Positions 1 to 64,000 of a stretch of 64,000 nucleotides of DNA are shown here, in pieces. This DNA comes from Haloterrigena sp. KLK7. Lineage in GTDB: Archaea; Halobacteriota; Halobacteria; Halobacteriales; Natrialbaceae. The stretch covers positions 1,488,001-1,552,000 of the forward strand of contig NZ_CP149787.1 of assembly GCF_037914945.1 (NCBI RefSeq), read 5' to 3'. Numbering within the stretch: position 1 is the first letter of the stretch; the number at the start of each line of letters is the position of its first letter. The position numbers were made by a program, and so were the translations under genes. Below the pieces are notes generated by a model. It saw nothing but the letters and a program-made list of their open reading frames with translations, was not told the DNA's origin and did no database searches.

Positions 1-579
1 CGAATTAGTCGAACGGCACGCCGATTCACTCGGCGAGAGCGTCTCAGCAGTCCGGGACGCGTCCGTCGAGGATCTAGATCCGTTCAATCGACACGCGCTC
101 AGCGGGATGCTTTCGCTGTCGGGAGAATCGAATTCCTCCTCTCGAACGAGGAAACACGAAACGAGGTCGATACGACGGTCACCAGTGAATATCGATCACT
201 CAAAGCCGAGATCGACGAACTGCGCTCGAGCGACTGGTTCCAAGAGCAGGCCAGTAGCGAGCTCGAGACACGTATCGATCACTTTGAGAACATGGTCGAG
301 AATATCGAAACGAACGACTCGCTTCCAGACCCGTTCGACAACATGATCTGGAGCCGAGATTCCCTCGAGTTCGGTCTCGACGAGTTGGACTCCGTGCGAG
401 ACGTCGACGCGCACCGGTCCCGTCTCGAGGACATCGACGAGCGATTTCGCCGGGCGTACGAAACGCACGTCGACGATATTCTCGAACGGGCGCCTCACAT
501 CGAGCGGTCCTGGTACCCCGACTCGTTCTGGTGGCGACATCCATCGTGGGTCGCGAACGAACGAGACTCGGTCGAATAA
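1..579 (+). pseudogene. Frameshifted, 5'-truncated paralogue of the downstream 196-residue protein
   Basis: The gene enters from upstream of the window. From about base 110 to the stop at 577-579 the first frame reads an acidic helical protein ending in the block YPDSFWWRHPS. This aligns along its length with the protein at 755-1345, which ends YPDSYWWRHPS and shares TRIDHF. Before about base 100 the frame that matches the paralogue is the second one (LVERHADSLGES against LNRYETALAEL). The frame therefore changes near 95-115, as if one base were missing. Function is unknown; no catalytic motif is visible. It is either a decayed duplicate or a sequencing error. The frame change is seen directly; calling it a pseudogene is inference. 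Confidence 0.6.
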
Positions 580-754
580 ACGAGATCTTCTCTTTCCGAC
601 TCTCGGTATCTTCACTGTATTCTTGCAGGAAGCGATACTATCTCGAGTCGCGATTTGACGAGACTATGACGACGGCTCGACCGATCCGGATCGAATATAA
701 CGATAGGTGACTACGTTTACAATCGGGCTTCCGACGGTCAAATGACGAAACTGG

Positions 755-1345
755 ATGGAGGAACGTAACGTGACCACATTATCACAACAACTCGAGAGGA
801 CCCTGAATCGGTACGAGACGGCACTGGCTGAATTGCGAGAGACCGATCACCTCGAGGAGATCACGCCGTACGATTCACCGATCAGCAGGATCATTCTGTA
901 CGATGCGAAAGCTGACTTTCTGCTGGACGAAATTCCGTCAGAGACCGTTGAGAGCGGCACAATCGACCGGTACGAACGGTTGAGTACGGAAACGCAATCC
1001 GTGCTGGACACCGCCGAATATCGAGAGAAAGCGCGCTCCGAACTGCGGACCCGAATAGACCACTTCCCGAAAACGGTGTGTTACTTCCACGAACTCGATC
1101 CGGTACCGAACGAAGTCGAACTCGCCGTGAACCGTCGTGACGCGATCGAGATGTACCTGGACAAATTAGCGGACTACTACGACCTTTCCGAACAACAGAT
1201 TCGAATTGATACGTTAGACGATGTGTTCCGGTGCCGGTACGAGATGTACATCGATGATGTCCAGGATTACGTGGTAGAGTTGCCGTACTACCCTGATTCG
1301 TACTGGTGGCGTCACCCGTCGGCAGTCGCCGCCGAACTCGAGTGA
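755..1345 (+). CDS. Conserved acidic helical protein of unknown function
   Basis: A 196-residue acidic protein, predicted mostly helical, with no signal peptide or membrane segment. It carries a C-terminal signature YPDSYWWRHPS and an internal TRIDHF block, both shared with the broken copy just upstream, so this is the intact member of a tandem pair. The start MEERNV follows an A/T-rich TATA-like stretch near 693-701. I do not recognise the family. Helical content and lack of catalytic motifs would fit a structural or partner-binding protein, but that is a guess. Tandem duplication with decay suggests a fast-evolving accessory locus beside the conserved alaS. Confidence 0.6.
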   Translation: MEERNVTTLSQQLERTLNRYETALAELRETDHLEEITPYDSPISRIILYDAKADFLLDEIPSETVESGTIDRYERLSTETQSVLDTAEYREKARSELRTRIDHFPKTVCYFHELDPVPNEVELAVNRRDAIEMYLDKLADYYDLSEQQIRIDTLDDVFRCRYEMYIDDVQDYVVELPYYPDSYWWRHPSAVAAELE

Positions 1346-1719
1346 GATTGTGCTATACGCGAGAAAGCGCTCTCGACCCGGATCGACGAACCGGGGAGGA
1401 GCCGTCGATCGTCATAGAATCGACGGCACTCATCGAGGAATCCCTCCGAGCGGCAAGGGAGTTTCACGAGCTGGTGATCGACGAAAACGAGCGGCTCGCC
1501 GACGAGCTGATCGAGTTCGAGCGATATCGACGCGCTACTGAACGGATTGCGGCTGATCTGACGGTGGGGCGATCGTCGTAATCTCCCGAACCACCGAATA
1601 CGCGTACCGGGGAATTGACGACGACATAGTCCGGATCGCTCGTCGATGCGTTCCGCCGGGACACAGCCGAATACATCGAAACGGTGACCGACGAGAAGAA
1701 TAGGAGAGCCGAACAGCGA
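1346..1719 (+). pseudogene. Decayed coding remnants between the paralogue pair and alaS
   Basis: No convincing intact gene. One frame near 1359-1395 reads REKALSTRID, recalling the REKARSELRTRID block of the intact paralogue at 755-1345. A second frame at roughly 1400-1581 reads a helical acidic stretch (IEESLRAAREFHELVIDEN) ending in a stop at 1579-1581. A third piece near 1640-1720 (FRRDTAEYIETV) runs into the 3' end of alaS on the other strand. The patchwork of frames looks like a third, degenerate family member. A short real gene of about 60-75 residues starting inside 1346-1400 cannot be excluded. Confidence 0.3.
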
Positions 1720-4497
1720 TCAGACGTCCTGAATCTGCCGCAACACGTCCGGTGCGTCCTCGAGCGCCGCGTCTAAGTCCTCGACGTTGGGACCGCCGCC
1801 CTGCGCGAAGTCCGGCGGGCCGCCGCCGCCGCCGCCGACGCGGCCGGCGAGTTCGCCGACGACCTCGCCGGCGTTGACGCTCGAGTCGTCGGGCACCGCG
1901 ACGACGAACTGAGCCCCGCTCTGGCCGCTGCCGAGGACGGCGATCTTCCCCTCCTCGACGAGGGCGTTCGCGGTCGCGCGGAGTTCGTCCATATCGGCGT
2001 CGATGCGGTCGACGACCGCGGTTCGGTCGCCGACCTCGACCTCCTCGCCGCCGCCACCGCCGCCGGCGCGGGCCGCGGCGAGCTGTTCCGTCAGGTCCTC
2101 GATCTCCTTGCCGCGCGCCTTCCACTCCTCGAAGAAGCGTTCGGCGGTCTCGGGCACGTCCTCGGGGGAGACGTCGAGGATTTCGGCGGCCTCGTAGAGG
2201 GCGTCCTCCGTTCGCTGGGTCGACTCGATGGCAGCCTCGCCCGCCGCAAAGGTGATGCGCTCGACGCCGTCCTGGACGCGTTCCGTGTTCAGGATCTTGA
2301 TCGAGCCGATGTCGCCGGTCCGGGCGACGTGCGTGCCGCCGCAGGCCTGGATATCGTCGGCGACCTGGATCAGCCGGATCTGCTCGCCCGGCGGGATCCC
2401 GCCCTGGTAGAGGTCGAAACCGTGTTCGGCCTCCGCGTCGTGGCGGTCGGGCCACTCCTGGGTGACCTGAACGTTGTCCATCACGAGCTCGTTCGCCAGC
2501 GATTCGATCTCCCTGACGTCCGCGCGGGAGATGCGGTCGTAGTGGCGGACGTCGATCCGCGAGGAGTCGACGCCCTTCTGGGCGCCGGCCTGACGGATGT
2601 GCTCGCCCAGCACCTGTCGGGCCGCGTGGATGACGATGTGGGTCGCCGTGTGGTGGCGCATCAGCTGCCGGCGGCGGCCGCCGTCGATCTGTCCGTTGAC
2701 GAACTCACCCTTGCCGGGGTTCTCGTCGGCCCGGTGGAGGATGACGCCGTCCTCGATCTGGACGTCCGTGACCTCGGCGGCCGTGTCGTCGGTCGAGAGC
2801 GTCCCCGTGTCTGCGGGTTGGCCACCGCCCTCGGGGTAGAACATCGTCTGATCGAGGACGACGTCGTACCCCTCCTCGCGCTCGAAGACGTCGAGCACGA
2901 CGGCCTCGAACTGGGTGCGCTGCTGGTCGTCGTAGTAGAGCTTCTCGGTCTCGGGGAGGTCCTCGAAGCGGTCCTCCTCGTCCTCGTCGGCCGCCTCGAC
3001 GGCCTCGGGGGTGTCGTGGCGCTGGGCGACGAGGCTGTAGAAGTCGTCCGGCACGTCGATCTCGGCGCCGGCCTCCTCGGCGATCTCCTCGACCATATCG
3101 GGCTGGATGCCGTGGGAGTCGTAGAGTTCGATCAGCTCCTCGGTCGGAATGGGCTCGCCCCGTTCCGCGTACTCCTCGGCCAGCGACTCGACGCGGCGGC
3201 CGCCGCGCTCTAAGGTCTCGCGGTACTTCTCGACCTCGGTGCGGACGATGTCGCGGATCGTGTCGCGGTTCTCGTACTCGAGGCGCTCGGCCTGCATGTC
3301 GACGAGTTCGTCCAGCGGCGCGTCGACGCCGGCGTTGTCACAGAGGCGCTTCGTGCGACGCAGGACCATCCGCGCGAGGTAGCCCGTCCCGACGTTCGAG
3401 GGGACGATACCGTCGCCGAGCATGTAGGCCAGCGTGCGGCAGTGGTCGGCGATGGCGTAGATGTCCTCGAGCGGCTCGACGAGATCGCGCAGTTCGTCGA
3501 CGGAGACGCCGATTTCGGCGGCAATATCGCCGCGGGCGGCCTCGACGTCGTCGACGTCGTCGATATCGAGCTGCCCGGAGAGGCGGGCGGCACGGGAGAC
3601 GACCTCGGTCTCCTCGTCGGTGTAGGAGAGGCCGGCGTTGTCCTTGAGGAAGTCGATCATCTCCGGGTAGATCGCCTCGTAGACCGTCGCCGTGCCCTGG
3701 CTCATCCAGGTCCACCGCTCGAGGCCGTAGCCGGTGTCGACGATGTAGGTGTCCATGTAGGAGTACCGGTTCCCGTCCTTGAGCTCGTACTCGCCCTCGG
3801 GGTCCTGCTCCATGCACATGAAGACCAGCGTGGCGATCTCGAGCCCGCGGTAGATGACCTCGATGGCGGGGCCGGCGTTGCCGCCGCCGACCCAGGGATC
3901 CTCGATGTAGGTGACCTCGCTGATGTCCGCGCCGAGTTCCTCGAGCAAACCGTCGCAGAGCTCGACGGTGCGGTCCTTCCAGTAGACCTCGCCGTGGTAG
4001 GCGTACTTGTCCTCGGGGATGTCCTCTCGCGTGTTGAACGCGTGGTGGGCCATCATCTCGAAGGCCATCGTGTGCCGCCCGGTCTTGCCGACGTTGTCGA
4101 TGTCCTGCATCCGGATGCAGGGCTGGGACACCGTCAGCGGATTCGCCGGCGGCGGCGTCTCGCCGCTGGTGACCAGCGGCTGGAAGTCGTAGATCGACGC
4201 CTGCGTCAGCAGGACGTCGTCGCGCCAGCGGTTGGCGGCGACGGGGTAGGGATCGATCCGCTCGTGGTCGTGGTCCTCGAAGTACGAGAGGAACACCTCG
4301 CGCATCTCCGTCAGACTGTACTCCTCGTCGAAGCCGGGGTTCTCGATGAAGCCGTACTCCTCGCAGGGCGGCTCGCCGCACGTCTCCCGGTCGTGGTCGC
4401 GGGTCCAGAAGTGCGCGCCACAGGACGGACACTCCTTGCGTTCGAATCCTTCCTCCTCGAAGTACTCGAGGCGGTACTCGTCCGCCAGTTCGCTCAT
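1720..4497 (-). CDS. alaS: Alanyl-tRNA synthetase
   Basis: Charges tRNA-Ala with alanine in the cytosol. The 925-residue protein starts at [13 protein letters not shown], the usual archaeal N-terminus; a start 14 residues earlier would add a basic stretch not typical of the family. The archaeal-type N-terminal zinc element (CPSCGAHFW...[10 protein letters not shown]) precedes the class II catalytic core. The editing domain shows HHTATH and later CGGTH, which together bind zinc. The C-terminal DHHA1/C-Ala part ends with a glycine-rich run and PPDFAQGGG. Length and domain order match archaeal AlaRS. It is transcribed leftward, away from a Tat-exported protein gene, with about 240 bases between their start codons. 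Confidence 0.97.
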
Positions 4498-4625
4498 TAC
4501 GTATGTGTTGGCCAGCCAGCGCCTAAAACAGTTCCGCAACGTTCAATCGGGCGAAATCGTTGGGCACGGCCGAAGCCGTCGGTTGCTGTGGGACGTTTCG
4601 TTAGCTCGCGGCCGTCCCATTGAAA

Positions 4626-4635
4626 AGGTATATAC
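4626..4635 (+). promoter_or_regulatory. TATA-like element in the alaS / Tat-protein divergent region
   Basis: The A/T-rich word GGTATATACT stands out in an otherwise GC-rich spacer between two divergent genes. It lies about 100 bases before the ATG at 4737, so a rightward transcript would carry a leader. Just before that ATG there is a GGGGGG run that could act as a ribosome binding site, which fits a leadered mRNA. Motif reading only. Confidence 0.35.
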
Positions 4636-4736
4636 TATTGCCATTGATTTTATCGTGCAAGAGTCGAGATGGAGAACGCCGAACAAGTCACTCGAGGCGG
4701 CCGCGGGCGCTCGATTCGAGCGATCGGGGGGTAGCG

Positions 4737-5417
4737 ATGCGATCGAGACGCTCCCTGCTCCGGACCGGTGGACTGGCCGCCGTCGGGACGCTCGGTGGCC
4801 TCGTCGCGTTACCGTCGCCGCCCGACGCGACGCCGATGGATCGAACGGCCGAAGCCGCCGCGCTGCCGAACGCGGTGGCCGGGTGGACCGACGATCAGAT
4901 TACCCGCGAGACCGAGACACCGATCGCGCGCTACCAGTATCGAGCGACCGCTGCCGAACCCAACCGAACCGACCGCGAGAAGTTCGTCGCGACGTCGCCG
5001 ATCAACGTCGTCCTCGTGCCAGACACCGAGACCGACGCGTCCGGCCTCGAGAGCGTCATGCAGGTGCTCGAGGCCGAGGGCTGGCTTCGCGACCCCGACG
5101 AGTACACGCGCTATGCCTGGGACCGGACCGAGGGTCGGTTCGTCCGCCAGCAGGCGACGGCCGCCGAATCCTACTTCGGCGCCAGCGGCCGCTTTCACGT
5201 GCGCTGCTGGTCGTTCGAGGGAATCGTCTCGATGCAGGTCCACGAGGACTCGGCCGCGCGGCCGAAACACGACGTCATCTCCTACGACCGCGGCCGGAAG
5301 TCGATCGCCGCCACCTTCGACGCGGCCGGCTGGGAGGTCTCGCCGGACGCGATCGATCTCGACAACGGCCAGCGCGATTACGACGGCCTCGCGGCCGTCA
5401 TCACGGAGTCGCCATGA
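4737..5417 (+). CDS. Tat-exported protein of unknown function
   Basis: A 226-residue protein. The N-terminus MRSRRSLLRTGGLAAVGTLG is a twin-arginine signal peptide (RRSLL followed by a hydrophobic run), so export in folded form is expected; this also sets the start. The mature part has a motif PINVVLV followed by VLEAEGW and later FHVRCWSFEG, which weakly recalls the LssY C-terminal type domain; that likeness is not certain. No lipobox cysteine or catalytic triad is obvious. Its stop overlaps the next start by four bases (ATGA), so the two are co-translated and the membrane protein downstream is the likely partner. Confidence 0.75.
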   Translation: MRSRRSLLRTGGLAAVGTLGGLVALPSPPDATPMDRTAEAAALPNAVAGWTDDQITRETETPIARYQYRATAAEPNRTDREKFVATSPINVVLVPDTETDASGLESVMQVLEAEGWLRDPDEYTRYAWDRTEGRFVRQQATAAESYFGASGRFHVRCWSFEGIVSMQVHEDSAARPKHDVISYDRGRKSIAATFDAAGWEVSPDAIDLDNGQRDYDGLAAVITESP

Positions 5418-6115
5418 GCACCGACGACCGCCGCGGATTCGACCTCCGATCCGCAGTCGGTACCGTTCTCGACCACCCACTGGTCGGCCTCGAGCGCCGT
5501 CGAACGGCGATCGCCGTCGCGTCTCTGGCCGCCCTGATCGGGCTGTTCGCCGTCAGCTACGCGGGAGCGACCGTCAGGGTCGACGGCGCGCTGCTGGACA
5601 CGCTGTCGCTCGGGTTCGATCACGTCAGCACGGTCCTGATCGTCGCCGCGACGGTGACGATCACGATCGGCCCGTTCGCCTACGCGATCTGGAACGGCGG
5701 ACCGGGACTCGCCTTCGCGATTCCGCTGGTGCCGATCGCCCTCGGCGACCTCGCGGCGGGGCAGTACGTCCTCGGCGTCGATACGGCGGTCGCGCTGACC
5801 ACCGGTGCGGTCGGGAGCGCGCTCGCCCTCTACGCGGCCGACGTTCGAACTGCGGACTCGCTTCGTCCCTGGCGGACCGCCGGCGGCCCCGCGATCCCGC
5901 GGCTGCTGGCGGTGACGGTACTGACGGTCGTGGCCGCCTTCGGCGTCGTCCGGTTCGTCGCCGTCGTCCCGCCGCGGAGCCTCGAGCGGTACGCGCCGTT
6001 TGCCGCGCTCTGGCTCGTTCCCCTCGGGATCGTCGCCAGCTACTGGGCCGGCGAGGTTCGAACGACGGTCGCGACGCGGACCGACCACGCCGACAGCGAC
6101 CGAGCCGACACGTGA
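5414..6115 (+). CDS. Multi-pass membrane protein, partner of the upstream Tat protein
   Basis: A 233-residue integral membrane protein with about six hydrophobic segments, beginning with one near residues 35-53 (AIAVASLAALIGLFAVSYAG) and one around TVLIVAATVTITIGPFAYAI. N- and C-termini are charged. It overlaps the preceding gene by ATGA, which fixes the start and implies a two-gene operon. No transporter or enzyme signature is visible. Pairing of an exported soluble protein with a membrane protein suggests a cell-surface complex, but nothing in the sequence names its job. Confidence 0.75.
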   Translation: MSTDDRRGFDLRSAVGTVLDHPLVGLERRRTAIAVASLAALIGLFAVSYAGATVRVDGALLDTLSLGFDHVSTVLIVAATVTITIGPFAYAIWNGGPGLAFAIPLVPIALGDLAAGQYVLGVDTAVALTTGAVGSALALYAADVRTADSLRPWRTAGGPAIPRLLAVTVLTVVAAFGVVRFVAVVPPRSLERYAPFAALWLVPLGIVASYWAGEVRTTVATRTDHADSDRADT

Positions 6116-6298
6116 CCGACGGCGAACCGACGTAGCGATTCTCTCGAGCGGGCTCGAGTAGCGGTTCTACGGAGCGGCCTCGAGTAACGATTCGACTCGG
6201 CGTACCGTAATCGGCGGCGACCGATCAGCTCCGAATACGGTCACGAGTGGCCGTGAAACAGTTCTTTACCACTGGTTCGTGAGAGCTACGGCCGCATT

Positions 6299-7198
6299 AT
6301 GGGAACTGTTGATGTCGCGATCGGCGTCGACGCGGACTGCGTCGCCGGCTGGCTCGGCTCGTACGGCGGCGAAGACTCGCCCGCGGATCTCTCGCGGGGG
6401 CTGGCCGCCGGGAACGAGGGCATCCCGCGGATGCTCGCGCTCTTCGACGAGCAGGACATCGAGACGTCGTGGTACGTCCCCGGCCACACGATCGACACCT
6501 TCCGCGACGAGATCGAGGCGGTCGCGGCCGACGGCCACGAACTGGGCGTCCACGGCTACTCTCACGAGAACCCGACCGACCTCTCCCGAGAGCAGGAAGA
6601 CGAGATCCTCGAGGTCTCGATCGACCTCATCGAGGACGTCACCGGGTCGGAGCCCGTCGGCCACCGCGCCAGCTGGTGGGAGTTCAGCGAGAACACGCCG
6701 GAACTCGTCGAGAAGCACGGCTTCCTGTACGACAGCAGCCTGATGGAGCGGATGTTCGAACCGGGCTGGATGCGGAAGGGTGACAGCTGGGAGAAGATCC
6801 AGTACGACGAGGAGCCCGAGACGTGGATGGAACCCTATCAGTACGGCGAGGAGACCGACATCGTCGAGATTCCGATCAGCTGGTACCGCGACGACATTCC
6901 GCCGATGCTGTTCATCAAGCAGCCGATCTACCACGCCGGCTACAAGGATCCGGAGATGATGTACGAACAGTACTACAAGCGGCAGTTCGACTACCTCTAT
7001 AATCGCCGCGGCGCGGGCGTCTACACCTTCACGATCCACCCGGACATCCACGGCCTCCCGCACATGATCCCGCTGTTCGAAGAGTTCATCCAGTACGTGA
7101 AGAGTCACGAGGACGCACAGTTCACCACCCTCGAGACGATCGCCGAGAAGTACAAGGAGGATCCATCGGTGTACGAAGCCGAGAGCGACTACGTCTGA
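6299..7198 (+). CDS. Polysaccharide deacetylase family (NodB-like) protein
   Basis: A 299-residue cytosolic protein of the NodB/carbohydrate esterase 4 fold. Motif 1 is DVAIGVDADCVAGW; the metal-binding motif appears as ELGVHGYSHENP, and the third conserved region as GHRASWWEFS. The C-terminal YTFTIHPDIHG matches the last conserved block. There is no signal peptide, so it resembles the cytosolic PuuE/allantoinase-like branch more than cell-wall deacetylases; the substrate is unknown. A T-rich TTCTTTA word about 30 bases before the ATG may be its TATA box, giving a nearly leaderless transcript. Its 3' end overlaps the convergent asparaginase gene by 10 bases. Confidence 0.85.
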   Translation: MGTVDVAIGVDADCVAGWLGSYGGEDSPADLSRGLAAGNEGIPRMLALFDEQDIETSWYVPGHTIDTFRDEIEAVAADGHELGVHGYSHENPTDLSREQEDEILEVSIDLIEDVTGSEPVGHRASWWEFSENTPELVEKHGFLYDSSLMERMFEPGWMRKGDSWEKIQYDEEPETWMEPYQYGEETDIVEIPISWYRDDIPPMLFIKQPIYHAGYKDPEMMYEQYYKRQFDYLYNRRGAGVYTFTIHPDIHGLPHMIPLFEEFIQYVKSHEDAQFTTLETIAEKYKEDPSVYEAESDYV

Positions 7199-8175
7199 GA
7201 GTCAGCGGGCGAAAACGCCTCCCGAATCGCGTCCTCGTCGTCGAACGCCGTGAGCGCCAGCGCGAGTCGAAGCCTGGCCTGCTGGGCGGTGCGATCGGCG
7301 GCGAAGATGGCCCCGTACTCGCGAAGCCGTTCGCCGCCGCCGTCGCCGCCGTAGACCGGCGCGACTCGCCCCTCGAGACAGCGCGACGTGACGACGACGG
7401 GGACGCCCGCCTCGATCGCGTCGCGGACGGCGTCGGCGAGTCCCGCCGTGGCATTTCCGAGTCCCGTCCCCTCGAGGACGAGACCGTCCGCGTCGCGCTC
7501 GAGGGCGGCGTCGACCAGGTCGCCGGTGACGGCGCTCCCGCTCTTGATCGTGTAGACGGTCGCCGCGAGCGACGTCGCCTCGATCGGTCGCGTCTCGCTG
7601 CGGGGCCGGCGGTGGATCGCGACGCCGCTCCGGTCGACGGTCGCGACCGGCCCCGCGTTCCGCGAGCGGAACGCCTCGAGGGCGGACGTGTGCGCCTTCG
7701 TCACCGTGCGGGCGCTGTGGACCGTCTCGTTGAACGCGACGAACGTCCCGCCGGCGTCGCGATCGGCGAACGCTTCGGCGGCGCGGACCGCCGTCAGGAG
7801 GTTGCTCGGCCCGTCAGAGCTCACCTCGTCCGGTCGGCGCTGGGCGCCCGTCAGGAACACCGGCGTCTCCGGCTGGACGGTGACGTCGAGGTAGTAGGCC
7901 GTCTCCTCCATCGTGTCCGTGCCGTGCGTGACGACGACGGCGTCGACCGTCGGATCGGCCTCGAGCTCGCGGACCCGCTCGCCGATCGTCTCGAGCGTCT
8001 CGCCGTCGATCTCGAAGCTCGGTACCTGCGCGACCGACTCGACCGAGAGTGACGCGTGTGACTCGAGTTCCGGGACGGCCTCGAGGAGTTCCGCGCCCGT
8101 TCGCGTCGGTCGCGCCCCGCCGTCCGCGTCGGTGCTCGCGATGGTACCGCCCGTGCTGAGAAGCGTCACGTTCAT
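7189..8175 (-). CDS. ansA: L-asparaginase, type I
   Basis: Hydrolyses asparagine to aspartate and ammonia in the cytosol. The 328-residue protein has both catalytic signatures: TGGTIAST near residue 8 (nucleophile Thr11) and THGTDTMEE near residue 83 (Thr86-Asp87). A lysine follows in TKAHTSALEAF, as in the family. The start is set at MNVTLLSTGGT; five extra residues upstream are possible but not typical. No signal peptide, so it is the cytosolic type. A GatD subunit is an alternative, but the long N-terminal extension of GatD is absent. Confidence 0.93.
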   Translation of the reverse strand: MNVTLLSTGGTIASTDADGGARPTRTGAELLEAVPELESHASLSVESVAQVPSFEIDGETLETIGERVRELEADPTVDAVVVTHGTDTMEETAYYLDVTVQPETPVFLTGAQRRPDEVSSDGPSNLLTAVRAAEAFADRDAGGTFVAFNETVHSARTVTKAHTSALEAFRSRNAGPVATVDRSGVAIHRRPRSETRPIEATSLAATVYTIKSGSAVTGDLVDAALERDADGLVLEGTGLGNATAGLADAVRDAIEAGVPVVVTSRCLEGRVAPVYGGDGGGERLREYGAIFAADRTAQQARLRLALALTAFDDEDAIREAFSPADSQT

Positions 8176-8386
8176 GGACCCACGTTTCACGGTGACGGCC
8201 GAAAAGGTAGTCCAGACCGGGGTCGCGCACGTGGCCTCGAGTCAATCGTCGACGGACGACGAGCGGGGTCGACCGCGAGCCACTCGTGGCAGGCGGCGAA
8301 CAGGTTCGGCCGCCTCAGCGTTCGATACGTCCGGTGGATTAGTATAGGGGGAGTCGGTCACTGCAAACGAATACGAGTCCAGGGTC

Positions 8387-10597
8387 ATGACTCCCTCGCC
8401 GCGATCACGACCGCGTACGGTGATCTACCTCGCCGAGACCGACGCCGCGGCCCGCGACGGCGCGGCCGCCCTCGAGGGCGTCGACTCGGGCCCACAGCGG
8501 CTGGTCCAGCCGCTGACGCCGGACGCGGTCGATCAACTGGACAGTTGGGCGGCCGAGGCCGACTGCGTCGTCTTCGCTGCGACGCCGACGACCGCGGCGG
8601 GCGCCACGCTGCTCCAGGCCGTCGGGGCCTGTGGGCCGACGCCGGTGATACTCTTCTCCGAGGCCGCGTACGCGCCGTCGGCCGCGCGGGCGACCGACGG
8701 GATCGACGGCTACGTCCGCCGGGATACCGACGACGCCGTCGCTCACCTCGCGGACGAGATCGAGTGGGCGTGCGCCGGCGAGCGCGAGGACGCGCCGACG
8801 GCGCTGCCCGCCGCAGATCCGGACGCTGACGCGGCGTCGGACGCCGTCGAGACGGGCGATACCGATGACGCGACCGATACCGGTGACGCGACCGGACGGC
8901 CGACCGCCGGGCTCCTCGAGTCGATCGCCGAGGTCACCGGCTGCGAGGAACGCGGTCCCCTCTTCCAGCGGCTGGTCGAGATCGCCGCCGACGTCGCCGG
9001 GGTCGAGTACGGCTGGCTGTCGACGGTCCACTTCGGCGAGTTGACGGCGCAGGCGACCACCGAGGCGGTCGCGGCGAACGACCTCGAGCCGATCCCCCGG
9101 GAGGGCCCGCTCGACGAGGCGCTGCGGACCGGCGATCCGATCCGAATCGACGATCTCGCGGCCCGCGAGGACCTGACGACGCCCCTCGAGGGCGTAACGT
9201 CGCTGTGCTGTGCGCCGGTCGGCGACGTCGGCCTCCTCCTGCTCGCCGCCGAGGACCCGGCGGCGTTCGACGAGCGGGACCGCGACCGCCTCGCCGCGTG
9301 CGGACGGTTCGGCGCCGCCGCCCTCGAGCGCCTCGAGACCGCGTCTGGCCTTCGAACCGACCGCGATCGGCTGCGCCGGGAACTGGACCGCGTCGAGGCG
9401 AATCGGGAGCGACTGGCCGCCGAGCGCGACGAACTCGAGGCCGAGCGCGACCGCCTCGCCGCGGAACGCGACCGCGCCCGAGCGCTGTTCGCGAACGTCC
9501 CGGAACCGGCGGTCCGCTACGAGATCGACGGCGGCCGACCGATCGTCCGGGACGTCAACGACGCCTTTGCCGACGTCTTCGGCACCGATTCGACGGCGAT
9601 CGTCGGCGAGCCGCTCGACGCGGCGACCGTCCCGCCGGGACTCGAGCACCGACAGGAGAGGCTGATCGAGGCGCTGCGGACCGGGGACCGCCGGCAACTG
9701 GGCAGTCGGCGCGAGACCGTCGACGGCGTCCGCGAGTTCCGCCTGACGCTGATCCCCTTCGAGGCGGCCGATTCGGACGGGTCCGACCCGAGTCGCGACG
9801 GTGCCGACGGCCCCGAGACGGCCGATGACGGGATTCACAACCCCGAGGGGCTGATCGTCTACAGCGACGTCACCGACGCGAACCGCCGGGAGCGAGCGCT
9901 GGCGGCCGCCGAGGCGCGCCTCGAGTCGATCGCCGAGAGCCTCGAGGCGGACGTCCGGACGTCGCTGAACGTCGCCCGGGGCTATCTCGAACTCGCCGAG
10001 GAGACCGGCGACGCGGAGCACTTCGCGGAGGTCGAAACGGCCCAGGAACGCCTGCGCGAGCGCGTCGCGGAACTGCTCGCGGTCGCCCGTCGAGACGCGG
10101 TGGCCGTCGAGACCGAACCCGTCGCCGTCACTGACGTCGCGCGCCGGGCCTGGGTCGCCGTCGACACCGGCGACGCGCGGCTCGTGACCGGCGAGGACCG
10201 CGTCCTCGAGGCCGACAAGGCGCAGGTGCGGGAGCTGTTCGAACACCTGTTGCGGGCGGCAGTCGAGAGCGTCGACGCCGACGGAGACGGGGCCGACGAC
10301 GAGGACGCCGGGGACGGGACCGCCGAAACCGGCGGCGACGCTCCGATCGTCACCGTCGGGGCGACCGACGACGGGTTCGCCGTGAGCGGCCACCCCGCAG
10401 GGACCGACGTCGACCCCACCGGACGGGAAACGACCCCCGTCGACGGCCGGTTGACCGCCGCCGACGGCACCGGGTCCGAGCTCGGCCCCGTCGAACGGAT
10501 CGCCGACGCCCACGGCTGGGACGTCGGCGTCGCCGAGGGCGAGGGCACCGCGTTCGCGTTCCGTGGGGTCGGTCCAGCCGACGTGAACGGCGACTGA
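8387..10597 (+). CDS. GAF/PAS sensor with a degenerate histidine-kinase core
   Basis: A 736-residue soluble signalling protein. Residues 1-125 look like a degenerate receiver; an acidic linker follows, then a GAF domain (about 185-320), a charged coiled coil (about 325-365) and a PAS domain (about 366-470). The C-terminal third keeps the outline of HisKA plus HATPase. The H-box reads LEADVRTSLNVARG, where haloarchaeal kinases normally have SHDLRNPLNVA, so Ala521 occupies the phospho-His position. The N-box reads LFEHLLRAAVE and has lost its asparagine, and the G1 position has DDGFAVSGH instead of DxGxG. It probably senses but does not phosphorylate. No response regulator lies next to it. Confidence 0.8.
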   Translation: MTPSPRSRPRTVIYLAETDAAARDGAAALEGVDSGPQRLVQPLTPDAVDQLDSWAAEADCVVFAATPTTAAGATLLQAVGACGPTPVILFSEAAYAPSAARATDGIDGYVRRDTDDAVAHLADEIEWACAGEREDAPTALPAADPDADAASDAVETGDTDDATDTGDATGRPTAGLLESIAEVTGCEERGPLFQRLVEIAADVAGVEYGWLSTVHFGELTAQATTEAVAANDLEPIPREGPLDEALRTGDPIRIDDLAAREDLTTPLEGVTSLCCAPVGDVGLLLLAAEDPAAFDERDRDRLAACGRFGAAALERLETASGLRTDRDRLRRELDRVEANRERLAAERDELEAERDRLAAERDRARALFANVPEPAVRYEIDGGRPIVRDVNDAFADVFGTDSTAIVGEPLDAATVPPGLEHRQERLIEALRTGDRRQLGSRRETVDGVREFRLTLIPFEAADSDGSDPSRDGADGPETADDGIHNPEGLIVYSDVTDANRRERALAAAEARLESIAESLEADVRTSLNVARGYLELAEETGDAEHFAEVETAQERLRERVAELLAVARRDAVAVETEPVAVTDVARRAWVAVDTGDARLVTGEDRVLEADKAQVRELFEHLLRAAVESVDADGDGADDEDAGDGTAETGGDAPIVTVGATDDGFAVSGHPAGTDVDPTGRETTPVDGRLTAADGTGSELGPVERIADAHGWDVGVAEGEGTAFAFRGVGPADVNGD

Positions 10598-10677
10598 CGG
10601 AGGCACTCGAGCGCGCCAGCGGCCGTTTTCGGACGGGGGTTTACGAGGACTCGAGTCGAAACGAGGGGCCGAGAGCC

Positions 10678-11552
10678 GTGGTGAACGGAACGCTGGTCCG
10701 GGCGGACGGGTATCCGGCCCCCGAACGGTTCGACGATCCGGCCGTCGCGGAGTACGGGCTCTTCTCGCGGTACGCGGACGCGGCGGCGCTGCTCGAGGCG
10801 TCGTCGCTGTCGGTCGACCGCGTCGAGCCGTCGCCGGCCACCCTCGAGGACCTCTGGCTGTGCTGTTCGGAGCGGCGGCTCCGGCGCCTCCTCGGGTCCC
10901 CGCCGGCGGACCCGCGAACCGTCTCGAGCGCCGACCCGGAGCTGCGGGCGGAGGCGCTCGCCGTCGGCGGGACGCTCGCGGCGACCGAAGCTTCCTGTTC
11001 TCGATGCACGGCTGGAACCTGTTTCCCGGCACCGGCTGGCTCCACGAGACCGGCCGCGGGCACGCGACGGGTAACCACCTCAACGTCCCGCTCCCGGCCG
11101 CCACCGGCGGGCGGACGTCCCTCGCCGTCCTCGAGCGACTGCTCCCGCCGTGGCTCCGGCGAGTCGATCCCGATCTCGTCGTCTACGTCGCCGGTGCGGA
11201 CGTTCACGCGGCCGATCCGACGGGGAACCTCCGGCTCACGGTCGGCGAGATCCACGAGCGCGACCGCCTCGTCGCCGAGCACGTCGGCGCTCGCCCGCTC
11301 GTCGCGGTGCTGGGCGGCGGCTACGGGCCCGAGGCGGGGACGATCCACGCCAACACTGCGGCGGCGATTCTCGAGGGTGACGTCGATTCGGACCCGATAC
11401 GAACGCCGGACGGCTCGGCGATCGAACCTGACGAACGACCGACGCCGGAAACGAAAGGCGACGACGCGCCTCGAGTGGTCGCTCGGCGGTGGCTCGCGGC
11501 GCTCGTCGACTACTGCGAGCGTCACTACGACGGGGTGGCCGATCCCGAATAG
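10678..11552 (+). pseudogene. Histone deacetylase family gene with internal deletion and frameshift
   Basis: The 5' part, in one frame, carries an HDAC-like N-terminus (VEPSPATLEDL, ALAVGGTLAATEA). At about 10985-10995 the family match jumps to another frame and to the later motifs: LFSMHGWNLFPGTG, NVPLP, VVYVAGADVHAADPTGNLRLT and LGGGYG, ending at 11552. The roughly 70 residues that normally separate these parts, which hold the HH pair and the DxD/H zinc ligands, are missing. With both a deletion and a frame change the product cannot be an active deacetylase. The N-terminal start is uncertain (GTG near 10678). An assembly error would have to remove about 200 bases, which is less likely than real decay. 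Confidence 0.7.
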
Positions 11553-11578
11553 CGAACGGAGGGAAAACCGAACCGCGG

Positions 11579-12571
11579 TCAGGCCTCGTCCTCGAGGGCC
11601 AGCGACGCCAGCATGGCCTCGAGTTGCAGCCGCTCGTTCGCGCCCTCAGTGATCCGATAGTCCACTTCGCCAAGTCGCTCGAGCAGCCGAACCGTCGCCC
11701 GCTCGGGGATGTCGAACTCCCAGGCCGAGCGGTGGAGCTGATCGATGACGTCGCCGCCGGCGAGGCCGCGCTCCATCAGGAGGTCCTCGAGGGCGGCGCG
11801 AGCGGCGGTGAAGTCGCCGTCGATGGCGTGCTCGACCATCTCCTCGACCTCCTCCGGGCGGGCGGTGGCGGTGATCGCGAAGACGGTCTCCTCGTCGACG
11901 GTCTCGCCCATCACGGCGGCCGCCTGGAGGCCGTTGATCGCCTTTCGCATGTCGCCGTCGGACGCGTAGACCAGCGCGTCGACGCCGTCGTCGGTGACCT
12001 CGATCCCCTCGTTGTCGGCGATTTCCCGGACTTGGGCCTCGATGGCGTCCTCTGTGAGTTCGGTGAATCGGAAGACCGCACACCGCGATTGAATGGGGTC
12101 GATGATCTGGCTCGAGTAGTTACACGAGAGGATGAAGCGCGTGTTGTTCGAGAACTGCTCCATCGTCCGGCGCAGCGCCGACTGGGCGTCGGAGGTCAGC
12201 GCGTCGGCCTCGTCCAAGAAGATGATGCGGTGATCGTAGCCGCCGAAGGACGAGCGCGCGAAGTCCTTGATCCGGTCGCGGACGACGTCGATCCCGCGCT
12301 GGTCGGAGGCGTTCAGTTCGAGGAAGTTCTCGCGCCAGTCGTCGTCGTAGATTTCGCGGGCGATAGCCTGTGCTGCGGTCGTCTTGCCGGTTCCCGCCGG
12401 CCCCGCGAACATGAGGTGGGGGAGGTCGTCCTGCTCGACGTACCGCTTCAGGCGCGGCACGATGTTCTCGTGGCCCTTGATCTCGTCGAGCCGTTCCGGG
12501 CGGTACTTCTCGATCCAGACTTCGGTCTTCCCGGGAGTCGGCTCCGCCGCCTCGACGTCGGCCTCGCTCAT
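11579..12571 (-). CDS. rfcS: Replication factor C small subunit
   Basis: AAA+ clamp-loader subunit that opens PCNA and loads it at primer-template junctions. The 330-residue protein has IEKYRP at the N-terminus, Walker A GPAGTGKT, Walker B LDEADALT, and the arginine-finger motif SRC after the sensor-1 region (ILSCNYSS). No intein is present, although many archaeal rfcS genes carry one. Length matches the family. It converges on the broken deacetylase gene with 26 bases between stops. Confidence 0.96.
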
Positions 12572-12732
12572 ACCGCTCGAAAGGGACGGCCGGAAGGTGA
12601 ATCTTGCCTTGTCCGCGTCCGGACGGTCGTCCCGGCGTTACCGTCGTACGGAGCGAATCACGGCGGAAAGACAGTCCGTCGTGCTGACTACTGCGTGTGG
12701 GATTTTTCTCAGCGTTCGTCGTACGGTAGTGT

Positions 12733-13818
12733 ATGGGAGATAACATAAACTCGCGGACACTACTCGTCGTCGCTCTCGTGGGAATCGTCGTCGCTGGCAC
12801 CGTCCCGATGACCGTCGCGGCACAGGCGGATCGAACGGGCGGAACGGTCGTCGTCGAGGAAGGAGAGACGGTCGACAGCCTCGAGGCGTTCGGCGGCACC
12901 GTCATCGTCGAAGGCACCGTGACGGGCGACGTCAGCGGCGTGGCCGGCGACGTCCGGATCGAGGGCGACGTCGGCGGCGACCTCGAGGTCGCGGCCGGCA
13001 GCGTCACGATCGCGGGGACCGTCGAGGGCGACGTCGAAGCCGCCGGCGGGAGCGTGACGATCACCGAGGCGGGCGTCGTCGGTGGGACGACCTCGATCGG
13101 CGCCGGAACGGTCGTCGTCGACGGAACGCTCGAGGGAGACGCGGAGATCGGCGCCGAGACGATCCAACTGGGTGAGGACGCGTCGATCGCGGGCGACCTG
13201 CGCTACGGCGGCGACCTCCAAGGGAACACCGACGCGGTCGCCGGCGACATCGAGCAGGACTCGTCGGTCGGCGTCGATCTCGCGCCGACGATCCAGCCGA
13301 TCGCCTCGTGGCTGTTCGCGGCGTACGCGCTGGCGCTGAACCTCGTGCTCGGAGCCGCGTTGCTCGCCCTGTTCCCCCGGTTCTCTGACGGAGTCGCGGA
13401 CCGCGTCTCGAGCGCGCCCGGTCGGTCCGGGCTGGCCGGGCTCGGCGTCCTCGTCGGCGTCCCCATCCTGCTCATCGCGCTGGCGATCACGGTGGTCGGA
13501 ATCCCGTTCTCGATCGTCGGCGCGTTCGCGTTCGTCCTCGTCGTCTGGCTCGGGATCGTCTACGGTCGCTTCGCCGTCGGGGCGTGGCTCCTCTCGCTCG
13601 TCGGCGTCGGCAATCGGTGGCTCGCGCTGGTGGTCGGGCTGGTCATCGGCGCGGCCCTCGGACTGATTCCGATCGTCGGCGGCGTGCTGGACCTGCTCGT
13701 CCTCCTGCTGGGCATCGGCGCGCTCGCCGTCGGCCTGTACAGCCACTGGCGGACCGCGCGGAAGCGCGACCGAGAACCCCGACACGGGGTCGGCCCCGAC
13801 GGGCCGACGATCGACTAA
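12733..13818 (+). CDS. Bactofilin-like exported repeat protein with membrane C-terminus
   Basis: A 361-residue membrane protein. A signal or anchor helix (about residues 10-30, ending VAAQA) is followed by a beta-helical repeat region to about residue 185, with units such as GDVSGVAGDVRIEGDVGGDLEV and a strong GDV/GTV rhythm typical of bactofilin or polymer-forming domains. The C-terminal half has about four to six hydrophobic segments. The repeats would lie outside the cell, unlike cytosolic bactofilins. The start is taken at the only reasonable ATG before the signal. It may form a surface scaffold; that is inference from the fold. Confidence 0.78.
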   Translation: MGDNINSRTLLVVALVGIVVAGTVPMTVAAQADRTGGTVVVEEGETVDSLEAFGGTVIVEGTVTGDVSGVAGDVRIEGDVGGDLEVAAGSVTIAGTVEGDVEAAGGSVTITEAGVVGGTTSIGAGTVVVDGTLEGDAEIGAETIQLGEDASIAGDLRYGGDLQGNTDAVAGDIEQDSSVGVDLAPTIQPIASWLFAAYALALNLVLGAALLALFPRFSDGVADRVSSAPGRSGLAGLGVLVGVPILLIALAITVVGIPFSIVGAFAFVLVVWLGIVYGRFAVGAWLLSLVGVGNRWLALVVGLVIGAALGLIPIVGGVLDLLVLLLGIGALAVGLYSHWRTARKRDREPRHGVGPDGPTID

Positions 13819-13904
13819 TGGGACCCCGCGTCAGCGCCGGCCCGCCGGTCCGCGGCCGAGGGCGAGAGCGACGCGCTCAAGTCCGCGCTCCCGCAAGAGC
13901 GATC

Positions 13905-14141
13905 ATGCGCGTCACCGTCGATGTCAAGGGCGAGACGACCCACGAGATCGACCTCGAGGCGGTCTCGGCGTCGGGAACGGCCGCGGACGGCGAGACGGTC
14001 TCGACCTATCAGGACCTCCTCCGCGAGGTCGATCTCAGCCCTCACGAGGTGAGCGTCCTCGTCGACGGTCGCCCCGTTCCCGAGGATCAGCCCGTCGAGA
14101 GCGACCACGTGACGGTGTTGCGGTTGATCAAGGGCGGCTAG
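13905..14141 (+). CDS. samp2: Ubiquitin-like small archaeal modifier protein SAMP2
   Basis: A 78-residue beta-grasp protein ending in Gly-Gly, the feature needed for adenylation by the E1-like UbaA, isopeptide conjugation to lysines (sampylation) and thiocarboxylate formation for tRNA thiolation. The stretch LSPHEVSVLVDGRPVPEDQ and the end VLRLIKGG match Haloferax SAMP2 closely, which is how I identify it. The N-terminal half has a short insertion relative to the 66-residue Haloferax protein. No partner gene (ubaA or a JAMM protease) is adjacent. Confidence 0.9.
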   Translation: MRVTVDVKGETTHEIDLEAVSASGTAADGETVSTYQDLLREVDLSPHEVSVLVDGRPVPEDQPVESDHVTVLRLIKGG

Positions 14142-14288
14142 CGGTGGTCACGACTGCTCTCCTCGGGACTCGCGGCCGGAACTGATCGGGGGTAGCGTCC
14201 GCTCGAGTTCCGAGAGCACTCCGTCTTTCCCACGTCTCTGAGCGAAACGTTGATTTTCGGAAGCGCCTAGCTCTCACGTGGCCAGTGA

Positions 14289-15632
14289 ATGACACTTGGT
14301 AACATCGACCGATACGATCCGTCGATGGGCCGACGAATCGGTGGACGAGCCGTGATACTCGGTGCGAGTATGTCCGGTCTCGCCGCCGCGAGGGCGGTTT
14401 CCGACGCGTTCGACGAGGTCGCCGTTCTCGAGCGCGATCCGTTACCGGAGGGTCCCGAGACGCGGGCCGGGGCGCCACAGACCGACCACCCACACGTGCT
14501 TTTGGAGGCCGGTCGAACGACGCTGGAGGACTTTTTCCCCGGCTTCAGCGAAGACGTCATCCGGAACGGCGGACTCATGGTCGATGCCGCGACGGAGATG
14601 AAGTACTACGAGAACGGGGGGTTCTTCGCTGATGGCCCGAATCGGTTGCCGATGCTCTGCGCTAGCAGGGCCTTGTTCGAGCACGTCACTCGCGAACGCG
14701 TACGAGACCTGGAGAACGTCGATCTCCGCGACGGGTGTCGGTTCGTGGACTACGTATTCGAGTCGAAAGACGGCGTTAGAGGGGTGCGATACCGCGATGA
14801 GGACGGGACCGGAGCGACGCTCTCGGCGGACCTCGTCGTCGACGCGACCGGTCGAACCAGCCGAACGCCCGCCTGGCTCGAGGAGCACGGATTCCGAGCG
14901 CCGGACGTCGACGAAGTGACCGTCGACGTGACCTACAGCACGATCCGTCTCGATAGACCGACGGGCGAACGAACCGTTCTGTTCGTCCCGCCGTCCCCGC
15001 CGCGCACCCGTGGGGTCGCAGCGATCCCGATAGAAGACGATCAGTGGGAGTTCATCCTCCAGGGAATCCACGGGGACACCACACCGACGGACCCCGACGC
15101 GTTCCTCGCATTCGCGAACAGTTTCCCGGTCGCCGAGGCGGGACGGCTGCCGGCCGAACGCGAGTGGACCTCCGAGGAGATCCGCCACTATCCGTTTCCG
15201 TCGAGCATCAGGCGCCGCTACGACGAGCTCGAGGCGTTCCCCGACGGGCTCGTCGTGACCGGTGACGCGATCGCCAGCTTCAATCCGGTATACGGGCAGG
15301 GGATGTCGATCGGCGCGCTGGACGCGCTGATGGTCCACCGAACGCTCGCAGAGAACGGGCTCGACGATCTCGCGCTCGAGTACTTTCCGCGCGCCGCCGA
15401 CCTGATAGAACAGGCCTGGCGAGTGGCCGTCGGCGCCGATTTCGAATTCCCGCAGACGACTGGCCCCAAACCCCGGGGAACCGACCTCTTCAATAGATAC
15501 GTGAACCGACTGATCCGGAAGGCCCACGCGGACGACGAACTCACGGACGCGTTCTACCGCGTGTTCAGGCTGGAGCGTTCCGCCACGACGCTGTTGCGTC
15601 CCGGCATCGCGTGGCGAGTGCTGCGGCCGTAA
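14289..15632 (+). CDS. FAD-dependent monooxygenase/oxidoreductase
   Basis: A 447-residue flavoprotein of the p-hydroxybenzoate hydroxylase / geranylgeranyl reductase fold. The N-terminal dinucleotide motif AVILGASMSGLAAARA is followed by an acidic strand end (VAVLERD), then DATGR and, near residue 330, GDAIASFNPVYGQGMSIG, the conserved FAD-ribityl motif. A start at the second ATG (14325) would also keep the FAD fold. Substrate is unknown. It stands alone between samp2 and a convergent transporter. Similar archaeal genes are often annotated as tryptophan halogenase- or squalene epoxidase-like; the sequence does not decide. Confidence 0.85.
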   Translation: MTLGNIDRYDPSMGRRIGGRAVILGASMSGLAAARAVSDAFDEVAVLERDPLPEGPETRAGAPQTDHPHVLLEAGRTTLEDFFPGFSEDVIRNGGLMVDAATEMKYYENGGFFADGPNRLPMLCASRALFEHVTRERVRDLENVDLRDGCRFVDYVFESKDGVRGVRYRDEDGTGATLSADLVVDATGRTSRTPAWLEEHGFRAPDVDEVTVDVTYSTIRLDRPTGERTVLFVPPSPPRTRGVAAIPIEDDQWEFILQGIHGDTTPTDPDAFLAFANSFPVAEAGRLPAEREWTSEEIRHYPFPSSIRRRYDELEAFPDGLVVTGDAIASFNPVYGQGMSIGALDALMVHRTLAENGLDDLALEYFPRAADLIEQAWRVAVGADFEFPQTTGPKPRGTDLFNRYVNRLIRKAHADDELTDAFYRVFRLERSATTLLRPGIAWRVLRP

Positions 15633-15771
15633 CCTGTCCCACACCTCCCGATATGCGTTTCCCGTGTCGTGACCGTCCAGCGACGGAAGTGAGGGGAACG
15701 TCGCGACCGTCCGAGGCGAAACGAAAACGACGACCGCAGTCGAGAGTCGACGTTCGACGCGTCGGCCACCC

Positions 15772-17397
15772 TCAATCGTCGTCGGGGGTAGCCGACCCGG
15801 TCGGCGCGGTCGAGCGGTCCTCTTCGCGCAAGAAGACCGCCCGACGGCTGCCGAAGACCCAGATCATGACCCCGACGGCGATCAGCGTGATGATCGCGAA
15901 GGGACCGCCGGCGATGATCGCGGCCTGTTGTAACGCCGTCGTGCCGCCGGCGACCATCAGCAGCGAGGCCAGCGCGCCCATGAGCGCGCCCCAGATGACG
16001 CGGTTGATCGTCGACGGCTTCCGCTTGCCGCCGGTGGTGAGCATCCCCAGCGCCAGCGTCGAGGAGTCCGCCGACGTCACGAAGAACGTCGTCACCAGGA
16101 CGAGGAAGAGGACGGTGAGCAACTCGCCCGCCGGCAGCGCCTCGAACAGCGGGTAGCCGGCGACGGCCTCGTTGTACCCCCACGCCTCGAGCGTCCCGAG
16201 GATGTCGGCCTGGCCGCTCGACTGCAGGAAGATGGACGTCCCGCCCATCGTCGCGAACCAGGGGATCGTGACGGCCGTGGACGCGACGACGCCGGTCGCG
16301 GCGACCTGCCGGACGGTCCGTCCCCGGGAAATCCGGGCGATGAAGAGGCCGACGAACGGCGCCCAGGAGAACCACCACGCCCAGTAGAAGACGGTCCAGG
16401 CGCCGACGAAGCCGGCGTCGGCGCCCTGCCCACCGGTCTGGCCCGCGCCCATGAAGAAGCTCATCGAGACGAACTCGTTGATGTACGCCCCCAGCGCCTG
16501 CGTGCCGACGGTCATGATGTACACCGTCGGCCCGAGGACGAACGCCGCGGCCGTCAGGACGACGAACAGTCCCATGTTGAAGTACGAGATCCGTCGGATC
16601 CCGCGCTCGACGCCGAGCGCGACCGAGGCGGTAAAGGCGACGGTCAGTCCCGTGATCACGAGCACCGTCCCCGCGTCGCCAAAGGAGACGCCGCCGGCGT
16701 ACTCGAGGCCGACGAGGAACTGATTGCCGACCAGCCCGAGCGTCGTCGCGATGCCGCCGATGGTGGCGAACACGGCGAGGACGTCCACGAGCTTCGCCCA
16801 GGGGCTGTCGAGGTTGTCGAACCCGATGATGGGCCCGATGATCGTCGAGATGCGCATCGGCGCGTCCCGACGGTAGGCGAAGTAGGCGATCGGAATCGCC
16901 ACGATCACGTACGCCGACCACGCCGAGAGTCCCCAGTGGAAGAACGTGTACTGGAGCGCGCTGACGGCCGCGGCTGTCGACTCGGCTTCGACCCCCGAGA
17001 AGGGCGACGGGGTCGAGTAGTGGAAGATCGCCTCCGCCGGCCCCCAGAAGACGATGCCGGCGGCGATCCCCGCGGAGTACAGCATCGCGAAGTACGCGAG
17101 AAAGCTGAACTCGGGGTCCTCGTCCGGCTCGCCCAGCTTGATGTTGCCCCAGGGACCGAAGATGAGGAACAACACGAACGCCACGAGCGCGAACATCGAC
17201 ACGAGATACGCCCAGCCGAAACTCGTCCAGAGGTACTCGTTGGTTCCCTCCATGAGCGCGAGCGTTTGGCTCTCCCGGAAGAGAAACGCCGCGACGACCA
17301 GCGCGGCGACGACGAATCCGACCCCGAAGACGATCGGATCGAGTTCGTCGAGGAACGTTCGGACCGCTCCCTCTCCGTCCCGTTCGCGGTCACTCAT
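15772..17397 (-). CDS. BCCT family betaine/carnitine/choline transporter
   Basis: A 541-residue secondary transporter with about 12 membrane helices that imports trimethylammonium compounds such as glycine betaine. The family signature is plain: YWAWWFSWAPFVGLFIARIS followed by RGRTVRQ, with FHWGLSAWSAYV earlier. Both termini are short and charged, without the long C-terminal osmosensor of BetP. It sits downstream, on the same strand, of the dehydrogenase/dehydratase pair but with a 243-base gap, so it probably has its own promoter. With dimethylglycine- and sarcosine-oxidising enzymes nearby, uptake for catabolism as well as osmoprotection is likely. Confidence 0.93.
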   Translation of the reverse strand: MSDRERDGEGAVRTFLDELDPIVFGVGFVVAALVVAAFLFRESQTLALMEGTNEYLWTSFGWAYLVSMFALVAFVLFLIFGPWGNIKLGEPDEDPEFSFLAYFAMLYSAGIAAGIVFWGPAEAIFHYSTPSPFSGVEAESTAAAVSALQYTFFHWGLSAWSAYVIVAIPIAYFAYRRDAPMRISTIIGPIIGFDNLDSPWAKLVDVLAVFATIGGIATTLGLVGNQFLVGLEYAGGVSFGDAGTVLVITGLTVAFTASVALGVERGIRRISYFNMGLFVVLTAAAFVLGPTVYIMTVGTQALGAYINEFVSMSFFMGAGQTGGQGADAGFVGAWTVFYWAWWFSWAPFVGLFIARISRGRTVRQVAATGVVASTAVTIPWFATMGGTSIFLQSSGQADILGTLEAWGYNEAVAGYPLFEALPAGELLTVLFLVLVTTFFVTSADSSTLALGMLTTGGKRKPSTINRVIWGALMGALASLLMVAGGTTALQQAAIIAGGPFAIITLIAVGVMIWVFGSRRAVFLREEDRSTAPTGSATPDDD

Positions 17398-17568
17398 CGC
17401 CGATCACACGCCACCGGCGTCCGATAACTCGCTCGCTCGGTCGATCCCTCTCGAGTTCGCTCACGGGCGAATCGACGAACGCACCCTCGTTCCGCTCCGG
17501 CACAGGTGTTGCGCCAATGTGTTCCATGATCTCACGCACCGTGGTGAAGAATAACAAGTACCGCAATC

Positions 17569-17580
17569 AAGATTGATCTT
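17569..17580. promoter_or_regulatory. Short inverted repeat upstream of the BCCT gene
   Basis: AAGAT-TG-ATCTT is a two-arm inverted repeat in an unusually A/T-rich patch (17550-17605) between ilvA and the BCCT gene. A leftward TATA-like word, GGTATAAAAG, lies just beyond it near 17590-17602. It is about 180 bases from the transporter start, so it could mark a leadered promoter and operator, or the end of the ilvA transcript. Weak evidence. Confidence 0.25.
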
Positions 17581-17640
17581 AATAACCGGCGTCGCTTTTA
17601 TACCGCCGACCGAACCGGTTAGCGAGAAGAGTGGGGAAAG

Positions 17641-18876
17641 TCACGCGTTCACGTGTCGGACCTCGTACCCGTGATCGCGAATCGACCGGACGATCGTCCG
17701 CGATTGGCTCGAGCCGCTGGTCTCGATCTGGAAGACGAGGTGGGCCTCGCCCACGTCCAGTTCGGGCGCCGAGCGGTCGTGTCGGACGGTCTGGATGTTG
17801 GCGCCGTGGTCGGCGATGAGCCCGGAGACCTCCTCCATCTTCCCCGGTCGGTCGTCGATGCGGACGCGCAACCGGAGCAGTTGCTCGCGGTCGGTCAGCG
17901 CGTGGACGAGCACCGTCTGTAACATCGTCATGTCGAGGTTCCCGCCGCTCAACAGGGGCATCACTGTCTCGCCGCGCACGTCGAGTTCGTCGCTGACGAT
18001 CGCGGCGACCGACGCCGCGCCGGCCCCCTCGACCACCTGTTTTGCCCGCTCGAGCAACAGGAGCACCGCGCGGGCGATCTCGCCGTCGGTAACGGTGACC
18101 ACCTCGTCGACGTGCTCGTCGATCAGCGAGAGCGTCAGCTCCGAGACGCCGCCGGTCGCGATGCCGTCGGCGATCGTGTCGACCGAGTCGAGCGAGACGG
18201 CCGTCCCCTTCCGGAGACTCTCGGCCACGGTCGCCGCGCCGGCCGCCTGCACGCCGACGATGCGCGTCTCCGGCGAGCGCTCGGCGAAGGCCGTCGCGAT
18301 CCCCGAAACGAGGCCGCCACCGCCGATCGGGACCACGACGGTGTCGACCGACGGGAGGTCGTCGTACATCTCGAGGCCGAGGGTCCCCTGGCCGGCGACG
18401 ATCGCGGGGTCGTCGTAGGCGTGGACGAACTCCGTCGCGTCGTCGTCGACGAGGCCCTTCGCGTGGGCCATCGCCTCCCGGAAGTCGCTGCCGACGAGTT
18501 CGACGTCGGCGCCGTAGCTCCGGGTGGCGTCGACCTTCGCCTGGGGCGCGCCGCGGGGCATGACGATCGTGGAGTCGACGCCCAGTTTCGTCGCCGCGAG
18601 CGCGACGCCCTGGGCGTGGTTGCCCGCGCTGGCCGCGACGACCCGCTCCGTGCCGCCGTCGGCGACGGACTGTGCGATCCTGTTGTACGCGCCGCGGGTC
18701 TTGAACGAGCCCGTCCACTGGAGGTGCTCCATCTTGAGGTGGACCTCGCCGCCGGTCAGGTCGTCGAGGGACGTGCTCCGCTCGACCGGCGTGCGCTTGA
18801 CGACCGACTCGTCGTCGAGCCGGTCGCGGGCCGCTTCGATGTCGTCGAACGCGACGGGGGCGAACTCCTGGCTCAT
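17641..18876 (-). CDS. ilvA: Threonine/serine ammonia-lyase with C-terminal ACT domain
   Basis: PLP enzyme of fold type II that deaminates threonine to 2-oxobutyrate or serine to pyruvate. The 411-residue protein has the PLP lysine in SFKTRGAYNRI (Lys59) and the phosphate loop PIGGGGLVSG, with a single ACT domain from about residue 330. This short form matches biodegradative or archaeal dehydratases rather than the two-ACT biosynthetic IlvA. Its start is three bases after the stop of the upstream dimethylglycine-dehydrogenase-like gene, so it is translated from the same mRNA. That context suggests it removes serine made from glycine and one-carbon units; threonine remains possible. Confidence 0.9.
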   Translation of the reverse strand: MSQEFAPVAFDDIEAARDRLDDESVVKRTPVERSTSLDDLTGGEVHLKMEHLQWTGSFKTRGAYNRIAQSVADGGTERVVAASAGNHAQGVALAATKLGVDSTIVMPRGAPQAKVDATRSYGADVELVGSDFREAMAHAKGLVDDDATEFVHAYDDPAIVAGQGTLGLEMYDDLPSVDTVVVPIGGGGLVSGIATAFAERSPETRIVGVQAAGAATVAESLRKGTAVSLDSVDTIADGIATGGVSELTLSLIDEHVDEVVTVTDGEIARAVLLLLERAKQVVEGAGAASVAAIVSDELDVRGETVMPLLSGGNLDMTMLQTVLVHALTDREQLLRLRVRIDDRPGKMEEVSGLIADHGANIQTVRHDRSAPELDVGEAHLVFQIETSGSSQSRTIVRSIRDHGYEVRHVNA

Positions 18877-18879
18877 CGT

Positions 18880-21396
18880 TCACCGGATCATCTTCTCGCG
18901 GTCGGGATCGAACAGCGGCTCGTCCCGGACCGTCGCGGCGTACCGGTCGTTCTCGTAGCTGATCTCGACGTCGCGGCCGGGTTCGGCGTCGGCCGCCGGC
19001 AGGTAGGCGTAGGCGATCCCGGCGTCGATCGTGTAGCCGTAGTCCGCTCGGGAGACGTAGCCGAGCACCTCGTCGCCGCCGGGTTCGAGCACCGGGTGGC
19101 CGGCGTCGACGAGCGCGCCGGGCTCGTCGAGCGTGATCGGCGCGAGCTTCCGGTCGATCCCGTTCTCGCGGGCCTCGAGCAGCGTCTCCTTTCCGATAAA
19201 GTCCGTCTCGAGGTCGACCGCGAAGCCGATCCCCGCCTCGTAGGGGTTGTACTCCGGCGTGACGTCGCTCCCCCACAGCCGGAACCCCTTCTCCATGCTC
19301 GTCGAGTTGAGGGCTTCCCACCCCATCGGGACGATGCCGTACTCCTCGCCGGCGTCCTCGATCAGCTCCCAGAGCCGCGCGCCGTACTCCATCGGCGCGT
19401 ACAGTTCCCACCCTAACTCGCCGGCGTAGGAGAGCCGGAGCATCGTGACCGGGACGCTCTCGAGGTAGGTCTCCCGAGCGGTGTAGAACGGGAACGCGTC
19501 GTTCGAGAGGTCCGCCTCGACGAGCGACGACAGGACCTCGCGGGCCTCGGGGCCGAAGACGCCGATCCCGCACATATCGGAGTCGCGGGTCGTCACCGAC
19601 ACCGAGCCGTCGTCGGGCGCGTGCTCGCGGATCCACCGCGAGTGCAGCGTCGCGGAGTTCCCGCCGCCCGTGAACACCGTGTAGCGATCCTCCGCGAGCC
19701 GCGCGACCGTCACGTCCGCGAGGATGCCCCCGTCTTCGTTGCACATCGCCGCGTAGCGGATTCGCCCCGGCGAGACGTCGACGTCGTTCGTCAGGAGTCG
19801 CTGGAGGAGGTCGGTCGCACCGTCGCCGGTCACCTCGATCCCGGTGTAGGTGGTCATGTCGACCATCGCGACGCGGTCGCGGACGGCCTGGTGCTCGACG
19901 CCCTGCGCCTTCGACCAGTTGCGGTCGAGCCAGTCGGGCCTGGCGGGCACGTCGTACTCCTCGAGCAGGGCCTCGTTGGTCTCGTACCACTGCGGGGTCT
20001 CCCAGCCGCCCGAATCGTAGAACTCCGCGCCCAGCTCGTCCTGACGTCCGTAGAACGGACTTCGGCGGAGCCCGCGCTGGCCCTCGGGCTGTTCGCGCGG
20101 GTGGATCAGCTGGTAAACCTCCTGGTACTGCTGTGCACCGCGTCCCCGCGTGTACTCCCGCGAGCCCGCGTGGGGCTGGAACCGCGAGATGTGCGCGCCC
20201 GTCGCGTCGACGCGCTCGCCGTCGAGGCGGGGGACGCCGTCTTCCATCCAGTGGGCGACGATGCTCCCGGCGCCGCCCGACTGGGTGACCCAGATCGCGA
20301 GCGCCCACCAGAGCCCGTCGATCTCCTCGGTCGGGCCGAGGATCGGCATCCCGTCGGGGGTGAAACAGAACATCCCGTTGATCGCGGACTCGAACTCGGC
20401 GTCGGCCAGCGAGGGGACGAGTTCGCTGGCCGCGTCGGCGGCCGCCTGGTCGTGGTCCGGATGGGTGTTCTCGTGGAAGTGCTCGTCGGTGAACTCCCGC
20501 AGCGACGGGTACTCGAGTCCCAGGTCCTCGAGCTTCTCGGGGCCGTAGATGTCCTCGGGATCGACCAGCAGCGAGTCGTGGTTGTACGAGCCGATACCGT
20601 ACCCCTCGCCGTGCTGGCGGAAGTACAGCGACCGGTCCTGGTGGCGCAACAGCGGCTGCTCGATCTCGCGGCTCGCCCCCGCCAGCTCCGGGAGTTCGTC
20701 CGCGACGAGGTACTGGTGAGCACAGGGGATCAGCGGGATATCGACGTCGACCATGTCCCCGAACAGCGGGCCCCAGATGTTCGTCGCGAGCAACACCTCG
20801 TCGGCCGCGATGCGGCCGCGGTCCGTGACGACGGCCCGGATCTCGCCGTCTTCGACCTCGAGGTCCGTCACCGTCGTCTCGCCGTAGAACTCGGCCCCGT
20901 CGTCGCGGGCCGCCTCGGCCATCGACGCGGAGGCGTCGACGGCGTGGGCCTTGCCGTCCGTCGGGACGTAGTAGCCGCCGCGAATGACCGATTCGTCGAT
21001 CTGCGGGATGCGGTCGGCGACCTCGGCCGGCGAGAGGAGTTCTCCGCCCTCGATTCCGTAGGACTGGCCGCGCTCGCGCTTTCGTTTGAGGAACTCCCAG
21101 CGGTCCTCGGTGTACGCGACCTCGATGCCCCCGCAGGTCCGGAAGCTCTCGAGGTCCTCGTACAGCTCGCGCGTGTACGACGCCATCCGCGTCATCAGCT
21201 TGTTGCCGCCCGTCTGGAACACCAGCCCCGGGGCGTGGGAGGTGGAGCCGCCGGTCTCGAACAGCGGCCCCTGATCGACGACGACGACGTCCTCGCGACC
21301 GAGGCGAGTGAGATGGTAGGCGGCGCTACAGCCGACGCAGCCGGCGCCGACGACGACGGTTCCCGCGCTGTCAGGAAGTATGTTCCCTGTGCTCAT
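18880..21396 (-). CDS. Dimethylglycine/sarcosine dehydrogenase-like flavoprotein with GcvT domain
   Basis: An 838-residue two-part enzyme. The N-terminal half is a DAO-type FAD domain beginning VVVGAGCVGCSAAYHLTRLG, with an FAO-type middle domain. The C-terminal half, from about residue 420, is an aminomethyltransferase (GcvT) domain, in which FAD-bound N-methyl oxidation is coupled to transfer of the released formaldehyde to tetrahydrofolate. Length and order match dimethylglycine and sarcosine dehydrogenases. It lies 3 bases upstream of ilvA. The exact methylated substrate cannot be read from the sequence. A/T-rich DNA overlaps the start codon (CATATAT on the top strand). Confidence 0.88.
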   Translation of the reverse strand: MSTGNILPDSAGTVVVGAGCVGCSAAYHLTRLGREDVVVVDQGPLFETGGSTSHAPGLVFQTGGNKLMTRMASYTRELYEDLESFRTCGGIEVAYTEDRWEFLKRKRERGQSYGIEGGELLSPAEVADRIPQIDESVIRGGYYVPTDGKAHAVDASASMAEAARDDGAEFYGETTVTDLEVEDGEIRAVVTDRGRIAADEVLLATNIWGPLFGDMVDVDIPLIPCAHQYLVADELPELAGASREIEQPLLRHQDRSLYFRQHGEGYGIGSYNHDSLLVDPEDIYGPEKLEDLGLEYPSLREFTDEHFHENTHPDHDQAAADAASELVPSLADAEFESAINGMFCFTPDGMPILGPTEEIDGLWWALAIWVTQSGGAGSIVAHWMEDGVPRLDGERVDATGAHISRFQPHAGSREYTRGRGAQQYQEVYQLIHPREQPEGQRGLRRSPFYGRQDELGAEFYDSGGWETPQWYETNEALLEEYDVPARPDWLDRNWSKAQGVEHQAVRDRVAMVDMTTYTGIEVTGDGATDLLQRLLTNDVDVSPGRIRYAAMCNEDGGILADVTVARLAEDRYTVFTGGGNSATLHSRWIREHAPDDGSVSVTTRDSDMCGIGVFGPEAREVLSSLVEADLSNDAFPFYTARETYLESVPVTMLRLSYAGELGWELYAPMEYGARLWELIEDAGEEYGIVPMGWEALNSTSMEKGFRLWGSDVTPEYNPYEAGIGFAVDLETDFIGKETLLEARENGIDRKLAPITLDEPGALVDAGHPVLEPGGDEVLGYVSRADYGYTIDAGIAYAYLPAADAEPGRDVEISYENDRYAATVRDEPLFDPDREKMIR

Positions 21397-21629
21397 ATAT
21401 CACGATTGCACCCGGCGATCGAGCATAGCTATCCGGGTGGATAATCTGCGGCGTATAACAACCGGTGGTGTGATCGGGTCCCGACCGACCGCCCTCGAGT
21501 CGGCGATCGATCGACGACGTATCGACCCGTTCGAATCGGTATCGCCTCGGACGAGGACCCGATCGCGGACACCACCGATTCGAGCGTCCGAAGCCATCGG
21601 TGCCGAGTCGAGGAGGGGACGCGAGCGGC

Positions 21630-22775
21630 TCAGTCGTCGAACCGATCGAGCCGGAACATGTCGATCGGGTGGTCGGTCTCGCCGTCGACCGCGAGGTCAG
21701 CGAGGATCTCGCCGATGACGCTGGCGAACTTGAAGCCGTGGCCCGAGAAGCCAGCGCCCACGGCCACCTGCGGGTGCTCGGGGAGCGTATCGAGGATGAA
21801 GTGCTCGTCGGGGGAGTTCGTGAACATGCAGGTCGCGAGCCGCATCGTCGGCCCGGCCGCCCCGGGGAAGTAGTTCTCGGTGACCTCGCGGAGGAGTCGC
21901 TCGTCCTCGCGGTCGGGTTCCGTCTCGTAGTCGTCCGGATCGACCTGCTCGTCGCGGTGGTGGTACTTGCCGATCTTGAACCCCGGCACGTCGTAGATCG
22001 GTAGCCCGTAGAACCGCCCCTCGGGAACCTTCAGGTTCCAGACCGGGAAGTTCGCGGGTTCGAACGTCGACGGGCGCTCGGGCTGGAACCAGCCGAGCAC
22101 CTGCCGTTCGGGGACCGCGAGTCCCTCGAGCGCGTCGGCGAACTTGGCGTTCCAGGCGCCGGCGGCGAGCACCATGTTGTCGGCCTCGTAGGTCCCGCGG
22201 TCGGTGTCGACGCGGACGCCCTCGTCCGGCGTCGGCTCCCACTCGAGGACCCGCTCGCGGGCGCGTATCTCCGCCCCCGCCGCCTGGGCCGACTCGACGT
22301 GACCGACGATGGCCTGTTCGGGGACGACGAATCCGCCGTCGGGCTGATACAGGGCCTTGTACCCCTCCGGCAGGTCGTAGCCGGGGAACCGCTCGGACAC
22401 CTCCGCGCTCGTGAGCACCTCGTGGGGGATGTCGTGTTCCTCGCAGGATCGCAGCGAGCCCTCGAAGACGACGTTGTCCTCGGGACCGGCGTCGATCGAT
22501 CCCGTTCGGTGGATCACGTCGCGGCCGGTCTCGTCCGCGAGGTCGTCCCAGAGCTCGTAGGCCCGTTCGATCAGCGGGATGTAGGAGGGATGCTCGTAGT
22601 AGGCCCGCCGGATGATCCGCGTGATCCCGTGGGAGGACCCCATCGTGTGGGGCACGTCGTAGCGCTCGAGTCCCAGCACGTCGCGGCCGCGAGCGGCGAG
22701 ATGAGCGGCCGTCGCACTGCCCATCCCGCCGACGCCGATCACGATAACGTCGTATCGATCTCCTGTCGCGTCCAT
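21630..22775 (-). CDS. solA: Monomeric sarcosine oxidase / N-methyl amino acid oxidase
   Basis: A 381-residue FAD enzyme that oxidises N-methyl amino acids such as sarcosine to the free amino acid, formaldehyde and H2O2. It has the Rossmann motif VIGVGGMGSATAAHL, the family block GSSHGITRIIR, and ATCMFTNSPDEHFI near residue 315, where the cysteine is the usual covalent 8a-S-FAD attachment site. The end GFSGHGFKF is also typical. It is transcribed in the same direction as the dehydrogenase gene but 233 bases apart. Whether it acts on sarcosine or N-methyltryptophan is not settled. Confidence 0.9.
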   Translation of the reverse strand: MDATGDRYDVIVIGVGGMGSATAAHLAARGRDVLGLERYDVPHTMGSSHGITRIIRRAYYEHPSYIPLIERAYELWDDLADETGRDVIHRTGSIDAGPEDNVVFEGSLRSCEEHDIPHEVLTSAEVSERFPGYDLPEGYKALYQPDGGFVVPEQAIVGHVESAQAAGAEIRARERVLEWEPTPDEGVRVDTDRGTYEADNMVLAAGAWNAKFADALEGLAVPERQVLGWFQPERPSTFEPANFPVWNLKVPEGRFYGLPIYDVPGFKIGKYHHRDEQVDPDDYETEPDREDERLLREVTENYFPGAAGPTMRLATCMFTNSPDEHFILDTLPEHPQVAVGAGFSGHGFKFASVIGEILADLAVDGETDHPIDMFRLDRFDD

Positions 22776-22923
22776 ACCGACGGTCGGTTCGTCGAGCCCC
22801 TACTTGATTGTTAGTGCGTCCCATATCGTACCTTTTTGAAGCGTCGGGGACGACTCGAGGCGAATCGCTCGCAGTCGCAGGGGCGATTCGATCAGCGGTC
22901 GGTCGACACCGCCCGGAGGCGCG

Positions 22924-23568
22924 TCACTCCTCGCGGAGCGTCGACTCCACGAGTTTCCCGGTCCCGCGGCGGATACGGCCGCCGACGGCCGTCGGGGAGA
23001 TGCCGAGACGGTCGGCGAGCTCCTCGAGCGAGGTCTCGCGGGGCTCCTCGAAGTAGCCTTCCTCGTGGGCGCTGACCAGCGCGGCGCGCTGTTCGTCGGT
23101 CACCTCCGGAACCGTCTCGCTGGTCCACTCGTCCTGCCGGAACATCCGGCGCAGTTCGAACGAGATGTCCCGCTCCTCACAGCAGTCCCAGAGCTCGGCG
23201 AGCGCTTCCCGATCGGGGAGGTGAAGGCGGTTGGTCCAGCCCCGCTCGGTGCTCTCCGCGTTCAACAGCAGTCCGCCGAGTTCGGTCGTCATCGGCGAGA
23301 TGAGCACGGTGTCCTCGGCGTGCTGGAACCGATAGATCCGCGTCGAGCCGAGATCGTCGACGAGCATCCAGTCCGTCACCGTGTGATCCCGCTCGAGCAC
23401 GTCCTCGAACGTCTCGTCCGCCCCCTCGACGAGGTAGAAGAACAGCCCGGTCTCCGGATCCGTCGTGGAGTGAGGGACGACCTCGATGGAGACCTCGGGA
23501 CAGTCGCGGATCGTCGGCGTCAGCGCGAGATCCGGGTGCGCGATGTCGAGGATTGCGATCAGGCTCAC
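22924..23568 (-). CDS. Bacterio-opsin-activator-type HTH transcriptional regulator
   Basis: A 214-residue regulator. The N-terminal part (about 1-150) is a ligand- or redox-sensing domain of the bat-associated type without visible metal site. The C-terminal HTH_10 domain has EEGYFEEPRETSLEELADRLGISPTAVGGRIRRG split over about 170-205, the hallmark of haloarchaeal bat-like activators. The only usable start is GTG at 23566-23568; an ATG just upstream runs straight into a stop. It lies next to and in the same direction as the sarcosine oxidase gene, so control of the methylamine genes is a reasonable guess. Confidence 0.88.
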   Translation of the reverse strand: MSLIAILDIAHPDLALTPTIRDCPEVSIEVVPHSTTDPETGLFFYLVEGADETFEDVLERDHTVTDWMLVDDLGSTRIYRFQHAEDTVLISPMTTELGGLLLNAESTERGWTNRLHLPDREALAELWDCCEERDISFELRRMFRQDEWTSETVPEVTDEQRAALVSAHEEGYFEEPRETSLEELADRLGISPTAVGGRIRRGTGKLVESTLREE

Positions 23569-23881
23569 GGTTCGTCACATCGACGACTGTCGCGCGGCTC
23601 TCCGGTTCCAGAATCGCCTCTCGGGCGGGATTTTTTCGACTGGTTGTTAACGTTATCGCCGAATGTGTTCCCCATATTGGTATCGGGTATGAGACACCGT
23701 CACTTAATCGTTACTTCGAACCCGAACGCGGAAGTGAAACCGCGCGTGGTTCATCGCGGGTCCGCCGCGAGCGCACCGCGTTCGATCGGGGAGGTTCGGC
23801 CGCCCCCGGCGACGCCGACGGTAGCACCCCCCTGTCCGATGAAAGCCCAGTCGCTTTCCCGACCGCCGTGGTACTCCGCGT
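23569..23881. other. Divergent intergenic region, bat-type regulator / redoxin
   Basis: 313 bases without a gene between two divergent starts. It includes an A/T-rich patch near 23630-23710 (GTTAACGTTAT, a run of six T, ATATTGG), which probably holds the regulator's promoter. The part adjacent to the redoxin gene is GC-rich and featureless. No convincing palindrome or RNA. Confidence 0.4.
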
Positions 23882-24418
23882 ATGACAGAATCTCCCCGCG
23901 AGCTGACCTTTCCGAACGTCGGTCCCGGGCCGGACCCGCTCTCGCTCGCCGACCTGACGGACCCGGTCGCGCCGGCCGACCCGACGACGACCGAGGACGC
24001 CGATCCGGCCCACGACGCGATCCTCCTGTTGCTCCATCGGGACCACCACGCCGGCCAGTGTCGCCGGCAGGTCCGGGCCGTCGCCGACCGCTATGGAGAG
24101 TTCCGCGACCGGGGCTGTCAGGTCGTCTCGATCGTCCCCGAACCCCGCGACCGGGTCGCGGAGTGGCAGGAGCGCTACGACCTGCCCTTCCCGATCTGTG
24201 CGGACCCGGAGGCGACCGCGGGCGAGGCCTTCGACCAACCCGTTCGGCTCGGGCCGGTCGGTCGCCACTTCGACCTCGTCGGGCGGATGCCCGCCGCCGT
24301 CGTCCTCGATATCAGCGACCCCGACGCCCTCGAGGTCGTCGCGACCTACCGCGGCCGGACGAACATGGATCGACCTGAAATCGACGACCTGTTAGCCACG
24401 GTCGACCGACGCACCTGA
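23882..24418 (+). CDS. Peroxiredoxin-like (AhpC/TSA fold) protein
   Basis: A 178-residue protein with a thioredoxin-fold core: ILLLLHRDHHAGQCRRQV around residues 47-63 corresponds to the peroxiredoxin active-site helix, with Cys60 at the peroxidatic or nearby position; Cys79 and Cys106 (PICADPE) could resolve it. The classical PxxxT/SxxC motif is not fully kept, so peroxidase activity is uncertain. The first 40 residues are acidic and proline-rich. It lies 3 bases before an acetyltransferase gene, forming a likely operon. Confidence 0.75.
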   Translation: MTESPRELTFPNVGPGPDPLSLADLTDPVAPADPTTTEDADPAHDAILLLLHRDHHAGQCRRQVRAVADRYGEFRDRGCQVVSIVPEPRDRVAEWQERYDLPFPICADPEATAGEAFDQPVRLGPVGRHFDLVGRMPAAVVLDISDPDALEVVATYRGRTNMDRPEIDDLLATVDRRT

Positions 24419-24421
24419 CGA

Positions 24422-24925
24422 ATGGACGACTCCGACGAGAGGGGACCGGACGATCCCGGCGAGGCGGTCGGGTACGTCCGCACCGCGACCGACGACGACG
24501 CGCTCGAGGTCCGGCGCATCCTCGACGCGGCCATGCTCGAGCCGGGGGACGTCGAGGCCCGGATCGCGGAGGAGAACGTCCTGGTCGCCGGCGACGAGCG
24601 CGGCGGAACGAGCGGCGGCACAGACGCCGAACGGGTCCTCGGGACGGTCGTGCTCGAGCCCCTCGAGGCGGGCGGAGACGGCAGCGGGAGTGGAGACGGC
24701 GACCGGGGCGCCCACGTCGCGGCGATCGGCGTTCGCCGCCGCCACCGCGGGCGCGGCATCGGCACGGCGCTGATCGATCGGGCGCTCGAGCGGGAGGGGA
24801 GACTGACGGCGCGGTTCGACGACGGCGTCCGCCCGTTCTACGAGCGACTCGGCTTCGCGATCGAGCCGATCGACGGGCAGCGACACCGCGGCGTCAAGGC
24901 GGATCGCGAGACCGAATCCGACTGA
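24422..24925 (+). CDS. GNAT family N-acetyltransferase
   Basis: A 167-residue acetyl-CoA-dependent transferase. The acetyl-CoA binding motif A is clear: VAAIGVRRRHRGRGIGTALI (R-x-x-G-x-G/A). The C-terminal FYERLGF is motif B. A glycine/aspartate-rich loop in the middle is unusual but common in haloarchaeal copies. The substrate cannot be inferred. It is co-directional with, and three bases after, the redoxin gene. Confidence 0.88.
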   Translation: MDDSDERGPDDPGEAVGYVRTATDDDALEVRRILDAAMLEPGDVEARIAEENVLVAGDERGGTSGGTDAERVLGTVVLEPLEAGGDGSGSGDGDRGAHVAAIGVRRRHRGRGIGTALIDRALEREGRLTARFDDGVRPFYERLGFAIEPIDGQRHRGVKADRETESD

Positions 24926-24981
24926 CGACCCGTCGCCTGCCAGCGGAGTTTTATCCGGGAGAACGTGGTAGCCACCGCCGC

Positions 24982-25344
24982 ATGGCACTCAAAGGATTAC
25001 TCAGCGGCAATCCGTCGCGAAACGCCAAACTCTACATCGGCATTGGTCTCATCTCGCTGGTCAAAGCGGTCGCGGTCCGCAACGACCGAAACCGGTTCCG
25101 CCGGGAACTGACCGACGCCGCCATGTTCATCGGCGTCGGCCTCGCGTTACGGCAGTACAGCCAGCTCAAGGACGAGAAACGACGGGAAATCGAATCGCAG
25201 GTCCCCGACTGGGCGATCGACATCGCGACCTCCAAGGGGGCCCAGCAGGGCGTTCGCAGCCTCGCGAAGCGCCGACTGGGGAGCCAGTCCGAACCGGAGC
25301 CGACCCTGAAGGATCGGGCTCAGCGAATGCTCTCGAGTCGCTGA
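24982..25344 (+). CDS. Small conserved protein with one or two membrane-associated helices
   Basis: A 120-residue basic/amphipathic protein, unusual in an acidic proteome. Hydrophobic stretches LYIGIGLISLVKAVAV and DAAMFIGVGLALRQY could insert in or lie on the membrane. The C-terminal part is charged and probably helical. No known motif. The start follows a TTTTATCC word about 30 bases upstream that could be a TATA box. Confidence 0.65.
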   Translation: MALKGLLSGNPSRNAKLYIGIGLISLVKAVAVRNDRNRFRRELTDAAMFIGVGLALRQYSQLKDEKRREIESQVPDWAIDIATSKGAQQGVRSLAKRRLGSQSEPEPTLKDRAQRMLSSR

Positions 25345-25386
25345 TCGGCGGCGACGGCGCCACTTCTTCGGCGGTCGCTCGCGTTC

Positions 25387-26733
25387 TCACGAGGATATCG
25401 GCTCGAGAGACGCCGTGAAGTGGCGGAGCTCGCGGTTTTCGGGTTCGGAGACGATCTCGAGTCCGTCGACCGCCTCGCGCTTCTCGAGGACGGCCGCGGC
25501 GGTCTCCGCGACGTGTTCGAAGTGTTCCGCGTGGTACGTGCGCCGCGGGACCGCGAGCCGAACCAGTTCCGGTCGGTCGGTGTCGGGGAACGCGAAGCTC
25601 CCGAGTTCGACCCCGCGGACGCCGCCCTCTCGATACAGTTCGCAGACCAGCGCCTGCCCCGGGAACTCGTCGGCCGAGAGATGGGGGAGCGCCGCGCCGG
25701 CGTCGAGGTAGACGGCGTGGCCGCCGGGCGGCGTGTAGATCGGCACGCCCGCGTCCTCGAGCAGGGCCGCGAACGCGCGGACCTCGTCGATCCGATCGGT
25801 GACGTAGGCCTCCTCGACGGCCTCCCGGAGACCGACGGCCAGCGCCGCGACGTCCCGGCCGGACATCCCGCCGTACGTGGGAAAGCCCTCGTAGAGGATC
25901 GCGCGCTGCTTGCACCGCTCGAAGAGGTCCTCGTCGTCCGTCGCGACGAACCCGCCGGCGTTGGCCAGACCGTCCTTCTTCCCGCTCATGACGATTGCGT
26001 CGGCGTAGCCGAGTTGCTCGCGGGCGATCTCGTCGATGTCGGCGTCAGAGAACTCGTCCTCGCGGCGCCGGACGAAGCCGGCGTTCTCGGCGAACCGGCA
26101 GGCGTCGATTACGAACGTCGCGTCGATCTCGTCCGCGAATTCACGGGCGCGGCGCGTGTTCTCGACGGAAACTGGCTGGCCCGCCGTCGAGTTGTTCGTG
26201 ATCGTCAAAATGACCAGCGGCACGCGCTCGGCGCCCACCTCGTCGACGACCGACCGGGCGCGCTCGAGCGAGAGGTTCCCCTTGAACGGCTCGTCGGCCT
26301 CGAGGTCGTGTGCGCCCTCGGCGGGGCAATCGACCGGCTCGGCGCCCTGGTTCGCGACGTGGGCTCGCGTCGTATCGAAGTGGGTGTTGTTGATCGCGAC
26401 GTCCCCCTCCTCGAGGAGGGTGCCGTAGAGGACGTTCTCCGCGCCGCGGCCCTGATGGGTCGGGACGACACGCTCGAATCCCATCACGTCCCGGACGGCG
26501 GACTCGAGTTCGTCGAAGCTGCGCGAGCCGGCGTAGGACTCGTCGCCACGCATCAGCGCCGCCCACTGGGCGTCGCTCATCGCACCGGTGCCGCTGTCGG
26601 TCAGGAGATCGACGAAGACGTCCTCGGCGTCGACATTAAAGAGGTTGTATCCCGCCTCGGCCAGCGCCCGTTCGCGCTGGTCTCGAGAGGGGAGGTGGAT
26701 CCGTTCTGCTACTTTCGTCTTGTAGGCGACCAT
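25387..26733 (-). CDS. tnaA: Tryptophanase (beta-eliminating lyase)
   Basis: PLP enzyme of fold type I that breaks tryptophan to indole, pyruvate and ammonia. The 448-residue protein has the PLP-lysine motif MSGKKDGL (Lys252/253), NNTHFDTTRAHV, THQGRGAENVLYGTL and the aspartate motif VIDACRFAENA. Gene length and motifs match tryptophanase better than tyrosine phenol-lyase, but the two are close and the substrate is not proven here. No TnaC-type leader or tnaB permease is adjacent. Confidence 0.88.
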   Translation of the reverse strand: MVAYKTKVAERIHLPSRDQRERALAEAGYNLFNVDAEDVFVDLLTDSGTGAMSDAQWAALMRGDESYAGSRSFDELESAVRDVMGFERVVPTHQGRGAENVLYGTLLEEGDVAINNTHFDTTRAHVANQGAEPVDCPAEGAHDLEADEPFKGNLSLERARSVVDEVGAERVPLVILTITNNSTAGQPVSVENTRRAREFADEIDATFVIDACRFAENAGFVRRREDEFSDADIDEIAREQLGYADAIVMSGKKDGLANAGGFVATDDEDLFERCKQRAILYEGFPTYGGMSGRDVAALAVGLREAVEEAYVTDRIDEVRAFAALLEDAGVPIYTPPGGHAVYLDAGAALPHLSADEFPGQALVCELYREGGVRGVELGSFAFPDTDRPELVRLAVPRRTYHAEHFEHVAETAAAVLEKREAVDGLEIVSEPENRELRHFTASLEPISS

Positions 26734-26894
26734 GTCCCCTCATGGCCGTCGCGCGTGTTCAGTCTAGTTGAGAGTTCGTGTGCATCGATGAGTCGAACCG
26801 TTCGTTCCGGTCCGAATCGGGTCATCGACGGGCGAACGTAGCGGTATCTCGTCGCGACCGAACGTCGATAAGGGTCGGAGGAGACCGACCGGGA

Positions 26895-27482
26895 TCAGGA
26901 CCCGTCCCCGTTGACCCGGCCGAAGACGTCGGTATCGATCCGCGTCGTCGTCGGGTCGGGACCGACGAGTTCCAGATCGGCCGTCGACTCTTCGGCATCG
27001 GTCGGCGCTTCGGCCTCGGTTATCACTCCGGACTCGAGCGGCGCGTCGGCCTCGTCACTAGCGGGCGTCTCGTCTGACCCGAACACGCGCTCGGCGACGG
27101 CGTTGAGTTCGGCGGCCGTCGACTCGACGAGCCCCTCGTCCTCGCGGCCGGCGACCGACGGATCGCCGACGAAGGCCGCCTCGAACTCCTCGAATTCCGG
27201 CGCGGACTCGCCGTCGCTCGACTCGGCCGTCGCGTCGGTCGTCCCCTCGTCGGGGTCCCGTTCCTCGAGGACGGGCGTCTCGGCGGCCTGCGCCTCGAGG
27301 TCGGCGAACAGTTCGGCCGCCGTCGTGTCGTCCACGTCTCTCTCGTCGTCCGGGACCGTGTCGTGGGCGCCGCCGTCGGCGACGAGGTCGTCGGGCGACT
27401 CCACGCCGAACGCGTCGAGAACGGCGTCGGGATCGGGGTCGATGTCTTCGAAGGCGTCCGTGCCCGTCTGCTCTGTGCTCAT
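26895..27482 (-). CDS. Acidic low-complexity protein of unknown function
   Basis: A 195-residue, strongly acidic (D/E) and alanine-rich protein with almost no hydrophobic core, likely disordered. Start set at MSTEQTGTDAFEDID; an upstream in-frame start would add 36 residues of different composition (including MGVVTKGDS). No domain recognised. The short block TTTRIDTDVFGRVNGDG at the C-terminus looks like the only ordered element. It lies downstream of no obvious operon. Confidence 0.6.
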   Translation of the reverse strand: MSTEQTGTDAFEDIDPDPDAVLDAFGVESPDDLVADGGAHDTVPDDERDVDDTTAAELFADLEAQAAETPVLEERDPDEGTTDATAESSDGESAPEFEEFEAAFVGDPSVAGREDEGLVESTAAELNAVAERVFGSDETPASDEADAPLESGVITEAEAPTDAEESTADLELVGPDPTTTRIDTDVFGRVNGDGS

Positions 27483-27638
27483 GGCAGCGGCTGCCACGCT
27501 GTCCCCCTTCGTTACGACCCCCATTACCGTGCTTTCGGGCCGATAATCGACGACTAAAACACTGTCACGGACTCCGAGATATCGCCGCAAAATCGACCGA
27601 CGGAACCGGTCCGACCTCGGCTCGAGGGGCTCTCCCCG

Positions 27639-28817
27639 CTAGAAGAGGTCCTGAGTCAGCTCGAGGGTCTCCTCGCGGTCGTCCCAGTCGACGAACAGCG
27701 CGACGCTGGTCGCGCTGGTGATGATGTCGTTCAGGTGGATCCGGGCCTCGTTCAGCGGGTTGACGATCTCGCTGATGATCCCCGGCTGGTTGGGGAGCTC
27801 GCCGCCGGTGACGCGGACGACGGCGACCGGCGAGTCGACGGTGACGGAGGAGAGCTCGTCGCGGGCGATGACCTCGCGGTGGAGGATGTTCTCGGCGCGT
27901 TCGGCCTCCTCCTCGTCGATGTAGAAGGTGATGGTGTCCATCCCGCTGGCGACGGCGTCGACGTTGATGTCGCTCTCGGCCAGCGCCTCCGAGAGGTGGT
28001 TGAAGATGCCCGGCTCGTTCCGGATCGCGCGGCCGGCGACGGTCAGGCAGGCCAGCGGTCGCTCGCGCAGGTCGACGAGGTTCTTGAACTCGCCCTCGAT
28101 GCTCGTCCCGCCCGAGAGCAGGTCGCCGTGCTGGTAGTGGACGACGCGGACGTCGAGTTCGCCGTCCTTGTAGGACAGCGCGGAGGGCGCGACGACCTCG
28201 GCCCCGCGGAACGAGAGGTTCCGCAGCTCGTCGACGGAGATCTCGCCGACGTTCCGGGCTCCCTCGACGACGTGGGGGTCGCCGGTCATGACGCCCTCGA
28301 CGTCGGTGACGATGACGACCTCGTCGGCGTCCATGTACTTGCCCATCATGACCGCCGTGGTGTCGCTGCCGCCCCGTCCCAGCGTCGTGATCGAGCCGTC
28401 CGGTCCCTCGGCGAGGAAGCCGGTGATGACCGGGACCGTCGCGTCCATCTCGCTGGCGACCTCGAGGGCGCGCTCTTTCGTCTCCTCGACGTTGACCTCG
28501 CCGTACTCGTCGGTGACGACCGGCCAGTCGTCGCTGCCGGGTTCGAGGAAGGTCGCGTCGATGCCCCGCGCGGAGAGCGCGGCCTTGAGCATCCGGACCG
28601 AGGTTCGCTCGCCCATGCTGACGATCTGGGCGCGGTCCTCCTCGTCGGTCTCGAAGGTGATCTCGTCGAGGAGGTCGTCGGTGGTCGATCCCATCGCGCT
28701 GGCGACGACGGCGATCTCGTGGCCGTCCTCGACGGCGGCGGCGACCGAATCGGCGGCGCGGTTGATCCGATCCCCGCTGCCGAGGCTCGTCCCGCCGAAC
28801 TTGGCGACTACGCGCAT
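27639..28817 (-). CDS. lysC: Aspartate kinase
   Basis: Phosphorylates aspartate, the first step to lysine, threonine and methionine. The 392-residue protein starts MRVVAKFGGTSLGSG, the classical AK signature; longer in-frame extension upstream is GC-rich and not kinase-like, so the start at 28817 is chosen. A second signature is FLAEGPDGSITTLGRGGSD. Two C-terminal ACT domains (about 250-390) should bind a feedback inhibitor. It stands alone, divergent from the small protein at 29046. Confidence 0.93.
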   Translation of the reverse strand: MRVVAKFGGTSLGSGDRINRAADSVAAAVEDGHEIAVVASAMGSTTDDLLDEITFETDEEDRAQIVSMGERTSVRMLKAALSARGIDATFLEPGSDDWPVVTDEYGEVNVEETKERALEVASEMDATVPVITGFLAEGPDGSITTLGRGGSDTTAVMMGKYMDADEVVIVTDVEGVMTGDPHVVEGARNVGEISVDELRNLSFRGAEVVAPSALSYKDGELDVRVVHYQHGDLLSGGTSIEGEFKNLVDLRERPLACLTVAGRAIRNEPGIFNHLSEALAESDINVDAVASGMDTITFYIDEEEAERAENILHREVIARDELSSVTVDSPVAVVRVTGGELPNQPGIISEIVNPLNEARIHLNDIITSATSVALFVDWDDREETLELTQDLF

Positions 28818-29012
28818 ACTGACACCTCGTCCGCGGCTCGCGTGACGATAACTTCGCTCATATGCCAGACCGTTACCAGAGCGGGCAGATAACTGTGTCC
28901 CATCGCCCGCGTTTTTACCGCGAGCGATCGAACGGCCGAATGTCAGTACCGACGAACAGTCCCGGACGGCGCCCCCACCGACGCGGGTCGACGGGGCGCC
29001 GTCGCGGCCGGG

Positions 29013-29022
29013 ATTTATATTT
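29013..29022 (+). promoter_or_regulatory. TATA box of the GNAT-like gene
   Basis: ATTTATATTT in GC-rich surroundings, centred about 28 bases before the ATG at 29046. This spacing predicts a transcript starting at or next to the start codon, the leaderless pattern common in haloarchaea. Confidence 0.6.
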
Positions 29023-29045
29023 GTGGGTGTCATTACCATACGCTG

Positions 29046-29483
29046 ATGAACGTACGGGACGCACTCGAGGCCGACGCGGACGCGCTGGCGTCGATCGCCG
29101 ACTCGCCGACCGACGTGATGCGGAATCTGGTCCACGACCGGACCGTCCGCGTCGCCGAGGACGGCACGCACGACCCCAACGCCGACGTGTCGGACTCGCA
29201 GTTCGACGGTTCCGATCCGGAAGACCTGCTGGGCTTCATCAGTTTCGACGCCCGCGAGGACACCGTTCACGTCACCCAGCTCGACGGCACGGCCGAGGCG
29301 TGCAAGCAACTCCTCGGCGAGCCGGTTCGCTTCGCGAAACGCGAATCGATGGCCGTCGAACTCCTGGTCTCGCCCGACTCGGAGGTCATCGAAGACGCCG
29401 CCGAGGAACTCGGGTTCGAACGGCGCGGCCGCGGTCCGCGGTTCGACGGCGCGCCGACGACCCGGTTCCGACTCGAGCCCTAA
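29046..29483 (+). CDS. GNAT-fold-like protein lacking a clear acetyl-CoA motif
   Basis: A 145-residue acidic protein. The beginning (NVRDALEADADALASIAD) and the end (VIEDAAEELGFERRGRGP) have the layout of a GNAT acetyltransferase, but the central R-x-x-G-x-G/A acetyl-CoA loop is not seen; the block EACKQLLGEPVRFAKRESMAVE takes its place. It may be a non-catalytic or diverged member. A TATA box lies at the leaderless distance. It is convergent with the 49-residue membrane protein gene downstream. Confidence 0.65.
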   Translation: MNVRDALEADADALASIADSPTDVMRNLVHDRTVRVAEDGTHDPNADVSDSQFDGSDPEDLLGFISFDAREDTVHVTQLDGTAEACKQLLGEPVRFAKRESMAVELLVSPDSEVIEDAAEELGFERRGRGPRFDGAPTTRFRLEP

Positions 29484-29599
29484 ACGCTGGCGCCGCGTCG
29501 GCGGGCGCCGTATCGACGGCGGCGTCGCTCGAAACTGATCGGGCGTCTCCCGGTCAGGGAACGACGCTGCCGGCAGCTACGTCCGTGCCGTCCCTCCGC

Positions 29600-29749
29600 T
29601 CAGACGATTCTCCGCGTCACGAAAACGAGGATACCCACGACGAGGAGGGCGACGCCCCAGTAAACGGACGGGTACGGGAGATACGCGAGGGTGAGCGTTA
29701 CGATTCCGGACGTGATGAGCGACCAGCCGATCGTCGTTCGAATCGCCAT
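29600..29749 (-). CDS. Small two-helix membrane protein, 49 residues
   Basis: Reading the bottom strand from the ATG at 29747-29749 gives 49 residues ending at TGA (29600-29602). Two hydrophobic segments, IGWSLITSGIVTLTLAYL and WGVALLVVGILVFV, are separated by PYPSVY and closed by a basic tail (TRRIV). The pattern of a short charged start, two helices and positive end is typical of small haloarchaeal membrane proteins. No function can be named. Confidence 0.6.
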   Translation of the reverse strand: MAIRTTIGWSLITSGIVTLTLAYLPYPSVYWGVALLVVGILVFVTRRIV

Positions 29750-29855
29750 ACGCACGCTCGAGGGTATCGAGAGTTAGTTAGGGACGGGCTACAGTCGAGT
29801 CAGCGTTCGAGTGCGCGAGGGACGAGCGACGTGGCGTCGTCGCGAGTCGCGACGA

Positions 29856-30785
29856 CTACTGGACGTCCGAGCTCGAGGCGCTGTTCAGGAAGTAAACGGC
29901 CACGGCACCGAGCACGAGGTCCAGTGCGCCGAGCACCGCCAGCGCGGGGACGAGCGTGTTCCACATGCCGCTGAACGCCGACACCTCGAGGACCGTCATG
30001 ACGTCCTGGCCGAACATCAGGGCGCGGGCGGCGTCGACGCCGTAGGTGATCGGGTTGAGCGCGGCGATCGTCTGGACCCACTCCGGGAGCGCTTCGATCG
30101 GGACGAACGCGCTCGAGAGGAACAGGAGGGGGAACTGCAACACGTTCACGGCGATGATCGTCGACTCCTGGTCGCGGGTGATCAACGCGACGACGTTCGA
30201 GATGGCGGTAAACCAGATCGAGAACAGGATGGCGACGAGGACGATCCCGACGGCGCCGAGGAAACCGGTCTGGACGTACTCGCCGGGCGAGGCGCCCGTG
30301 TCCAGGTAGAGGAGCAGGTAGCCGAGCGTGAGGATGATCGAGACCTGCGCGACGATCCGGATGATCTCCGACAGGGACTTCCCGAGGAACACCGCGCCGC
30401 GGTGCATCGGCGAGACGAGCATCTTCTCGAACATGCCGTTCTCGATGTCGTCGACCTGCCCGATGCCGGAGGTCGTCGCGGCGATCAGCGCCGTCTGGAT
30501 CGCGATCGCCGGCACCAGGTAGGTGACGTAGCTCACCTCCGCGCCGAGGCTCTGGCTGACGGTACCCGCCGTGATGCCGCCGAACACCTCCGTGAACAGG
30601 ACGAGGAAGACGATCGGATTCAACAGCGAGGAGGTCATCACGAACGGGTTCCGGACGGTCTTTATCAGCCATCGCTTCAGGACGATCCACGTGTCCCTGG
30701 CGAACCCGTTGCCGCTCGTCTTCCGGCCGCCGGCGGGTCCGGTGCCGGTTCCAGCCCCGGGCTCGGTCTCGGGTTCGGCGCTCAT
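29856..30785 (-). CDS. ABC-2 type exporter permease
   Basis: A 309-residue permease with about six membrane helices and the ABC-2 fold (DrrB/NatB-like), the membrane half of an exporter. A Gly/Pro/Glu-rich cytosolic tail precedes WIVLKRWLIKTVRNPF. The conserved region LFLSSAFVPIEALPEWVQ near residue 220 is characteristic of the ABC-2 family. The ATG overlaps the stop of the ATPase gene by four bases (ATGA), so the two are co-translated. Regulated presumably by the divergent TetR gene. Confidence 0.92.
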   Translation of the reverse strand: MSAEPETEPGAGTGTGPAGGRKTSGNGFARDTWIVLKRWLIKTVRNPFVMTSSLLNPIVFLVLFTEVFGGITAGTVSQSLGAEVSYVTYLVPAIAIQTALIAATTSGIGQVDDIENGMFEKMLVSPMHRGAVFLGKSLSEIIRIVAQVSIILTLGYLLLYLDTGASPGEYVQTGFLGAVGIVLVAILFSIWFTAISNVVALITRDQESTIIAVNVLQFPLLFLSSAFVPIEALPEWVQTIAALNPITYGVDAARALMFGQDVMTVLEVSAFSGMWNTLVPALAVLGALDLVLGAVAVYFLNSASSSDVQ

Positions 30786-31813
30786 CGGCTCACCTCCGCG
30801 GACGCCGAGGCGTCGCTCGTCCCGCCCGTCCCACCGGCCGGATCGGTCGCTTCCTCATCGAGTCCCTCGCCGGTGATCGCGAGGAAGACGTCGTCGAGCG
30901 TCGGATCGCGGACGTTGAACCCCGTGACGGGAACGTCTGCCTCCTTCAGTGCGACGAGCAGCTCCGGTCCCCGCTGCCGGGCCGCCGTCGACCGGACGCT
31001 GAGCCCCTCGTCGGTGACCTCGATCGCCGTCTCGTCGAAGACGTCCGCCTCGAGGGCGACCTCGCGCGCTCGCTCTCTGGTCTCCGCGTCCGAATCGCCG
31101 AGTTCGACCTCGAGGACGGCGCCGCCGACCCGGTCCTTGAGTTCGGCGGGCGACCCCGAGGCGACGATCGAGCCGTCGCGAATGACGCCGATCCGATCGC
31201 AGAGTTGGTCGGCCTCCTCTAAGTACTGCGTCGTCAGGAAGATCGTCGTCCCCCGATCGTTGATGCGCTCGAAGTAGTCCCAGAGACGGTTGCGGGCCTT
31301 CGGGTCGAGGCCGGTGGTCGGCTCGTCCAGGAAGACGATCGGCGGTTCGTGGACCAGCGCCGTGGCCGCGTCGAGGCGCTTTTTCATCCCGCCGGAGAAC
31401 CCCTTGGCCTGCTTGTCCGCGACGTCGGCCAGATCGACGAGGTCGAGCAGGTCGTCGATCCGCTCGTCGCGGTCGGCGCCCGTGACGCCGTAGGCCTCGC
31501 AGGCGAAGCGGATGTTCTCGCGGGCCGTGAGTTCCGGATCGATGCTGGTCTCCTGGGCCATGTAGCCGATCGACTCGCGGACCGACCGCGACTCGGCCTC
31601 GACGTCGTACCCGTTGACGGTGACGGTGCCGCCGGTCGGCACGAGCAGCGTCGTCAGGACCTTGATCGTCGTCGTCTTCCCGGCGCCGTTCGCGCCGAGG
31701 AAGCCGAAGAACTCGCCCTCCGGAATCTCGAGCACGAGGTCGGTGACGGCCTCCGTCCCGTCCGCGTACGTCAGTTCGACGTGGTGGGCGTCGATTGCGT
31801 TCGTCTCGCTCAC
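30782..31813 (-). CDS. ABC transporter ATPase, DrrA type
   Basis: ATPase subunit of a drug- or lipid-type exporter. Walker A is GANGAGKTT (about residues 40-48), signature FSGGMKKRLD, Walker B IVFLDEPTTGLD. The C-terminal DrrA-type extension (about 230-343) is present. I choose the GTG start (SETNAIDAHHV) at 31811-31813: a TATA-like GCTATATGCC on the bottom strand lies about 27 bases upstream, which fits a leaderless mRNA; an ATG nine residues earlier would fall inside that promoter. 343 residues. Confidence 0.93.
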   Translation of the reverse strand: MSETNAIDAHHVELTYADGTEAVTDLVLEIPEGEFFGFLGANGAGKTTTIKVLTTLLVPTGGTVTVNGYDVEAESRSVRESIGYMAQETSIDPELTARENIRFACEAYGVTGADRDERIDDLLDLVDLADVADKQAKGFSGGMKKRLDAATALVHEPPIVFLDEPTTGLDPKARNRLWDYFERINDRGTTIFLTTQYLEEADQLCDRIGVIRDGSIVASGSPAELKDRVGGAVLEVELGDSDAETRERAREVALEADVFDETAIEVTDEGLSVRSTAARQRGPELLVALKEADVPVTGFNVRDPTLDDVFLAITGEGLDEEATDPAGGTGGTSDASASAEVSR

Positions 31814-31850
31814 ACGTGATAGAAGGAAGTGACAAGGCATATAGCTTTTT

Positions 31851-31864
31851 AATGAATATTCATT
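31851..31864. promoter_or_regulatory. Perfect palindrome between exporter and TetR genes, probable operator
   Basis: AATGAATATTCATT is a perfect 14-base palindrome placed 3 bases before the TetR ATG and about 38 bases before the GTG of the exporter ATPase, next to its TATA-like word. Such a site would let a TetR dimer block both promoters. That TetR regulators bind palindromes in their own divergent intergenic region is established; the match here is by position and symmetry only. Confidence 0.65.
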
Positions 31865-31867
31865 CAC

Positions 31868-32494
31868 ATGGGTGCACCCGATCCCTTCGAGTCCGCGTCC
31901 GACGAGACGCGCGCCGAGATGATGCGCGCGACCTACGACGCGCTCCGGAAACACGGCTACTCGGACCTGACGATCCAACGCATCGGCGACGAGTTCCCCA
32001 AGAGCAAGTCGCTCATCTACCAGCACTACGACGGGAAGGACGGGCTGCTCGTGGCCTTCCTCGAGTTCCTCCTCGAGCGGTTCGAGGCTGACGTGCCGAC
32101 CGACGACGAGTTCGCGGACGCCCGCGAGCACGTGCTGACGCTCGTCGACCACGCCCTGGCGGACCCGGACGACGACGAACACGCGGCCTTCCTCGGCGCG
32201 ATGACCGCGCTCCGCGGACAGGCGCCGTACGACGAGGCCTACCGCGAACAGTTCGCGGACACCGACGCGTTCTTCCGCGAGCACGTCGCCGACATCGTCC
32301 GCGACGGGATCGAAGAGGGCGTCTTCCGGGACGTCGATCCGGAGCGAACGGCCGCGTTCGTCGCGGCGACGATCGACGGCGCGCAGTCCCAGTACGTGAC
32401 GACGGGGAACGACGAACCGATCGAAGCGGCGCGCCGCGAACTCACTGACTACGTCCGGACGCGACTGGTCGCCGACGGCGAAGACGATCGGTAA
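31868..32494 (+). CDS. TetR/AcrR family transcriptional regulator
   Basis: A 208-residue one-component repressor. The N-terminal HTH reads YDALRKHGYSDLTIQRIGDE followed by FPKSKSLIYQHYDGKDGL, the canonical TetR helix-turn-helix ending in YxHYxxKDxL. The C-terminal helical domain binds an unknown ligand. It is divergent from the drrA-like/ABC-2 exporter pair and separated from it by a palindrome, the classical arrangement for a substrate-induced exporter. Confidence 0.94.
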   Translation: MGAPDPFESASDETRAEMMRATYDALRKHGYSDLTIQRIGDEFPKSKSLIYQHYDGKDGLLVAFLEFLLERFEADVPTDDEFADAREHVLTLVDHALADPDDDEHAAFLGAMTALRGQAPYDEAYREQFADTDAFFREHVADIVRDGIEEGVFRDVDPERTAAFVAATIDGAQSQYVTTGNDEPIEAARRELTDYVRTRLVADGEDDR

Positions 32495-32552
32495 CGGGAC
32501 CCCGCGCTGTAGCCAGTTTTTATCCGACCGCTCGAGCCCCGAAACCATCCGT

Positions 32553-32562
32553 AGTAATTATT
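32553..32562 (+). promoter_or_regulatory. TATA-like element of the acyl-CoA synthetase gene
   Basis: AGTAATTATT, A/T-rich, lies about 29 bases before the ATG at 32587 and predicts a leaderless or near-leaderless transcript. Confidence 0.5.
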
Positions 32563-32586
32563 GCCGCAAGCGATGGCGTCCGTGGT

Positions 32587-34260
32587 ATGGTATCGGAGCA
32601 CAACATGCCCGACTACGAGCGGGTTCGGGACGGCTTCGCGTGGGAGGACCTCCACGAGGCGGCCGACTGGGACGCGCCCGAGGAACTGAACGTCGCCCAC
32701 GAGGTCTGTGACCGCCACGCCGAGAACCGAGAGAAAGTGGCGCTCTATCAAGTGAGCGAGGACGGCGAACTGACCACGACGACGTTCTGGGAGCTCGCCG
32801 AGGCGACCGACCGGTTCGCGAACGTCCTCGAGGACCTCGGGATCGAGCGGGGCGACCGGGTCTTCTCGTACATGCCACGAGTTCCCGAACACTACGTCGC
32901 GCTGGTGGGGACGGTCAAGCGCGGCGCCGTCTTCGGCGGGATCAACGAGCGGTTCGGGCCCGACGGCATCTCGTATCGGCTCTCCGACTGCGACGCGAAG
33001 GCGATCGTGACGACCGCCGATAATCGAGAGACCGTCGCCGACGCCCTCGAGGACGCCCCCTCGGTCGAGCACGTCATCGTCGTCAGCGACGACGGGCGGG
33101 GACTCCGGCGGGGCGACGTCAGCTACCGGGCCGCGATGGAGACCGCGAGCCGCGAGTACGAACCGGCCGATACCGGCGCCGAGGACGACGCGCTGCTGTA
33201 CTACACCAGCGGGACGACCGGGCTCGCGAAGGGCGTCCTGCATAAACACCGGTGGGTGTTGGGCGTCGCGGCCACCCAGAAGTACGCCGTCGACCTGCAG
33301 GAGGGCGACTGCTACTGGTCGACCGGCGATCTGGGCTGGCTGACCGGGCCGATCAACACGCTCGGCGCGTGGTTCTGGGGCACCGCCCTGTTCACCTACG
33401 AGGGCGAGTTCGATCCCGAAGCGTGGGCCGACCTCCTCGACACGTACCCGATCAGCGTCCTGTTCTCGGTGCCGACGGCCTACCGGATGCTCAGAGAACA
33501 CGAGGACGTCCTCGAGGACGTCTCGCTGGACCTGCGCCACGCTCTCTCGATCGGCGAGCCGCTCTCGGCCGGCGTCGTCGAGTGGGGCGAGGAGACGCTC
33601 GGCGTGACGGTCCACGACACCTACGGCCAGACGGAGACGGGCAACATGATCATCAACAACTACCCGACGATGGCGGTCCGTCCGGGCTCGATGGGGAAGC
33701 CGCTGCCCGGCATCGAGGCCGCCGTCGTCGACCCCGAAACGGGCGAGGTGCTCGAGCCCGGCGAGACGGGCGAGATCGCCCAGCGCGGGGACTACCCCTG
33801 CTTCTTCGCGGAGTACTGGGAGAAGCCCGAGCAGACGGCCGACTGCTTTGTCGACGGACCGGACGGGGAATGGTATCTCTCCGGAGACCTCGCGCACACG
33901 GACGAGGACGGCTACTTCTGGTTCGAGGGCCGGGCCGACGACGTCATCCTCTCGTCGGGCTACCGGATCGGCCCCTTCGAGGTCGAGAGCTCGCTGGGCG
34001 AACACGAGGCCGTCGCCGAGGCGGCCGTCGTCCCCAAACCCCACCGCGAGCGGGGCAACATCGTGAAGGCCTACATCGTCCCCAGCGAGGGCGCGACGCC
34101 CTCCGAAGAGCTGAAGGAAGACATCCGGACCCACGTCAAGGAGGAGCTCTCGGCCCACGAGTACCCCCGCGAGATCGAGTTCCGCGACGAACTGCCGAAG
34201 ACGGTCACCGGGAAGATCCGCCGGACGGAGCTCCAGGACGAGGTCGAGGCGGACGACTGA
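32587..34260 (+). CDS. AMP-forming acyl-CoA synthetase
   Basis: Activates a carboxylic acid with ATP and CoA. The 557-residue ANL-superfamily enzyme shows the P-loop YYTSGTTGLAKGVLHKH (about 202-218), the adenylate motif YGQTETG, the hinge region YLSGDLAHTDEDGYFWFEGR and the catalytic lysine in PKTVTGKIRR near the end. It resembles acetyl-/medium-chain (ACSM-type) synthetases. It heads a run of acyl-CoA genes to 38.1 kb and probably feeds them. The chain length of the substrate is not readable. Confidence 0.92.
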   Translation: MVSEHNMPDYERVRDGFAWEDLHEAADWDAPEELNVAHEVCDRHAENREKVALYQVSEDGELTTTTFWELAEATDRFANVLEDLGIERGDRVFSYMPRVPEHYVALVGTVKRGAVFGGINERFGPDGISYRLSDCDAKAIVTTADNRETVADALEDAPSVEHVIVVSDDGRGLRRGDVSYRAAMETASREYEPADTGAEDDALLYYTSGTTGLAKGVLHKHRWVLGVAATQKYAVDLQEGDCYWSTGDLGWLTGPINTLGAWFWGTALFTYEGEFDPEAWADLLDTYPISVLFSVPTAYRMLREHEDVLEDVSLDLRHALSIGEPLSAGVVEWGEETLGVTVHDTYGQTETGNMIINNYPTMAVRPGSMGKPLPGIEAAVVDPETGEVLEPGETGEIAQRGDYPCFFAEYWEKPEQTADCFVDGPDGEWYLSGDLAHTDEDGYFWFEGRADDVILSSGYRIGPFEVESSLGEHEAVAEAAVVPKPHRERGNIVKAYIVPSEGATPSEELKEDIRTHVKEELSAHEYPREIEFRDELPKTVTGKIRRTELQDEVEADD

Positions 34261-34426
34261 CCCGACTCTCGGTGACGGCCCGGCCGCCTCGAGAGCGAGG
34301 CGCGAGCGAGAACGGGTTCGTCCGCAACGAATCCGACTCGAGGTCGGATTCGGCCACGAGCGGCGACGCATCGATCGACGACCGACGACCGACGCGACGA
34401 ACAGCGATTCGTACGCGACAGCACAC

Positions 34427-35593
34427 ATGAACTTCGAAGACACGCAAGAACGGCAGATGATTCGGCGGACGGCGAGCCAGATCGCCGAGCAGTTCGGACC
34501 CGAACACTGGCGCGAGAAGGAGGAGGCCGGCGAGTTCTCGAGCGAGTTCTGGGACGAACTCGGGGAGGCGGGCTTTCACGGCCTGCTGGTCCCCGAGGAG
34601 TACGACGGCGCCGGCATGGGAATGGAAGAGATGGGACTCGCGATGGAGACCCTCTGCGCCGAGGGCTGCGGGATGGCCGGCACGTGGTACCTGGTGCTGA
34701 CCGCCGGCATGGCCGCGGTCGGCCTCCGGGAGTACGGCACCGACGAGCAGAAGGAGCGGTACCTGACCGACATCGCGACGGGAGCGCGCAACGTCTCGAT
34801 CGGGATCACTGAGCCGGAAGCGGGGACGAACACGCTGAACGTCGCGACTCGAGCCGAGCGGGAGGGAGACGAGTACGTCCTCAACGGCAAGAAGGCGTGG
34901 ATCACCTTCGCGGATCGGGCCGACGACATGATCCTCGTGACGCGGACGACCCCTCGCGACGAGGTCGAGCGCGGCACCGACGGCATCAGCCTCTTCGTCG
35001 TCGACATGGACGACCCGAACATCGACGTCTCGCCGATTCCCAAGCACGCGATCAACTACTCCAACTCCTGCGAGGTCTTCCTCGAGGACGTCCGCGTCCC
35101 AGCCGAGAACCTGCTCGGCGACGAGGACGACGGCTGGTGGGTGCTCGTGGACATGCTCAACCCCGAGCGGATCGGCTTCGCCGCTGCGGCGACCGGGATC
35201 GGCAAACTCGCGGCAGACGCGGCCATCGAGTACGCCAACGACCGCGAGATCTTCGGCGCGCCGATCGGGACTCACCAGGCCGTCTCGTTCCCCATCACCG
35301 AGGCCTACGCGAAGATGGAGACCGCCGCGCTCATGCGCGAGAAGGCGGCGTGGCTCTACGATCAGGGGGAGGACTGCGGGTACGAGACGAACGTCGCGAA
35401 GGCGACGGCCGTCGAGGCCGGCATCGAGGCCGTCGAGCACGCGATGCAGGCCTTCGGCGGCTGGGGCTACGCCAAAGAGTACGACGTCGAGCGCTGGTGG
35501 CGCGAGGTCAACCTCACGCGACTCGCGCCCGTCTCCCAGCAGATGGCGTACAACCACATCGCTCGCCAGCTCGGCTTCCCGAGGTCGTACTGA
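34427..35593 (+). CDS. Acyl-CoA dehydrogenase
   Basis: FAD enzyme that introduces the alpha-beta double bond in acyl-CoA. 388 residues, the usual length. The typical motifs are present: IGITEPEAGTN (substrate/FAD), GKKAWITFA, and near the end YDVERWWREVNLTRLAPVS, corresponding to the C-terminal signature. It follows the acyl-CoA synthetase by 166 bases. Electrons would pass to ETF, not encoded here. Confidence 0.93.
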   Translation: MNFEDTQERQMIRRTASQIAEQFGPEHWREKEEAGEFSSEFWDELGEAGFHGLLVPEEYDGAGMGMEEMGLAMETLCAEGCGMAGTWYLVLTAGMAAVGLREYGTDEQKERYLTDIATGARNVSIGITEPEAGTNTLNVATRAEREGDEYVLNGKKAWITFADRADDMILVTRTTPRDEVERGTDGISLFVVDMDDPNIDVSPIPKHAINYSNSCEVFLEDVRVPAENLLGDEDDGWWVLVDMLNPERIGFAAAATGIGKLAADAAIEYANDREIFGAPIGTHQAVSFPITEAYAKMETAALMREKAAWLYDQGEDCGYETNVAKATAVEAGIEAVEHAMQAFGGWGYAKEYDVERWWREVNLTRLAPVSQQMAYNHIARQLGFPRSY

Positions 35594-35743
35594 ACATGCC
35601 GACGACGATCACGCTGACGCCGACCGCACTCGAGACGCCACCGCCGGTCCGGTTCCCCACTGACGCCACCCGCATTCACGTGCTACCAATCGGCACAGCC
35701 GATATGAACGCCCCCCTCGTAGGAGCCACCTGACGGAGCACGC

Positions 35744-37561
35744 ATGGAACTCAGAGTCAACACCGCCGCGACGGACCAGGAGGCACAGGCGATCGCGAAG
35801 GCGCTGGCATCCCACTTCGGGGAGGAGGTGGAACTCTACCCGAAGCGGGGCGACGACCTCCTCGCGACGGCCGCGCCGGAGGAGAGCGAGACCCCGACTG
35901 ACGCGAGCGAGGCCGCTGCGGAGGCGATCGACGCCGCGGCCGCCGGCGGCTCCAAAAATGCCGCGTCGTCCGGCGACGATCTCGGGCCGACCGATCGCGA
36001 AGCGACGCTTCGGGAGGAGATCGACGACATCCTCGAGGGCGGCCCCGAGAAGTACCGCGAGCGGCTCACCGAGCAGGGGAAGCTGTTCGTCCGGGACCGA
36101 CTGGACCTCTGGTTCGGGGAGGACGGTCTCGCCTTCGAGGACGGCAAGTTCGCGAACTTCGACTCGTGGCACCCCAGCGGACAGGAGGGCGAGGCGGAGT
36201 CGGGAGACCGACTGCCGGCGGACGGGCTGATCACCGGCGCCGCGGAGTTCGAGGGACGGGACGTCCACTTCATGGCCAACGACTTCACCGTTAAGGCGGG
36301 GTCGATGGCCGAGAAGGGCGTCGAGAAGTTCCTCCGGATGCAACAGCGCGCGCTGAAGACCGGCCGGCCCGTCCTCTACCTGATGGACTCCTCGGGCGGG
36401 CGAATCGACCAGCAGACCGGCTTCTTCGCCAACCGAGAGGGTATCGGGAAGTACTACTACAACCACTCGATGCTCTCCGGGCGCGTGCCCCAGATCTGCG
36501 TGCTCTACGGACCCTGCATCGCTGGTGCGGCCTACACCCCCGTCTTCGCGGACTTCACGGTCATGGTCCGCGATATGTCGGCGATGGCCATCGCCTCCCC
36601 GCGGATGGTCGAGATGGTCACCGGCGAGGAGATCGATCTCGACGAACTGGGCGGGCCGGACGTCCACGCTCGCCACTCGGGCAGCGCCGATTTGATCGCC
36701 GAGGACGAGGAGCACGCCCGCGAACTCGTCGCGCAGCTGATCGGCTACCTGCCCGACAACGCCGACGAGAACCCGCCCCGGACGGACGGCCGGGAGCCGA
36801 AACGGGCGCCCGCGGGGATCGACTCCGTCGTGCCGCAGGCGCCCAACCGCGGCTACGACATGTTCGACGTCATCGAGCGGATCGTCGACGCGGATTCGAC
36901 CCTCGAGCTCCGCCCCGAGTACGGATCGGAGATCATCACCGCCTTCGCCCGCATCGACGGCCGACCCGTCGGCATCGTCGCCAACCAGCCGAAACAGCGG
37001 GCCGGAGCCATCTTCCCCGACGCGGCCGAGAAGGCCGCGCAGTTCATCTGGACCTGCGACGCCTACGACGTGCCGCTGCTGTACCTCTGCGATACTCCCG
37101 GCTTCATGGCCGGCTCGGGGGTCGAGAAGGAGGGCATCTTAGAGCAGGGCAAGCGGATGATCTACGCGACGTCCTCGGCGACTGTACCCAAGCAGTCCGT
37201 GGTCGTCCGGAAGGCCTACGGTGCGGGGATCTACGCGATGTCGGGACCCGCCTACGACCCCGAGAGCGTGCTCGGACTGCCCAGCGGAGAGATCGCCATC
37301 ATGGGCCCCGAGGCGGCGATCAACGCCGTCTACGCGAACAAGCTGGCCGCGATCGACGACCCCGAAGAGCGCGCAGCGAAGGAGCAGGAGCTCCGCGAGG
37401 AGTACCGCGAGGACATCGACGTCCACCGGATGGCCAGCGAGGTCGTCATCGACGAGATCGTGCCGCCCAGCGAGCTCCGGGACGAACTCGAGGCCCGCTT
37501 CTCGTTCTACGAGACCGTCGAGAAGGACCTGCCGGACAAGAAACACGGAACGATCCTCTGA
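35744..37561 (+). CDS. Acyl-CoA carboxylase carboxyltransferase (PccB-type) subunit
   Basis: A 605-residue carboxyl transferase. The first 95 residues are an acidic, alanine-rich extension not typical of PccB. The core then shows LYLMDSSGGRIDQQ, LYGPCIAGAAYTP and LLYLCDTPGFMAGSG. The oxyanion loops fit propionyl-, methylcrotonyl- or acetyl-CoA carboxylases, or a methylmalonyl-CoA decarboxylase alpha subunit. No biotin carboxylase or BCCP gene lies within the window, so the full complex must use genes elsewhere. Its neighbours support degradation of branched or odd-chain acyl-CoA. Confidence 0.9.
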   Translation: MELRVNTAATDQEAQAIAKALASHFGEEVELYPKRGDDLLATAAPEESETPTDASEAAAEAIDAAAAGGSKNAASSGDDLGPTDREATLREEIDDILEGGPEKYRERLTEQGKLFVRDRLDLWFGEDGLAFEDGKFANFDSWHPSGQEGEAESGDRLPADGLITGAAEFEGRDVHFMANDFTVKAGSMAEKGVEKFLRMQQRALKTGRPVLYLMDSSGGRIDQQTGFFANREGIGKYYYNHSMLSGRVPQICVLYGPCIAGAAYTPVFADFTVMVRDMSAMAIASPRMVEMVTGEEIDLDELGGPDVHARHSGSADLIAEDEEHARELVAQLIGYLPDNADENPPRTDGREPKRAPAGIDSVVPQAPNRGYDMFDVIERIVDADSTLELRPEYGSEIITAFARIDGRPVGIVANQPKQRAGAIFPDAAEKAAQFIWTCDAYDVPLLYLCDTPGFMAGSGVEKEGILEQGKRMIYATSSATVPKQSVVVRKAYGAGIYAMSGPAYDPESVLGLPSGEIAIMGPEAAINAVYANKLAAIDDPEERAAKEQELREEYREDIDVHRMASEVVIDEIVPPSELRDELEARFSFYETVEKDLPDKKHGTIL

Positions 37562-37628
37562 GGTGCGCGCTCGAGTCGAAACGATCCCCCACCACACCGA
37601 CCCCACTGAAACGAATTCCACCGAACCC

Positions 37629-38144
37629 ATGACAGGTCTGTACTACGAGGAGTTCGAGGTCGGCCAGACCATCGAACACGAGCGACGGCGCACGATATCG
37701 GAGAGCGACAACCAGCGCTTCTGCGACATGACGATGAACCAGCAGCCGCTGCACTTGGACGCGGACTTCGCCGAAGACACCGACTTCGGCGAGCGGCTGG
37801 TCAACGGGCTCTACACGATGAGCCTCGCGGTCGGCATCACGATTCCCGAGACGACCGACGGGACCATCGTCGCCAACCTCTCCTACGATAACGTCGAGCA
37901 CCCCGAGCCGGTGTTCCACGGCGATACGATCCGGGTGCAGTCAACGGTCACGGACAAACGCGAGACCAGCGACGGCGAGCGCGGCGTCGTCACCATGCAC
38001 GTCGAGGTGTTCACGGTGAACGACGGTCCCGCGAGCGAAGCGAGTGGGACCTCGTCGGACGAGTCCGACGGTGCCGACGAACCGCTGGTCTGTGAGTTCG
38101 ATCGCACGGTGCTCTCGCTGAAACGCGAGCACGCCGCGGAGTGA
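37629..38144 (+). CDS. MaoC-like hot-dog dehydratase
   Basis: A 171-residue MaoC/enoyl-CoA hydratase 2-type protein. The motif DNQRFCDMTMNQQPLHLDADFAED fits the hydratase catalytic Asp-His dyad region (key residues N44, H49), followed by ERLVNGLYTM. The usual HG after it is NG here. An acidic loop near residue 140 is an insertion. The start at ATG 37629 is chosen because longer in-frame sequence overlaps the carboxylase gene. Probably hydrates or dehydrates an acyl-CoA made by the upstream enzymes. Confidence 0.85.
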   Translation: MTGLYYEEFEVGQTIEHERRRTISESDNQRFCDMTMNQQPLHLDADFAEDTDFGERLVNGLYTMSLAVGITIPETTDGTIVANLSYDNVEHPEPVFHGDTIRVQSTVTDKRETSDGERGVVTMHVEVFTVNDGPASEASGTSSDESDGADEPLVCEFDRTVLSLKREHAAE

Positions 38145-38167
38145 CGGCAGACGGCGATTCGACCGCC

Positions 38168-38241
38168 CGCTCCGGCTCCGATCCATCCGCTCCGGCTCCG
38201 ATCCATCCGCTCCGACTCCGATCCATCCGCTCCGACTCCGA
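38168..38241. repeat. 20-bp tandem repeat, about 3.7 units
   Basis: Three full copies of CGCTCCGGCTCCGATCCATC and a partial fourth; the last units have an A in place of a G (GACTCC). It lies 24 bases after the MaoC stop in a 596-base gap between convergent genes. Units abut directly, with no spacers. Confidence 0.85.
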
Positions 38242-38259
38242 CTGACGAACCGGCGTGCG

Positions 38260-38396
38260 GTGGCGCGCGCTGTCGAGGGTCTGAGCGAAAGCGAGGACCC
38301 GCGACGAAACCGTGCGAGGGATGAGCGAACGAGTTTGCGAGTGAGCGAATCGGCTGGGGAGGGCGTGGCGACCCCCAGCCGCCACGATGAGCAGCG
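38260..38396 (+). repeat. Dispersed intergenic hairpin repeat, copy A
   Basis: Begins GTGGCGCGCGCTGTCG and ends GCCACGATGAGCAG. It holds a 10-pair stem (one mismatch) with loop TGAGCGAAAGCGAG, the block GTGCGAGGGATGAGCGA, the core GAGCGAATCGGCTGGGGAGG, and a terminal stem GTGGCG...CGCCAC. Four more copies occur in the window (38493, 44356, 51844, 53778). This copy faces copy E about 95 bases away. Together with the tandem repeat they account for much of the non-coding stretch 38145-38740; the spacer 38397-38492 shows nothing recognisable. Confidence 0.85.
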
Positions 38397-38492
38397 TACC
38401 TGTTCTGTCTCGGCTCCGTCGAATCCGCTAGTCCCGTTCGAACGTGACTGAACGGTGTGCTCGAGGGAAATGCGGACGAACCCGAGAACTGT

Positions 38493-38678
38493 GCTGCTGA
38501 CCCTGGCAACGGGGAGTTGCCACATCCTCCCCAGCCGATTCGCTCCCTGCGTCTGCTCACGGCGCTTCGCGCCGTTCGCATGGTATGCGGGACCTTCGGT
38601 CCCGCACTATTCGCTCATCCCTCGCGCGGCTTCGAGACGCGGATCGTCAGTGACTCACCGCATCTCAGCGCGCGCCAT
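38493..38678 (-). repeat. Dispersed intergenic hairpin repeat, copy E
   Basis: Bottom-strand copy of the family; 186 bp. Its 5' stem is GAGATGCGG / CCGCGTCTC (one G-T pair). It carries two extra hairpins: a 9-pair stem with TTC loop at 38586-38606 and a 6-pair stem at 38560-38574. The 3' stem is TGGCAAC/GTTGCCA. It points toward copy A. The remaining gap to the amidohydrolase stop at 38741 contains nothing clear. Confidence 0.8.
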
Positions 38679-38740
38679 CGGACGCTGTTCTTGGTTGTCC
38701 GCGATGTGTTTCGCACTGATATACATCGCTGATAGGAGGA

Positions 38741-39646
38741 TCAGTCCGAAGAATCCACGACAGCGTCGTCCTCGAGCCCCAAATACTCGAGCGCGGTCCG
38801 GTAGAAGATATCTCGTGCGGCCTCCCGCGGAAGGTCCCGACCGAGCAACTGTGCCCGCTCCTCGCGGTACGGATACGGAATATTCGGGAAATCGGAGCCG
38901 TACATGATCGACTCCGAACACTCGACGAGCGCCGCGTCCGAAATCGACGACGGATCGAACCCCATCGTTTCCGGTGCGGACGTCGACATCGCGAAGGTCG
39001 TATCCAGATAGGCCCCCTCGTACTCGCGGGCGAACGCGAGGAATCGATCGGTCTCGTAGGTCCCCATGTGGGCACAGCAGACCCGTAGCTCCGGATACGA
39101 CTCGAGCAGTTCCTCGAAGACGTCCGCGCCGACGTAGGGGCTCCCCTCGTACAGCGGCGCCGTCCCGCCGTGGTAGGTGATCGGCCGGTCGTAGTCGGCG
39201 GCGACCTCGAGCGCGGGCGCGAGCCGCGAGTCCGCGGGCTGACACTCCTGGACGGGACAGTGGATCTTCAGGCCGCGGGCGCCGGCCTCGAAGGCGTCGC
39301 GGACGACGGCCGCAGGGTCATCGTCGTCGGGGTGGACCGTCGCGAACGGAATCAGGAAGTCGGAGGCGTCGGCCTGCTCGAGGAGCCACTCGTTCAGGTC
39401 GGTCGCGAGGCCCGGCTCGTGAGCGTACGGGAGGGCGACGTAGGCCTCGACGCCGGCCGACCGGAGGACGTCCTCGACGTCGGCTCGAGCCGTCGGCGTC
39501 GAGAACTCCCAGTCGGTTTCGGCGCTGAGCGTTCGCTGAATGGCGGCCGCCAGCCGGTCGGGAAACAGGTGCGTGTGGGCGTCGATGGCCGGCCGAAAGG
39601 CGGTCGAGCGGTCGTCGGCGTCCGTCGATCGATCGGAAGCTGGCAT
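38741..39646 (-). CDS. Amidohydrolase-2 family metal-dependent hydrolase
   Basis: A 301-residue TIM-barrel enzyme. Metal-binding motifs: AIDAHTHLFP (HxH), GLKIHCPVQ, YHGGTAPLYEG, CAHMG and MYGSDFPNIPYP with the catalytic aspartate. The family (ACMSD-like) hydrolyses or decarboxylates small aromatic and related acids. Start set at MPASDRSTD; 13 more residues are possible upstream. It lies beside acyl-CoA genes, so a decarboxylase or hydrolase in the same catabolic route is plausible, not proven. Confidence 0.87.
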   Translation of the reverse strand: MPASDRSTDADDRSTAFRPAIDAHTHLFPDRLAAAIQRTLSAETDWEFSTPTARADVEDVLRSAGVEAYVALPYAHEPGLATDLNEWLLEQADASDFLIPFATVHPDDDDPAAVVRDAFEAGARGLKIHCPVQECQPADSRLAPALEVAADYDRPITYHGGTAPLYEGSPYVGADVFEELLESYPELRVCCAHMGTYETDRFLAFAREYEGAYLDTTFAMSTSAPETMGFDPSSISDAALVECSESIMYGSDFPNIPYPYREERAQLLGRDLPREAARDIFYRTALEYLGLEDDAVVDSSD

Positions 39647-39828
39647 CTGAATCAGTGAGAGTCGAGGCTCGAGGACGGCTACCACAGGAACGGTGATAGG
39701 CGTACCGCCGGCGGCGGATGGCCCGTCGGTTCGCGGTCGTGGGGTCGTCGCTCGAGAGTTGTTCGAGAGTGGCTCGAGAGCCGCGGAAATTATGGGCGCC
39801 CGTATAGTGCGTGTGGGTAGAACACCAC

Positions 39829-40218
39829 ATGACCCGGCCAGTCGAGGGCGAGACCCACACGTTCGAGCGGACGTTCACGACCGACGACGTCGAGCGGTTC
39901 GCGGAGCTCTCCCGCGACAGACAGCCGATCCACACCGAGCCGGACGAGGACGGCCGCCTGGTGGTCCACGGCCTGCTGACCGCGACGGTCCCGACGAAGA
40001 TCGGCGGCGACCTCGAGGTGCTGGCGCGGTCGATGGACCTCGAGTTCGTTCGACCGGTCTACACCGGCCAGCGCATCACCTGCACGTGGACGTTCGAATC
40101 GGTCGCGGAGCGCGACGATCGCTACGTGATCGGTGTCGACGTGGACTGCGAGAACGGCGACGGGGAAGCGGTGCTCACCGGTAGCGTCGAGGGCGTCATC
40201 TGGAAGGACGAGAGCTAA
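39829..40218 (+). CDS. MaoC-type enoyl-CoA hydratase
   Basis: A 129-residue single hot-dog protein of the R-specific enoyl-CoA hydratase family. The catalytic motif is well kept: SRDRQPIHTEPDEDGRLVVH followed by GLL. Start at MTRPVEGETH; six residues more upstream are less likely. It ends four bases into the convergent PolD small-subunit gene (stops overlap). Length fits PhaJ-like monomers. Confidence 0.87.
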   Translation: MTRPVEGETHTFERTFTTDDVERFAELSRDRQPIHTEPDEDGRLVVHGLLTATVPTKIGGDLEVLARSMDLEFVRPVYTGQRITCTWTFESVAERDDRYVIGVDVDCENGDGEAVLTGSVEGVIWKDES

Positions 40219-41825
40219 CTGAACTTCTGGACCGTCACGTCGAGCGTGTCGAGGTCGACGATCGGCGCGTAGCCGGCGTCGGGATCGATGTTGACGCTCT
40301 TCTGGAAGTCGGTCTGGGCCTGCCAGCAGCCCGAGTTAATGGCGAGCACGTTGTGGTACTTGCCGAAGCCGAGCTTGTGGACGTGGCCCGTGTGGAAGAT
40401 GTCGGGGACCTCCTCCATCACGAGGTAGTCCCGCTCTTCGGGCGCGAGTCGGGTGTGGCCCCCGAACTGCGGGGCGACGTGGCGCTTCTTCAGGAGCTGG
40501 TACATCGCCTTGTGCGGGTCGTCGTAGCTGGCCTTCTCCTCGGGGAGTTCGGCGATGACCTCGTCCAGGCTGACGCCGTGGTACATCAGCACGGAGACGC
40601 CCTCGAGGGTCACCGTCGAGGGATTGCTCACGATCTGTGGATCGTGGGCGGACATGATCTCCCGCAGTTCCTCGTCGAACCCGGGCTGGGGCTCCGCGAG
40701 GCGGACCGCGTCGTGGTTGCCCGGGATCATCACGATCTCGATGTCGCCGGGAATCTTCTTCAGGTGCTCGCTGAAGGCCTCGTACTGCTCGTAGATGTCG
40801 ACGATATCGAGTTCCTCGTCCTGATCGGGGTAGACGCCGACGCCCTCGACCATGTCGCCGGCCAACAGCAGGTACTCGACGTGTTGGGCCTGCTCGGTGT
40901 GCAGCCAGTCGGCGAATCGGTTCCAGGCGTCCGCCATGAACTCCTGGCTGCCGACGTGGACGTCGCTGATCAGCGCCGCCTGCACGTGTCGGTCCGCGGT
41001 CGACGGCTCGTGCGTTCGCGGAATGTCGGGGAAGTACATCGAGTCGACGAAGGCGATCCCCGAGTCGTCCGCCAGCGTCCCCTCCATCGCCAGCACCTCG
41101 TCGCAGAGCAGTTCGTCGACCAGATCGACGTACTCGCGGTCTTTCATCACCAGCCACGGGAAGGTCCCGGTCGCGTCCTCGAGTTCGATCAGCCAGTGGC
41201 CGCTGGCCGTCGACCGGATGTCGTTGACCAGTCCGACCATCGCGACGTCGCTGCCGCCGGGCATGTCCTGAATGGCCGACGCCGGCCGGTGGTTGACCCG
41301 CCCGCGGAGTTTCGAGCCCAGTCTGTCGAGCCGGTCCCGGAAGACGGCGACGAAGTCCTCGTACTCGCCGGTTCCGGTGCTCTGGCCGGTCATGTCTCCG
41401 TCGATCTCCAGCGATCGGAGCTCCGGGTCGATCGAACGGTCGGTGTCTCCTCCCCCCTCCGTTTCAACTGGAGCTGTCCCGCCCGTAGTCGTCGTATCGG
41501 CCATATCGTCTCCAGTTGAAACAGTGGAGTCAGACGGCGCGCCGGTAGCGCCGTCGGCTTCCGAATCCGCGGTCGCGCCGACTGACGGCTCGGCCGTCGA
41601 ATTCGCTGTCGTCGAGTCCGCGGTCCTCGAGTCCGACCGGGAGAGGGCCGCGTCGACGTGGTCGGTCCGGACGACCAGCGCGTCCTCGGGGAGGTCCTCG
41701 ACGACGCGCTCGAGGGCCGCCTGCGGGTTCTCGGCGGCGGCGAGGCGGGTGACGGCCTCGCGCTCGGCGTTGTAGCCGCGACTGGTGAGTTCGCTGACGA
41801 TCCGGGCCGACGCCTCGAGTGGCAC
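40215..41825 (-). CDS. polD1: DNA polymerase D small subunit (DP1)
   Basis: Small, exonuclease-bearing subunit of archaeal replicative polymerase D. Of 536 residues, the C-terminal two thirds carry the calcineurin-like phosphoesterase motifs: ALISDVHVGSQ, LAGDMVEG, VMIPGNHDAVR and FHTGHVHKLG, after an OB-fold part. The N-terminus VPLEASARIVSELTSRGYNAE is typical of haloarchaeal DP1, which sets a GTG start at 41823-41825. Between about residues 60 and 150 lies a Ser/Thr/Asp-rich linker unlike the family; its DNA carries two Orc-box-like words (see 41451-41528). Confidence 0.92.
   Translation of the reverse strand: MPLEASARIVSELTSRGYNAEREAVTRLAAAENPQAALERVVEDLPEDALVVRTDHVDAALSRSDSRTADSTTANSTAEPSVGATADSEADGATGAPSDSTVSTGDDMADTTTTGGTAPVETEGGGDTDRSIDPELRSLEIDGDMTGQSTGTGEYEDFVAVFRDRLDRLGSKLRGRVNHRPASAIQDMPGGSDVAMVGLVNDIRSTASGHWLIELEDATGTFPWLVMKDREYVDLVDELLCDEVLAMEGTLADDSGIAFVDSMYFPDIPRTHEPSTADRHVQAALISDVHVGSQEFMADAWNRFADWLHTEQAQHVEYLLLAGDMVEGVGVYPDQDEELDIVDIYEQYEAFSEHLKKIPGDIEIVMIPGNHDAVRLAEPQPGFDEELREIMSAHDPQIVSNPSTVTLEGVSVLMYHGVSLDEVIAELPEEKASYDDPHKAMYQLLKKRHVAPQFGGHTRLAPEERDYLVMEEVPDIFHTGHVHKLGFGKYHNVLAINSGCWQAQTDFQKSVNIDPDAGYAPIVDLDTLDVTVQKFS
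41451..41528. promoter_or_regulatory. Inverted pair of Orc-box-like sequences inside the DP1 linker
   Basis: CCCCCCTCCGTTTCAACTGG at 41452-41471 and CTCCAGTTGAAAC at 41510-41522 form an inverted repeat of 13 bases (GTTTCAACTGGAG / CTCCAGTTGAAAC). The first also carries the C-run that flanks the origin Orc boxes. They lie in low-complexity coding DNA. Whether Orc1 binds here is unknown. Confidence 0.4.
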
Positions 41826-42054
41826 ACGCGTCGCATTCGCGAGCGACGAGAAAAGGATACCGTAATCGGTGTCCCCGACCGGGGTGGGTCTGCAGCGAGC
41901 GGGAAGGGGCCGAGCACCAGTAACATTATTTCCGCGAGCGATAATTCTACCCCAATGGTAGGATCCGACGGGCTCGGTCCTCGAGCGCGGGTGGGATTCG
42001 ATACCCCCCACCGGAGCAGAAAGTTGATTGGACGCCCCGGCGAAACGGGTGACG

Positions 42055-43029
42055 ATGAGCGGCTCTAGCTCCGGTGACGCGTCCGACGATCCCGACGACG
42101 TTTCCGCTCCCGATCCCGATCGTCCGAACGATCGGGAGCGGAATCGCGGGGATCGAAACGCGGCCGACGGTCCCGCCCCGGGCAGGGGCGACTCGAGTGC
42201 GGCTACTCCGGCGTCCGACGACGGCGTGACGATCGAAGACGACGGCGTCGTTCGCTGGTTTCTCCGATCCGAGGACGAGAACGTCCTCTTCGCCCGCGAC
42301 GTGCTCAGCAGCGTCGCGATCGTCGCCGTCATCGGACTGATCCTGTTCGGCGTCAGCGGCGTCTGGCCGCCGCTGGTCGCCGTCGAAAGTCCCAGCATGG
42401 ACCCGAACATGAAGACCGGTGACCTCATCTTCGTCGTCGAGGACGATCGGTTCGTCGGCGACGGCGCCGCCGCCGGTACCGGCGTGGTCACCCTCGAGAA
42501 CGGGCGGGAGAGCGGCTACCAGAAGTTCAACAAACCCGGCGACGTGATCGTCTTCCAGCCGAACGGAAACGAGCGGCGGACACCGATCATCCACCGCGCC
42601 CACTTCAGGGTCGAAGAGGGCGAGAACTGGGTCGACACCAAGGCCGACGAGGAGATCGTCGGCGACATCACCTGCGCGGACGTCACCACCTGTCCGGCGC
42701 CGTACGACGGATTCGTCACGAAAGGTGACGCGAACAGCAACTACGATCAGATCGCGGGAGGCGCGAACACGAACGTCGTCAAATCCGAGTGGGTCACCGG
42801 CAAAGCGATGTTCCGGGTCCCGTGGCTCGGCAACATCCGCCTGACCTTCGACAAACTCCTCGGCGGCATGGTCGCCCCCTCCCCGACGGGTCCGACTCCC
42901 ACCGTCAACAGTGCGCCGGCTCCCACGACTCCGGACGCACCCGCGACTCCGGCGAGTCTCGCCGGCGCGACCGGGTTCGCAGCCCTCGGCGGCGGCGCCG
43001 TCACCGCCATCGGACGGAGACGACACTGA
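42055..43029 (+). CDS. Signal peptidase I (archaeal Sec11 type), first copy
   Basis: Membrane serine protease that removes Sec signal peptides. In 324 residues, an acidic N-terminal tail (about 1-60) precedes a membrane helix (VLSSVAIVAVIGLILFGVSG). The S26 motifs follow: SPSMDPNM with Ser114, IIHRAHF with His180 and TKGDANSNYD with Asp225, a Ser-His-Asp set as in archaeal/eukaryotic SPases. A Pro/Thr-rich C-terminal stalk ends with a second membrane segment (GATGFAALGGGAVTAIG) and a basic RRRH tail, unlike the short Sec11. A close tandem copy follows. Confidence 0.92.
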   Translation: MSGSSSGDASDDPDDVSAPDPDRPNDRERNRGDRNAADGPAPGRGDSSAATPASDDGVTIEDDGVVRWFLRSEDENVLFARDVLSSVAIVAVIGLILFGVSGVWPPLVAVESPSMDPNMKTGDLIFVVEDDRFVGDGAAAGTGVVTLENGRESGYQKFNKPGDVIVFQPNGNERRTPIIHRAHFRVEEGENWVDTKADEEIVGDITCADVTTCPAPYDGFVTKGDANSNYDQIAGGANTNVVKSEWVTGKAMFRVPWLGNIRLTFDKLLGGMVAPSPTGPTPTVNSAPAPTTPDAPATPASLAGATGFAALGGGAVTAIGRRRH

Positions 43030-43268
43030 CGGATCGTCCGACGCAGTTTGCGGGACTCCCTGTACTCATTTCTGCAGGACGTGATCGCGACTCGAGTATC
43101 TCGAGCAGTTCTCGGACGTCGTTCCGAAATACGGGTCGGTGTTGTCGAGATATGCCGGCGTTCAACCGTTCATGATAGCGATGTCCGTTTTCGACAGTTC
43201 CGGAGTTCGTTTCCACCAGACACTCGATAACAGAAAGCTGATTGATAGGCGCAACGAAGCGGGTGGCA

Positions 43269-44222
43269 ATGAGTGGTGGCTCCGTCGATCCCTCCAGTGG
43301 GTCGAGTGATGGCGGCGGTTCGGAACGAGACGCTCAAACTGCGGGCGATCCCTCACCACGCGGAGAGCCATCGAACAGGTTCGGGGCAGAGTCGGATAGC
43401 GAAGAGACAGCACGCGTGACGATCGAAGACGACGGCGTCGTTCGCTGGTTTCTCCGGTCCGAGGACGAGAACGTCCTCTTCGCCCGCGACATGCTCAGCA
43501 GCGTCGTGATCGTCGCCGTCATCGGACTGATCCTGTTCGGCGTCAGCGGCGTCTGGCCGCCGCTGGTCGCCGTCGAAAGCCCCAGCATGGACCCGAACAT
43601 GAAGACCGGTGACCTCATCTTCGTCGCCGAGGACGATCGGTTCGTCGGCGACGGCGCCGTCGCCGATACCGGGGTGGTCACCCTCGAGAACGGGCGGGAG
43701 AGCGGCCACGAAAAGTTCGGTAATCCCGGCGACGTGATCGTCTTCCGGCCGAACGGAAACGAGCGGACGACGCCGATCATCCATCGCGCCCACTTCTGGG
43801 TCGAAGAGGACGAGAACTGGGTCGAGACCAAGGCCGACGAGGATATCATCGGCGATATCACCTGTGCCGACATCGATGACGAAATCTGTCCGGCAGATCA
43901 CGCCGGTTTCATCACGAAGGGCGACGCGAACTCCAACTACGACCAGGTCAGTAGGACGAGCGGTGCGGACACGGGCGTCGTTAAATCCGAGTGGATCGCC
44001 GGCAAAGCGATGTTCCGGATCCCGTGGGTCGGCAACATCCGCCTGACCTTCGATAAGTTCCTCGGCGGCACGCTCACCCCGTCAACGGCTCCGACTCTCG
44101 ACGGCGTCTCGAGTCCGGAATCCCCGTCTACAGCCGCCAACCCGCCCGGTATCGCAGGCATGACTGGACTCGCAGCCTGTGGAGGCGGCGCCGTCACTGC
44201 CATCGGTCGACGACGGAACTGA
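43269..44222 (+). CDS. Signal peptidase I, tandem second copy
   Basis: A 317-residue paralogue of the preceding gene with the same order: acidic tail, membrane helix, SPSMDPNM, IIHRAHF, TKGDANSNYD, stalk and C-terminal helix. All three catalytic residues are kept. DNA from about 43416 on is nearly identical to DNA from about 42226 (offset 1190), while the tails differ, as expected of a duplication with central gene conversion. The start MSGGSVDPS is the equivalent of MSGSSSGD in copy one. Differing tails may give different substrates or timing. Confidence 0.92.
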   Translation: MSGGSVDPSSGSSDGGGSERDAQTAGDPSPRGEPSNRFGAESDSEETARVTIEDDGVVRWFLRSEDENVLFARDMLSSVVIVAVIGLILFGVSGVWPPLVAVESPSMDPNMKTGDLIFVAEDDRFVGDGAVADTGVVTLENGRESGHEKFGNPGDVIVFRPNGNERTTPIIHRAHFWVEEDENWVETKADEDIIGDITCADIDDEICPADHAGFITKGDANSNYDQVSRTSGADTGVVKSEWIAGKAMFRIPWVGNIRLTFDKFLGGTLTPSTAPTLDGVSSPESPSTAANPPGIAGMTGLAACGGGAVTAIGRRRN

Positions 44223-44355
44223 TCCACAGCTCCGGCAATTGGCGGCGGGATTCGGGACGTACCGTTCTCACGTTTCTGATTTCGACGGGTGACTCGAGGC
44301 CGACTACTAGCTGTCCGGCTGAAAACAACGGACCTCGAACCGAGACACCGAATCG

Positions 44356-44481
44356 GTGGCGTGCGCTGTCGGCCGTCCGAACGACAGTGAGGGCGGACGA
44401 TGACAGTGCGCGAGGGATGAGCGACTGCAAGGAGCGAATCGGCTGGGGAGGGTGTGGCACACCCCGTTGCCACGATAGCAG
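44356..44481 (+). repeat. Dispersed intergenic hairpin repeat, copy B
   Basis: Begins GTGGCGTGCGCTGTCG and ends CCGTTGCCACGATAGCAG. The first stem is CTGTC...GACAG with an inner CGTCCG/CGGACG; the terminal stem is GTGGCA...TGCCAC. It fills the middle of the 395-base gap (44223-44617) between the signal peptidase and a convergent lipoprotein gene; the rest of the gap shows nothing else. Confidence 0.85.
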
Positions 44482-44617
44482 AGCGTCCTGTACGGGAACG
44501 GGGCACACCGAACGACAGCAGAACACGCTGGACACCGCAGACAAGTCCGGGTCGGTTACTCGTCGCTCGCTTTCGCATCAGTCGTGATCGTGCGTCGCCG
44601 CAATGTATCGGTCGCAA

Positions 44618-45067
44618 CTACGTCTCGGTCGTGATCTCGAGGCGAAGATCGTCGCCGTCGCTGACCTCGTACTCGGTGGGATCGACCGGCTCGTCGTCGA
44701 CCAGAAACGTCAGCTCCGTCCCCGACTCGCTCCCGTCGTACTCGGTGCCGTCGATGGTCACGACGTGGTCGCCGTCCCGCTGTGCGTACGCGAAGTGGGG
44801 CAGCAGATCGAGTCCCTCGGCGAACGTGACCGGCTCCTCGCCCTCCATGTACCAGTAGTCGTCGTCCTCGTGGAGGTGAAAGGCGATCGAGTCGTTCTCG
44901 ACGTTTTCGGACTGGAATCGGTCCGCGGAGAGGTCGACCGGCTCGCCGTCGACGACGACCGCGATATCGCCCCGATCGTACTCGACCTCGCCGTCGGTGA
45001 AGACGCAGCCGGCGAGTATGGCGAGCGTCGCCGACCCGGCCCCGGCGAGGACCGCCCGTCGATTCAT
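44618..45067 (-). CDS. Lipoprotein of unknown function
   Basis: A 149-residue exported protein. MNRRAVLAGAGSATLAILAGC is a signal peptide with RR near the start (Tat-like) and a lipobox LAGC, so Cys21 should carry the lipid anchor. The mature part is acidic and probably beta-rich (DIAVVVDGEPVDLSADRF, HVVTIDGTEYDGS). No known domain. It lies at the 3' side of the signal peptidases, convergent, and beside the orc1 gene. Confidence 0.8.
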   Translation of the reverse strand: MNRRAVLAGAGSATLAILAGCVFTDGEVEYDRGDIAVVVDGEPVDLSADRFQSENVENDSIAFHLHEDDDYWYMEGEEPVTFAEGLDLLPHFAYAQRDGDHVVTIDGTEYDGSESGTELTFLVDDEPVDPTEYEVSDGDDLRLEITTET

Positions 45068-45190
45068 GTGGAGGAGAAGTGACTCGAGGTATATCGATGC
45101 GTCGTTACTTCCCGCGAGGAGTTCGGTCCGATCTCTCGAGTCGAAGTCGATCCGAGCGCCGCTCTCGAGTCGAATCCGTCGGTCGCTCGT

Positions 45191-47038
45191 TCAGTTCTCG
45201 AACCGCGCTTGCACGAACGGCTGGACGTCGTCGATGTCGGAGAGTCGGGAGTCCGAGAGGAGGACGGCCTCCGTCTCCTCGAGTGGCACCGAGAGGCTGA
45301 TCTCCTTGGTGCGACCGTAGCGGCCCTTGGAGACGACGACGGCGTTGACGATCCCGAGCATGTCGAGTTCGCTGATGAGGTCGGTGACCCGGCGCTGGGT
45401 GAGAACGTCGGCGTCGATCTCCTCGCACAGGCGCTTGTAGATGTTGAACACCTCGCCCGTGTTGATGCTGTGAACGCCGTTCTTCTCGAGCAGGATGATC
45501 GCGAAGAGGACGAGCTTCGACTGCGTGGGCAGCGTGCGGACGACCTCGACGACGCGGTCGAGCTCGATCTTGTCCTGGGCCTCGCGGACGTGCTCCTCGA
45601 CGATCGTCTCGGCCTGGGAGCGTTCGGCGAGTTCGCCCGCGGTCCGGAGGAGGTCCAGCGCGCGACGCGCGTCCCCGTGCTCCTGGGCCGCGAAGGCCGC
45701 ACACAGCGGGATGACGTCCTCGGAGAGCGCGCCGCCCTTGAACGCGACCTCCGAGCGGTGCTCCAGGATGTCCCGCAACTGGTTGGCGTCGTACGGCGGG
45801 AAGACGATCTCCTCCTCGCCCAGCGAGGACTTGACGCGGGGATCGAGGAAGTCGGTGAACTTGAGGTCGTTGGAGATACCGATGATCGACACGCGGGAGT
45901 TCTCGAGTTCGGAGTTCATCCGCGAGAGGTTGTAGAGCGTGTCGTCGCCGCTCTTCTCGACGAGCTTGTCGATCTCGTCCAACATGATGACGACGACCCG
46001 CTCGTCGTAGTCGACGGCGTCGAAGAAGACGCTGTAGACGCGATCGGTCGGCCACCCGGTCATCGGCACCTCCTCGAACGACTCCTTGTCGTCCTCGAGG
46101 GACTCGATTTCGGCCTCGATCCCGCTCCGAGAGTCGAACGGCGTCGAGGCGAGGGGATGGTCCGGCGGGACGTCGTCGGATCGGTCAGCGGACGACCCGG
46201 AACCGGTCAGTTCGGGATCGGTCGTCTCGCGGTCGGGTTCGGCGTCGGCACCGTGAGCGGTACCGTCGTCGCTCCCGTTGGACGGCAGCTGGCTCGCCGG
46301 GTCCTGATCGACCGGGTCCGAGCCGGCGGGATCGGACGGTGGAGACCCCCCTGTTTCGAGTGGAGATTCGCCGGACGACGGCTCGGTTCCGGTTCCAGAC
46401 GAAACGGATTCGTCATCGGTGTCCGGAAGCGCCGATTCGAAGGGGTCGCCCTCGTCGAAGAGATCGGAGCCCTCGGTTTCGGGTCGAGCTGCGGCGTCCG
46501 CGTCCGCGCTCGCGGCCTCGTACTCGTCGAGGGCCGCGAGCAGCGACTCGAGTTCGTCGATCCGGTCGTCGATGCGGGCCTCGTTCTTCTCGATGAACTT
46601 GTTGGCCAACTGCGCGAGCACGCGATACTGGGTGTCGGTGACCTCGCAGTTGATGTACTCGACGTCGCAGGGGACGCTGTACTTCTGGGAGGTGCTCTCG
46701 AGTTCCTTGCTGACGAACTTCGCGCTGGCGGTCTTGCCCGTCCCGGTCTTGCCGTAGATGAGGATGTTCGACGGGGTTTCGCCGCGGAGCGCGGCGACGA
46801 GGATCGTCGCCATCTTGTTGATCTGGTCGCTCCGATGGGGGAGTTCGTGTGGCGTGTACGACGGTCGCAGAACCTCCTTGTTCTCGAAGATCGGTTCGCC
46901 GCTGAGCAGGTCGTCGAACAGTCCCTGACTCGACTCCTCGTCGGCGAGGTCGGACCCGTCGAAACTCGAGAACCCGCCGGTCTCGTCAGTGTGTTCGACC
47001 TCCTCTGATCTCGTCCGTTCTGAATCGTCGTCTGACAT
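45191..47038 (-). CDS. orc1: Orc1/Cdc6 origin-binding initiator
   Basis: AAA+ initiator that binds origin repeats. In 615 residues: an acidic tail, Walker A YGKTGTGKTASAK (about 96-103), Walker B VVIMLDEIDKL (about 349-357), sensor motif GISNDLKF and a C-terminal winged helix (about 500-600). Between residues about 165 and 325 is an insertion rich in Asp, Ser, Gly and Pro, far longer than in most Orc1 proteins. Start at MSDDDSERT; 42 upstream in-frame residues are not Orc-like. An Orc box sits 15-34 bases upstream of the start, so the gene may repress itself. Confidence 0.95.
   Translation of the reverse strand: MSDDDSERTRSEEVEHTDETGGFSSFDGSDLADEESSQGLFDDLLSGEPIFENKEVLRPSYTPHELPHRSDQINKMATILVAALRGETPSNILIYGKTGTGKTASAKFVSKELESTSQKYSVPCDVEYINCEVTDTQYRVLAQLANKFIEKNEARIDDRIDELESLLAALDEYEAASADADAAARPETEGSDLFDEGDPFESALPDTDDESVSSGTGTEPSSGESPLETGGSPPSDPAGSDPVDQDPASQLPSNGSDDGTAHGADAEPDRETTDPELTGSGSSADRSDDVPPDHPLASTPFDSRSGIEAEIESLEDDKESFEEVPMTGWPTDRVYSVFFDAVDYDERVVVIMLDEIDKLVEKSGDDTLYNLSRMNSELENSRVSIIGISNDLKFTDFLDPRVKSSLGEEEIVFPPYDANQLRDILEHRSEVAFKGGALSEDVIPLCAAFAAQEHGDARRALDLLRTAGELAERSQAETIVEEHVREAQDKIELDRVVEVVRTLPTQSKLVLFAIILLEKNGVHSINTGEVFNIYKRLCEEIDADVLTQRRVTDLISELDMLGIVNAVVVSKGRYGRTKEISLSVPLEETEAVLLSDSRLSDIDDVQPFVQARFEN
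46345..46366 (-). promoter_or_regulatory. Orc-box-like sequence inside the orc1 coding region
   Basis: On the bottom strand: TCTCCACTCGAAACAGGGGG, close to the origin boxes (TTCCACTCGAAACGAAGGGG). It falls in the DNA coding for the acidic insertion (residues about 224-231), not a conserved motif. It could be a further Orc1-binding site; binding is not shown. Confidence 0.4.
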
Positions 47039-47052
47039 CCGTCGTACACATA

Positions 47053-47072
47053 CCCCCTCGTTTCGAGTGGAA
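47053..47072 (-). promoter_or_regulatory. Orc box next to the orc1 start
   Basis: Bottom strand TTCCACTCGAAACGAGGGGG, 15-34 bases upstream of the orc1 ATG. A T-rich TATA-like word (GTTATTCC, bottom strand near 47090) lies just beyond, so Orc1 bound here would cover its own transcription start. Confidence 0.65.
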
Positions 47073-47823
47073 TTCGGACCCGAACGCAGGAATAACACGC
47101 AGTAGATGGGACGAATAGGGTCTCCCACTAGTTCGCGTCCCTGAGCCGAGTCCAGTTGATGCAAACGAAACAGAGGAAAACCACGGTATTAAATTCTTCC
47201 CTTCCCTCCACAAGGATCAATCATCGCCGACGATATCGGCCGTCTAGCGGCCTAAACGGGCGGGTACGACGACCATCGAGCGGAGACACCGAAGTCGGCC
47301 ACGTGACAGACGTCCGTTTCGAGTCGATACGATGCCCATAATGAATGTAGTTTCACGCGCGGTCGGGGTATCTTCGGGATCCGATAGGGATCGGGAACGC
47401 GTCGACAAAAATAGCGCTGCTCGCCCGGGGAAGCTGCCGTCCTCGGATACTCATCCTCGAGTACTCATCCCCGAATCGCCGTCGAGAGAGGGAGTTGCGA
47501 CTCGAGAGCGCAAATGAACATCGTGCTGGGAGTATCGATGTTCGCGATGTGGCGGTCAGGCTCATCGGAGATGCCGTTCAAAGCGGGATGGGTGTCCGTG
47601 AAGGTGAGTGAGCGTGGGTCCGACTGACAGGAGTGGAGGCGATGGGAACTGTCGATAGCTGTTCGATGGTGACTGCGAACAGAGCGTCTCTCGAGCAAAG
47701 GGCGTGATATGTTATTTCACAACGGGAATGAGCTATTGATTGATAGTGTTGGTAGTGTGATATAGTAGCAGACACCATGATATGAGTTGTGAGTAAACAC
47801 GATACCATTCCCTACCATTCCAA

Positions 47824-47852
47824 CCCCCCCACCCCTTCGTTTCGAGTGGAAC
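47824..47852 (-). promoter_or_regulatory. Orc box (strong), left arm of the origin
   Basis: Bottom strand GTTCCACTCGAAACGAAGGG plus a long G-run (GTGGGGGGG). Followed on the top strand by a purine run (GGAGGGGGTGGGGGAGGGGG). Same element as 48147-48173 but in opposite orientation. Confidence 0.85.
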
Positions 47853-47885
47853 GCTACGAAGGAGGGGGTGGGGGAGGGGGCGTCT

Positions 47886-48271
47886 CTAGGACGGGAACCT
47901 TTATGACCATAGGCCAGAAACACGGTCCGTAGCACTAGCAAACTAGGTTTTTTACTAGAAGAGTTGGTTCTAGTTACTAGTCCCTACTAGGACAGCTTCT
48001 CTAGGCGGCTCGAGTTACTAGAGTCATCGCTCGACCCGAAATACTCGGTCTCAGGGTTCGTACTGTCCTTCTACCGGATATCTCGGGATCTCTACAGCGA
48101 CGTTCCACCTGATCAATACCGTTCCCCCTCCCACCCCATCGTCGCTCTCCAGTCGAAACGAAGGGGTGGGGGGCTATCTCGCGTCCAGCGAACGTTCTCA
48201 GTGTGTGATTAAGGCTCACTATGAGATCAGATTCTATAGCGAGCTAACCTAGGGGAATCTAGTATCGCTAG
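47886..48271. other. CTAG tetranucleotide cluster in the origin
   Basis: Twelve CTAG words at 47886, 47935, 47943, 47955, 47970, 47977, 47987, 48001, 48018, 48249, 48259 and 48268. CTAG is rare in haloarchaeal DNA; I see only scattered others in the rest of the window. The cluster lies between and just beyond the two strong Orc boxes. Confidence 0.85.
48147..48173 (+). promoter_or_regulatory. Orc box (strong), right arm of the origin
   Basis: CTCCAGTCGAAACGAAGGGG followed by TGGGGGG, inverted relative to 47824-47852. The shared core is TCCA-nTCGAAACGAAGGGGTGGGG. Two inverted boxes with G-runs pointing away from the A/T-rich middle is the typical haloarchaeal arrangement. Confidence 0.85.
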
Positions 48272-48417
48272 TAGAGTATTAGCAGCAGGGTATAATCTCG
48301 AGGCGATTCCGCTGTGCAAATAATGCACAGGTGCTCTCTCATTCGCTTTCCACAGCGACGAACCGACCATCTTCTCCGCAGAGCCAGTCGTCTGTAGCGA
48401 CAGTTCCGATTCCTGTC

Positions 48418-48441
48418 GACCCCCCCAATTTCGACTCGAGT
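48418..48441 (-). promoter_or_regulatory. Degenerate Orc-box-like element
   Basis: Bottom strand ACTCGAGTCGAAATTGGGGG keeps the TCGAAA core and G-run but not the TCCA half. It may be a weak site at the right edge of the origin, or chance (CTCGAG is common in this DNA). Confidence 0.35.
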
Positions 48442-48602
48442 CGACCGTTTCCCGACCGTAGCACCGTATTTGCTCCGCCGGTGGGTATCCATCCATATAA
48501 CTCCGTCTCATTGAATAGTCTACACGTCTGACGTAGGCTTAAGTGGGTTCAGTTTGTAGTACGCGCAGATGCACCACCCCGCGGTGCTGGAGGGCCCCAC
48601 AG

Positions 48603-49241
48603 ATGGGACTGTTCACAGAACTCAAAGATAGTATCTCTCGGGTTACGGATCGCCTCTTCTCGGAAGAGGAACCCAAACGAATCGGTATCTACGGTCCGCC
48701 GAACGCAGGAAAGACGACGCTTGCCAACCGAATCGCTCGCGACTGGACCGGTGACGCCGTCGGTGCGGAGAGTCACATTCCACACGAAACGCGACGCGCA
48801 CGCAGGAAAGAAGGCGTCGAGATCGAACGCAACGGGAAGTCCGTGGAGATCGACATCGTCGACACGCCCGGCGTGACGACGAAGGTCGACTACGAGGAGT
48901 TCACCGACGAGATGGAGGAAGACGACGCCATCCGTCGCTCCCGCGAGGCGACCGAGGGCGTCGCCGAAGCCATGCACTGGCTGCGCGAGGACGTCGACGG
49001 CGTCATCTACGTCCTCGACAGCGCGGAAGATCCGATCACGCAGGTCAACACGATGCTGATCGGCATCATCGAATCTCGAGATCTCCCGGTTCTCATCTTC
49101 GCGAACAAGATCGACCTCGACGACGCCAGCGTCAAGCGCATCGAGGACGCCTTCCCACAGCACAAGACCATCCCCCTCTCCGCGAAGGAAGGCGACAACA
49201 TGGACGAAGTCTACGACAACATCGCGGAGTACTTCGGGTGA
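48603..49241 (+). CDS. oapA: Era-like GTPase, origin-associated protein OapA
   Basis: A 212-residue P-loop GTPase: G1 GPPNAGKTT, G3 DTPG, G4 NKID, with SAKEGDN as G5. There is no KH domain. Position directly beside the orc1 origin and ahead of a DUF2073 and a zinc-ribbon gene is the conserved haloarchaeal oapABC order, on which the name rests. Start at MGLFTELKDS, preceded by a GGAGGG ribosome binding site and a small GC hairpin (CACC-CCGC-GGTG at about 48575). Role in replication is not known. Confidence 0.92.
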   Translation: MGLFTELKDSISRVTDRLFSEEEPKRIGIYGPPNAGKTTLANRIARDWTGDAVGAESHIPHETRRARRKEGVEIERNGKSVEIDIVDTPGVTTKVDYEEFTDEMEEDDAIRRSREATEGVAEAMHWLREDVDGVIYVLDSAEDPITQVNTMLIGIIESRDLPVLIFANKIDLDDASVKRIEDAFPQHKTIPLSAKEGDNMDEVYDNIAEYFG

Positions 49242-49247
49242 TTATCG

Positions 49248-49649
49248 ATGCCAAAAGCAACTAACGCGGACGACCCGGACGCTCCTGACGGTGTCCAGAT
49301 CGACCTGATCAGCGGCGAACGGATGGAGAACATGGCCACCATGGAGAAGATCCGGATGATCCTGGACGGCGTCCACGATGGCAACATCGTCATTCTCGAG
49401 GAGGGGCTGACCCCCGACGAGGAGAGCCGGCTCATCGAGGTGACGATGTCCGAGATCAGCCCCGACGAGTTCAACGGTATCGAGATCGAGACCTATCCGA
49501 AGTCAAAGACGAAGGACTCGTCGCTGCTCGGTCGGATCATGGGCGGCGAGGAGTCCGCGGCGAAGCTGACGGTTATCGGACCCGCCAACCAGATCGAGAC
49601 GCTCCACAAGGACGAAACGCTGATCAGCGCGCTCGTATCCCGAGACTAA
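49248..49649 (+). CDS. oapB: DUF2073 family protein OapB
   Basis: A 133-residue acidic protein conserved next to oapA in haloarchaea (DUF2073). The block LISGERMENMATMEKIRMIL and later NIVILEEGLTPDEESRLIE are the recognisable core. It resembles a KH-like or RNA-binding fold according to length only; that is not shown. It follows oapA by 6 bases and its stop overlaps the oapC start by one base (TAATG), so translation is coupled. Confidence 0.88.
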   Translation: MPKATNADDPDAPDGVQIDLISGERMENMATMEKIRMILDGVHDGNIVILEEGLTPDEESRLIEVTMSEISPDEFNGIEIETYPKSKTKDSSLLGRIMGGEESAAKLTVIGPANQIETLHKDETLISALVSRD

Positions 49650-50623
49650 TGCCACACGAATGTACGAACTGCGGCCGGACGTTCCCCGACGGCTCCAAGG
49701 AGATGCTGTCGGGCTGTCCCGACTGCGGTGGGAACAAGTTCCAATTCGCACCCGCCGCGCGGGCCGCGACCGGCACGAGCGAGTCGGCCACCGCGAACGC
49801 GGCCGATTCGGCGGGCGATCCCGGCGGGAACGCGGCCGAAGCGGCCGACGACGCCGGCACGGTCGAACGCGCCGCAGAGACCGTTCGTGACTGGGTCTCG
49901 TCGGATACGAACCGATCCGCGAATCAATCGCCGACCGACGTCGACGATCAAACGGAGCACTCCTGGCCCTCGAGCGACGACCCGGCCGACGGCGCGGACG
50001 CGACGCCAGCCGGTCAGTTCGAGGAGTGGCCGGAGACAGCCCGCCGGCCCGAGGATCGGTCGCCGTCGGACGCGGACGCTTCCTCGGCATCGACGCCGAC
50101 AGCGGATGCGTCCACGTCGTCGACGCCGACGCCAGACGCTTCCTCGGCGTCGACACCGACAGCGGACGCCTCCCCGTCGTCCTCGAGTGCGAACGCGGCG
50201 GCCGAAGCCGCCGATTCGCCGGACGAGCGGTCGATCATGGCCGACAGCGAGAACGACGCGCAGGCCGACGCCCGGACCGAGGTCGTTTCGACGAACGATC
50301 TACCCGACAAATCGCCCCAGAGCGATCGGGTACCGGACGCTCCGTCCGACGAGGCCGCTCGAGCGGCCGAGCCGGGCGACGGTACCGACGCCCCGCCCAG
50401 CGACGGCCGGGTCGTCAGCGAACCGTCGGGGGAGCAGCCCTCGATCGAGGAACTCCGGGAGGAGCTCAACGAACAGTTCGAGAGCATCAAGATCGTCAGT
50501 CCGGGGCAGTACGAACTCAATCTGATGGAACTCTACAATCGCGAGGAGTACATCATCTCCCTCCAGGAGGACGGTCGGTACGTCATCGACGTCCCGGATT
50601 CGTGGCGGGACGACGAGGAGTAA
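49649..50623 (+). CDS. oapC: Zinc-ribbon protein OapC
   Basis: A 324-residue protein in three parts. The N-terminal zinc ribbon has CTNCGRTFPDG (Cys5, Cys8) and SGCPDCGG (Cys24, Cys27). A long disordered middle contains tandem repeats of DASSASTPTA type around residues 145-185. The conserved C-terminal domain runs from about residue 270: EQFESIKIVSPGQYELNLME then YIISLQEDGRYVID. It is the third gene of the origin-linked operon, whose conservation suggests a role tied to replication. Confidence 0.88.
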   Translation: MPHECTNCGRTFPDGSKEMLSGCPDCGGNKFQFAPAARAATGTSESATANAADSAGDPGGNAAEAADDAGTVERAAETVRDWVSSDTNRSANQSPTDVDDQTEHSWPSSDDPADGADATPAGQFEEWPETARRPEDRSPSDADASSASTPTADASTSSTPTPDASSASTPTADASPSSSSANAAAEAADSPDERSIMADSENDAQADARTEVVSTNDLPDKSPQSDRVPDAPSDEAARAAEPGDGTDAPPSDGRVVSEPSGEQPSIEELREELNEQFESIKIVSPGQYELNLMELYNREEYIISLQEDGRYVIDVPDSWRDDEE

Positions 50624-50899
50624 CGCCCGGTAGCGCGACGAGCGCCCTTCTCTGTACCCCACTCTTTCGACTGCAATTCTCGTCTGAACATCGCCGTCAA
50701 GATACGCTATTGGTATTTCGGTTCCACATGAAATGATGGTTCAAGAACCCGACGGCAGGGCGAGCGATACCGCCGAGCGCGAGAGAGCGACCAGACGTTG
50801 CTGTGTACACGGACGCCCTCGGCGGTGAAACGCCTCGATAGCGGTCTTCTGTCGGGAGAGAAAGATGGATTTAAGCGACGCGGCCGAGTTGCCTTACGC

Positions 50900-50989
50900 A
50901 TGAGCACCCCAACCAAGGTCGTTCTCACCACGATCGCTGCATCGGCACTCCTGGCGCTGCTGGTCGTCGCCCAGACCACCCTCGCCTGA
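50900..50989 (+). CDS. 29-residue single-helix membrane peptide
   Basis: ATG at 50900 gives 29 residues: a short polar start (MSTPTKVV) and one hydrophobic helix (LTTIAASALLALLVVAQTTLA, split at residue 9). Its TGA overlaps the ATG of the next gene by one base (TGATG), which is strong evidence that it is translated. A longer in-frame start exists but adds arginine-rich sequence unlike its neighbours. No function can be named; it may target or regulate the downstream protein. Confidence 0.6.
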   Translation: MSTPTKVVLTTIAASALLALLVVAQTTLA

Positions 50990-51771
50990 TGTTCGCGGCC
51001 CGCGAGCTCTCGAGCCCCGTCGCGGCGGTTCGCGACGAGTACGCGCCCGACGCACGGATCGTCGACTGCGAGCGCGACTTCGAGACGCTGCCGCCCGCTC
51101 AGGCCGAGGAGCTGGGACTGTTCGCCGACGCCCTCGAGCCGGCGAGCTATCCCGCCGACTGGCTGCCCGCGGACGCCCCGCAGTTGCTCGCCCGGTACGC
51201 GAGTTCGGATTTCACCGTCGGGATGCCGGGCGACGGCAGCGTCGTCTGGACCCGCCAGACCGACCCGCCGACGGTCATCGTCAAACCTCGCGTCGAGGGA
51301 TCGCCGGAGTCCTTTATCGACTTCCTGCTCGCCGAGGCGCTCGTCGAACTCGACCTCGCGGTTCCCGAGCACTTCATCGGTTTCTTCGAGGAGACGTATC
51401 CGGACCTGAATCGAGCGGTCGACCTGGATCCGAACGGCACCTACCAGGTGGCCGCCGCGCTGTACGACGGCTGGGTCGGACTCCAGAGCCGCGAGGTCTT
51501 CGCCGACTGGCACGACGACCACCCGGAACTCGCCGACGCGTGGCAGGACGCGGGGACGCGACTCGAGGACCGCGTCTCGGGACTGCCGCGGGCGGTCGCC
51601 CGCGGCGAGACGGAGTTCGCCGACGCGACGGAACTGGCGTGTGCGGCGATCAAGCACGCCATCGAGTTGCCGGCGCCGTTCGCGGCGCTGGACACCGACG
51701 CCTACCGGGATCACGGTCCCGAGTACGCGATTCGGTGGGCCGAGAAGACGTTCGAGTCGCTCGCTGAGTAG
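50989..51771 (+). CDS. Conserved acidic protein of unknown function
   Basis: A 260-residue soluble acidic protein without signal or membrane segment. Blocks such as GSPESFIDFLLAEALVELDL and PEHFIGFFEETYPDLNRAV followed by YQVAAALYDGWVGLQSR look like a conserved helical core. No motif I recognise. Translation is coupled to the 29-residue peptide before it. It ends just before repeat copy D. Confidence 0.72.
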   Translation: MFAARELSSPVAAVRDEYAPDARIVDCERDFETLPPAQAEELGLFADALEPASYPADWLPADAPQLLARYASSDFTVGMPGDGSVVWTRQTDPPTVIVKPRVEGSPESFIDFLLAEALVELDLAVPEHFIGFFEETYPDLNRAVDLDPNGTYQVAAALYDGWVGLQSREVFADWHDDHPELADAWQDAGTRLEDRVSGLPRAVARGETEFADATELACAAIKHAIELPAPFAALDTDAYRDHGPEYAIRWAEKTFESLAE

Positions 51772-51843
51772 CTTCTCGAGGAACTATCGCCATTTCCGAA
51801 CGGAAGCCGCCGACTCGTCGCGGCTGAGTCGTTCGGACTCCTC

Positions 51844-52086
51844 CTGCTATCGTGGCAACGGGGATTGCCACACCCTCCCCAGCCGATTCGCTCGTTCGCT
51901 TCGTCTGCTCACGGACGCGAATCGTCCGTTCGCACGGTACGCGGAACCGGAGGTTCCGCGCCAGTCACTCACTCATCCACTGGAAGACGTAAAGCGTCTT
52001 CCACGCCGTTCGCTCACTCCGTCTGCTCACGGCGCGAAGCGCCGTTCGCACCTCGCTTTCGCTCACCGCGATTCGGCGCGCGCCAC
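51844..52086 (-). repeat. Dispersed intergenic hairpin repeat, copy D (longest)
   Basis: Bottom-strand copy, 243 bp, ending TTGCCACGATAGCAG. Besides the terminal stem GTGGCAA...TTGCCAC it holds four hairpins: 51911-51929 (7 pairs), 51941-51959 (8), 51981-52003 (9) and 52030-52044 (6). The word GTCTGCTCACGG precedes one of the stems as in copy E, so hairpins sit in a common cassette. It fills most of the 386-base gap between convergent genes (51772-52157). Confidence 0.85.
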
Positions 52087-52157
52087 TGCGGGGTCTCGGA
52101 TCGGCACTAGCCGACGCCGGACCCACCGAAAAGCGAAACCGAAACTCGACCGCGGCC

Positions 52158-52736
52158 TCAGAACTCGGCGTCGACGCTGCCGTCCTCGTCCAGATCGATG
52201 ACGCCGTCGAAGAGATCGCGGAACCGCTCGACGAGTTCCGGGTCGTGAGGTTCCTCGGAGACGTGGAAGAGGCCGATGGCGTCGTACTCCTCGAGCAACT
52301 CGAGGATGCGCTCGACGGCCTCGAGCGCGTCGTCGTCGCCGGCGTAGTAGGCGAGTTCGGTCACGGAGTCGAAACTGAGGCGGAGCTTGCCGTCGTGGCT
52401 GTCGAGGAAGCCGTCGATGTGCTCGACGATGCCGTCGATGTCGTCGGGAGCGGCGACGTAGTGGACGGTGTCGCTCTTGCGCCGCGAGTAGCCGTGTTCG
52501 ATGCTCAGCGTGTCGAGGATCTCGGCGCGGTCCTCGTCGACGTCGTAGTACTCGAGTTTCTGTTTGACTTCGCGAGCGGTCGTTCGCGTAGAGACGACGA
52601 GGAAGTGATCGGTATCTGTCTTGAGAAATTCGGTGTCGATACGGTCGGTTTCACCTGTGCTGGGGTGGAGGAGGAGCACGCCGGTGCCGCCTGGGACCGT
52701 CTCCGGTGTGCCGTCTATCTCAAGCGTATACTCCAT
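52158..52736 (-). CDS. RecA/KaiC-like protein without a Walker motif
   Basis: A 192-residue acidic protein. The start reads GVLLLHPSTGETDRIDTEFL, the place where KaiC/RecA-like ATPases have GSPGTGKT; only STGET remains. The following strand and helix pattern (FLVVSTRTTAREVKQKLEYYD; LRLSFDSVTELAYYA) fits that fold, as in haloarchaeal HTR-like signalling proteins. ATP binding is doubtful. The fold call is mine by eye and not certain. It is convergent with the 260-residue protein across repeat D. Confidence 0.65.
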   Translation of the reverse strand: MEYTLEIDGTPETVPGGTGVLLLHPSTGETDRIDTEFLKTDTDHFLVVSTRTTAREVKQKLEYYDVDEDRAEILDTLSIEHGYSRRKSDTVHYVAAPDDIDGIVEHIDGFLDSHDGKLRLSFDSVTELAYYAGDDDALEAVERILELLEEYDAIGLFHVSEEPHDPELVERFRDLFDGVIDLDEDGSVDAEF

Positions 52737-52896
52737 ACTGCCGTGAACAACTTGCGGGACCGACTTAATAGTGCGGATGTTTGTGGGACCGTCGCGTCCC
52801 TACTCGGCGCGAAAAGACGACCCACGGAAGAGTTCGCTCGGCCACGATCCGATGCCCACGGATTTCGGCCGACCTAAACCTCTCCGTCCATTTCTA

Positions 52897-52912
52897 TTTA
52901 GGCTAGCCTAAA
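52897..52912. promoter_or_regulatory. Perfect 16-bp palindrome resembling a DtxR/IdeR-type iron box
   Basis: TTTAGGCTAGCCTAAA is a perfect palindrome in A/T-rich surroundings between two divergent genes (starts 52736 and 53033). Its TTAGG...CCTAA halves match the core of metal-dependent DtxR/IdeR/SirR operators. It is 120 bases from the methyltransferase ATG and 160 from the other start. Which gene it serves is not clear. Confidence 0.5.
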
Positions 52913-53032
52913 AAGCCTGTCGGTCGATCCATCGTCAGCGACTCGAATCGAGCCGGTGCGTCCTCGAGGCGGAATCGACGCTCGCGGCGCCGAGTCGAAC
53001 ACGTTTTCCTCGCCCGGCGTGAGGACTCGCGT

Positions 53033-53713
53033 ATGAGCGTTCGCGAGGAGTTCGACGAGTGGGCCGCGAGCGGCCGGGACAGAGGCATGGAAGACCGCCA
53101 CTGGCACACCGCGAAGCACGCGCTCGCGCGGATGCCGGTCGAACCGGGCGACGTCGTCCTCGATCTGGGCTGTGGTAGCGGCTACGCCGGCCGCGCGCTG
53201 CGAGACACCAAGGACGCGGGACGGATCTACGGCCTCGACGGCTCGCCGGAGATGGCCCGAAACGCCGCGGAGTACACCGACGATCCGGCGGTCGGATTCC
53301 TCGTCGGCGACTTCGACGAACTGCCCTTCGAGGACGACTCGATCGACCACGTGTTCTCGATGGAGGCCTTCTACTACGCCGCCGACCCCGACCACACCCT
53401 CGAGGAAATCGCCCGGATCCTCCGACCCGGCGGTACCTTCTACTGCGCCGTGAACTACTACGAGGAGAACGTCCACTCCCACGAGTGGCAGGAGTTCATC
53501 TCGATCGAGATGACCCGCTGGGACCGCGACCGGTACCGCGAGGCCTTCCGCGAGGCGGGACTGCACGTCGCCGAACAGGACAACATCCCCGACCGCGAGA
53601 TTACGATCCCCGCCGAGGCCGAGTTCCCGACCGACGACTGGGACACTCGCGAGGAGATGGTCGAACGCTACCGGGAGTTCGGCACGCTGCTGACCGTCGG
53701 CGTCGCGCCGTGA
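53033..53713 (+). CDS. SAM-dependent class I methyltransferase
   Basis: A 226-residue methyltransferase of the Methyltransf_11 type. Motif I is VLDLGCGSGYAGRAL, motif II is IYGLDGSPEM, and FDELPFEDDSIDHVFSMEAF is the post-motif region. The substrate (lipid, quinone or small molecule) cannot be read. Start at ATG 53033. A palindromic iron-box-like site lies upstream. Confidence 0.88.
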   Translation: MSVREEFDEWAASGRDRGMEDRHWHTAKHALARMPVEPGDVVLDLGCGSGYAGRALRDTKDAGRIYGLDGSPEMARNAAEYTDDPAVGFLVGDFDELPFEDDSIDHVFSMEAFYYAADPDHTLEEIARILRPGGTFYCAVNYYEENVHSHEWQEFISIEMTRWDRDRYREAFREAGLHVAEQDNIPDREITIPAEAEFPTDDWDTREEMVERYREFGTLLTVGVAP

Positions 53714-53777
53714 CGAAGTCGTCATTAATTCCGGCGCTGACTTTCCGTAGCGCCCGTGCCGTCGTATCCAACCTGTA

Positions 53778-53911
53778 GTGGCGCGCGCTGTCGATCGGCT
53801 GAGCGAATGCGAGGCCGATCGATGAATCCGTGCGAGGGATGAGCGAGTGAACAGCGTGAACGAGCGAATCGGTTGGGGAGGGAGAGGGATTCCCCGTTGC
53901 CACGATAGTAG
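53778..53911 (+). repeat. Dispersed intergenic hairpin repeat, copy C
   Basis: Begins GTGGCGCGCGCTGTCG; the first stem is perfect, TCGATCGGC/GCCGATCGA, with loop TGAGCGAATGCGAG; ends CCGTTGCCACGATAGTAG. The terminal stem differs from the other copies (GGGGA...TCCCC). It sits in the 426-base gap 53714-54139. The rest (53912-54139) has two CTCGAG-rich stretches after C-runs but no gene. Confidence 0.85.
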
Positions 53912-54139
53912 GGCGCTTCTTTCCGTTTCGTCCGCTATCAAAGCGTCTCCCAAAAGTGCGTTACTCGTTTCCGTGTGCCCCCGTTTCGACTCGAGTTATC
54001 CGTCGTCTGACAACCCCTTCGCTTCGACTCGAGACGCGCTGCCGTCTGCCGGTTTCCGAACTGTAACTCGACCCGAAACTGTCCGTGGGAAACGAGGTCA
54101 CACGGGACAGCGTAGCCGTCGTCACCGTACACGGCGTCG

Positions 54140-54715
54140 CTACTCGAACCGTTCCCCGGCCGGAATCGCCACCTCGAGCCAGTTCTCTTCGGGCGGCAGC
54201 GGGCAATCGAAGGTGTCGCTGTAGGCGCAAAACGGAGTGTACGCGAGGTTGAAGTCGACGACGATCTCGTCGCCGTCCGCGAGGTCGCGGTCGGCCGACA
54301 GCTCCATGTACCGACCGCCCTCGTAGCTCTGCTGGCCCGTGGTCTTGTCCCGGAAGGGGACGAACAGCGGCTCCTCGTTGGGGCTCTCCATCTGGTACGC
54401 GTTGAGTTCGAACGCGCCGTCCTCGAGGTCCTCGTCCTCGCGCTCGAGGTCGAACTCGAGGGTCGCGACCCGCAGATACCGCATCTCTCGGCCCGCGGTC
54501 GTGTCCATCAGGACGACCTCGGGATCGTCGTGGACCGTCGCGGTCGCGGTGACGCGGTAGTCCGGATCGGGATCGAAGTAGTCCAGGCCGTCGAACGAGT
54601 CGCGCTCTTCGGGCGGGATCGGCGACTGCGGGTGGTCCGCGAAGAACTCGTCTTTCTCGTCGCGTTTCGACTCGAGTTCCTCGCGCCAGCGGTCGACGTC
54701 ATCGATAGTGCTCAT
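54140..54715 (-). CDS. DUF1684 family protein
   Basis: A 191-residue soluble acidic protein of the DUF1684 family: WREELESKRDEKDEFFADHP at the start, PIPPEERDSFDGLDYF, and the C-terminal block DFNLAYTPFCAYSDTFDCPL then PPEENWLEV. The family is widespread with no confirmed reaction. The end of the protein keeps the usual PxCAY and CPLPP elements. It is transcribed after the 42-residue membrane protein gene. Confidence 0.87.
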   Translation of the reverse strand: MSTIDDVDRWREELESKRDEKDEFFADHPQSPIPPEERDSFDGLDYFDPDPDYRVTATATVHDDPEVVLMDTTAGREMRYLRVATLEFDLEREDEDLEDGAFELNAYQMESPNEEPLFVPFRDKTTGQQSYEGGRYMELSADRDLADGDEIVVDFNLAYTPFCAYSDTFDCPLPPEENWLEVAIPAGERFE

Positions 54716-54764
54716 GGGAGTCGTTGGACGTCGCGACTGGTGTGCGTTGCGTTTGTCGCCGACC

Positions 54765-54893
54765 CTACAGCCGGTTGATCAACAGAACGGTACCGCCGAA
54801 TAGCGGCAGCCAGAGCATCGTCGTGAGGATCAGCCCCAGGAGCGCGTTCGTCGTCCGCGTCTCGCGGTCTACTGACTGACTCGAGTCCGTCAT
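54765..54893 (-). CDS. Small membrane protein, 42 residues
   Basis: Bottom strand ATG (54891-54893) to TAG (54765-54767). A polar N-terminus with Ser/Thr/Arg precedes a single hydrophobic stretch (ALLGLILTTMLWLPLFGG) that continues in TVLLINRL. Composition and size are typical of short haloarchaeal membrane proteins. It lies 49 bases upstream of the DUF1684 gene on the same strand, so it may head that operon. Unknown role. Confidence 0.55.
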   Translation of the reverse strand: MTDSSQSVDRETRTTNALLGLILTTMLWLPLFGGTVLLINRL

Positions 54894-55087
54894 CGGTCGC
54901 CGGTAGTTGTTCGGATGACGAGTTTATTGCTATGACTGCCACAGAACCGCAGAGCGACGACCGGAATCTCGCCTCCCGCGGTCGTCTCCTCCGTCCGCCC
55001 CGCAGTTCGTGACGCGCGACCCGCCGGAGTCGTCGTTCTCTCGGAGTCGTCGTTCCCTCGTTCTCGAGCGAACCCGCCGTCGCCTCG

Positions 55088-55333
55088 CTACTCCTCGATC
55101 GTGAGGACGCCGTTTCGCGCGGAGACGTCGCTGGCCTCTGGGGGCAGTTCGAACTCGAACTGCTCGCCGTCGGCGACGATGATCGCGGTCGAACCGAGAA
55201 CGTCCATCTCGATGTCCGCGGCGGCGTTCCCGAAGTCGACGGCGATGACGCTGCCGTCGTCGTACTCGAACGTGCGGATAACCACGTCGTCCCGGTCGAC
55301 GTTCTTGAGTGAGGTGGGGACCTTCATGTGCAT
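55088..55333 (-). CDS. Small Hsp20-like (alpha-crystallin fold) acidic protein
   Basis: An 81-residue beta-rich protein. The segment VIRTFEYDDGSVIAVDF and the ending FEFELPPEASDVSARNGVLT recall the Hsp20 C-terminal strands (PPxA...NGVL). It is shorter than a true small heat shock protein and lacks the IxI tail. Start may be at MHMKVP (55333) or two residues later (MKVP); upstream in-frame sequence is less likely. Haloarchaeal DUF7127-type proteins have this look; identification is tentative. Confidence 0.65.
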   Translation of the reverse strand: MHMKVPTSLKNVDRDDVVIRTFEYDDGSVIAVDFGNAAADIEMDVLGSTAIIVADGEQFEFELPPEASDVSARNGVLTIEE

Positions 55334-55619
55334 CGATAGGGGCCGAGGCAATTAAAGGGGCACGCCGGCAGCGTCCGGCCGATCGACACCGGACTGATCG
55401 TCGATATCGCGAGACTCGGACGCTGTATCTGCCGTTCGGTCGGCGGCAGAGCGACGCTCGATAACGGTGATAACGCGGGTAATGATCCACGACACGGCAC
55501 GACGATCGACTCGAGATGCGCGGAAACGTGACTCGAGGTACCATCACCCGACCGCGCGATCGACGGTCCCGTCCGTGACTTTTTGTATCGGGGCGCGCCC
55601 AACACAGTTCGTCAACGCT
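55334..55619. other. Divergent intergenic region before the helicase operon
   Basis: About 290 bases without a gene. The only promoter-like feature is a T-rich word (TTTTGTAT) at 55581-55588, at the right distance to start transcription near 55612. No palindrome or RNA structure stood out. Confidence 0.4.
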
Positions 55620-55652
55620 ATGGACGACCACCCCCGAGTAGGCGAAGAATGA
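55620..55652 (+). CDS. 10-codon leader reading frame overlapping the helicase start
   Basis: ATG at 55620 reads MDDHPRVGEE and stops at TGA 55650-55652; the stop overlaps the helicase ATG at 55649 by four bases (ATGA). A TATA-like word about 35 bases upstream would place the transcript start close to this ATG. It is therefore either a translated leader that feeds ribosomes to the helicase or part of a short untranslated leader. Too short to judge from composition. Confidence 0.35.
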   Translation: MDDHPRVGEE

Positions 55653-58024
55653 CCGACTGGCGCTCGATCTTCGGCCACGACCGTCCCTACGACGAGCAGG
55701 TCGACGGCATCGAGACCGCGATCGACACTGCTCGAGACGGCGGCTACAGCGTCGTCGAGGGCGCCTGTGGTACCGGGAAGACGATGATCGCGCTGACCGC
55801 GGGGATCGACCTCGTGCGCGATCCGGACACCGACTACGAGCGCGTGTTCGTGCTCACGAGCGTCAAACAGCAACTACACCAGTTCGAAGAAGACCTCGAG
55901 ACGATCAACGAGAACCTCCCCGACGACTGGAACCCCGTTTCGGGGCTCACCCTCGTCGGAAAGGCCGACGTCTGCCCGTACAACCGCGCCGGCGCGGGCG
56001 GGATCGACGACGGCAACGTCTACGACCGCTGTGAGACCCTGCGGGACCGCACGCGCGACCTCACCGGCGAGGGCGGCGACACCACCGCCGGCAGCCTGAC
56101 GGCCCAGGCCCGCAGCCAACAGATGGGATTGGCGGACAGCGGCGCTCAGGGCGGCGGCCCGACGCTCCTCGAGACCGCCGGCGAGACCGCGCCCTACGCG
56201 CCGGACCTGCCGGAGTACAGCGACGGCGGCCCCGTCGACGTCTCGACGGAGTACTGCCCGTTCTACGCCCAGTACCTCGAGGACCTCCCCGAGGAGGGCA
56301 GCGACGGCGACGCGGTCGAAGCCGTCCCCTACGACTTCACCGAGGCGGGGATGATCACCCCTCAGGACCTCGTCGCCCGCTCGGTCGCCCACGGCACCTG
56401 CCCGCACTCGGTGATGGGCGCCGTGCTCGGCCACGTCGAGGTCGTCATCGGGAACTACTACCACGCGTTCGATCCTCGGACGACCGGTTCGTTCACCGGC
56501 GCCCTGCTCGACGACTCCACGTTCGTCGTCTGCGACGAGGCCCACATGCTCGAGCCCCGCGTCCGTGATCTGGTCAGCGACGGGGTCGCCGACACGACGC
56601 TGCGCGACGCCGAAACCGAGCTCTCGCGGGTCATCCAGCCGATCAAGTTCGAGCGCGAGGGCCGGCGCGCCGAGGGCGGCTCCAAGACGGCCGACGCCGA
56701 CCTCGTCCGAGCGGAACTGAACGACAGCGACGTCAGCTACGACGAACTCGAGCAGACCCTCGAGTTCGTCCGCGACCTCCGGAGCGAACTCGACCGCCGG
56801 GTGACTGCCCGTCTCGACCGGAAACACAGGGGATGGCAGTCGAACCTCACCGACCTCGCGGACGACGAGATTCCGCTGCGAGATCCCGCGGAACCGACCG
56901 AGGACGAACTCACGGCGTGGGCCCGCGAGGCGGGCTACGGCGACGCTGACTGGGTCCGCGCCGAGGCCGTCGGCGCGGTAGTCGAGCGCATTCTGAACGA
57001 AGCCGAGGACGAGGACCGGACCCGCGCGGCCCCCGCCGTCGGTCGCGTCCTCGGCGAGTGGTACCGCCGCGGCCACACCGACTACTTCCGGGAGATCGAA
57101 CTCGAGCGCACCTGGGACGACACCGAGCCCGCCGACTCCTGGCGTCGGGCCTACAACGCCCGGCTGGCCCTCCACAACTGCGTCCCCAGCGACGCCATCG
57201 GCGAACGACTCGGGATGTTCGGCGGCGGGATCCTCATGAGCGCGACCTTAGAGCCGATGGACGCCTTCACCGAGGTGACCGGACTGGACTACCTCGAGCG
57301 CGAGGAGGACCGCCCGGTCGTCGAACGCCGATACGGGCTGCACTTCCCCGAGGAGAACCGCGAGAGCTTCGCCGTCGCAGCGCCGAAGTACACCTACGAC
57401 AACCGCGGCCGGCCCGGGGAAGAGAATCCCACGCGACGGCAGTACGTCGACGCCGTCGCGAAGGTCGGCCGGCTCCCGGGCAACGTCCTCGTCGGGATGC
57501 CGAGCTACGCGGAGGCCGACTGGCTCGCCGGCGTCTTAGCGGAGCGACTCGAGAAACCCGTCCTGCTCGACGCCGCCAGCGACGACGAGACCACGCAGGC
57601 GCTCAAACGCGAGTTCTTCGCCGGCGAGGGGAAGGTGCTGGTCACGAGCCTCCGGGGCACGCTGACCGAGGGCGTCGACTACAGCGGCGACCGGCTCGCG
57701 GCCGCGGTGGTCTGTGGCGTCCCCATCGTCAACACCTCGAGTCCGCGCACGAAGGCCGTCCGCCGGGCCTACGACGATGAGTTCGGCGACGGCTTCACCT
57801 ACGCGCTGACGATTCCCGCGGTCCGGAAGGCCCGGCAGGCGATCGGCCGCGTCATTCGGAGTCCCGAGGACGTCGGCGTCCGCGTGCTGCTTGACGAGCG
57901 CTACGCTCGCGATAGCTGGGACTCCGTCCGCCCGTACCTGCCCGACGACGGCGAGTTCCAGCCCGTCAGCCCAGACATGCTCGACGTCGGCCTCGAGCGG
58001 TTCCGGGGCCGACTCGAGCGGTAG
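55649..58024 (+). CDS. XPD/Rad3-family Fe-S DNA helicase
   Basis: A 791-residue superfamily 2 5'-3' helicase for repair. Walker A GACGTGKT (about 38-45) and DEAH box CDEAHM (296-299). Four cysteines at 109 (VCPY), 128 (RCET), 203 (YCPF) and 251 (TCPH) would bind the 4Fe-4S cluster of the XPD family. C-terminal motifs include VTSLRGTLTEGVDYSG and QAIGRVIRSPEDVGV (Q/R motif VI). Start MTDWRSIFGHD. It is longer than crenarchaeal XPD, with insertions. Alternative name: ATP-dependent DNA helicase DinG-like. Confidence 0.93.
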   Translation: MTDWRSIFGHDRPYDEQVDGIETAIDTARDGGYSVVEGACGTGKTMIALTAGIDLVRDPDTDYERVFVLTSVKQQLHQFEEDLETINENLPDDWNPVSGLTLVGKADVCPYNRAGAGGIDDGNVYDRCETLRDRTRDLTGEGGDTTAGSLTAQARSQQMGLADSGAQGGGPTLLETAGETAPYAPDLPEYSDGGPVDVSTEYCPFYAQYLEDLPEEGSDGDAVEAVPYDFTEAGMITPQDLVARSVAHGTCPHSVMGAVLGHVEVVIGNYYHAFDPRTTGSFTGALLDDSTFVVCDEAHMLEPRVRDLVSDGVADTTLRDAETELSRVIQPIKFEREGRRAEGGSKTADADLVRAELNDSDVSYDELEQTLEFVRDLRSELDRRVTARLDRKHRGWQSNLTDLADDEIPLRDPAEPTEDELTAWAREAGYGDADWVRAEAVGAVVERILNEAEDEDRTRAAPAVGRVLGEWYRRGHTDYFREIELERTWDDTEPADSWRRAYNARLALHNCVPSDAIGERLGMFGGGILMSATLEPMDAFTEVTGLDYLEREEDRPVVERRYGLHFPEENRESFAVAAPKYTYDNRGRPGEENPTRRQYVDAVAKVGRLPGNVLVGMPSYAEADWLAGVLAERLEKPVLLDAASDDETTQALKREFFAGEGKVLVTSLRGTLTEGVDYSGDRLAAAVVCGVPIVNTSSPRTKAVRRAYDDEFGDGFTYALTIPAVRKARQAIGRVIRSPEDVGVRVLLDERYARDSWDSVRPYLPDDGEFQPVSPDMLDVGLERFRGRLER

Positions 58025-58090
58025 CCGGAACCGACTCGCGCGGTGGCGAAATCGACTCGGACGGCCCTCCTCCCGACCCGGACTCGGCCC

Positions 58091-58441
58091 TCATCCCGAC
58101 TCGGACTCGGACTCGGCGTCGGACCCGGATCCGGATTGATTCAGCGTGATCGTCGTCGTTCTCGTCGTCGTCTCGGCGTACAGCGAGTACAGTAGAATCG
58201 TGAAGCCGCCGGCGGTGCACCCGCTCTGGATCGCGACGCCGAGTCCGACGTTGCCGGCGCCGAGGTGGGCGATCGCGCCGCCGACCGAGCCGGCGACGAT
58301 GAAGCTAAAGCCGATGGCAACCGCTCGCAGCGCCGCCGACTTCGTCCGCTGAAAGGCCCGATAGGCCAGCGCGGCGACGGCGCCGCCGGTGACGAACGTC
58401 GCCGTGTTCGCGGCCGCGATGAGGAGCGTGTATTCGTCCAT
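58091..58441 (-). CDS. Four-helix membrane protein of unknown function
   Basis: A 116-residue membrane protein with about three to four hydrophobic segments (LLIAAANTATFVTGGAVAAL; AVAIGFSFIVAGSVGGAIAHL; IQSGCTAGGFTILLYSLY, partly) and an acidic Ser/Asp/Glu tail. Fold recalls small haloarchaeal membrane proteins found near regulators. No HTH is present. Convergent with the helicase. Confidence 0.72.
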   Translation of the reverse strand: MDEYTLLIAAANTATFVTGGAVAALAYRAFQRTKSAALRAVAIGFSFIVAGSVGGAIAHLGAGNVGLGVAIQSGCTAGGFTILLYSLYAETTTRTTTITLNQSGSGSDAESESESG

Positions 58442-58730
58442 AGCTACGTGGGGTCACTCGGTGATTCGCTCCTCGAGTCCGAATCGCGGACCGTCGCCGT
58501 CCCGTCGATCGGACTCGAGTGAATCGATAGTACGGTGTCCGCGGCTCTCGTACTTCAGTGACGTCGCCGATTCTCAGTCGGAAAGAACGGTCCGAAGACG
58601 TTCGGCGTATGTGGTCGGTTTCCGACCGACGTCACCGGTTGGGTCCGACGGCGCGGCGGCCACCTCCGCTGATCGAACCCGAGGTTCCGCCGATCCGAAA
58701 GATTTTGTCACACCGGTGAGAGTCACGGCT

Positions 58731-59861
58731 GTGACAGCGAACGCGACTGCGGCCGATAACCGACGGTACGTGCTCGCGGGTATCGTCGCGCTCCTCGGCC
58801 TCGTTACCGGTGCGATTCTGCTCGACGTCCTCGGTACGATCATGTTTGCACTGACGGTGGCCTACGTCCTGTTGCCCGTGCAGGGCTGGCTCCACCGACG
58901 CGGTCTCTCGGAGCGGCTGTCGGCCGTCGCGGCGACCCTGCTCGGTTTTCTCGGCACCGTCGCCGTCTTCGCGCCGCTGGTCGTCGCGCTCTACTTTCGG
59001 TTCGAGCAGATACAGACCCTCGTCGAAGAGGTCCCCCGCGAGATGCCCGTCGCGGCCATGGGCTATACGTACACGGTCAACGTCGCCGAAGTCAGGTCGC
59101 TCGCGCTGGACTTTTTGAGCGACGCGGCCGTCTCCTTCGCCGCGGCGCTGCCCGTGCTGGGGATCAAGTTCGCCCTGTTCGTCATCCTGCTGTTCGCGCT
59201 GCTGCTCGAGGCGGACGCCGCCGGCCGCGCGGCCATCGCGCCGGTCCCCTACGACTACCGCGACGTCGTCTACGCGCTCGCGACGCGGGCCCGCGAGACG
59301 CTGTACGCGATCTACGTCCTGCAGTTCGCGACGTCGGTGGCGACGCTCGCCGTCGCCTACCCGCTGTTCTGGCTGCTCGGCTACGACGCGGCGTTCACGC
59401 TCGCGTTCTTCGCGGCGATCCTGCAGTTCATCCCGATGATCGGCCCCAGTCTGCTGATCGCGCCGATCGCGCTCTATCACGTCGCCGTCGACCAACTCGT
59501 CGCGGGCCTCCTCGTCGGCGTCCTCGGGATGGCCCTCGTCGCCTGGTTCCCCGACATCGTCGTCCGGCCGCGACTGGCCCGCCGTTCGGCGGGTCTCCCC
59601 GGGAGCCTCTACTTCGTCGGCTTCACCGGCGGCCTGTTCACGCTGGGCGCGATCGGCGTCGTCGTCGGTCCGCTGATCGTCGCCGTCTTCGTCGAGGCCG
59701 TCGACCTGCTGGCCGACGAGGTCAACGGCGACGCGACGTTCGCCGAACTCGTCGAGTCCGATCTCGAGGAGCCCCCGGGCGACGCCGCCGACTCGCGGCC
59801 CGGAACCGAGACCACGATGACCTCGCCGGAGGAGTCGGGAACGCGACCGGCCGACGACTGA
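58731..59861 (+). CDS. AI-2E transporter family membrane protein
   Basis: A 376-residue polytopic membrane protein of the AI-2E/PerM family (about eight helices). Typical blocks are YVLAGIVALLGLVTGAILLD, TVAYVLLPVQGWLHRRG, and toward the end FIPMIGPSLLIAPIALYHVA. The family exports small molecules or ions; AI-2 itself is not shown. The GTG start at 58731 is chosen because long in-frame sequence before it is arginine/serine-rich and not membrane-like. The acidic tail is haloarchaeal. Confidence 0.88.
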   Translation: MTANATAADNRRYVLAGIVALLGLVTGAILLDVLGTIMFALTVAYVLLPVQGWLHRRGLSERLSAVAATLLGFLGTVAVFAPLVVALYFRFEQIQTLVEEVPREMPVAAMGYTYTVNVAEVRSLALDFLSDAAVSFAAALPVLGIKFALFVILLFALLLEADAAGRAAIAPVPYDYRDVVYALATRARETLYAIYVLQFATSVATLAVAYPLFWLLGYDAAFTLAFFAAILQFIPMIGPSLLIAPIALYHVAVDQLVAGLLVGVLGMALVAWFPDIVVRPRLARRSAGLPGSLYFVGFTGGLFTLGAIGVVVGPLIVAVFVEAVDLLADEVNGDATFAELVESDLEEPPGDAADSRPGTETTMTSPEESGTRPADD

Positions 59862-59959
59862 CCGATCCGTCCCTCGAGGTCGGTCCGCGCAGACGGACTC
59901 GACCTCGCGACCCACCGCCACCCCCTGCCACTTTTTACCACGGCAGCCGTCCGTTCGGT

Positions 59960-60559
59960 ATGGCTTCCGGCCGAACGCTCGCCAACGCGATTATCGGTGC
60001 CATCGTCGGCGTCGTGCTCTCGTTTATCCCGCTCTCGCCCGTTCTCGGCGGCGCTATCGCGGGCTTTCTCGAGGGGTCGAACACCCAAAAGGGAGCGCTC
60101 GCCGGCGCGCTCGCTGGCGCGCTCGCGTTCCTCCCGGTCGCCGGCTTCGCGATCCTCGGACTCGGGGTCCTCGGGTTCGGGATGGGGGTCGTCGAGGCGC
60201 CGATCGAGGGCTTCGCGATCGCGGCGCTGGCCATCGTCGGCTTCGGACTGCTGCTGTTCCTCTACACGGTCGGCCTGTCGCTGCTCGGTGGCTATCTCGG
60301 CGCGTACCTCGCCCGCGAGTATCCGGACCAGCGGATCCGGACCCAGGAGACCCTCGGCCTCTCCGCGGATCGATCGCGGTCGGTCGACGCGACCCGGCCT
60401 CCGGACGTCCGCTCGGACTCGCTGCGGAACCGCGACCGCAGGCGCGAGCGACCCGGAGTACGCGACTCCGACTCCGGATCCGTGTCCGAGTCTGAATCCG
60501 AGTCCGGAGCCGAGTCCGACTCGGAACGCGACCGAGACGTCGATCGAGAACGGTTCTAG
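59960..60559 (+). CDS. DUF5518-type membrane protein
   Basis: A 199-residue membrane protein. Four glycine-rich hydrophobic segments in residues 8-120, with the family-like GGAIAGFLEGS and GALAGALAGALAF blocks. The C-terminal third is a Ser/Asp/Arg-rich disordered tail (SVSESESESGAESDSERD). No enzymatic motif. It converges with the ABC permease gene 25 bases away. Confidence 0.8.
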   Translation: MASGRTLANAIIGAIVGVVLSFIPLSPVLGGAIAGFLEGSNTQKGALAGALAGALAFLPVAGFAILGLGVLGFGMGVVEAPIEGFAIAALAIVGFGLLLFLYTVGLSLLGGYLGAYLAREYPDQRIRTQETLGLSADRSRSVDATRPPDVRSDSLRNRDRRRERPGVRDSDSGSVSESESESGAESDSERDRDVDRERF

Positions 60560-60584
60560 GGCGACGCCGTCGATCCCGCTCCGG

Positions 60585-61949
60585 TCACTCGTATCGAAGC
60601 GCGTCGATCGGATCCGTCCGCGCGGCCCGCCAGGCCGGGTACAGCCCCGCGAGGATCCCGACGAGCATTCCGACGACGATCGCCAGCGCGACGTACTCGT
60701 AGGGGTAGACCAGCGGGAGCTCGATGTACCACGCGCCCAGATAGCCCGCTGCGAGGCCCAGTAGCGTGCCGAGGATCGCCCCGACGACGCCCAGAATCAC
60801 CGATTCGGCCAGAAAGAGCCCCAGAATCTCCCGGTTCTGTGCCCCGACGGCTTTCATGATCCCGATCTCGCGGGTCCGCTCGGTCACCGAGACGAGCATG
60901 ATGTTCGCGATGCCGACCGAGCCCACGATCAGCGAGATCGCCGCGATACCGACGATGAAGTTCTGGAGCAGGTTCAGCACGTCCTCGAGCTGCTGGAGCA
61001 GCTCCGCGCTCGTCTGGAGCCGCACCTCGAGGCCGTCGGCGAGCAACGCGCTGGCGTCGGACTCGTCGCTCTCGAGGTAGGTCCGCGCGCTCTCCTTCGC
61101 TCGCTCGATCGCCGCGTCGTCGGCCGACTCGGCCTCGATCACGATCGCGAGGAACAGCGCGTCGTTCGTGCCGTTCGCGCCGCCCGCGTCGCTCGAGTTC
61201 CCGTCGGTCGCGGATCCGTTCCCGTCGGTCGCGGTTCCGTTGCCGTCACCCCCGTCGCTCTCCCCGCCGGAGCCGCCGCTGCCCGGAATCATTCCCGCGG
61301 CGTCCTCCGTGTAGAAGGGGTCGGTCGGGACGTAGACCCGCGGCGACGGCTCGAACCCTTCGAACGGGCTCAGTCCCTCGGAGCTCTCGGTGATGCCGAC
61401 GACGGTCACGGTCGTCCGCTGGCCGCCCTGCAGGGCGATCGTCAGCTCGTCGCCGACCGCGACGTCCTCCTCGAACTGGCCGGCGACGGCCGGGTTGATG
61501 ACGGCCTCGCGCTCGCCCTGTTCGAACTGGCGTCCCTCCGCGAGGGTGTCGTTCCGGATGTACGGCGGACCGGCCGCGACGAGGGCGTCGCTCTGGGGTG
61601 ATATCTCGCCCTCGTAGACGAGCGCCTGCGTCGACAGCGGCATGTAGCCGTAGGCCGCATCGACCCCCTCCCGCTCCGATACTTCCTCGAGATCGTCCTC
61701 GCTGAAGACGGGCTGGGCGCCCGCGAGCGGGCCGCCCTCGGTCTCGGGCTCGGCGGCCCAGCCGTAGACGTTGCGCCGGTCGTCGGGGCTGACGTCCCCG
61801 AGGACCCCCTCCTGCAGGCTCGCGCCGAGCGTGACGAACGCGATCACCGCGGCGATGCCGATCACGATGCCCAGCGTGGTCAGCGACGACCGCAGTTTGT
61901 GGCCGCGGATCGACCGCCACGCCAGGCGCAGGCTCTCGACCGGTCGCAT
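60585..61949 (-). CDS. MacB/FtsX-type ABC permease
   Basis: A 454-residue permease: N-terminal helix (SSLTTLGIVIGIAAVIAFVT), a large outer periplasmic-type domain (about 60-325) with an Asp/Gly/Asn-rich loop (GNGTATDGNGSATDGNSSD) and three C-terminal helices with ERTREIGIMKAVGA, the MacB_PCD / FtsX signature. It overlaps the ATPase gene by one base. The pair is a mechanotransmission-type ABC system likely acting on surface lipids, lipoproteins or peptides. Confidence 0.92.
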   Translation of the reverse strand: MRPVESLRLAWRSIRGHKLRSSLTTLGIVIGIAAVIAFVTLGASLQEGVLGDVSPDDRRNVYGWAAEPETEGGPLAGAQPVFSEDDLEEVSEREGVDAAYGYMPLSTQALVYEGEISPQSDALVAAGPPYIRNDTLAEGRQFEQGEREAVINPAVAGQFEEDVAVGDELTIALQGGQRTTVTVVGITESSEGLSPFEGFEPSPRVYVPTDPFYTEDAAGMIPGSGGSGGESDGGDGNGTATDGNGSATDGNSSDAGGANGTNDALFLAIVIEAESADDAAIERAKESARTYLESDESDASALLADGLEVRLQTSAELLQQLEDVLNLLQNFIVGIAAISLIVGSVGIANIMLVSVTERTREIGIMKAVGAQNREILGLFLAESVILGVVGAILGTLLGLAAGYLGAWYIELPLVYPYEYVALAIVVGMLVGILAGLYPAWRAARTDPIDALRYE

Positions 61950-62761
61950 CAGTCGCTCGCTCCCGAATCGGCGCGACTCGAGGCGTCGCCTGCCTGCTCT
62001 TCCCCGTCACCGTCCCCGGCCCCGTCTTCCTCGAGGCTCTCGATCCGTTCGATCTTCCCGTCGAGCAGGTGGACGATGCGCTCGGCGCGTTCCGCGACGT
62101 GGCGCTCGTGGGTGACGACGATCATCGTCGTCCCGGCGTCGTGGAACTCCCCGAAGAGGTCGAGGATGTCGGCCTCCGTGTCGGTGTCCAGATTGCCCGA
62201 CGGTTCGTCGGCCAGCACGAGGGCGGGGTCGTTGACCAGTGCCCGCGCGAGCGCGACTCGCTGGCGCTGCCCGCCGGAGAGTTCGTTGGGCAGGTGATCG
62301 GCCCGATCCGCGAGGCCGACCCGCTCGAGCAAGTCGCGGGCCCGCTCGCGGCGTCGCTCGCGATCGACGTTCTGGAACAGCTGCGGGAGCGCGACGTTCT
62401 CCGTGGCGGTCAGCCGGGGCATGAGGTTGAACGTCTGGAAGACGAAGCCGACCGTCGTCCCTCGCAGCGTCGTCCGTTCGCGGTCGGTCAGCGCCGCCAC
62501 GTTCTCGCCGTCGACGACGACGGTGCCCTCGGTCGGCGTGTCCAGACAGCCGACGAGGTTCATCAACGTCGACTTCCCCGAGCCGCTCGGCCCCATGATC
62601 GCCGTATAGGAGCCGCGCGGAATCTCGAGGGAGACGCCGTCTAACGCGTGGACCGGTTCGCCAAGCTGGTAGGTCTTGCGGACGTCCTCGAGGGCCACTG
62701 CCGTGCCGATACCGTCGTCGGGATCGGCACTGCCGGCGCCCCCGGTTCCCGATGTCGCCAT
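61949..62761 (-). CDS. MacB/LolD-type ABC transporter ATPase
   Basis: A 270-residue ATPase. Walker A MGPSGSGKST (about 56-65), signature LSGGQRQRVALARAL, Walker B LVLADEPSGNLD and the LolD-type VTHE switch. An acidic tail follows at the C-terminus. Its stop overlaps the start of the permease gene. Likely co-transcribed with the DUF5788-type gene 36 bases upstream. Confidence 0.95.
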   Translation of the reverse strand: MATSGTGGAGSADPDDGIGTAVALEDVRKTYQLGEPVHALDGVSLEIPRGSYTAIMGPSGSGKSTLMNLVGCLDTPTEGTVVVDGENVAALTDRERTTLRGTTVGFVFQTFNLMPRLTATENVALPQLFQNVDRERRRERARDLLERVGLADRADHLPNELSGGQRQRVALARALVNDPALVLADEPSGNLDTDTEADILDLFGEFHDAGTTMIVVTHERHVAERAERIVHLLDGKIERIESLEEDGAGDGDGEEQAGDASSRADSGASD

Positions 62762-62797
62762 AGGTGGTCGACCACGGCCCCGCCGAAAAAGCTAGTA

Positions 62798-63226
62798 CTA
62801 GCGGCGGATCGCGTCCACGAACTCGAGCCAGCGCTCGTGGTCGTCCAGCGTCGCCGAACGGGCTTCGGCGCCGAACCGCTCGCGCCGAAGGCTCTTCAGG
62901 GCGTTTCGCGCGCGGTCGATCCCGACGATCGTCTCGACGATCTCCTCGCCCGTCTCGCGGTCGATCGGGGCCGACTCGAGGCGCTCGACGAGTCGTTTCC
63001 GTTCGGCGGCCAACTCCCGTTCGGTCTCCCGGACCAGCGGCTTCACGTCATCGGGGATACCTTCGACTTTCCGGGTCTCGATGATGAACTCCTCGAGGGG
63101 GAGGTCGTCGTCGCCGACGGTGATCGTCTCGGGGAGTTCCCGTCCGATGGTCGCGCTCTGGCGGTTGGCGCGCTCGAGGAGGTCGCGTCGGTCAGCGGCG
63201 TCCAGTTTGTCGGTTGAGCCTGTCAT
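62798..63226 (-). CDS. Small helical protein, DUF5788-like
   Basis: A 142-residue all-helical charged protein: DAADRRDLLERANRQSATIG, PLEEFIIETRKVEGIPDDVK, and IVGIDRARNALKSLRRERFG. No membrane segment or catalytic motif. Haloarchaeal proteins of this shape are annotated DUF5788; that match is by memory and unverified. It lies just before the MacB-type ABC genes. Confidence 0.75.
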   Translation of the reverse strand: MTGSTDKLDAADRRDLLERANRQSATIGRELPETITVGDDDLPLEEFIIETRKVEGIPDDVKPLVRETERELAAERKRLVERLESAPIDRETGEEIVETIVGIDRARNALKSLRRERFGAEARSATLDDHERWLEFVDAIRR

Positions 63227-63263
63227 ACTGCGTGAATCGAGTGAGAACGCGGGACGGTCGTCG

Positions 63264-63551
63264 CTACCAGTCGGTGTCGTCAGCGTCGCTCTGGGGGGAG
63301 TCCCATTCGTTGCCGGTCGTCTCGGCCGCTGTCGGCTCTCCGTCGGTTGCGTCGCCCCGAACGAAGTAGTACACGATGAGTGCGATGACCCCTGCAGGAG
63401 GGAACAGGAACATCACCACGCCGGCGCCGATCGCCCAGCGGAGTTCGTTGTTCTCCCGCTTGGACGCGTCCCTGTAGACCCAGTAGCCGGCCCCGATTCC
63501 GAGGAGCAGCAGGACTGCCAACTGAATGAGTAGCGTTTCCGTGCTCGGCAT
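63264..63551 (-). CDS. Small two-helix membrane protein
   Basis: A 95-residue protein: helix 1 LLIQLAVLLLLGIGAGYWVY, a basic loop (RDASKRENNELR), helix 2 AIGAGVVMFLFPPAGVIALIV and an acidic tail. Start at ATG 63549-63551, 7 bases after a GAGGAGG ribosome binding site; an upstream ATG (63599) lacks one. Resembles PLD-N-like or small DUF membrane proteins. Unknown role. Confidence 0.7.
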   Translation of the reverse strand: MPSTETLLIQLAVLLLLGIGAGYWVYRDASKRENNELRWAIGAGVVMFLFPPAGVIALIVYYFVRGDATDGEPTAAETTGNEWDSPQSDADDTDW

Positions 63552-63851
63552 AGTGACCTCCTCGCCGGCCTGTAACGGAACGAGCGCGAGTTCGATCATG
63601 CGATCACCTCTCGGTCGCGACTCGCTCGAGCGCTGTGACGCCGCTGTTGACCGTCGATCTGCGGGGATACCATGTTCATCTGTTTTCTACAGGCAAAAAA
63701 TAATAGATATCGAATATATTTCTTTCGTTTGTTCCGCTGCTATCTGGATAACAAGAACTGATAATTACCTCTCCTTTAATCGGGATGAGCCGCGTAAATC
63801 TATGGGAGAAGCGATAATTTCCCCGTTCGACGTTCCTCTAATCGGATGAAC

Positions 63852-63860
63852 CTATTTAAT
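63852..63860 (+). promoter_or_regulatory. TATA box of the last ABC gene
   Basis: TATTTAATA in an A/T-rich spacer, about 25 bases before the ATG at 63880. The whole gap from 63600 is A/T-rich (TTTTCTACAGGC, ATAATAGATATCG near 63680-63710) and holds both divergent promoters; nothing else is seen there. Confidence 0.5.
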
Positions 63861-63879
63861 AGCAGAACATATATGTATA

Positions 63880-64000
63880 ATGGATAGAAAAGACTTACTT
63901 AATACTGTGTCAGCAATCGAACTTTCCAACGTGACGAAGCGGTACGGGTCGGAGACGGCCCTCGGCGGGCTGGATCTCACGGTCGAGTCCGGCGAGATCT
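63880..64000 (+). CDS. ABC transporter ATPase (N-terminus only, cut by window end)
   Basis: Only the first 40 codons are inside the window: MDRKDLLNTVSAIELSNVTK then RYGSETALGGLDLTVESGEI, the classical strand pattern before Walker A of an ABC ATPase. An internal GTG (63907) would also start it, but the TATA spacing favours the ATG at 63880. The type of transporter cannot be said. Confidence 0.75.
   Translation, partial: MDRKDLLNTVSAIELSNVTKRYGSETALGGLDLTVESGEI

Follow-up and report, generated by a model that had tools for sequence, protein, structure and literature searches.

A conserved array of CTAG sites within oriC1 of Haloterrigena sp. KLK7, candidate targets of a solitary methyltransferase

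At oriC of Escherichia coli, sequestration by the Dam/SeqA system operates with clustered GATC sites. How archaea prevent an origin from firing twice is poorly known. In haloarchaea, Blow et al. (2016) described clusters of CTAG upstream of orc1/cdc6 genes, found that they correlate with an orphan m4C CTAG methyltransferase, and proposed a role in replication control (PMC4752239). It is a stated open question what leads most haloarchaea to retain a solitary CTAG methylase whose target is strongly avoided (PMC6471742), and the presence of conserved CTAG arrays at several origins links this puzzle with the control of re-firing. Both the clusters at orc1/cdc6 and the replication hypothesis are already published (PMC4752239), and the array described here is a further, finely resolved example. 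In the literature examined we did not find site-level conservation of such an array, a divergent second array, a genome-wide rank of CTAG clusters, or phylogenetic caution about the link to the methylase.

The window, by which we mean the whole stretch of DNA analyzed, comprises 64,000 nt of Haloterrigena sp. KLK7 (GCF_037914945.1; contig NZ_CP149787.1, positions 1,488,001-1,552,000, forward strand). A sequence-only reading of this DNA had noted twelve CTAG words in about 385 bases, between and next to two Orc boxes, and only scattered copies elsewhere. The count and coordinates proved exact, with twelve CTAG in 386 bp (47886-48271), and the remaining 63.6 kb of the window holds just 17. Nine of the twelve lie between the cores of the two origin recognition boxes (ORBs) and form the main array (47886-48021, no strand assigned), with starts at 47886, 47935, 47943, 47955, 47970, 47977, 47987, 48001 and 48018. 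The other three, at 48249, 48259 and 48268, form a second small group (48249-48271, no strand assigned) directly outside ORB2, 83-102 bp past it; similar small groups outside ORB2 are present in the orthologous loci L006, L009 and L012. The window as a whole is depleted in CTAG, with 29 copies compared with about 90 expected from dinucleotide shuffles. At the rate found outside the array, 0.10 CTAG would be expected in 386 bp, and the Poisson probability of 12 is ~3e-21. A composition artefact as the source of the array was ruled out on three grounds: (i) Dinucleotide shuffles of the 386-bp stretch itself contain 4.2 CTAG on average and reached 12 in only 1 of 5000 cases. (ii) Seven other half-GC palindromes, which served as controls, occur 0-3 times each in the same stretch. 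(iii) The neighboring segment 47701-47800, which belongs to the same intergenic region and is equally AT-rich (39% GC), has no CTAG, and base composition therefore does not account for the array.

Judged by its anatomy, the array-bearing stretch is a canonical haloarchaeal oriC1, in which orc1, ORBs, G-rich repeats and oapA-oapB-oapC stand together. The layout is that of PMC3936714: an orc1/cdc6 gene adjoins the origin, the ORBs are inverted and accompanied by G-strings, and a G-rich inverted repeat lies between them. ORB1 with its C/G-string was located in the sequence at 47824-47852 on the minus strand (core 47832-47844, CCCCTTCGTTTCG), and ORB2 with its G-string at 48147-48173 on the plus strand (core 48154-48166, CGAAACGAAGGGG). 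Almost every Natrialbales locus has the same ORB1 core, inverted, upstream of OapA. The first arm of the G-rich inverted repeat occupies 47861-47880 (plus strand) and the other arm 48124-48137 (no strand assigned); in Haloarcula hispanica oriC1, a G-rich inverted repeat at the matching position is an enhancer (PMC3936714). The initiator gene of oriC1 (45191-47038, minus strand), which encodes a 615-aa Orc1/Cdc6, was assigned by a match above cut-off to NCBIfam NF001625 and by the Pfam domains Cdc6_lid and Cdc6_C. Beyond ORB2, all on the plus strand, are a 212-aa GTPase in the OapA position (48603-49241; MMR_HSR1 GTPase, placed beside oapB and oapC) and the origin-associated proteins OapB (49248-49649; PF09846, E 4e-43) and OapC (49649-50623; PF09845, E 5e-29). 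As a separate observation, the oriC1 Orc1 carries a long acidic low-complexity insertion in its AAA+ region (window 46100-46580, residues ~155-315), and its 615 aa compare with ~410-430 aa for most of the other full-length Orc proteins examined in the genome.

To determine the conservation of individual sites, orthologous origins were retrieved with the gene in the OapA position as an anchor. In Natrialbales, six CTAG stand in a constant register from the ORB1 core, at about +54, +103, +123, +145, +155 and +186, which correspond to 47886, 47935, 47955, 47977, 47987 and 48018 in the window. In an alignment of 44 Natrialbales origins, conservation is 0.87 in the CTAG columns, compared with 0.62 in their flanks and 0.58 in the other columns. 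The sites at +123 and +155 read CTAG in all 44 origins (the former split across two neighboring alignment columns), and the other register sites do so in 42, 41, 38 and 22. Ranked by conservation among 235 4-mers of this alignment, the CTAG at +155 comes first. Enrichment in orthologous origins, the check that the sequence-only reading had set for its idea, was found: each of the 48 scorable Natrialbales origins has at least three CTAG between its ORBs, for a total of 304 observed versus 95 expected (3.2-fold), and enrichment is 2.2-2.8-fold in other families that encode the CTAG-type methyltransferase (Zim family, see below). The array is thus a non-coding CTAG cluster upstream of orc1/cdc6 that is conserved at orthologous positions.

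The alignment also revealed an element, AGAAACACGGTCCGTAGCACTAGCAAA, which is the consensus of 44 origins and lies at 47916-47942 on the plus strand, where it contains the CTAG at 47935. Within oriC1 it is preceded by a conserved, promoter-like CTTTAT (the two together spanning window 47893-47942). Other families have a related element, AAAC..CCGTA. Its orientation is reversed in Natronococcus and in several Haloferacaceae-type origins, which would fit a segment that can flip between the inverted ORBs. Four Natronococcus species have a rearranged inter-ORB segment that is still rich in CTAG, and the conserved element is reversed in three of the four.

A fixed register from ORB1 could mean that the CTAGs belong to sites bound by a sequence-reading origin or nucleoid protein, in which case methylation would not be involved and Zim would be irrelevant. 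The recurring context of the sites points the same way, as many of those in Natrialbales oriC1 read TTACTAG, and there is a precedent in UBP, which acts at the Sulfolobus ucm motif (PMC12141716). The inner sites also fit the 10.5-bp helical period (p = 0.03 with the period left free, for five inner sites in one lineage), although the extra sites and other families deviate from this period, and we therefore reduce helical phasing to a hint. Set against a sequence-reading protein are origins that lack Zim, which have ORBs but almost no CTAG, and the array at the second origin of this genome.

At that origin, orc1 lies at C1:3466277-3467512 and the array, beginning at C1:3468254, consists of eight CTAG in 43 bp (CTAGttCTAGctCTAGttCTAGCTAGtCTAGaaCTAGagCTAG). 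It occupies L119:3255-3300 (G000:C1:3468254-3468299), ~740 bp upstream of orc1/cdc6 and past ORB-like repeats that are peculiar to this origin. All 11 Natrialbales orthologues of the second origin have 3-8 CTAG, located ~530-880 bp upstream of the orc start. The copies mostly follow each other in 4-6 bp steps, e.g., CTAGCTAGaaCTAGatCTAG, have other flanking letters than those in oriC1, and change rapidly between species. TTACTAG as the real unit was accordingly rejected, as it holds for Natrialbales oriC1 but is absent at the second origin, and no one extended motif of the ucm/UBP kind is common to all the arrays. What the two origins have in common is CTAG density. Because the second-origin arrays keep CTAG but differ in spacing and context, CTAG itself, the target of the methylase, is favored as the selected unit, and it appears from these sequences that selection acts on it rather than on one longer motif. 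We regard a sequence-reading protein as unlikely, although it deserves serious consideration.

The location of the array within oriC1 invites a structural explanation. A nearest-neighbor stability profile delimits a low-stability, AT-richer core at 47901-48050 (no strand assigned), the presumed unwinding element, and eight of the nine inner CTAG fall in this core, where the inter-ORB DNA is least stable. CTAG might serve only to provide easily unstacked TA steps for unwinding, with neither methylation nor specific readers involved; consistent with such a role, origins without Zim are rich in TATA/ATAT instead. However, TTAA, AATT and TATA show no enrichment in Natrialbales origins, in contrast to the 3.2-fold enrichment of CTAG; the neighboring 39% GC stretch does without CTAG; and the two sites that are invariant in 44 origins are difficult to reconcile with a purely structural requirement. 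We consider this explanation rather improbable. A related proposal, in which m4C alters how stable the unwinding element is as a duplex and full versus hemimethylation thereby tunes its melting, would likewise suit the position of the array, but a literature overview gives no indication that N4-methylcytidine destabilizes the duplex (PMC4477647), and such an effect is in our estimate very improbable.

To rank the array within the genome, we scanned its 4.64 Mb for CTAG triples with gaps of at most 24 bp. Such triples occur at only nine loci, and three of these are upstream of confirmed orc1/cdc6 genes: C1:1535935 (oriC1), C1:347050 and C1:3468254. Clusters are therefore present at several origins of one genome. 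An AAA+ ORF near a fourth cluster (C1:243479) was considered as a further orc1/cdc6, but it is short and not confirmable and was left out of the count. In four other genomes with Zim, the same scan placed 7 of 13 triple loci within 1.5 kb of an orc gene (1/1 in G119, which is oriC1, 2/2 in G324, 2/3 in G078 and 2/7 in G102), the most distant of the seven being 1.4 kb from orc with one gene intervening. In three genomes without Zim, none of the seven triple loci is near an orc gene, and several of them are plain tandem repeats. The remaining loci of the Haloterrigena genome include two further clusters. Nine CTAG in ~125 bp, away from any origin, separate a DUF1616 gene from a winged-helix gene (L115:3038-3165; G000:C1:279537-279664), where they are perhaps an operator. 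Close to a glycosyltransferase gene, four CTAG are part of an iterated 20-bp repeat (CTAGTGGN..TCCTA; L114:2970-3033; G000:C1:264569-264632).

These data bear on the possibility that the array reflects no more than relaxed avoidance, i.e., that mutation, restriction or repair removes CTAG from the genome and that copies simply build up in intergenic DNA free of constraint. The depletion of CTAG across the window agrees with a purge, and changes at the conserved sites are often from CTAG to TTAG, as expected of mutable methylcytosine. On the other hand, the origins exceed the shuffle expectation and are not merely undepleted, specific CTAG sites are the best-conserved 4-mers in them, and the arrays recur at origins rather than in random intergenic DNA. 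We disfavor relaxed avoidance and rate it the least probable of the explanations. The array is real, specific to origins, conserved in position and repeated at another origin.

The genome encodes a 353-aa N6_N4_Mtase with an SPPY motif (G000:C1:3191427-3192485, minus strand). On sequence grounds, this enzyme is a solitary CTAG-type methyltransferase of the Zim family, whose CTAG specificity we infer from family traits and species distribution (PMC6471742, PMC5867850); the methyltransferase that the idea of methylation control presupposes is thus predicted to be present. Zim was found in 249 of the 292 genomes sampled from the class, with all 43 absences in one family of the group, a pattern that agrees with earlier reports on where the orphan CTAG methylase occurs (PMC6471742, PMC5867850). 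In the neighborhoods of 16 genomes there is no conserved gene beside zim, which indicates that the methylase is solitary, and no gene for a reader of hemimethylated sites is conserved next to it in these 16 zim neighborhoods. Natrinema versiforme and N. pallidum both have the array at their origins (L023, L024), and SMRT data put m4CTAG at 97.0% of sites in the former and 98.7% in the latter (PMC6696651). By analogy with these two species, the oriC1 CTAG sites of the present strain are probably methylated as well. A second solitary-looking DNA methylase, with a SAM-binding motif ahead of the catalytic motif, is located at L112:1225-2307 (PADLOC MTase_II PDLC03284).

Across the scored origins, the number of CTAG between the oriC1 ORBs follows the presence of Zim. 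Observed and expected numbers are 304 and 95 in Natrialbales (48 origins), 92 and 33 in other Zim-positive families (28 origins), 54 and 25 in Zim-positive Haloferacaceae-type genomes (31 origins), and 4 and 13.2 in Zim-negative genomes (23 origins, at most one CTAG each). This corresponds to 0.17 CTAG per origin without Zim versus 1.7-6.3 with it. Other palindromes show no such pattern, and the Zim-negative origins retain their ORBs and have TATA/ATAT in place of CTAG. Within one family the raw association of array and Zim has a Mann-Whitney p of 2e-6. Under phylogenetic regression, p is 0.028 for that family and 0.165 when every scored origin outside Natrialbales is included, and independent contrasts provide five pairs on supported branches, which is too few. 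Zim losses are confined to one family, the Zim-positive origins of which also hold fewer CTAG, and there are Zim-positive lineages with few or no CTAG in oriC1 (Halorussus, Halogranum, Salinarchaeum and others). In a number of Halorubrum-type genomes (L141, L143-L145, L147, L154, L155, L163-L166, L177-L181) the gene in the OapA position is present but the origin neighborhood is split, with neither orc1 nor an ORB pair beside oapA within 10 kb upstream; many Halorubrum-type zeros are therefore loci where oapA no longer adjoins orc1, and are uninformative. For these reasons we rejected a straightforward statement that the array disappears when Zim is lost, convincing as the raw data look: the contrasts are too few and the Halorubrum-type zeros come from split loci. 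The link between array and methylase is suggestive but not established, and it is only weakly independent of phylogeny.

Taken together, our preferred reading is that the array in the presumed unwinding region of oriC1 consists of selected targets of the orphan m4C Zim methyltransferase, and that the methylation mark alters re-firing of the origin; we hold it tentatively and give it somewhat less than an even chance. The oriC1 CTAG sites would be methylated by Zim, which is encoded elsewhere in the genome, and a fork leaving the origin would render the sites of the array hemimethylated. The hemimethylated mark would then change the readiness of the origin to fire again, most likely as a delay until remethylation, acting through a putative reader or through Orc1/MCM loading. 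Because CTAG is rare elsewhere, so dense a mark would be possible almost only at origins. A bolder form, in which m4C-CTAG arrays (in oriC1 with fixed register and partly in helical phase) are an archaeal counterpart of SeqA/Dam that marks new origins as hemimethylated, with a putative reader blocking re-initiation at several origins, is by analogy conceivable but speculative, and we think it unlikely. Evidence against a role for methylation comes from Haloferax volcanii, which shows no growth defect without its CTAG methylase and in which only oriC2 is CTAG-rich (PMC5867850); the result used against the idea is thus from a species with a CTAG-rich oriC2 only. Natrialbales such as Natrinema are a better test bed, having a strong oriC1 array and origin-based vectors (PMC5350488). 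The earlier proposal of CTAG-methylation control of this origin is thus supported in part: the orthologous enrichment and the encoded methyltransferase speak for it, the idea itself is not new (PMC4752239), and the correlation with the methylase can be separated from phylogeny only weakly.

Comparison with described systems places the array as follows. Like the Sulfolobus ucm/UBP system, it involves a short conserved element other than an ORB in an unwinding region between ORBs (PMC12141716); unlike ucm, it occurs in haloarchaea and consists of a methylatable tetranucleotide present in many dispersed copies, and PMC12141716 contains no CTAG motif or link to methylation. With the oriC1 of the Haloarcula hispanica type it shares an adjacent orc1, oapA-oapB-oapC alongside, an AT-rich core and a pair of inverted ORBs that have G-strings and flank a G-rich inverted repeat. 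CTAG dominates the AT-rich core of the present origin but goes unmentioned in the descriptions of the Haloarcula one (PMC3936714, PMC3528665). The resemblance to Dam/SeqA at the E. coli origin lies in a solitary methylase and in the clustering, within the origin and between its initiator boxes, of a palindrome that can be methylated. The mark differs, being m4C rather than m6A, as does the genomic background, in which CTAG is rare and GATC common; initiation is by archaeal Orc1/MCM, and the likeness is one of sequence, with a hypothetical effect on initiation. We know of no SeqA counterpart for the CTAG system. Closest are the clusters of Blow et al. (2016), which likewise lie in non-coding DNA upstream of orc1/cdc6, at two or more origins of genomes that encode an orphan methylase (PMC4752239). 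In the present analysis, by contrast, the methylase link was tested phylogenetically and came out weak, and the array was resolved to single sites, with a register from ORB1, invariant positions, a divergent second array and a genome-wide rank.
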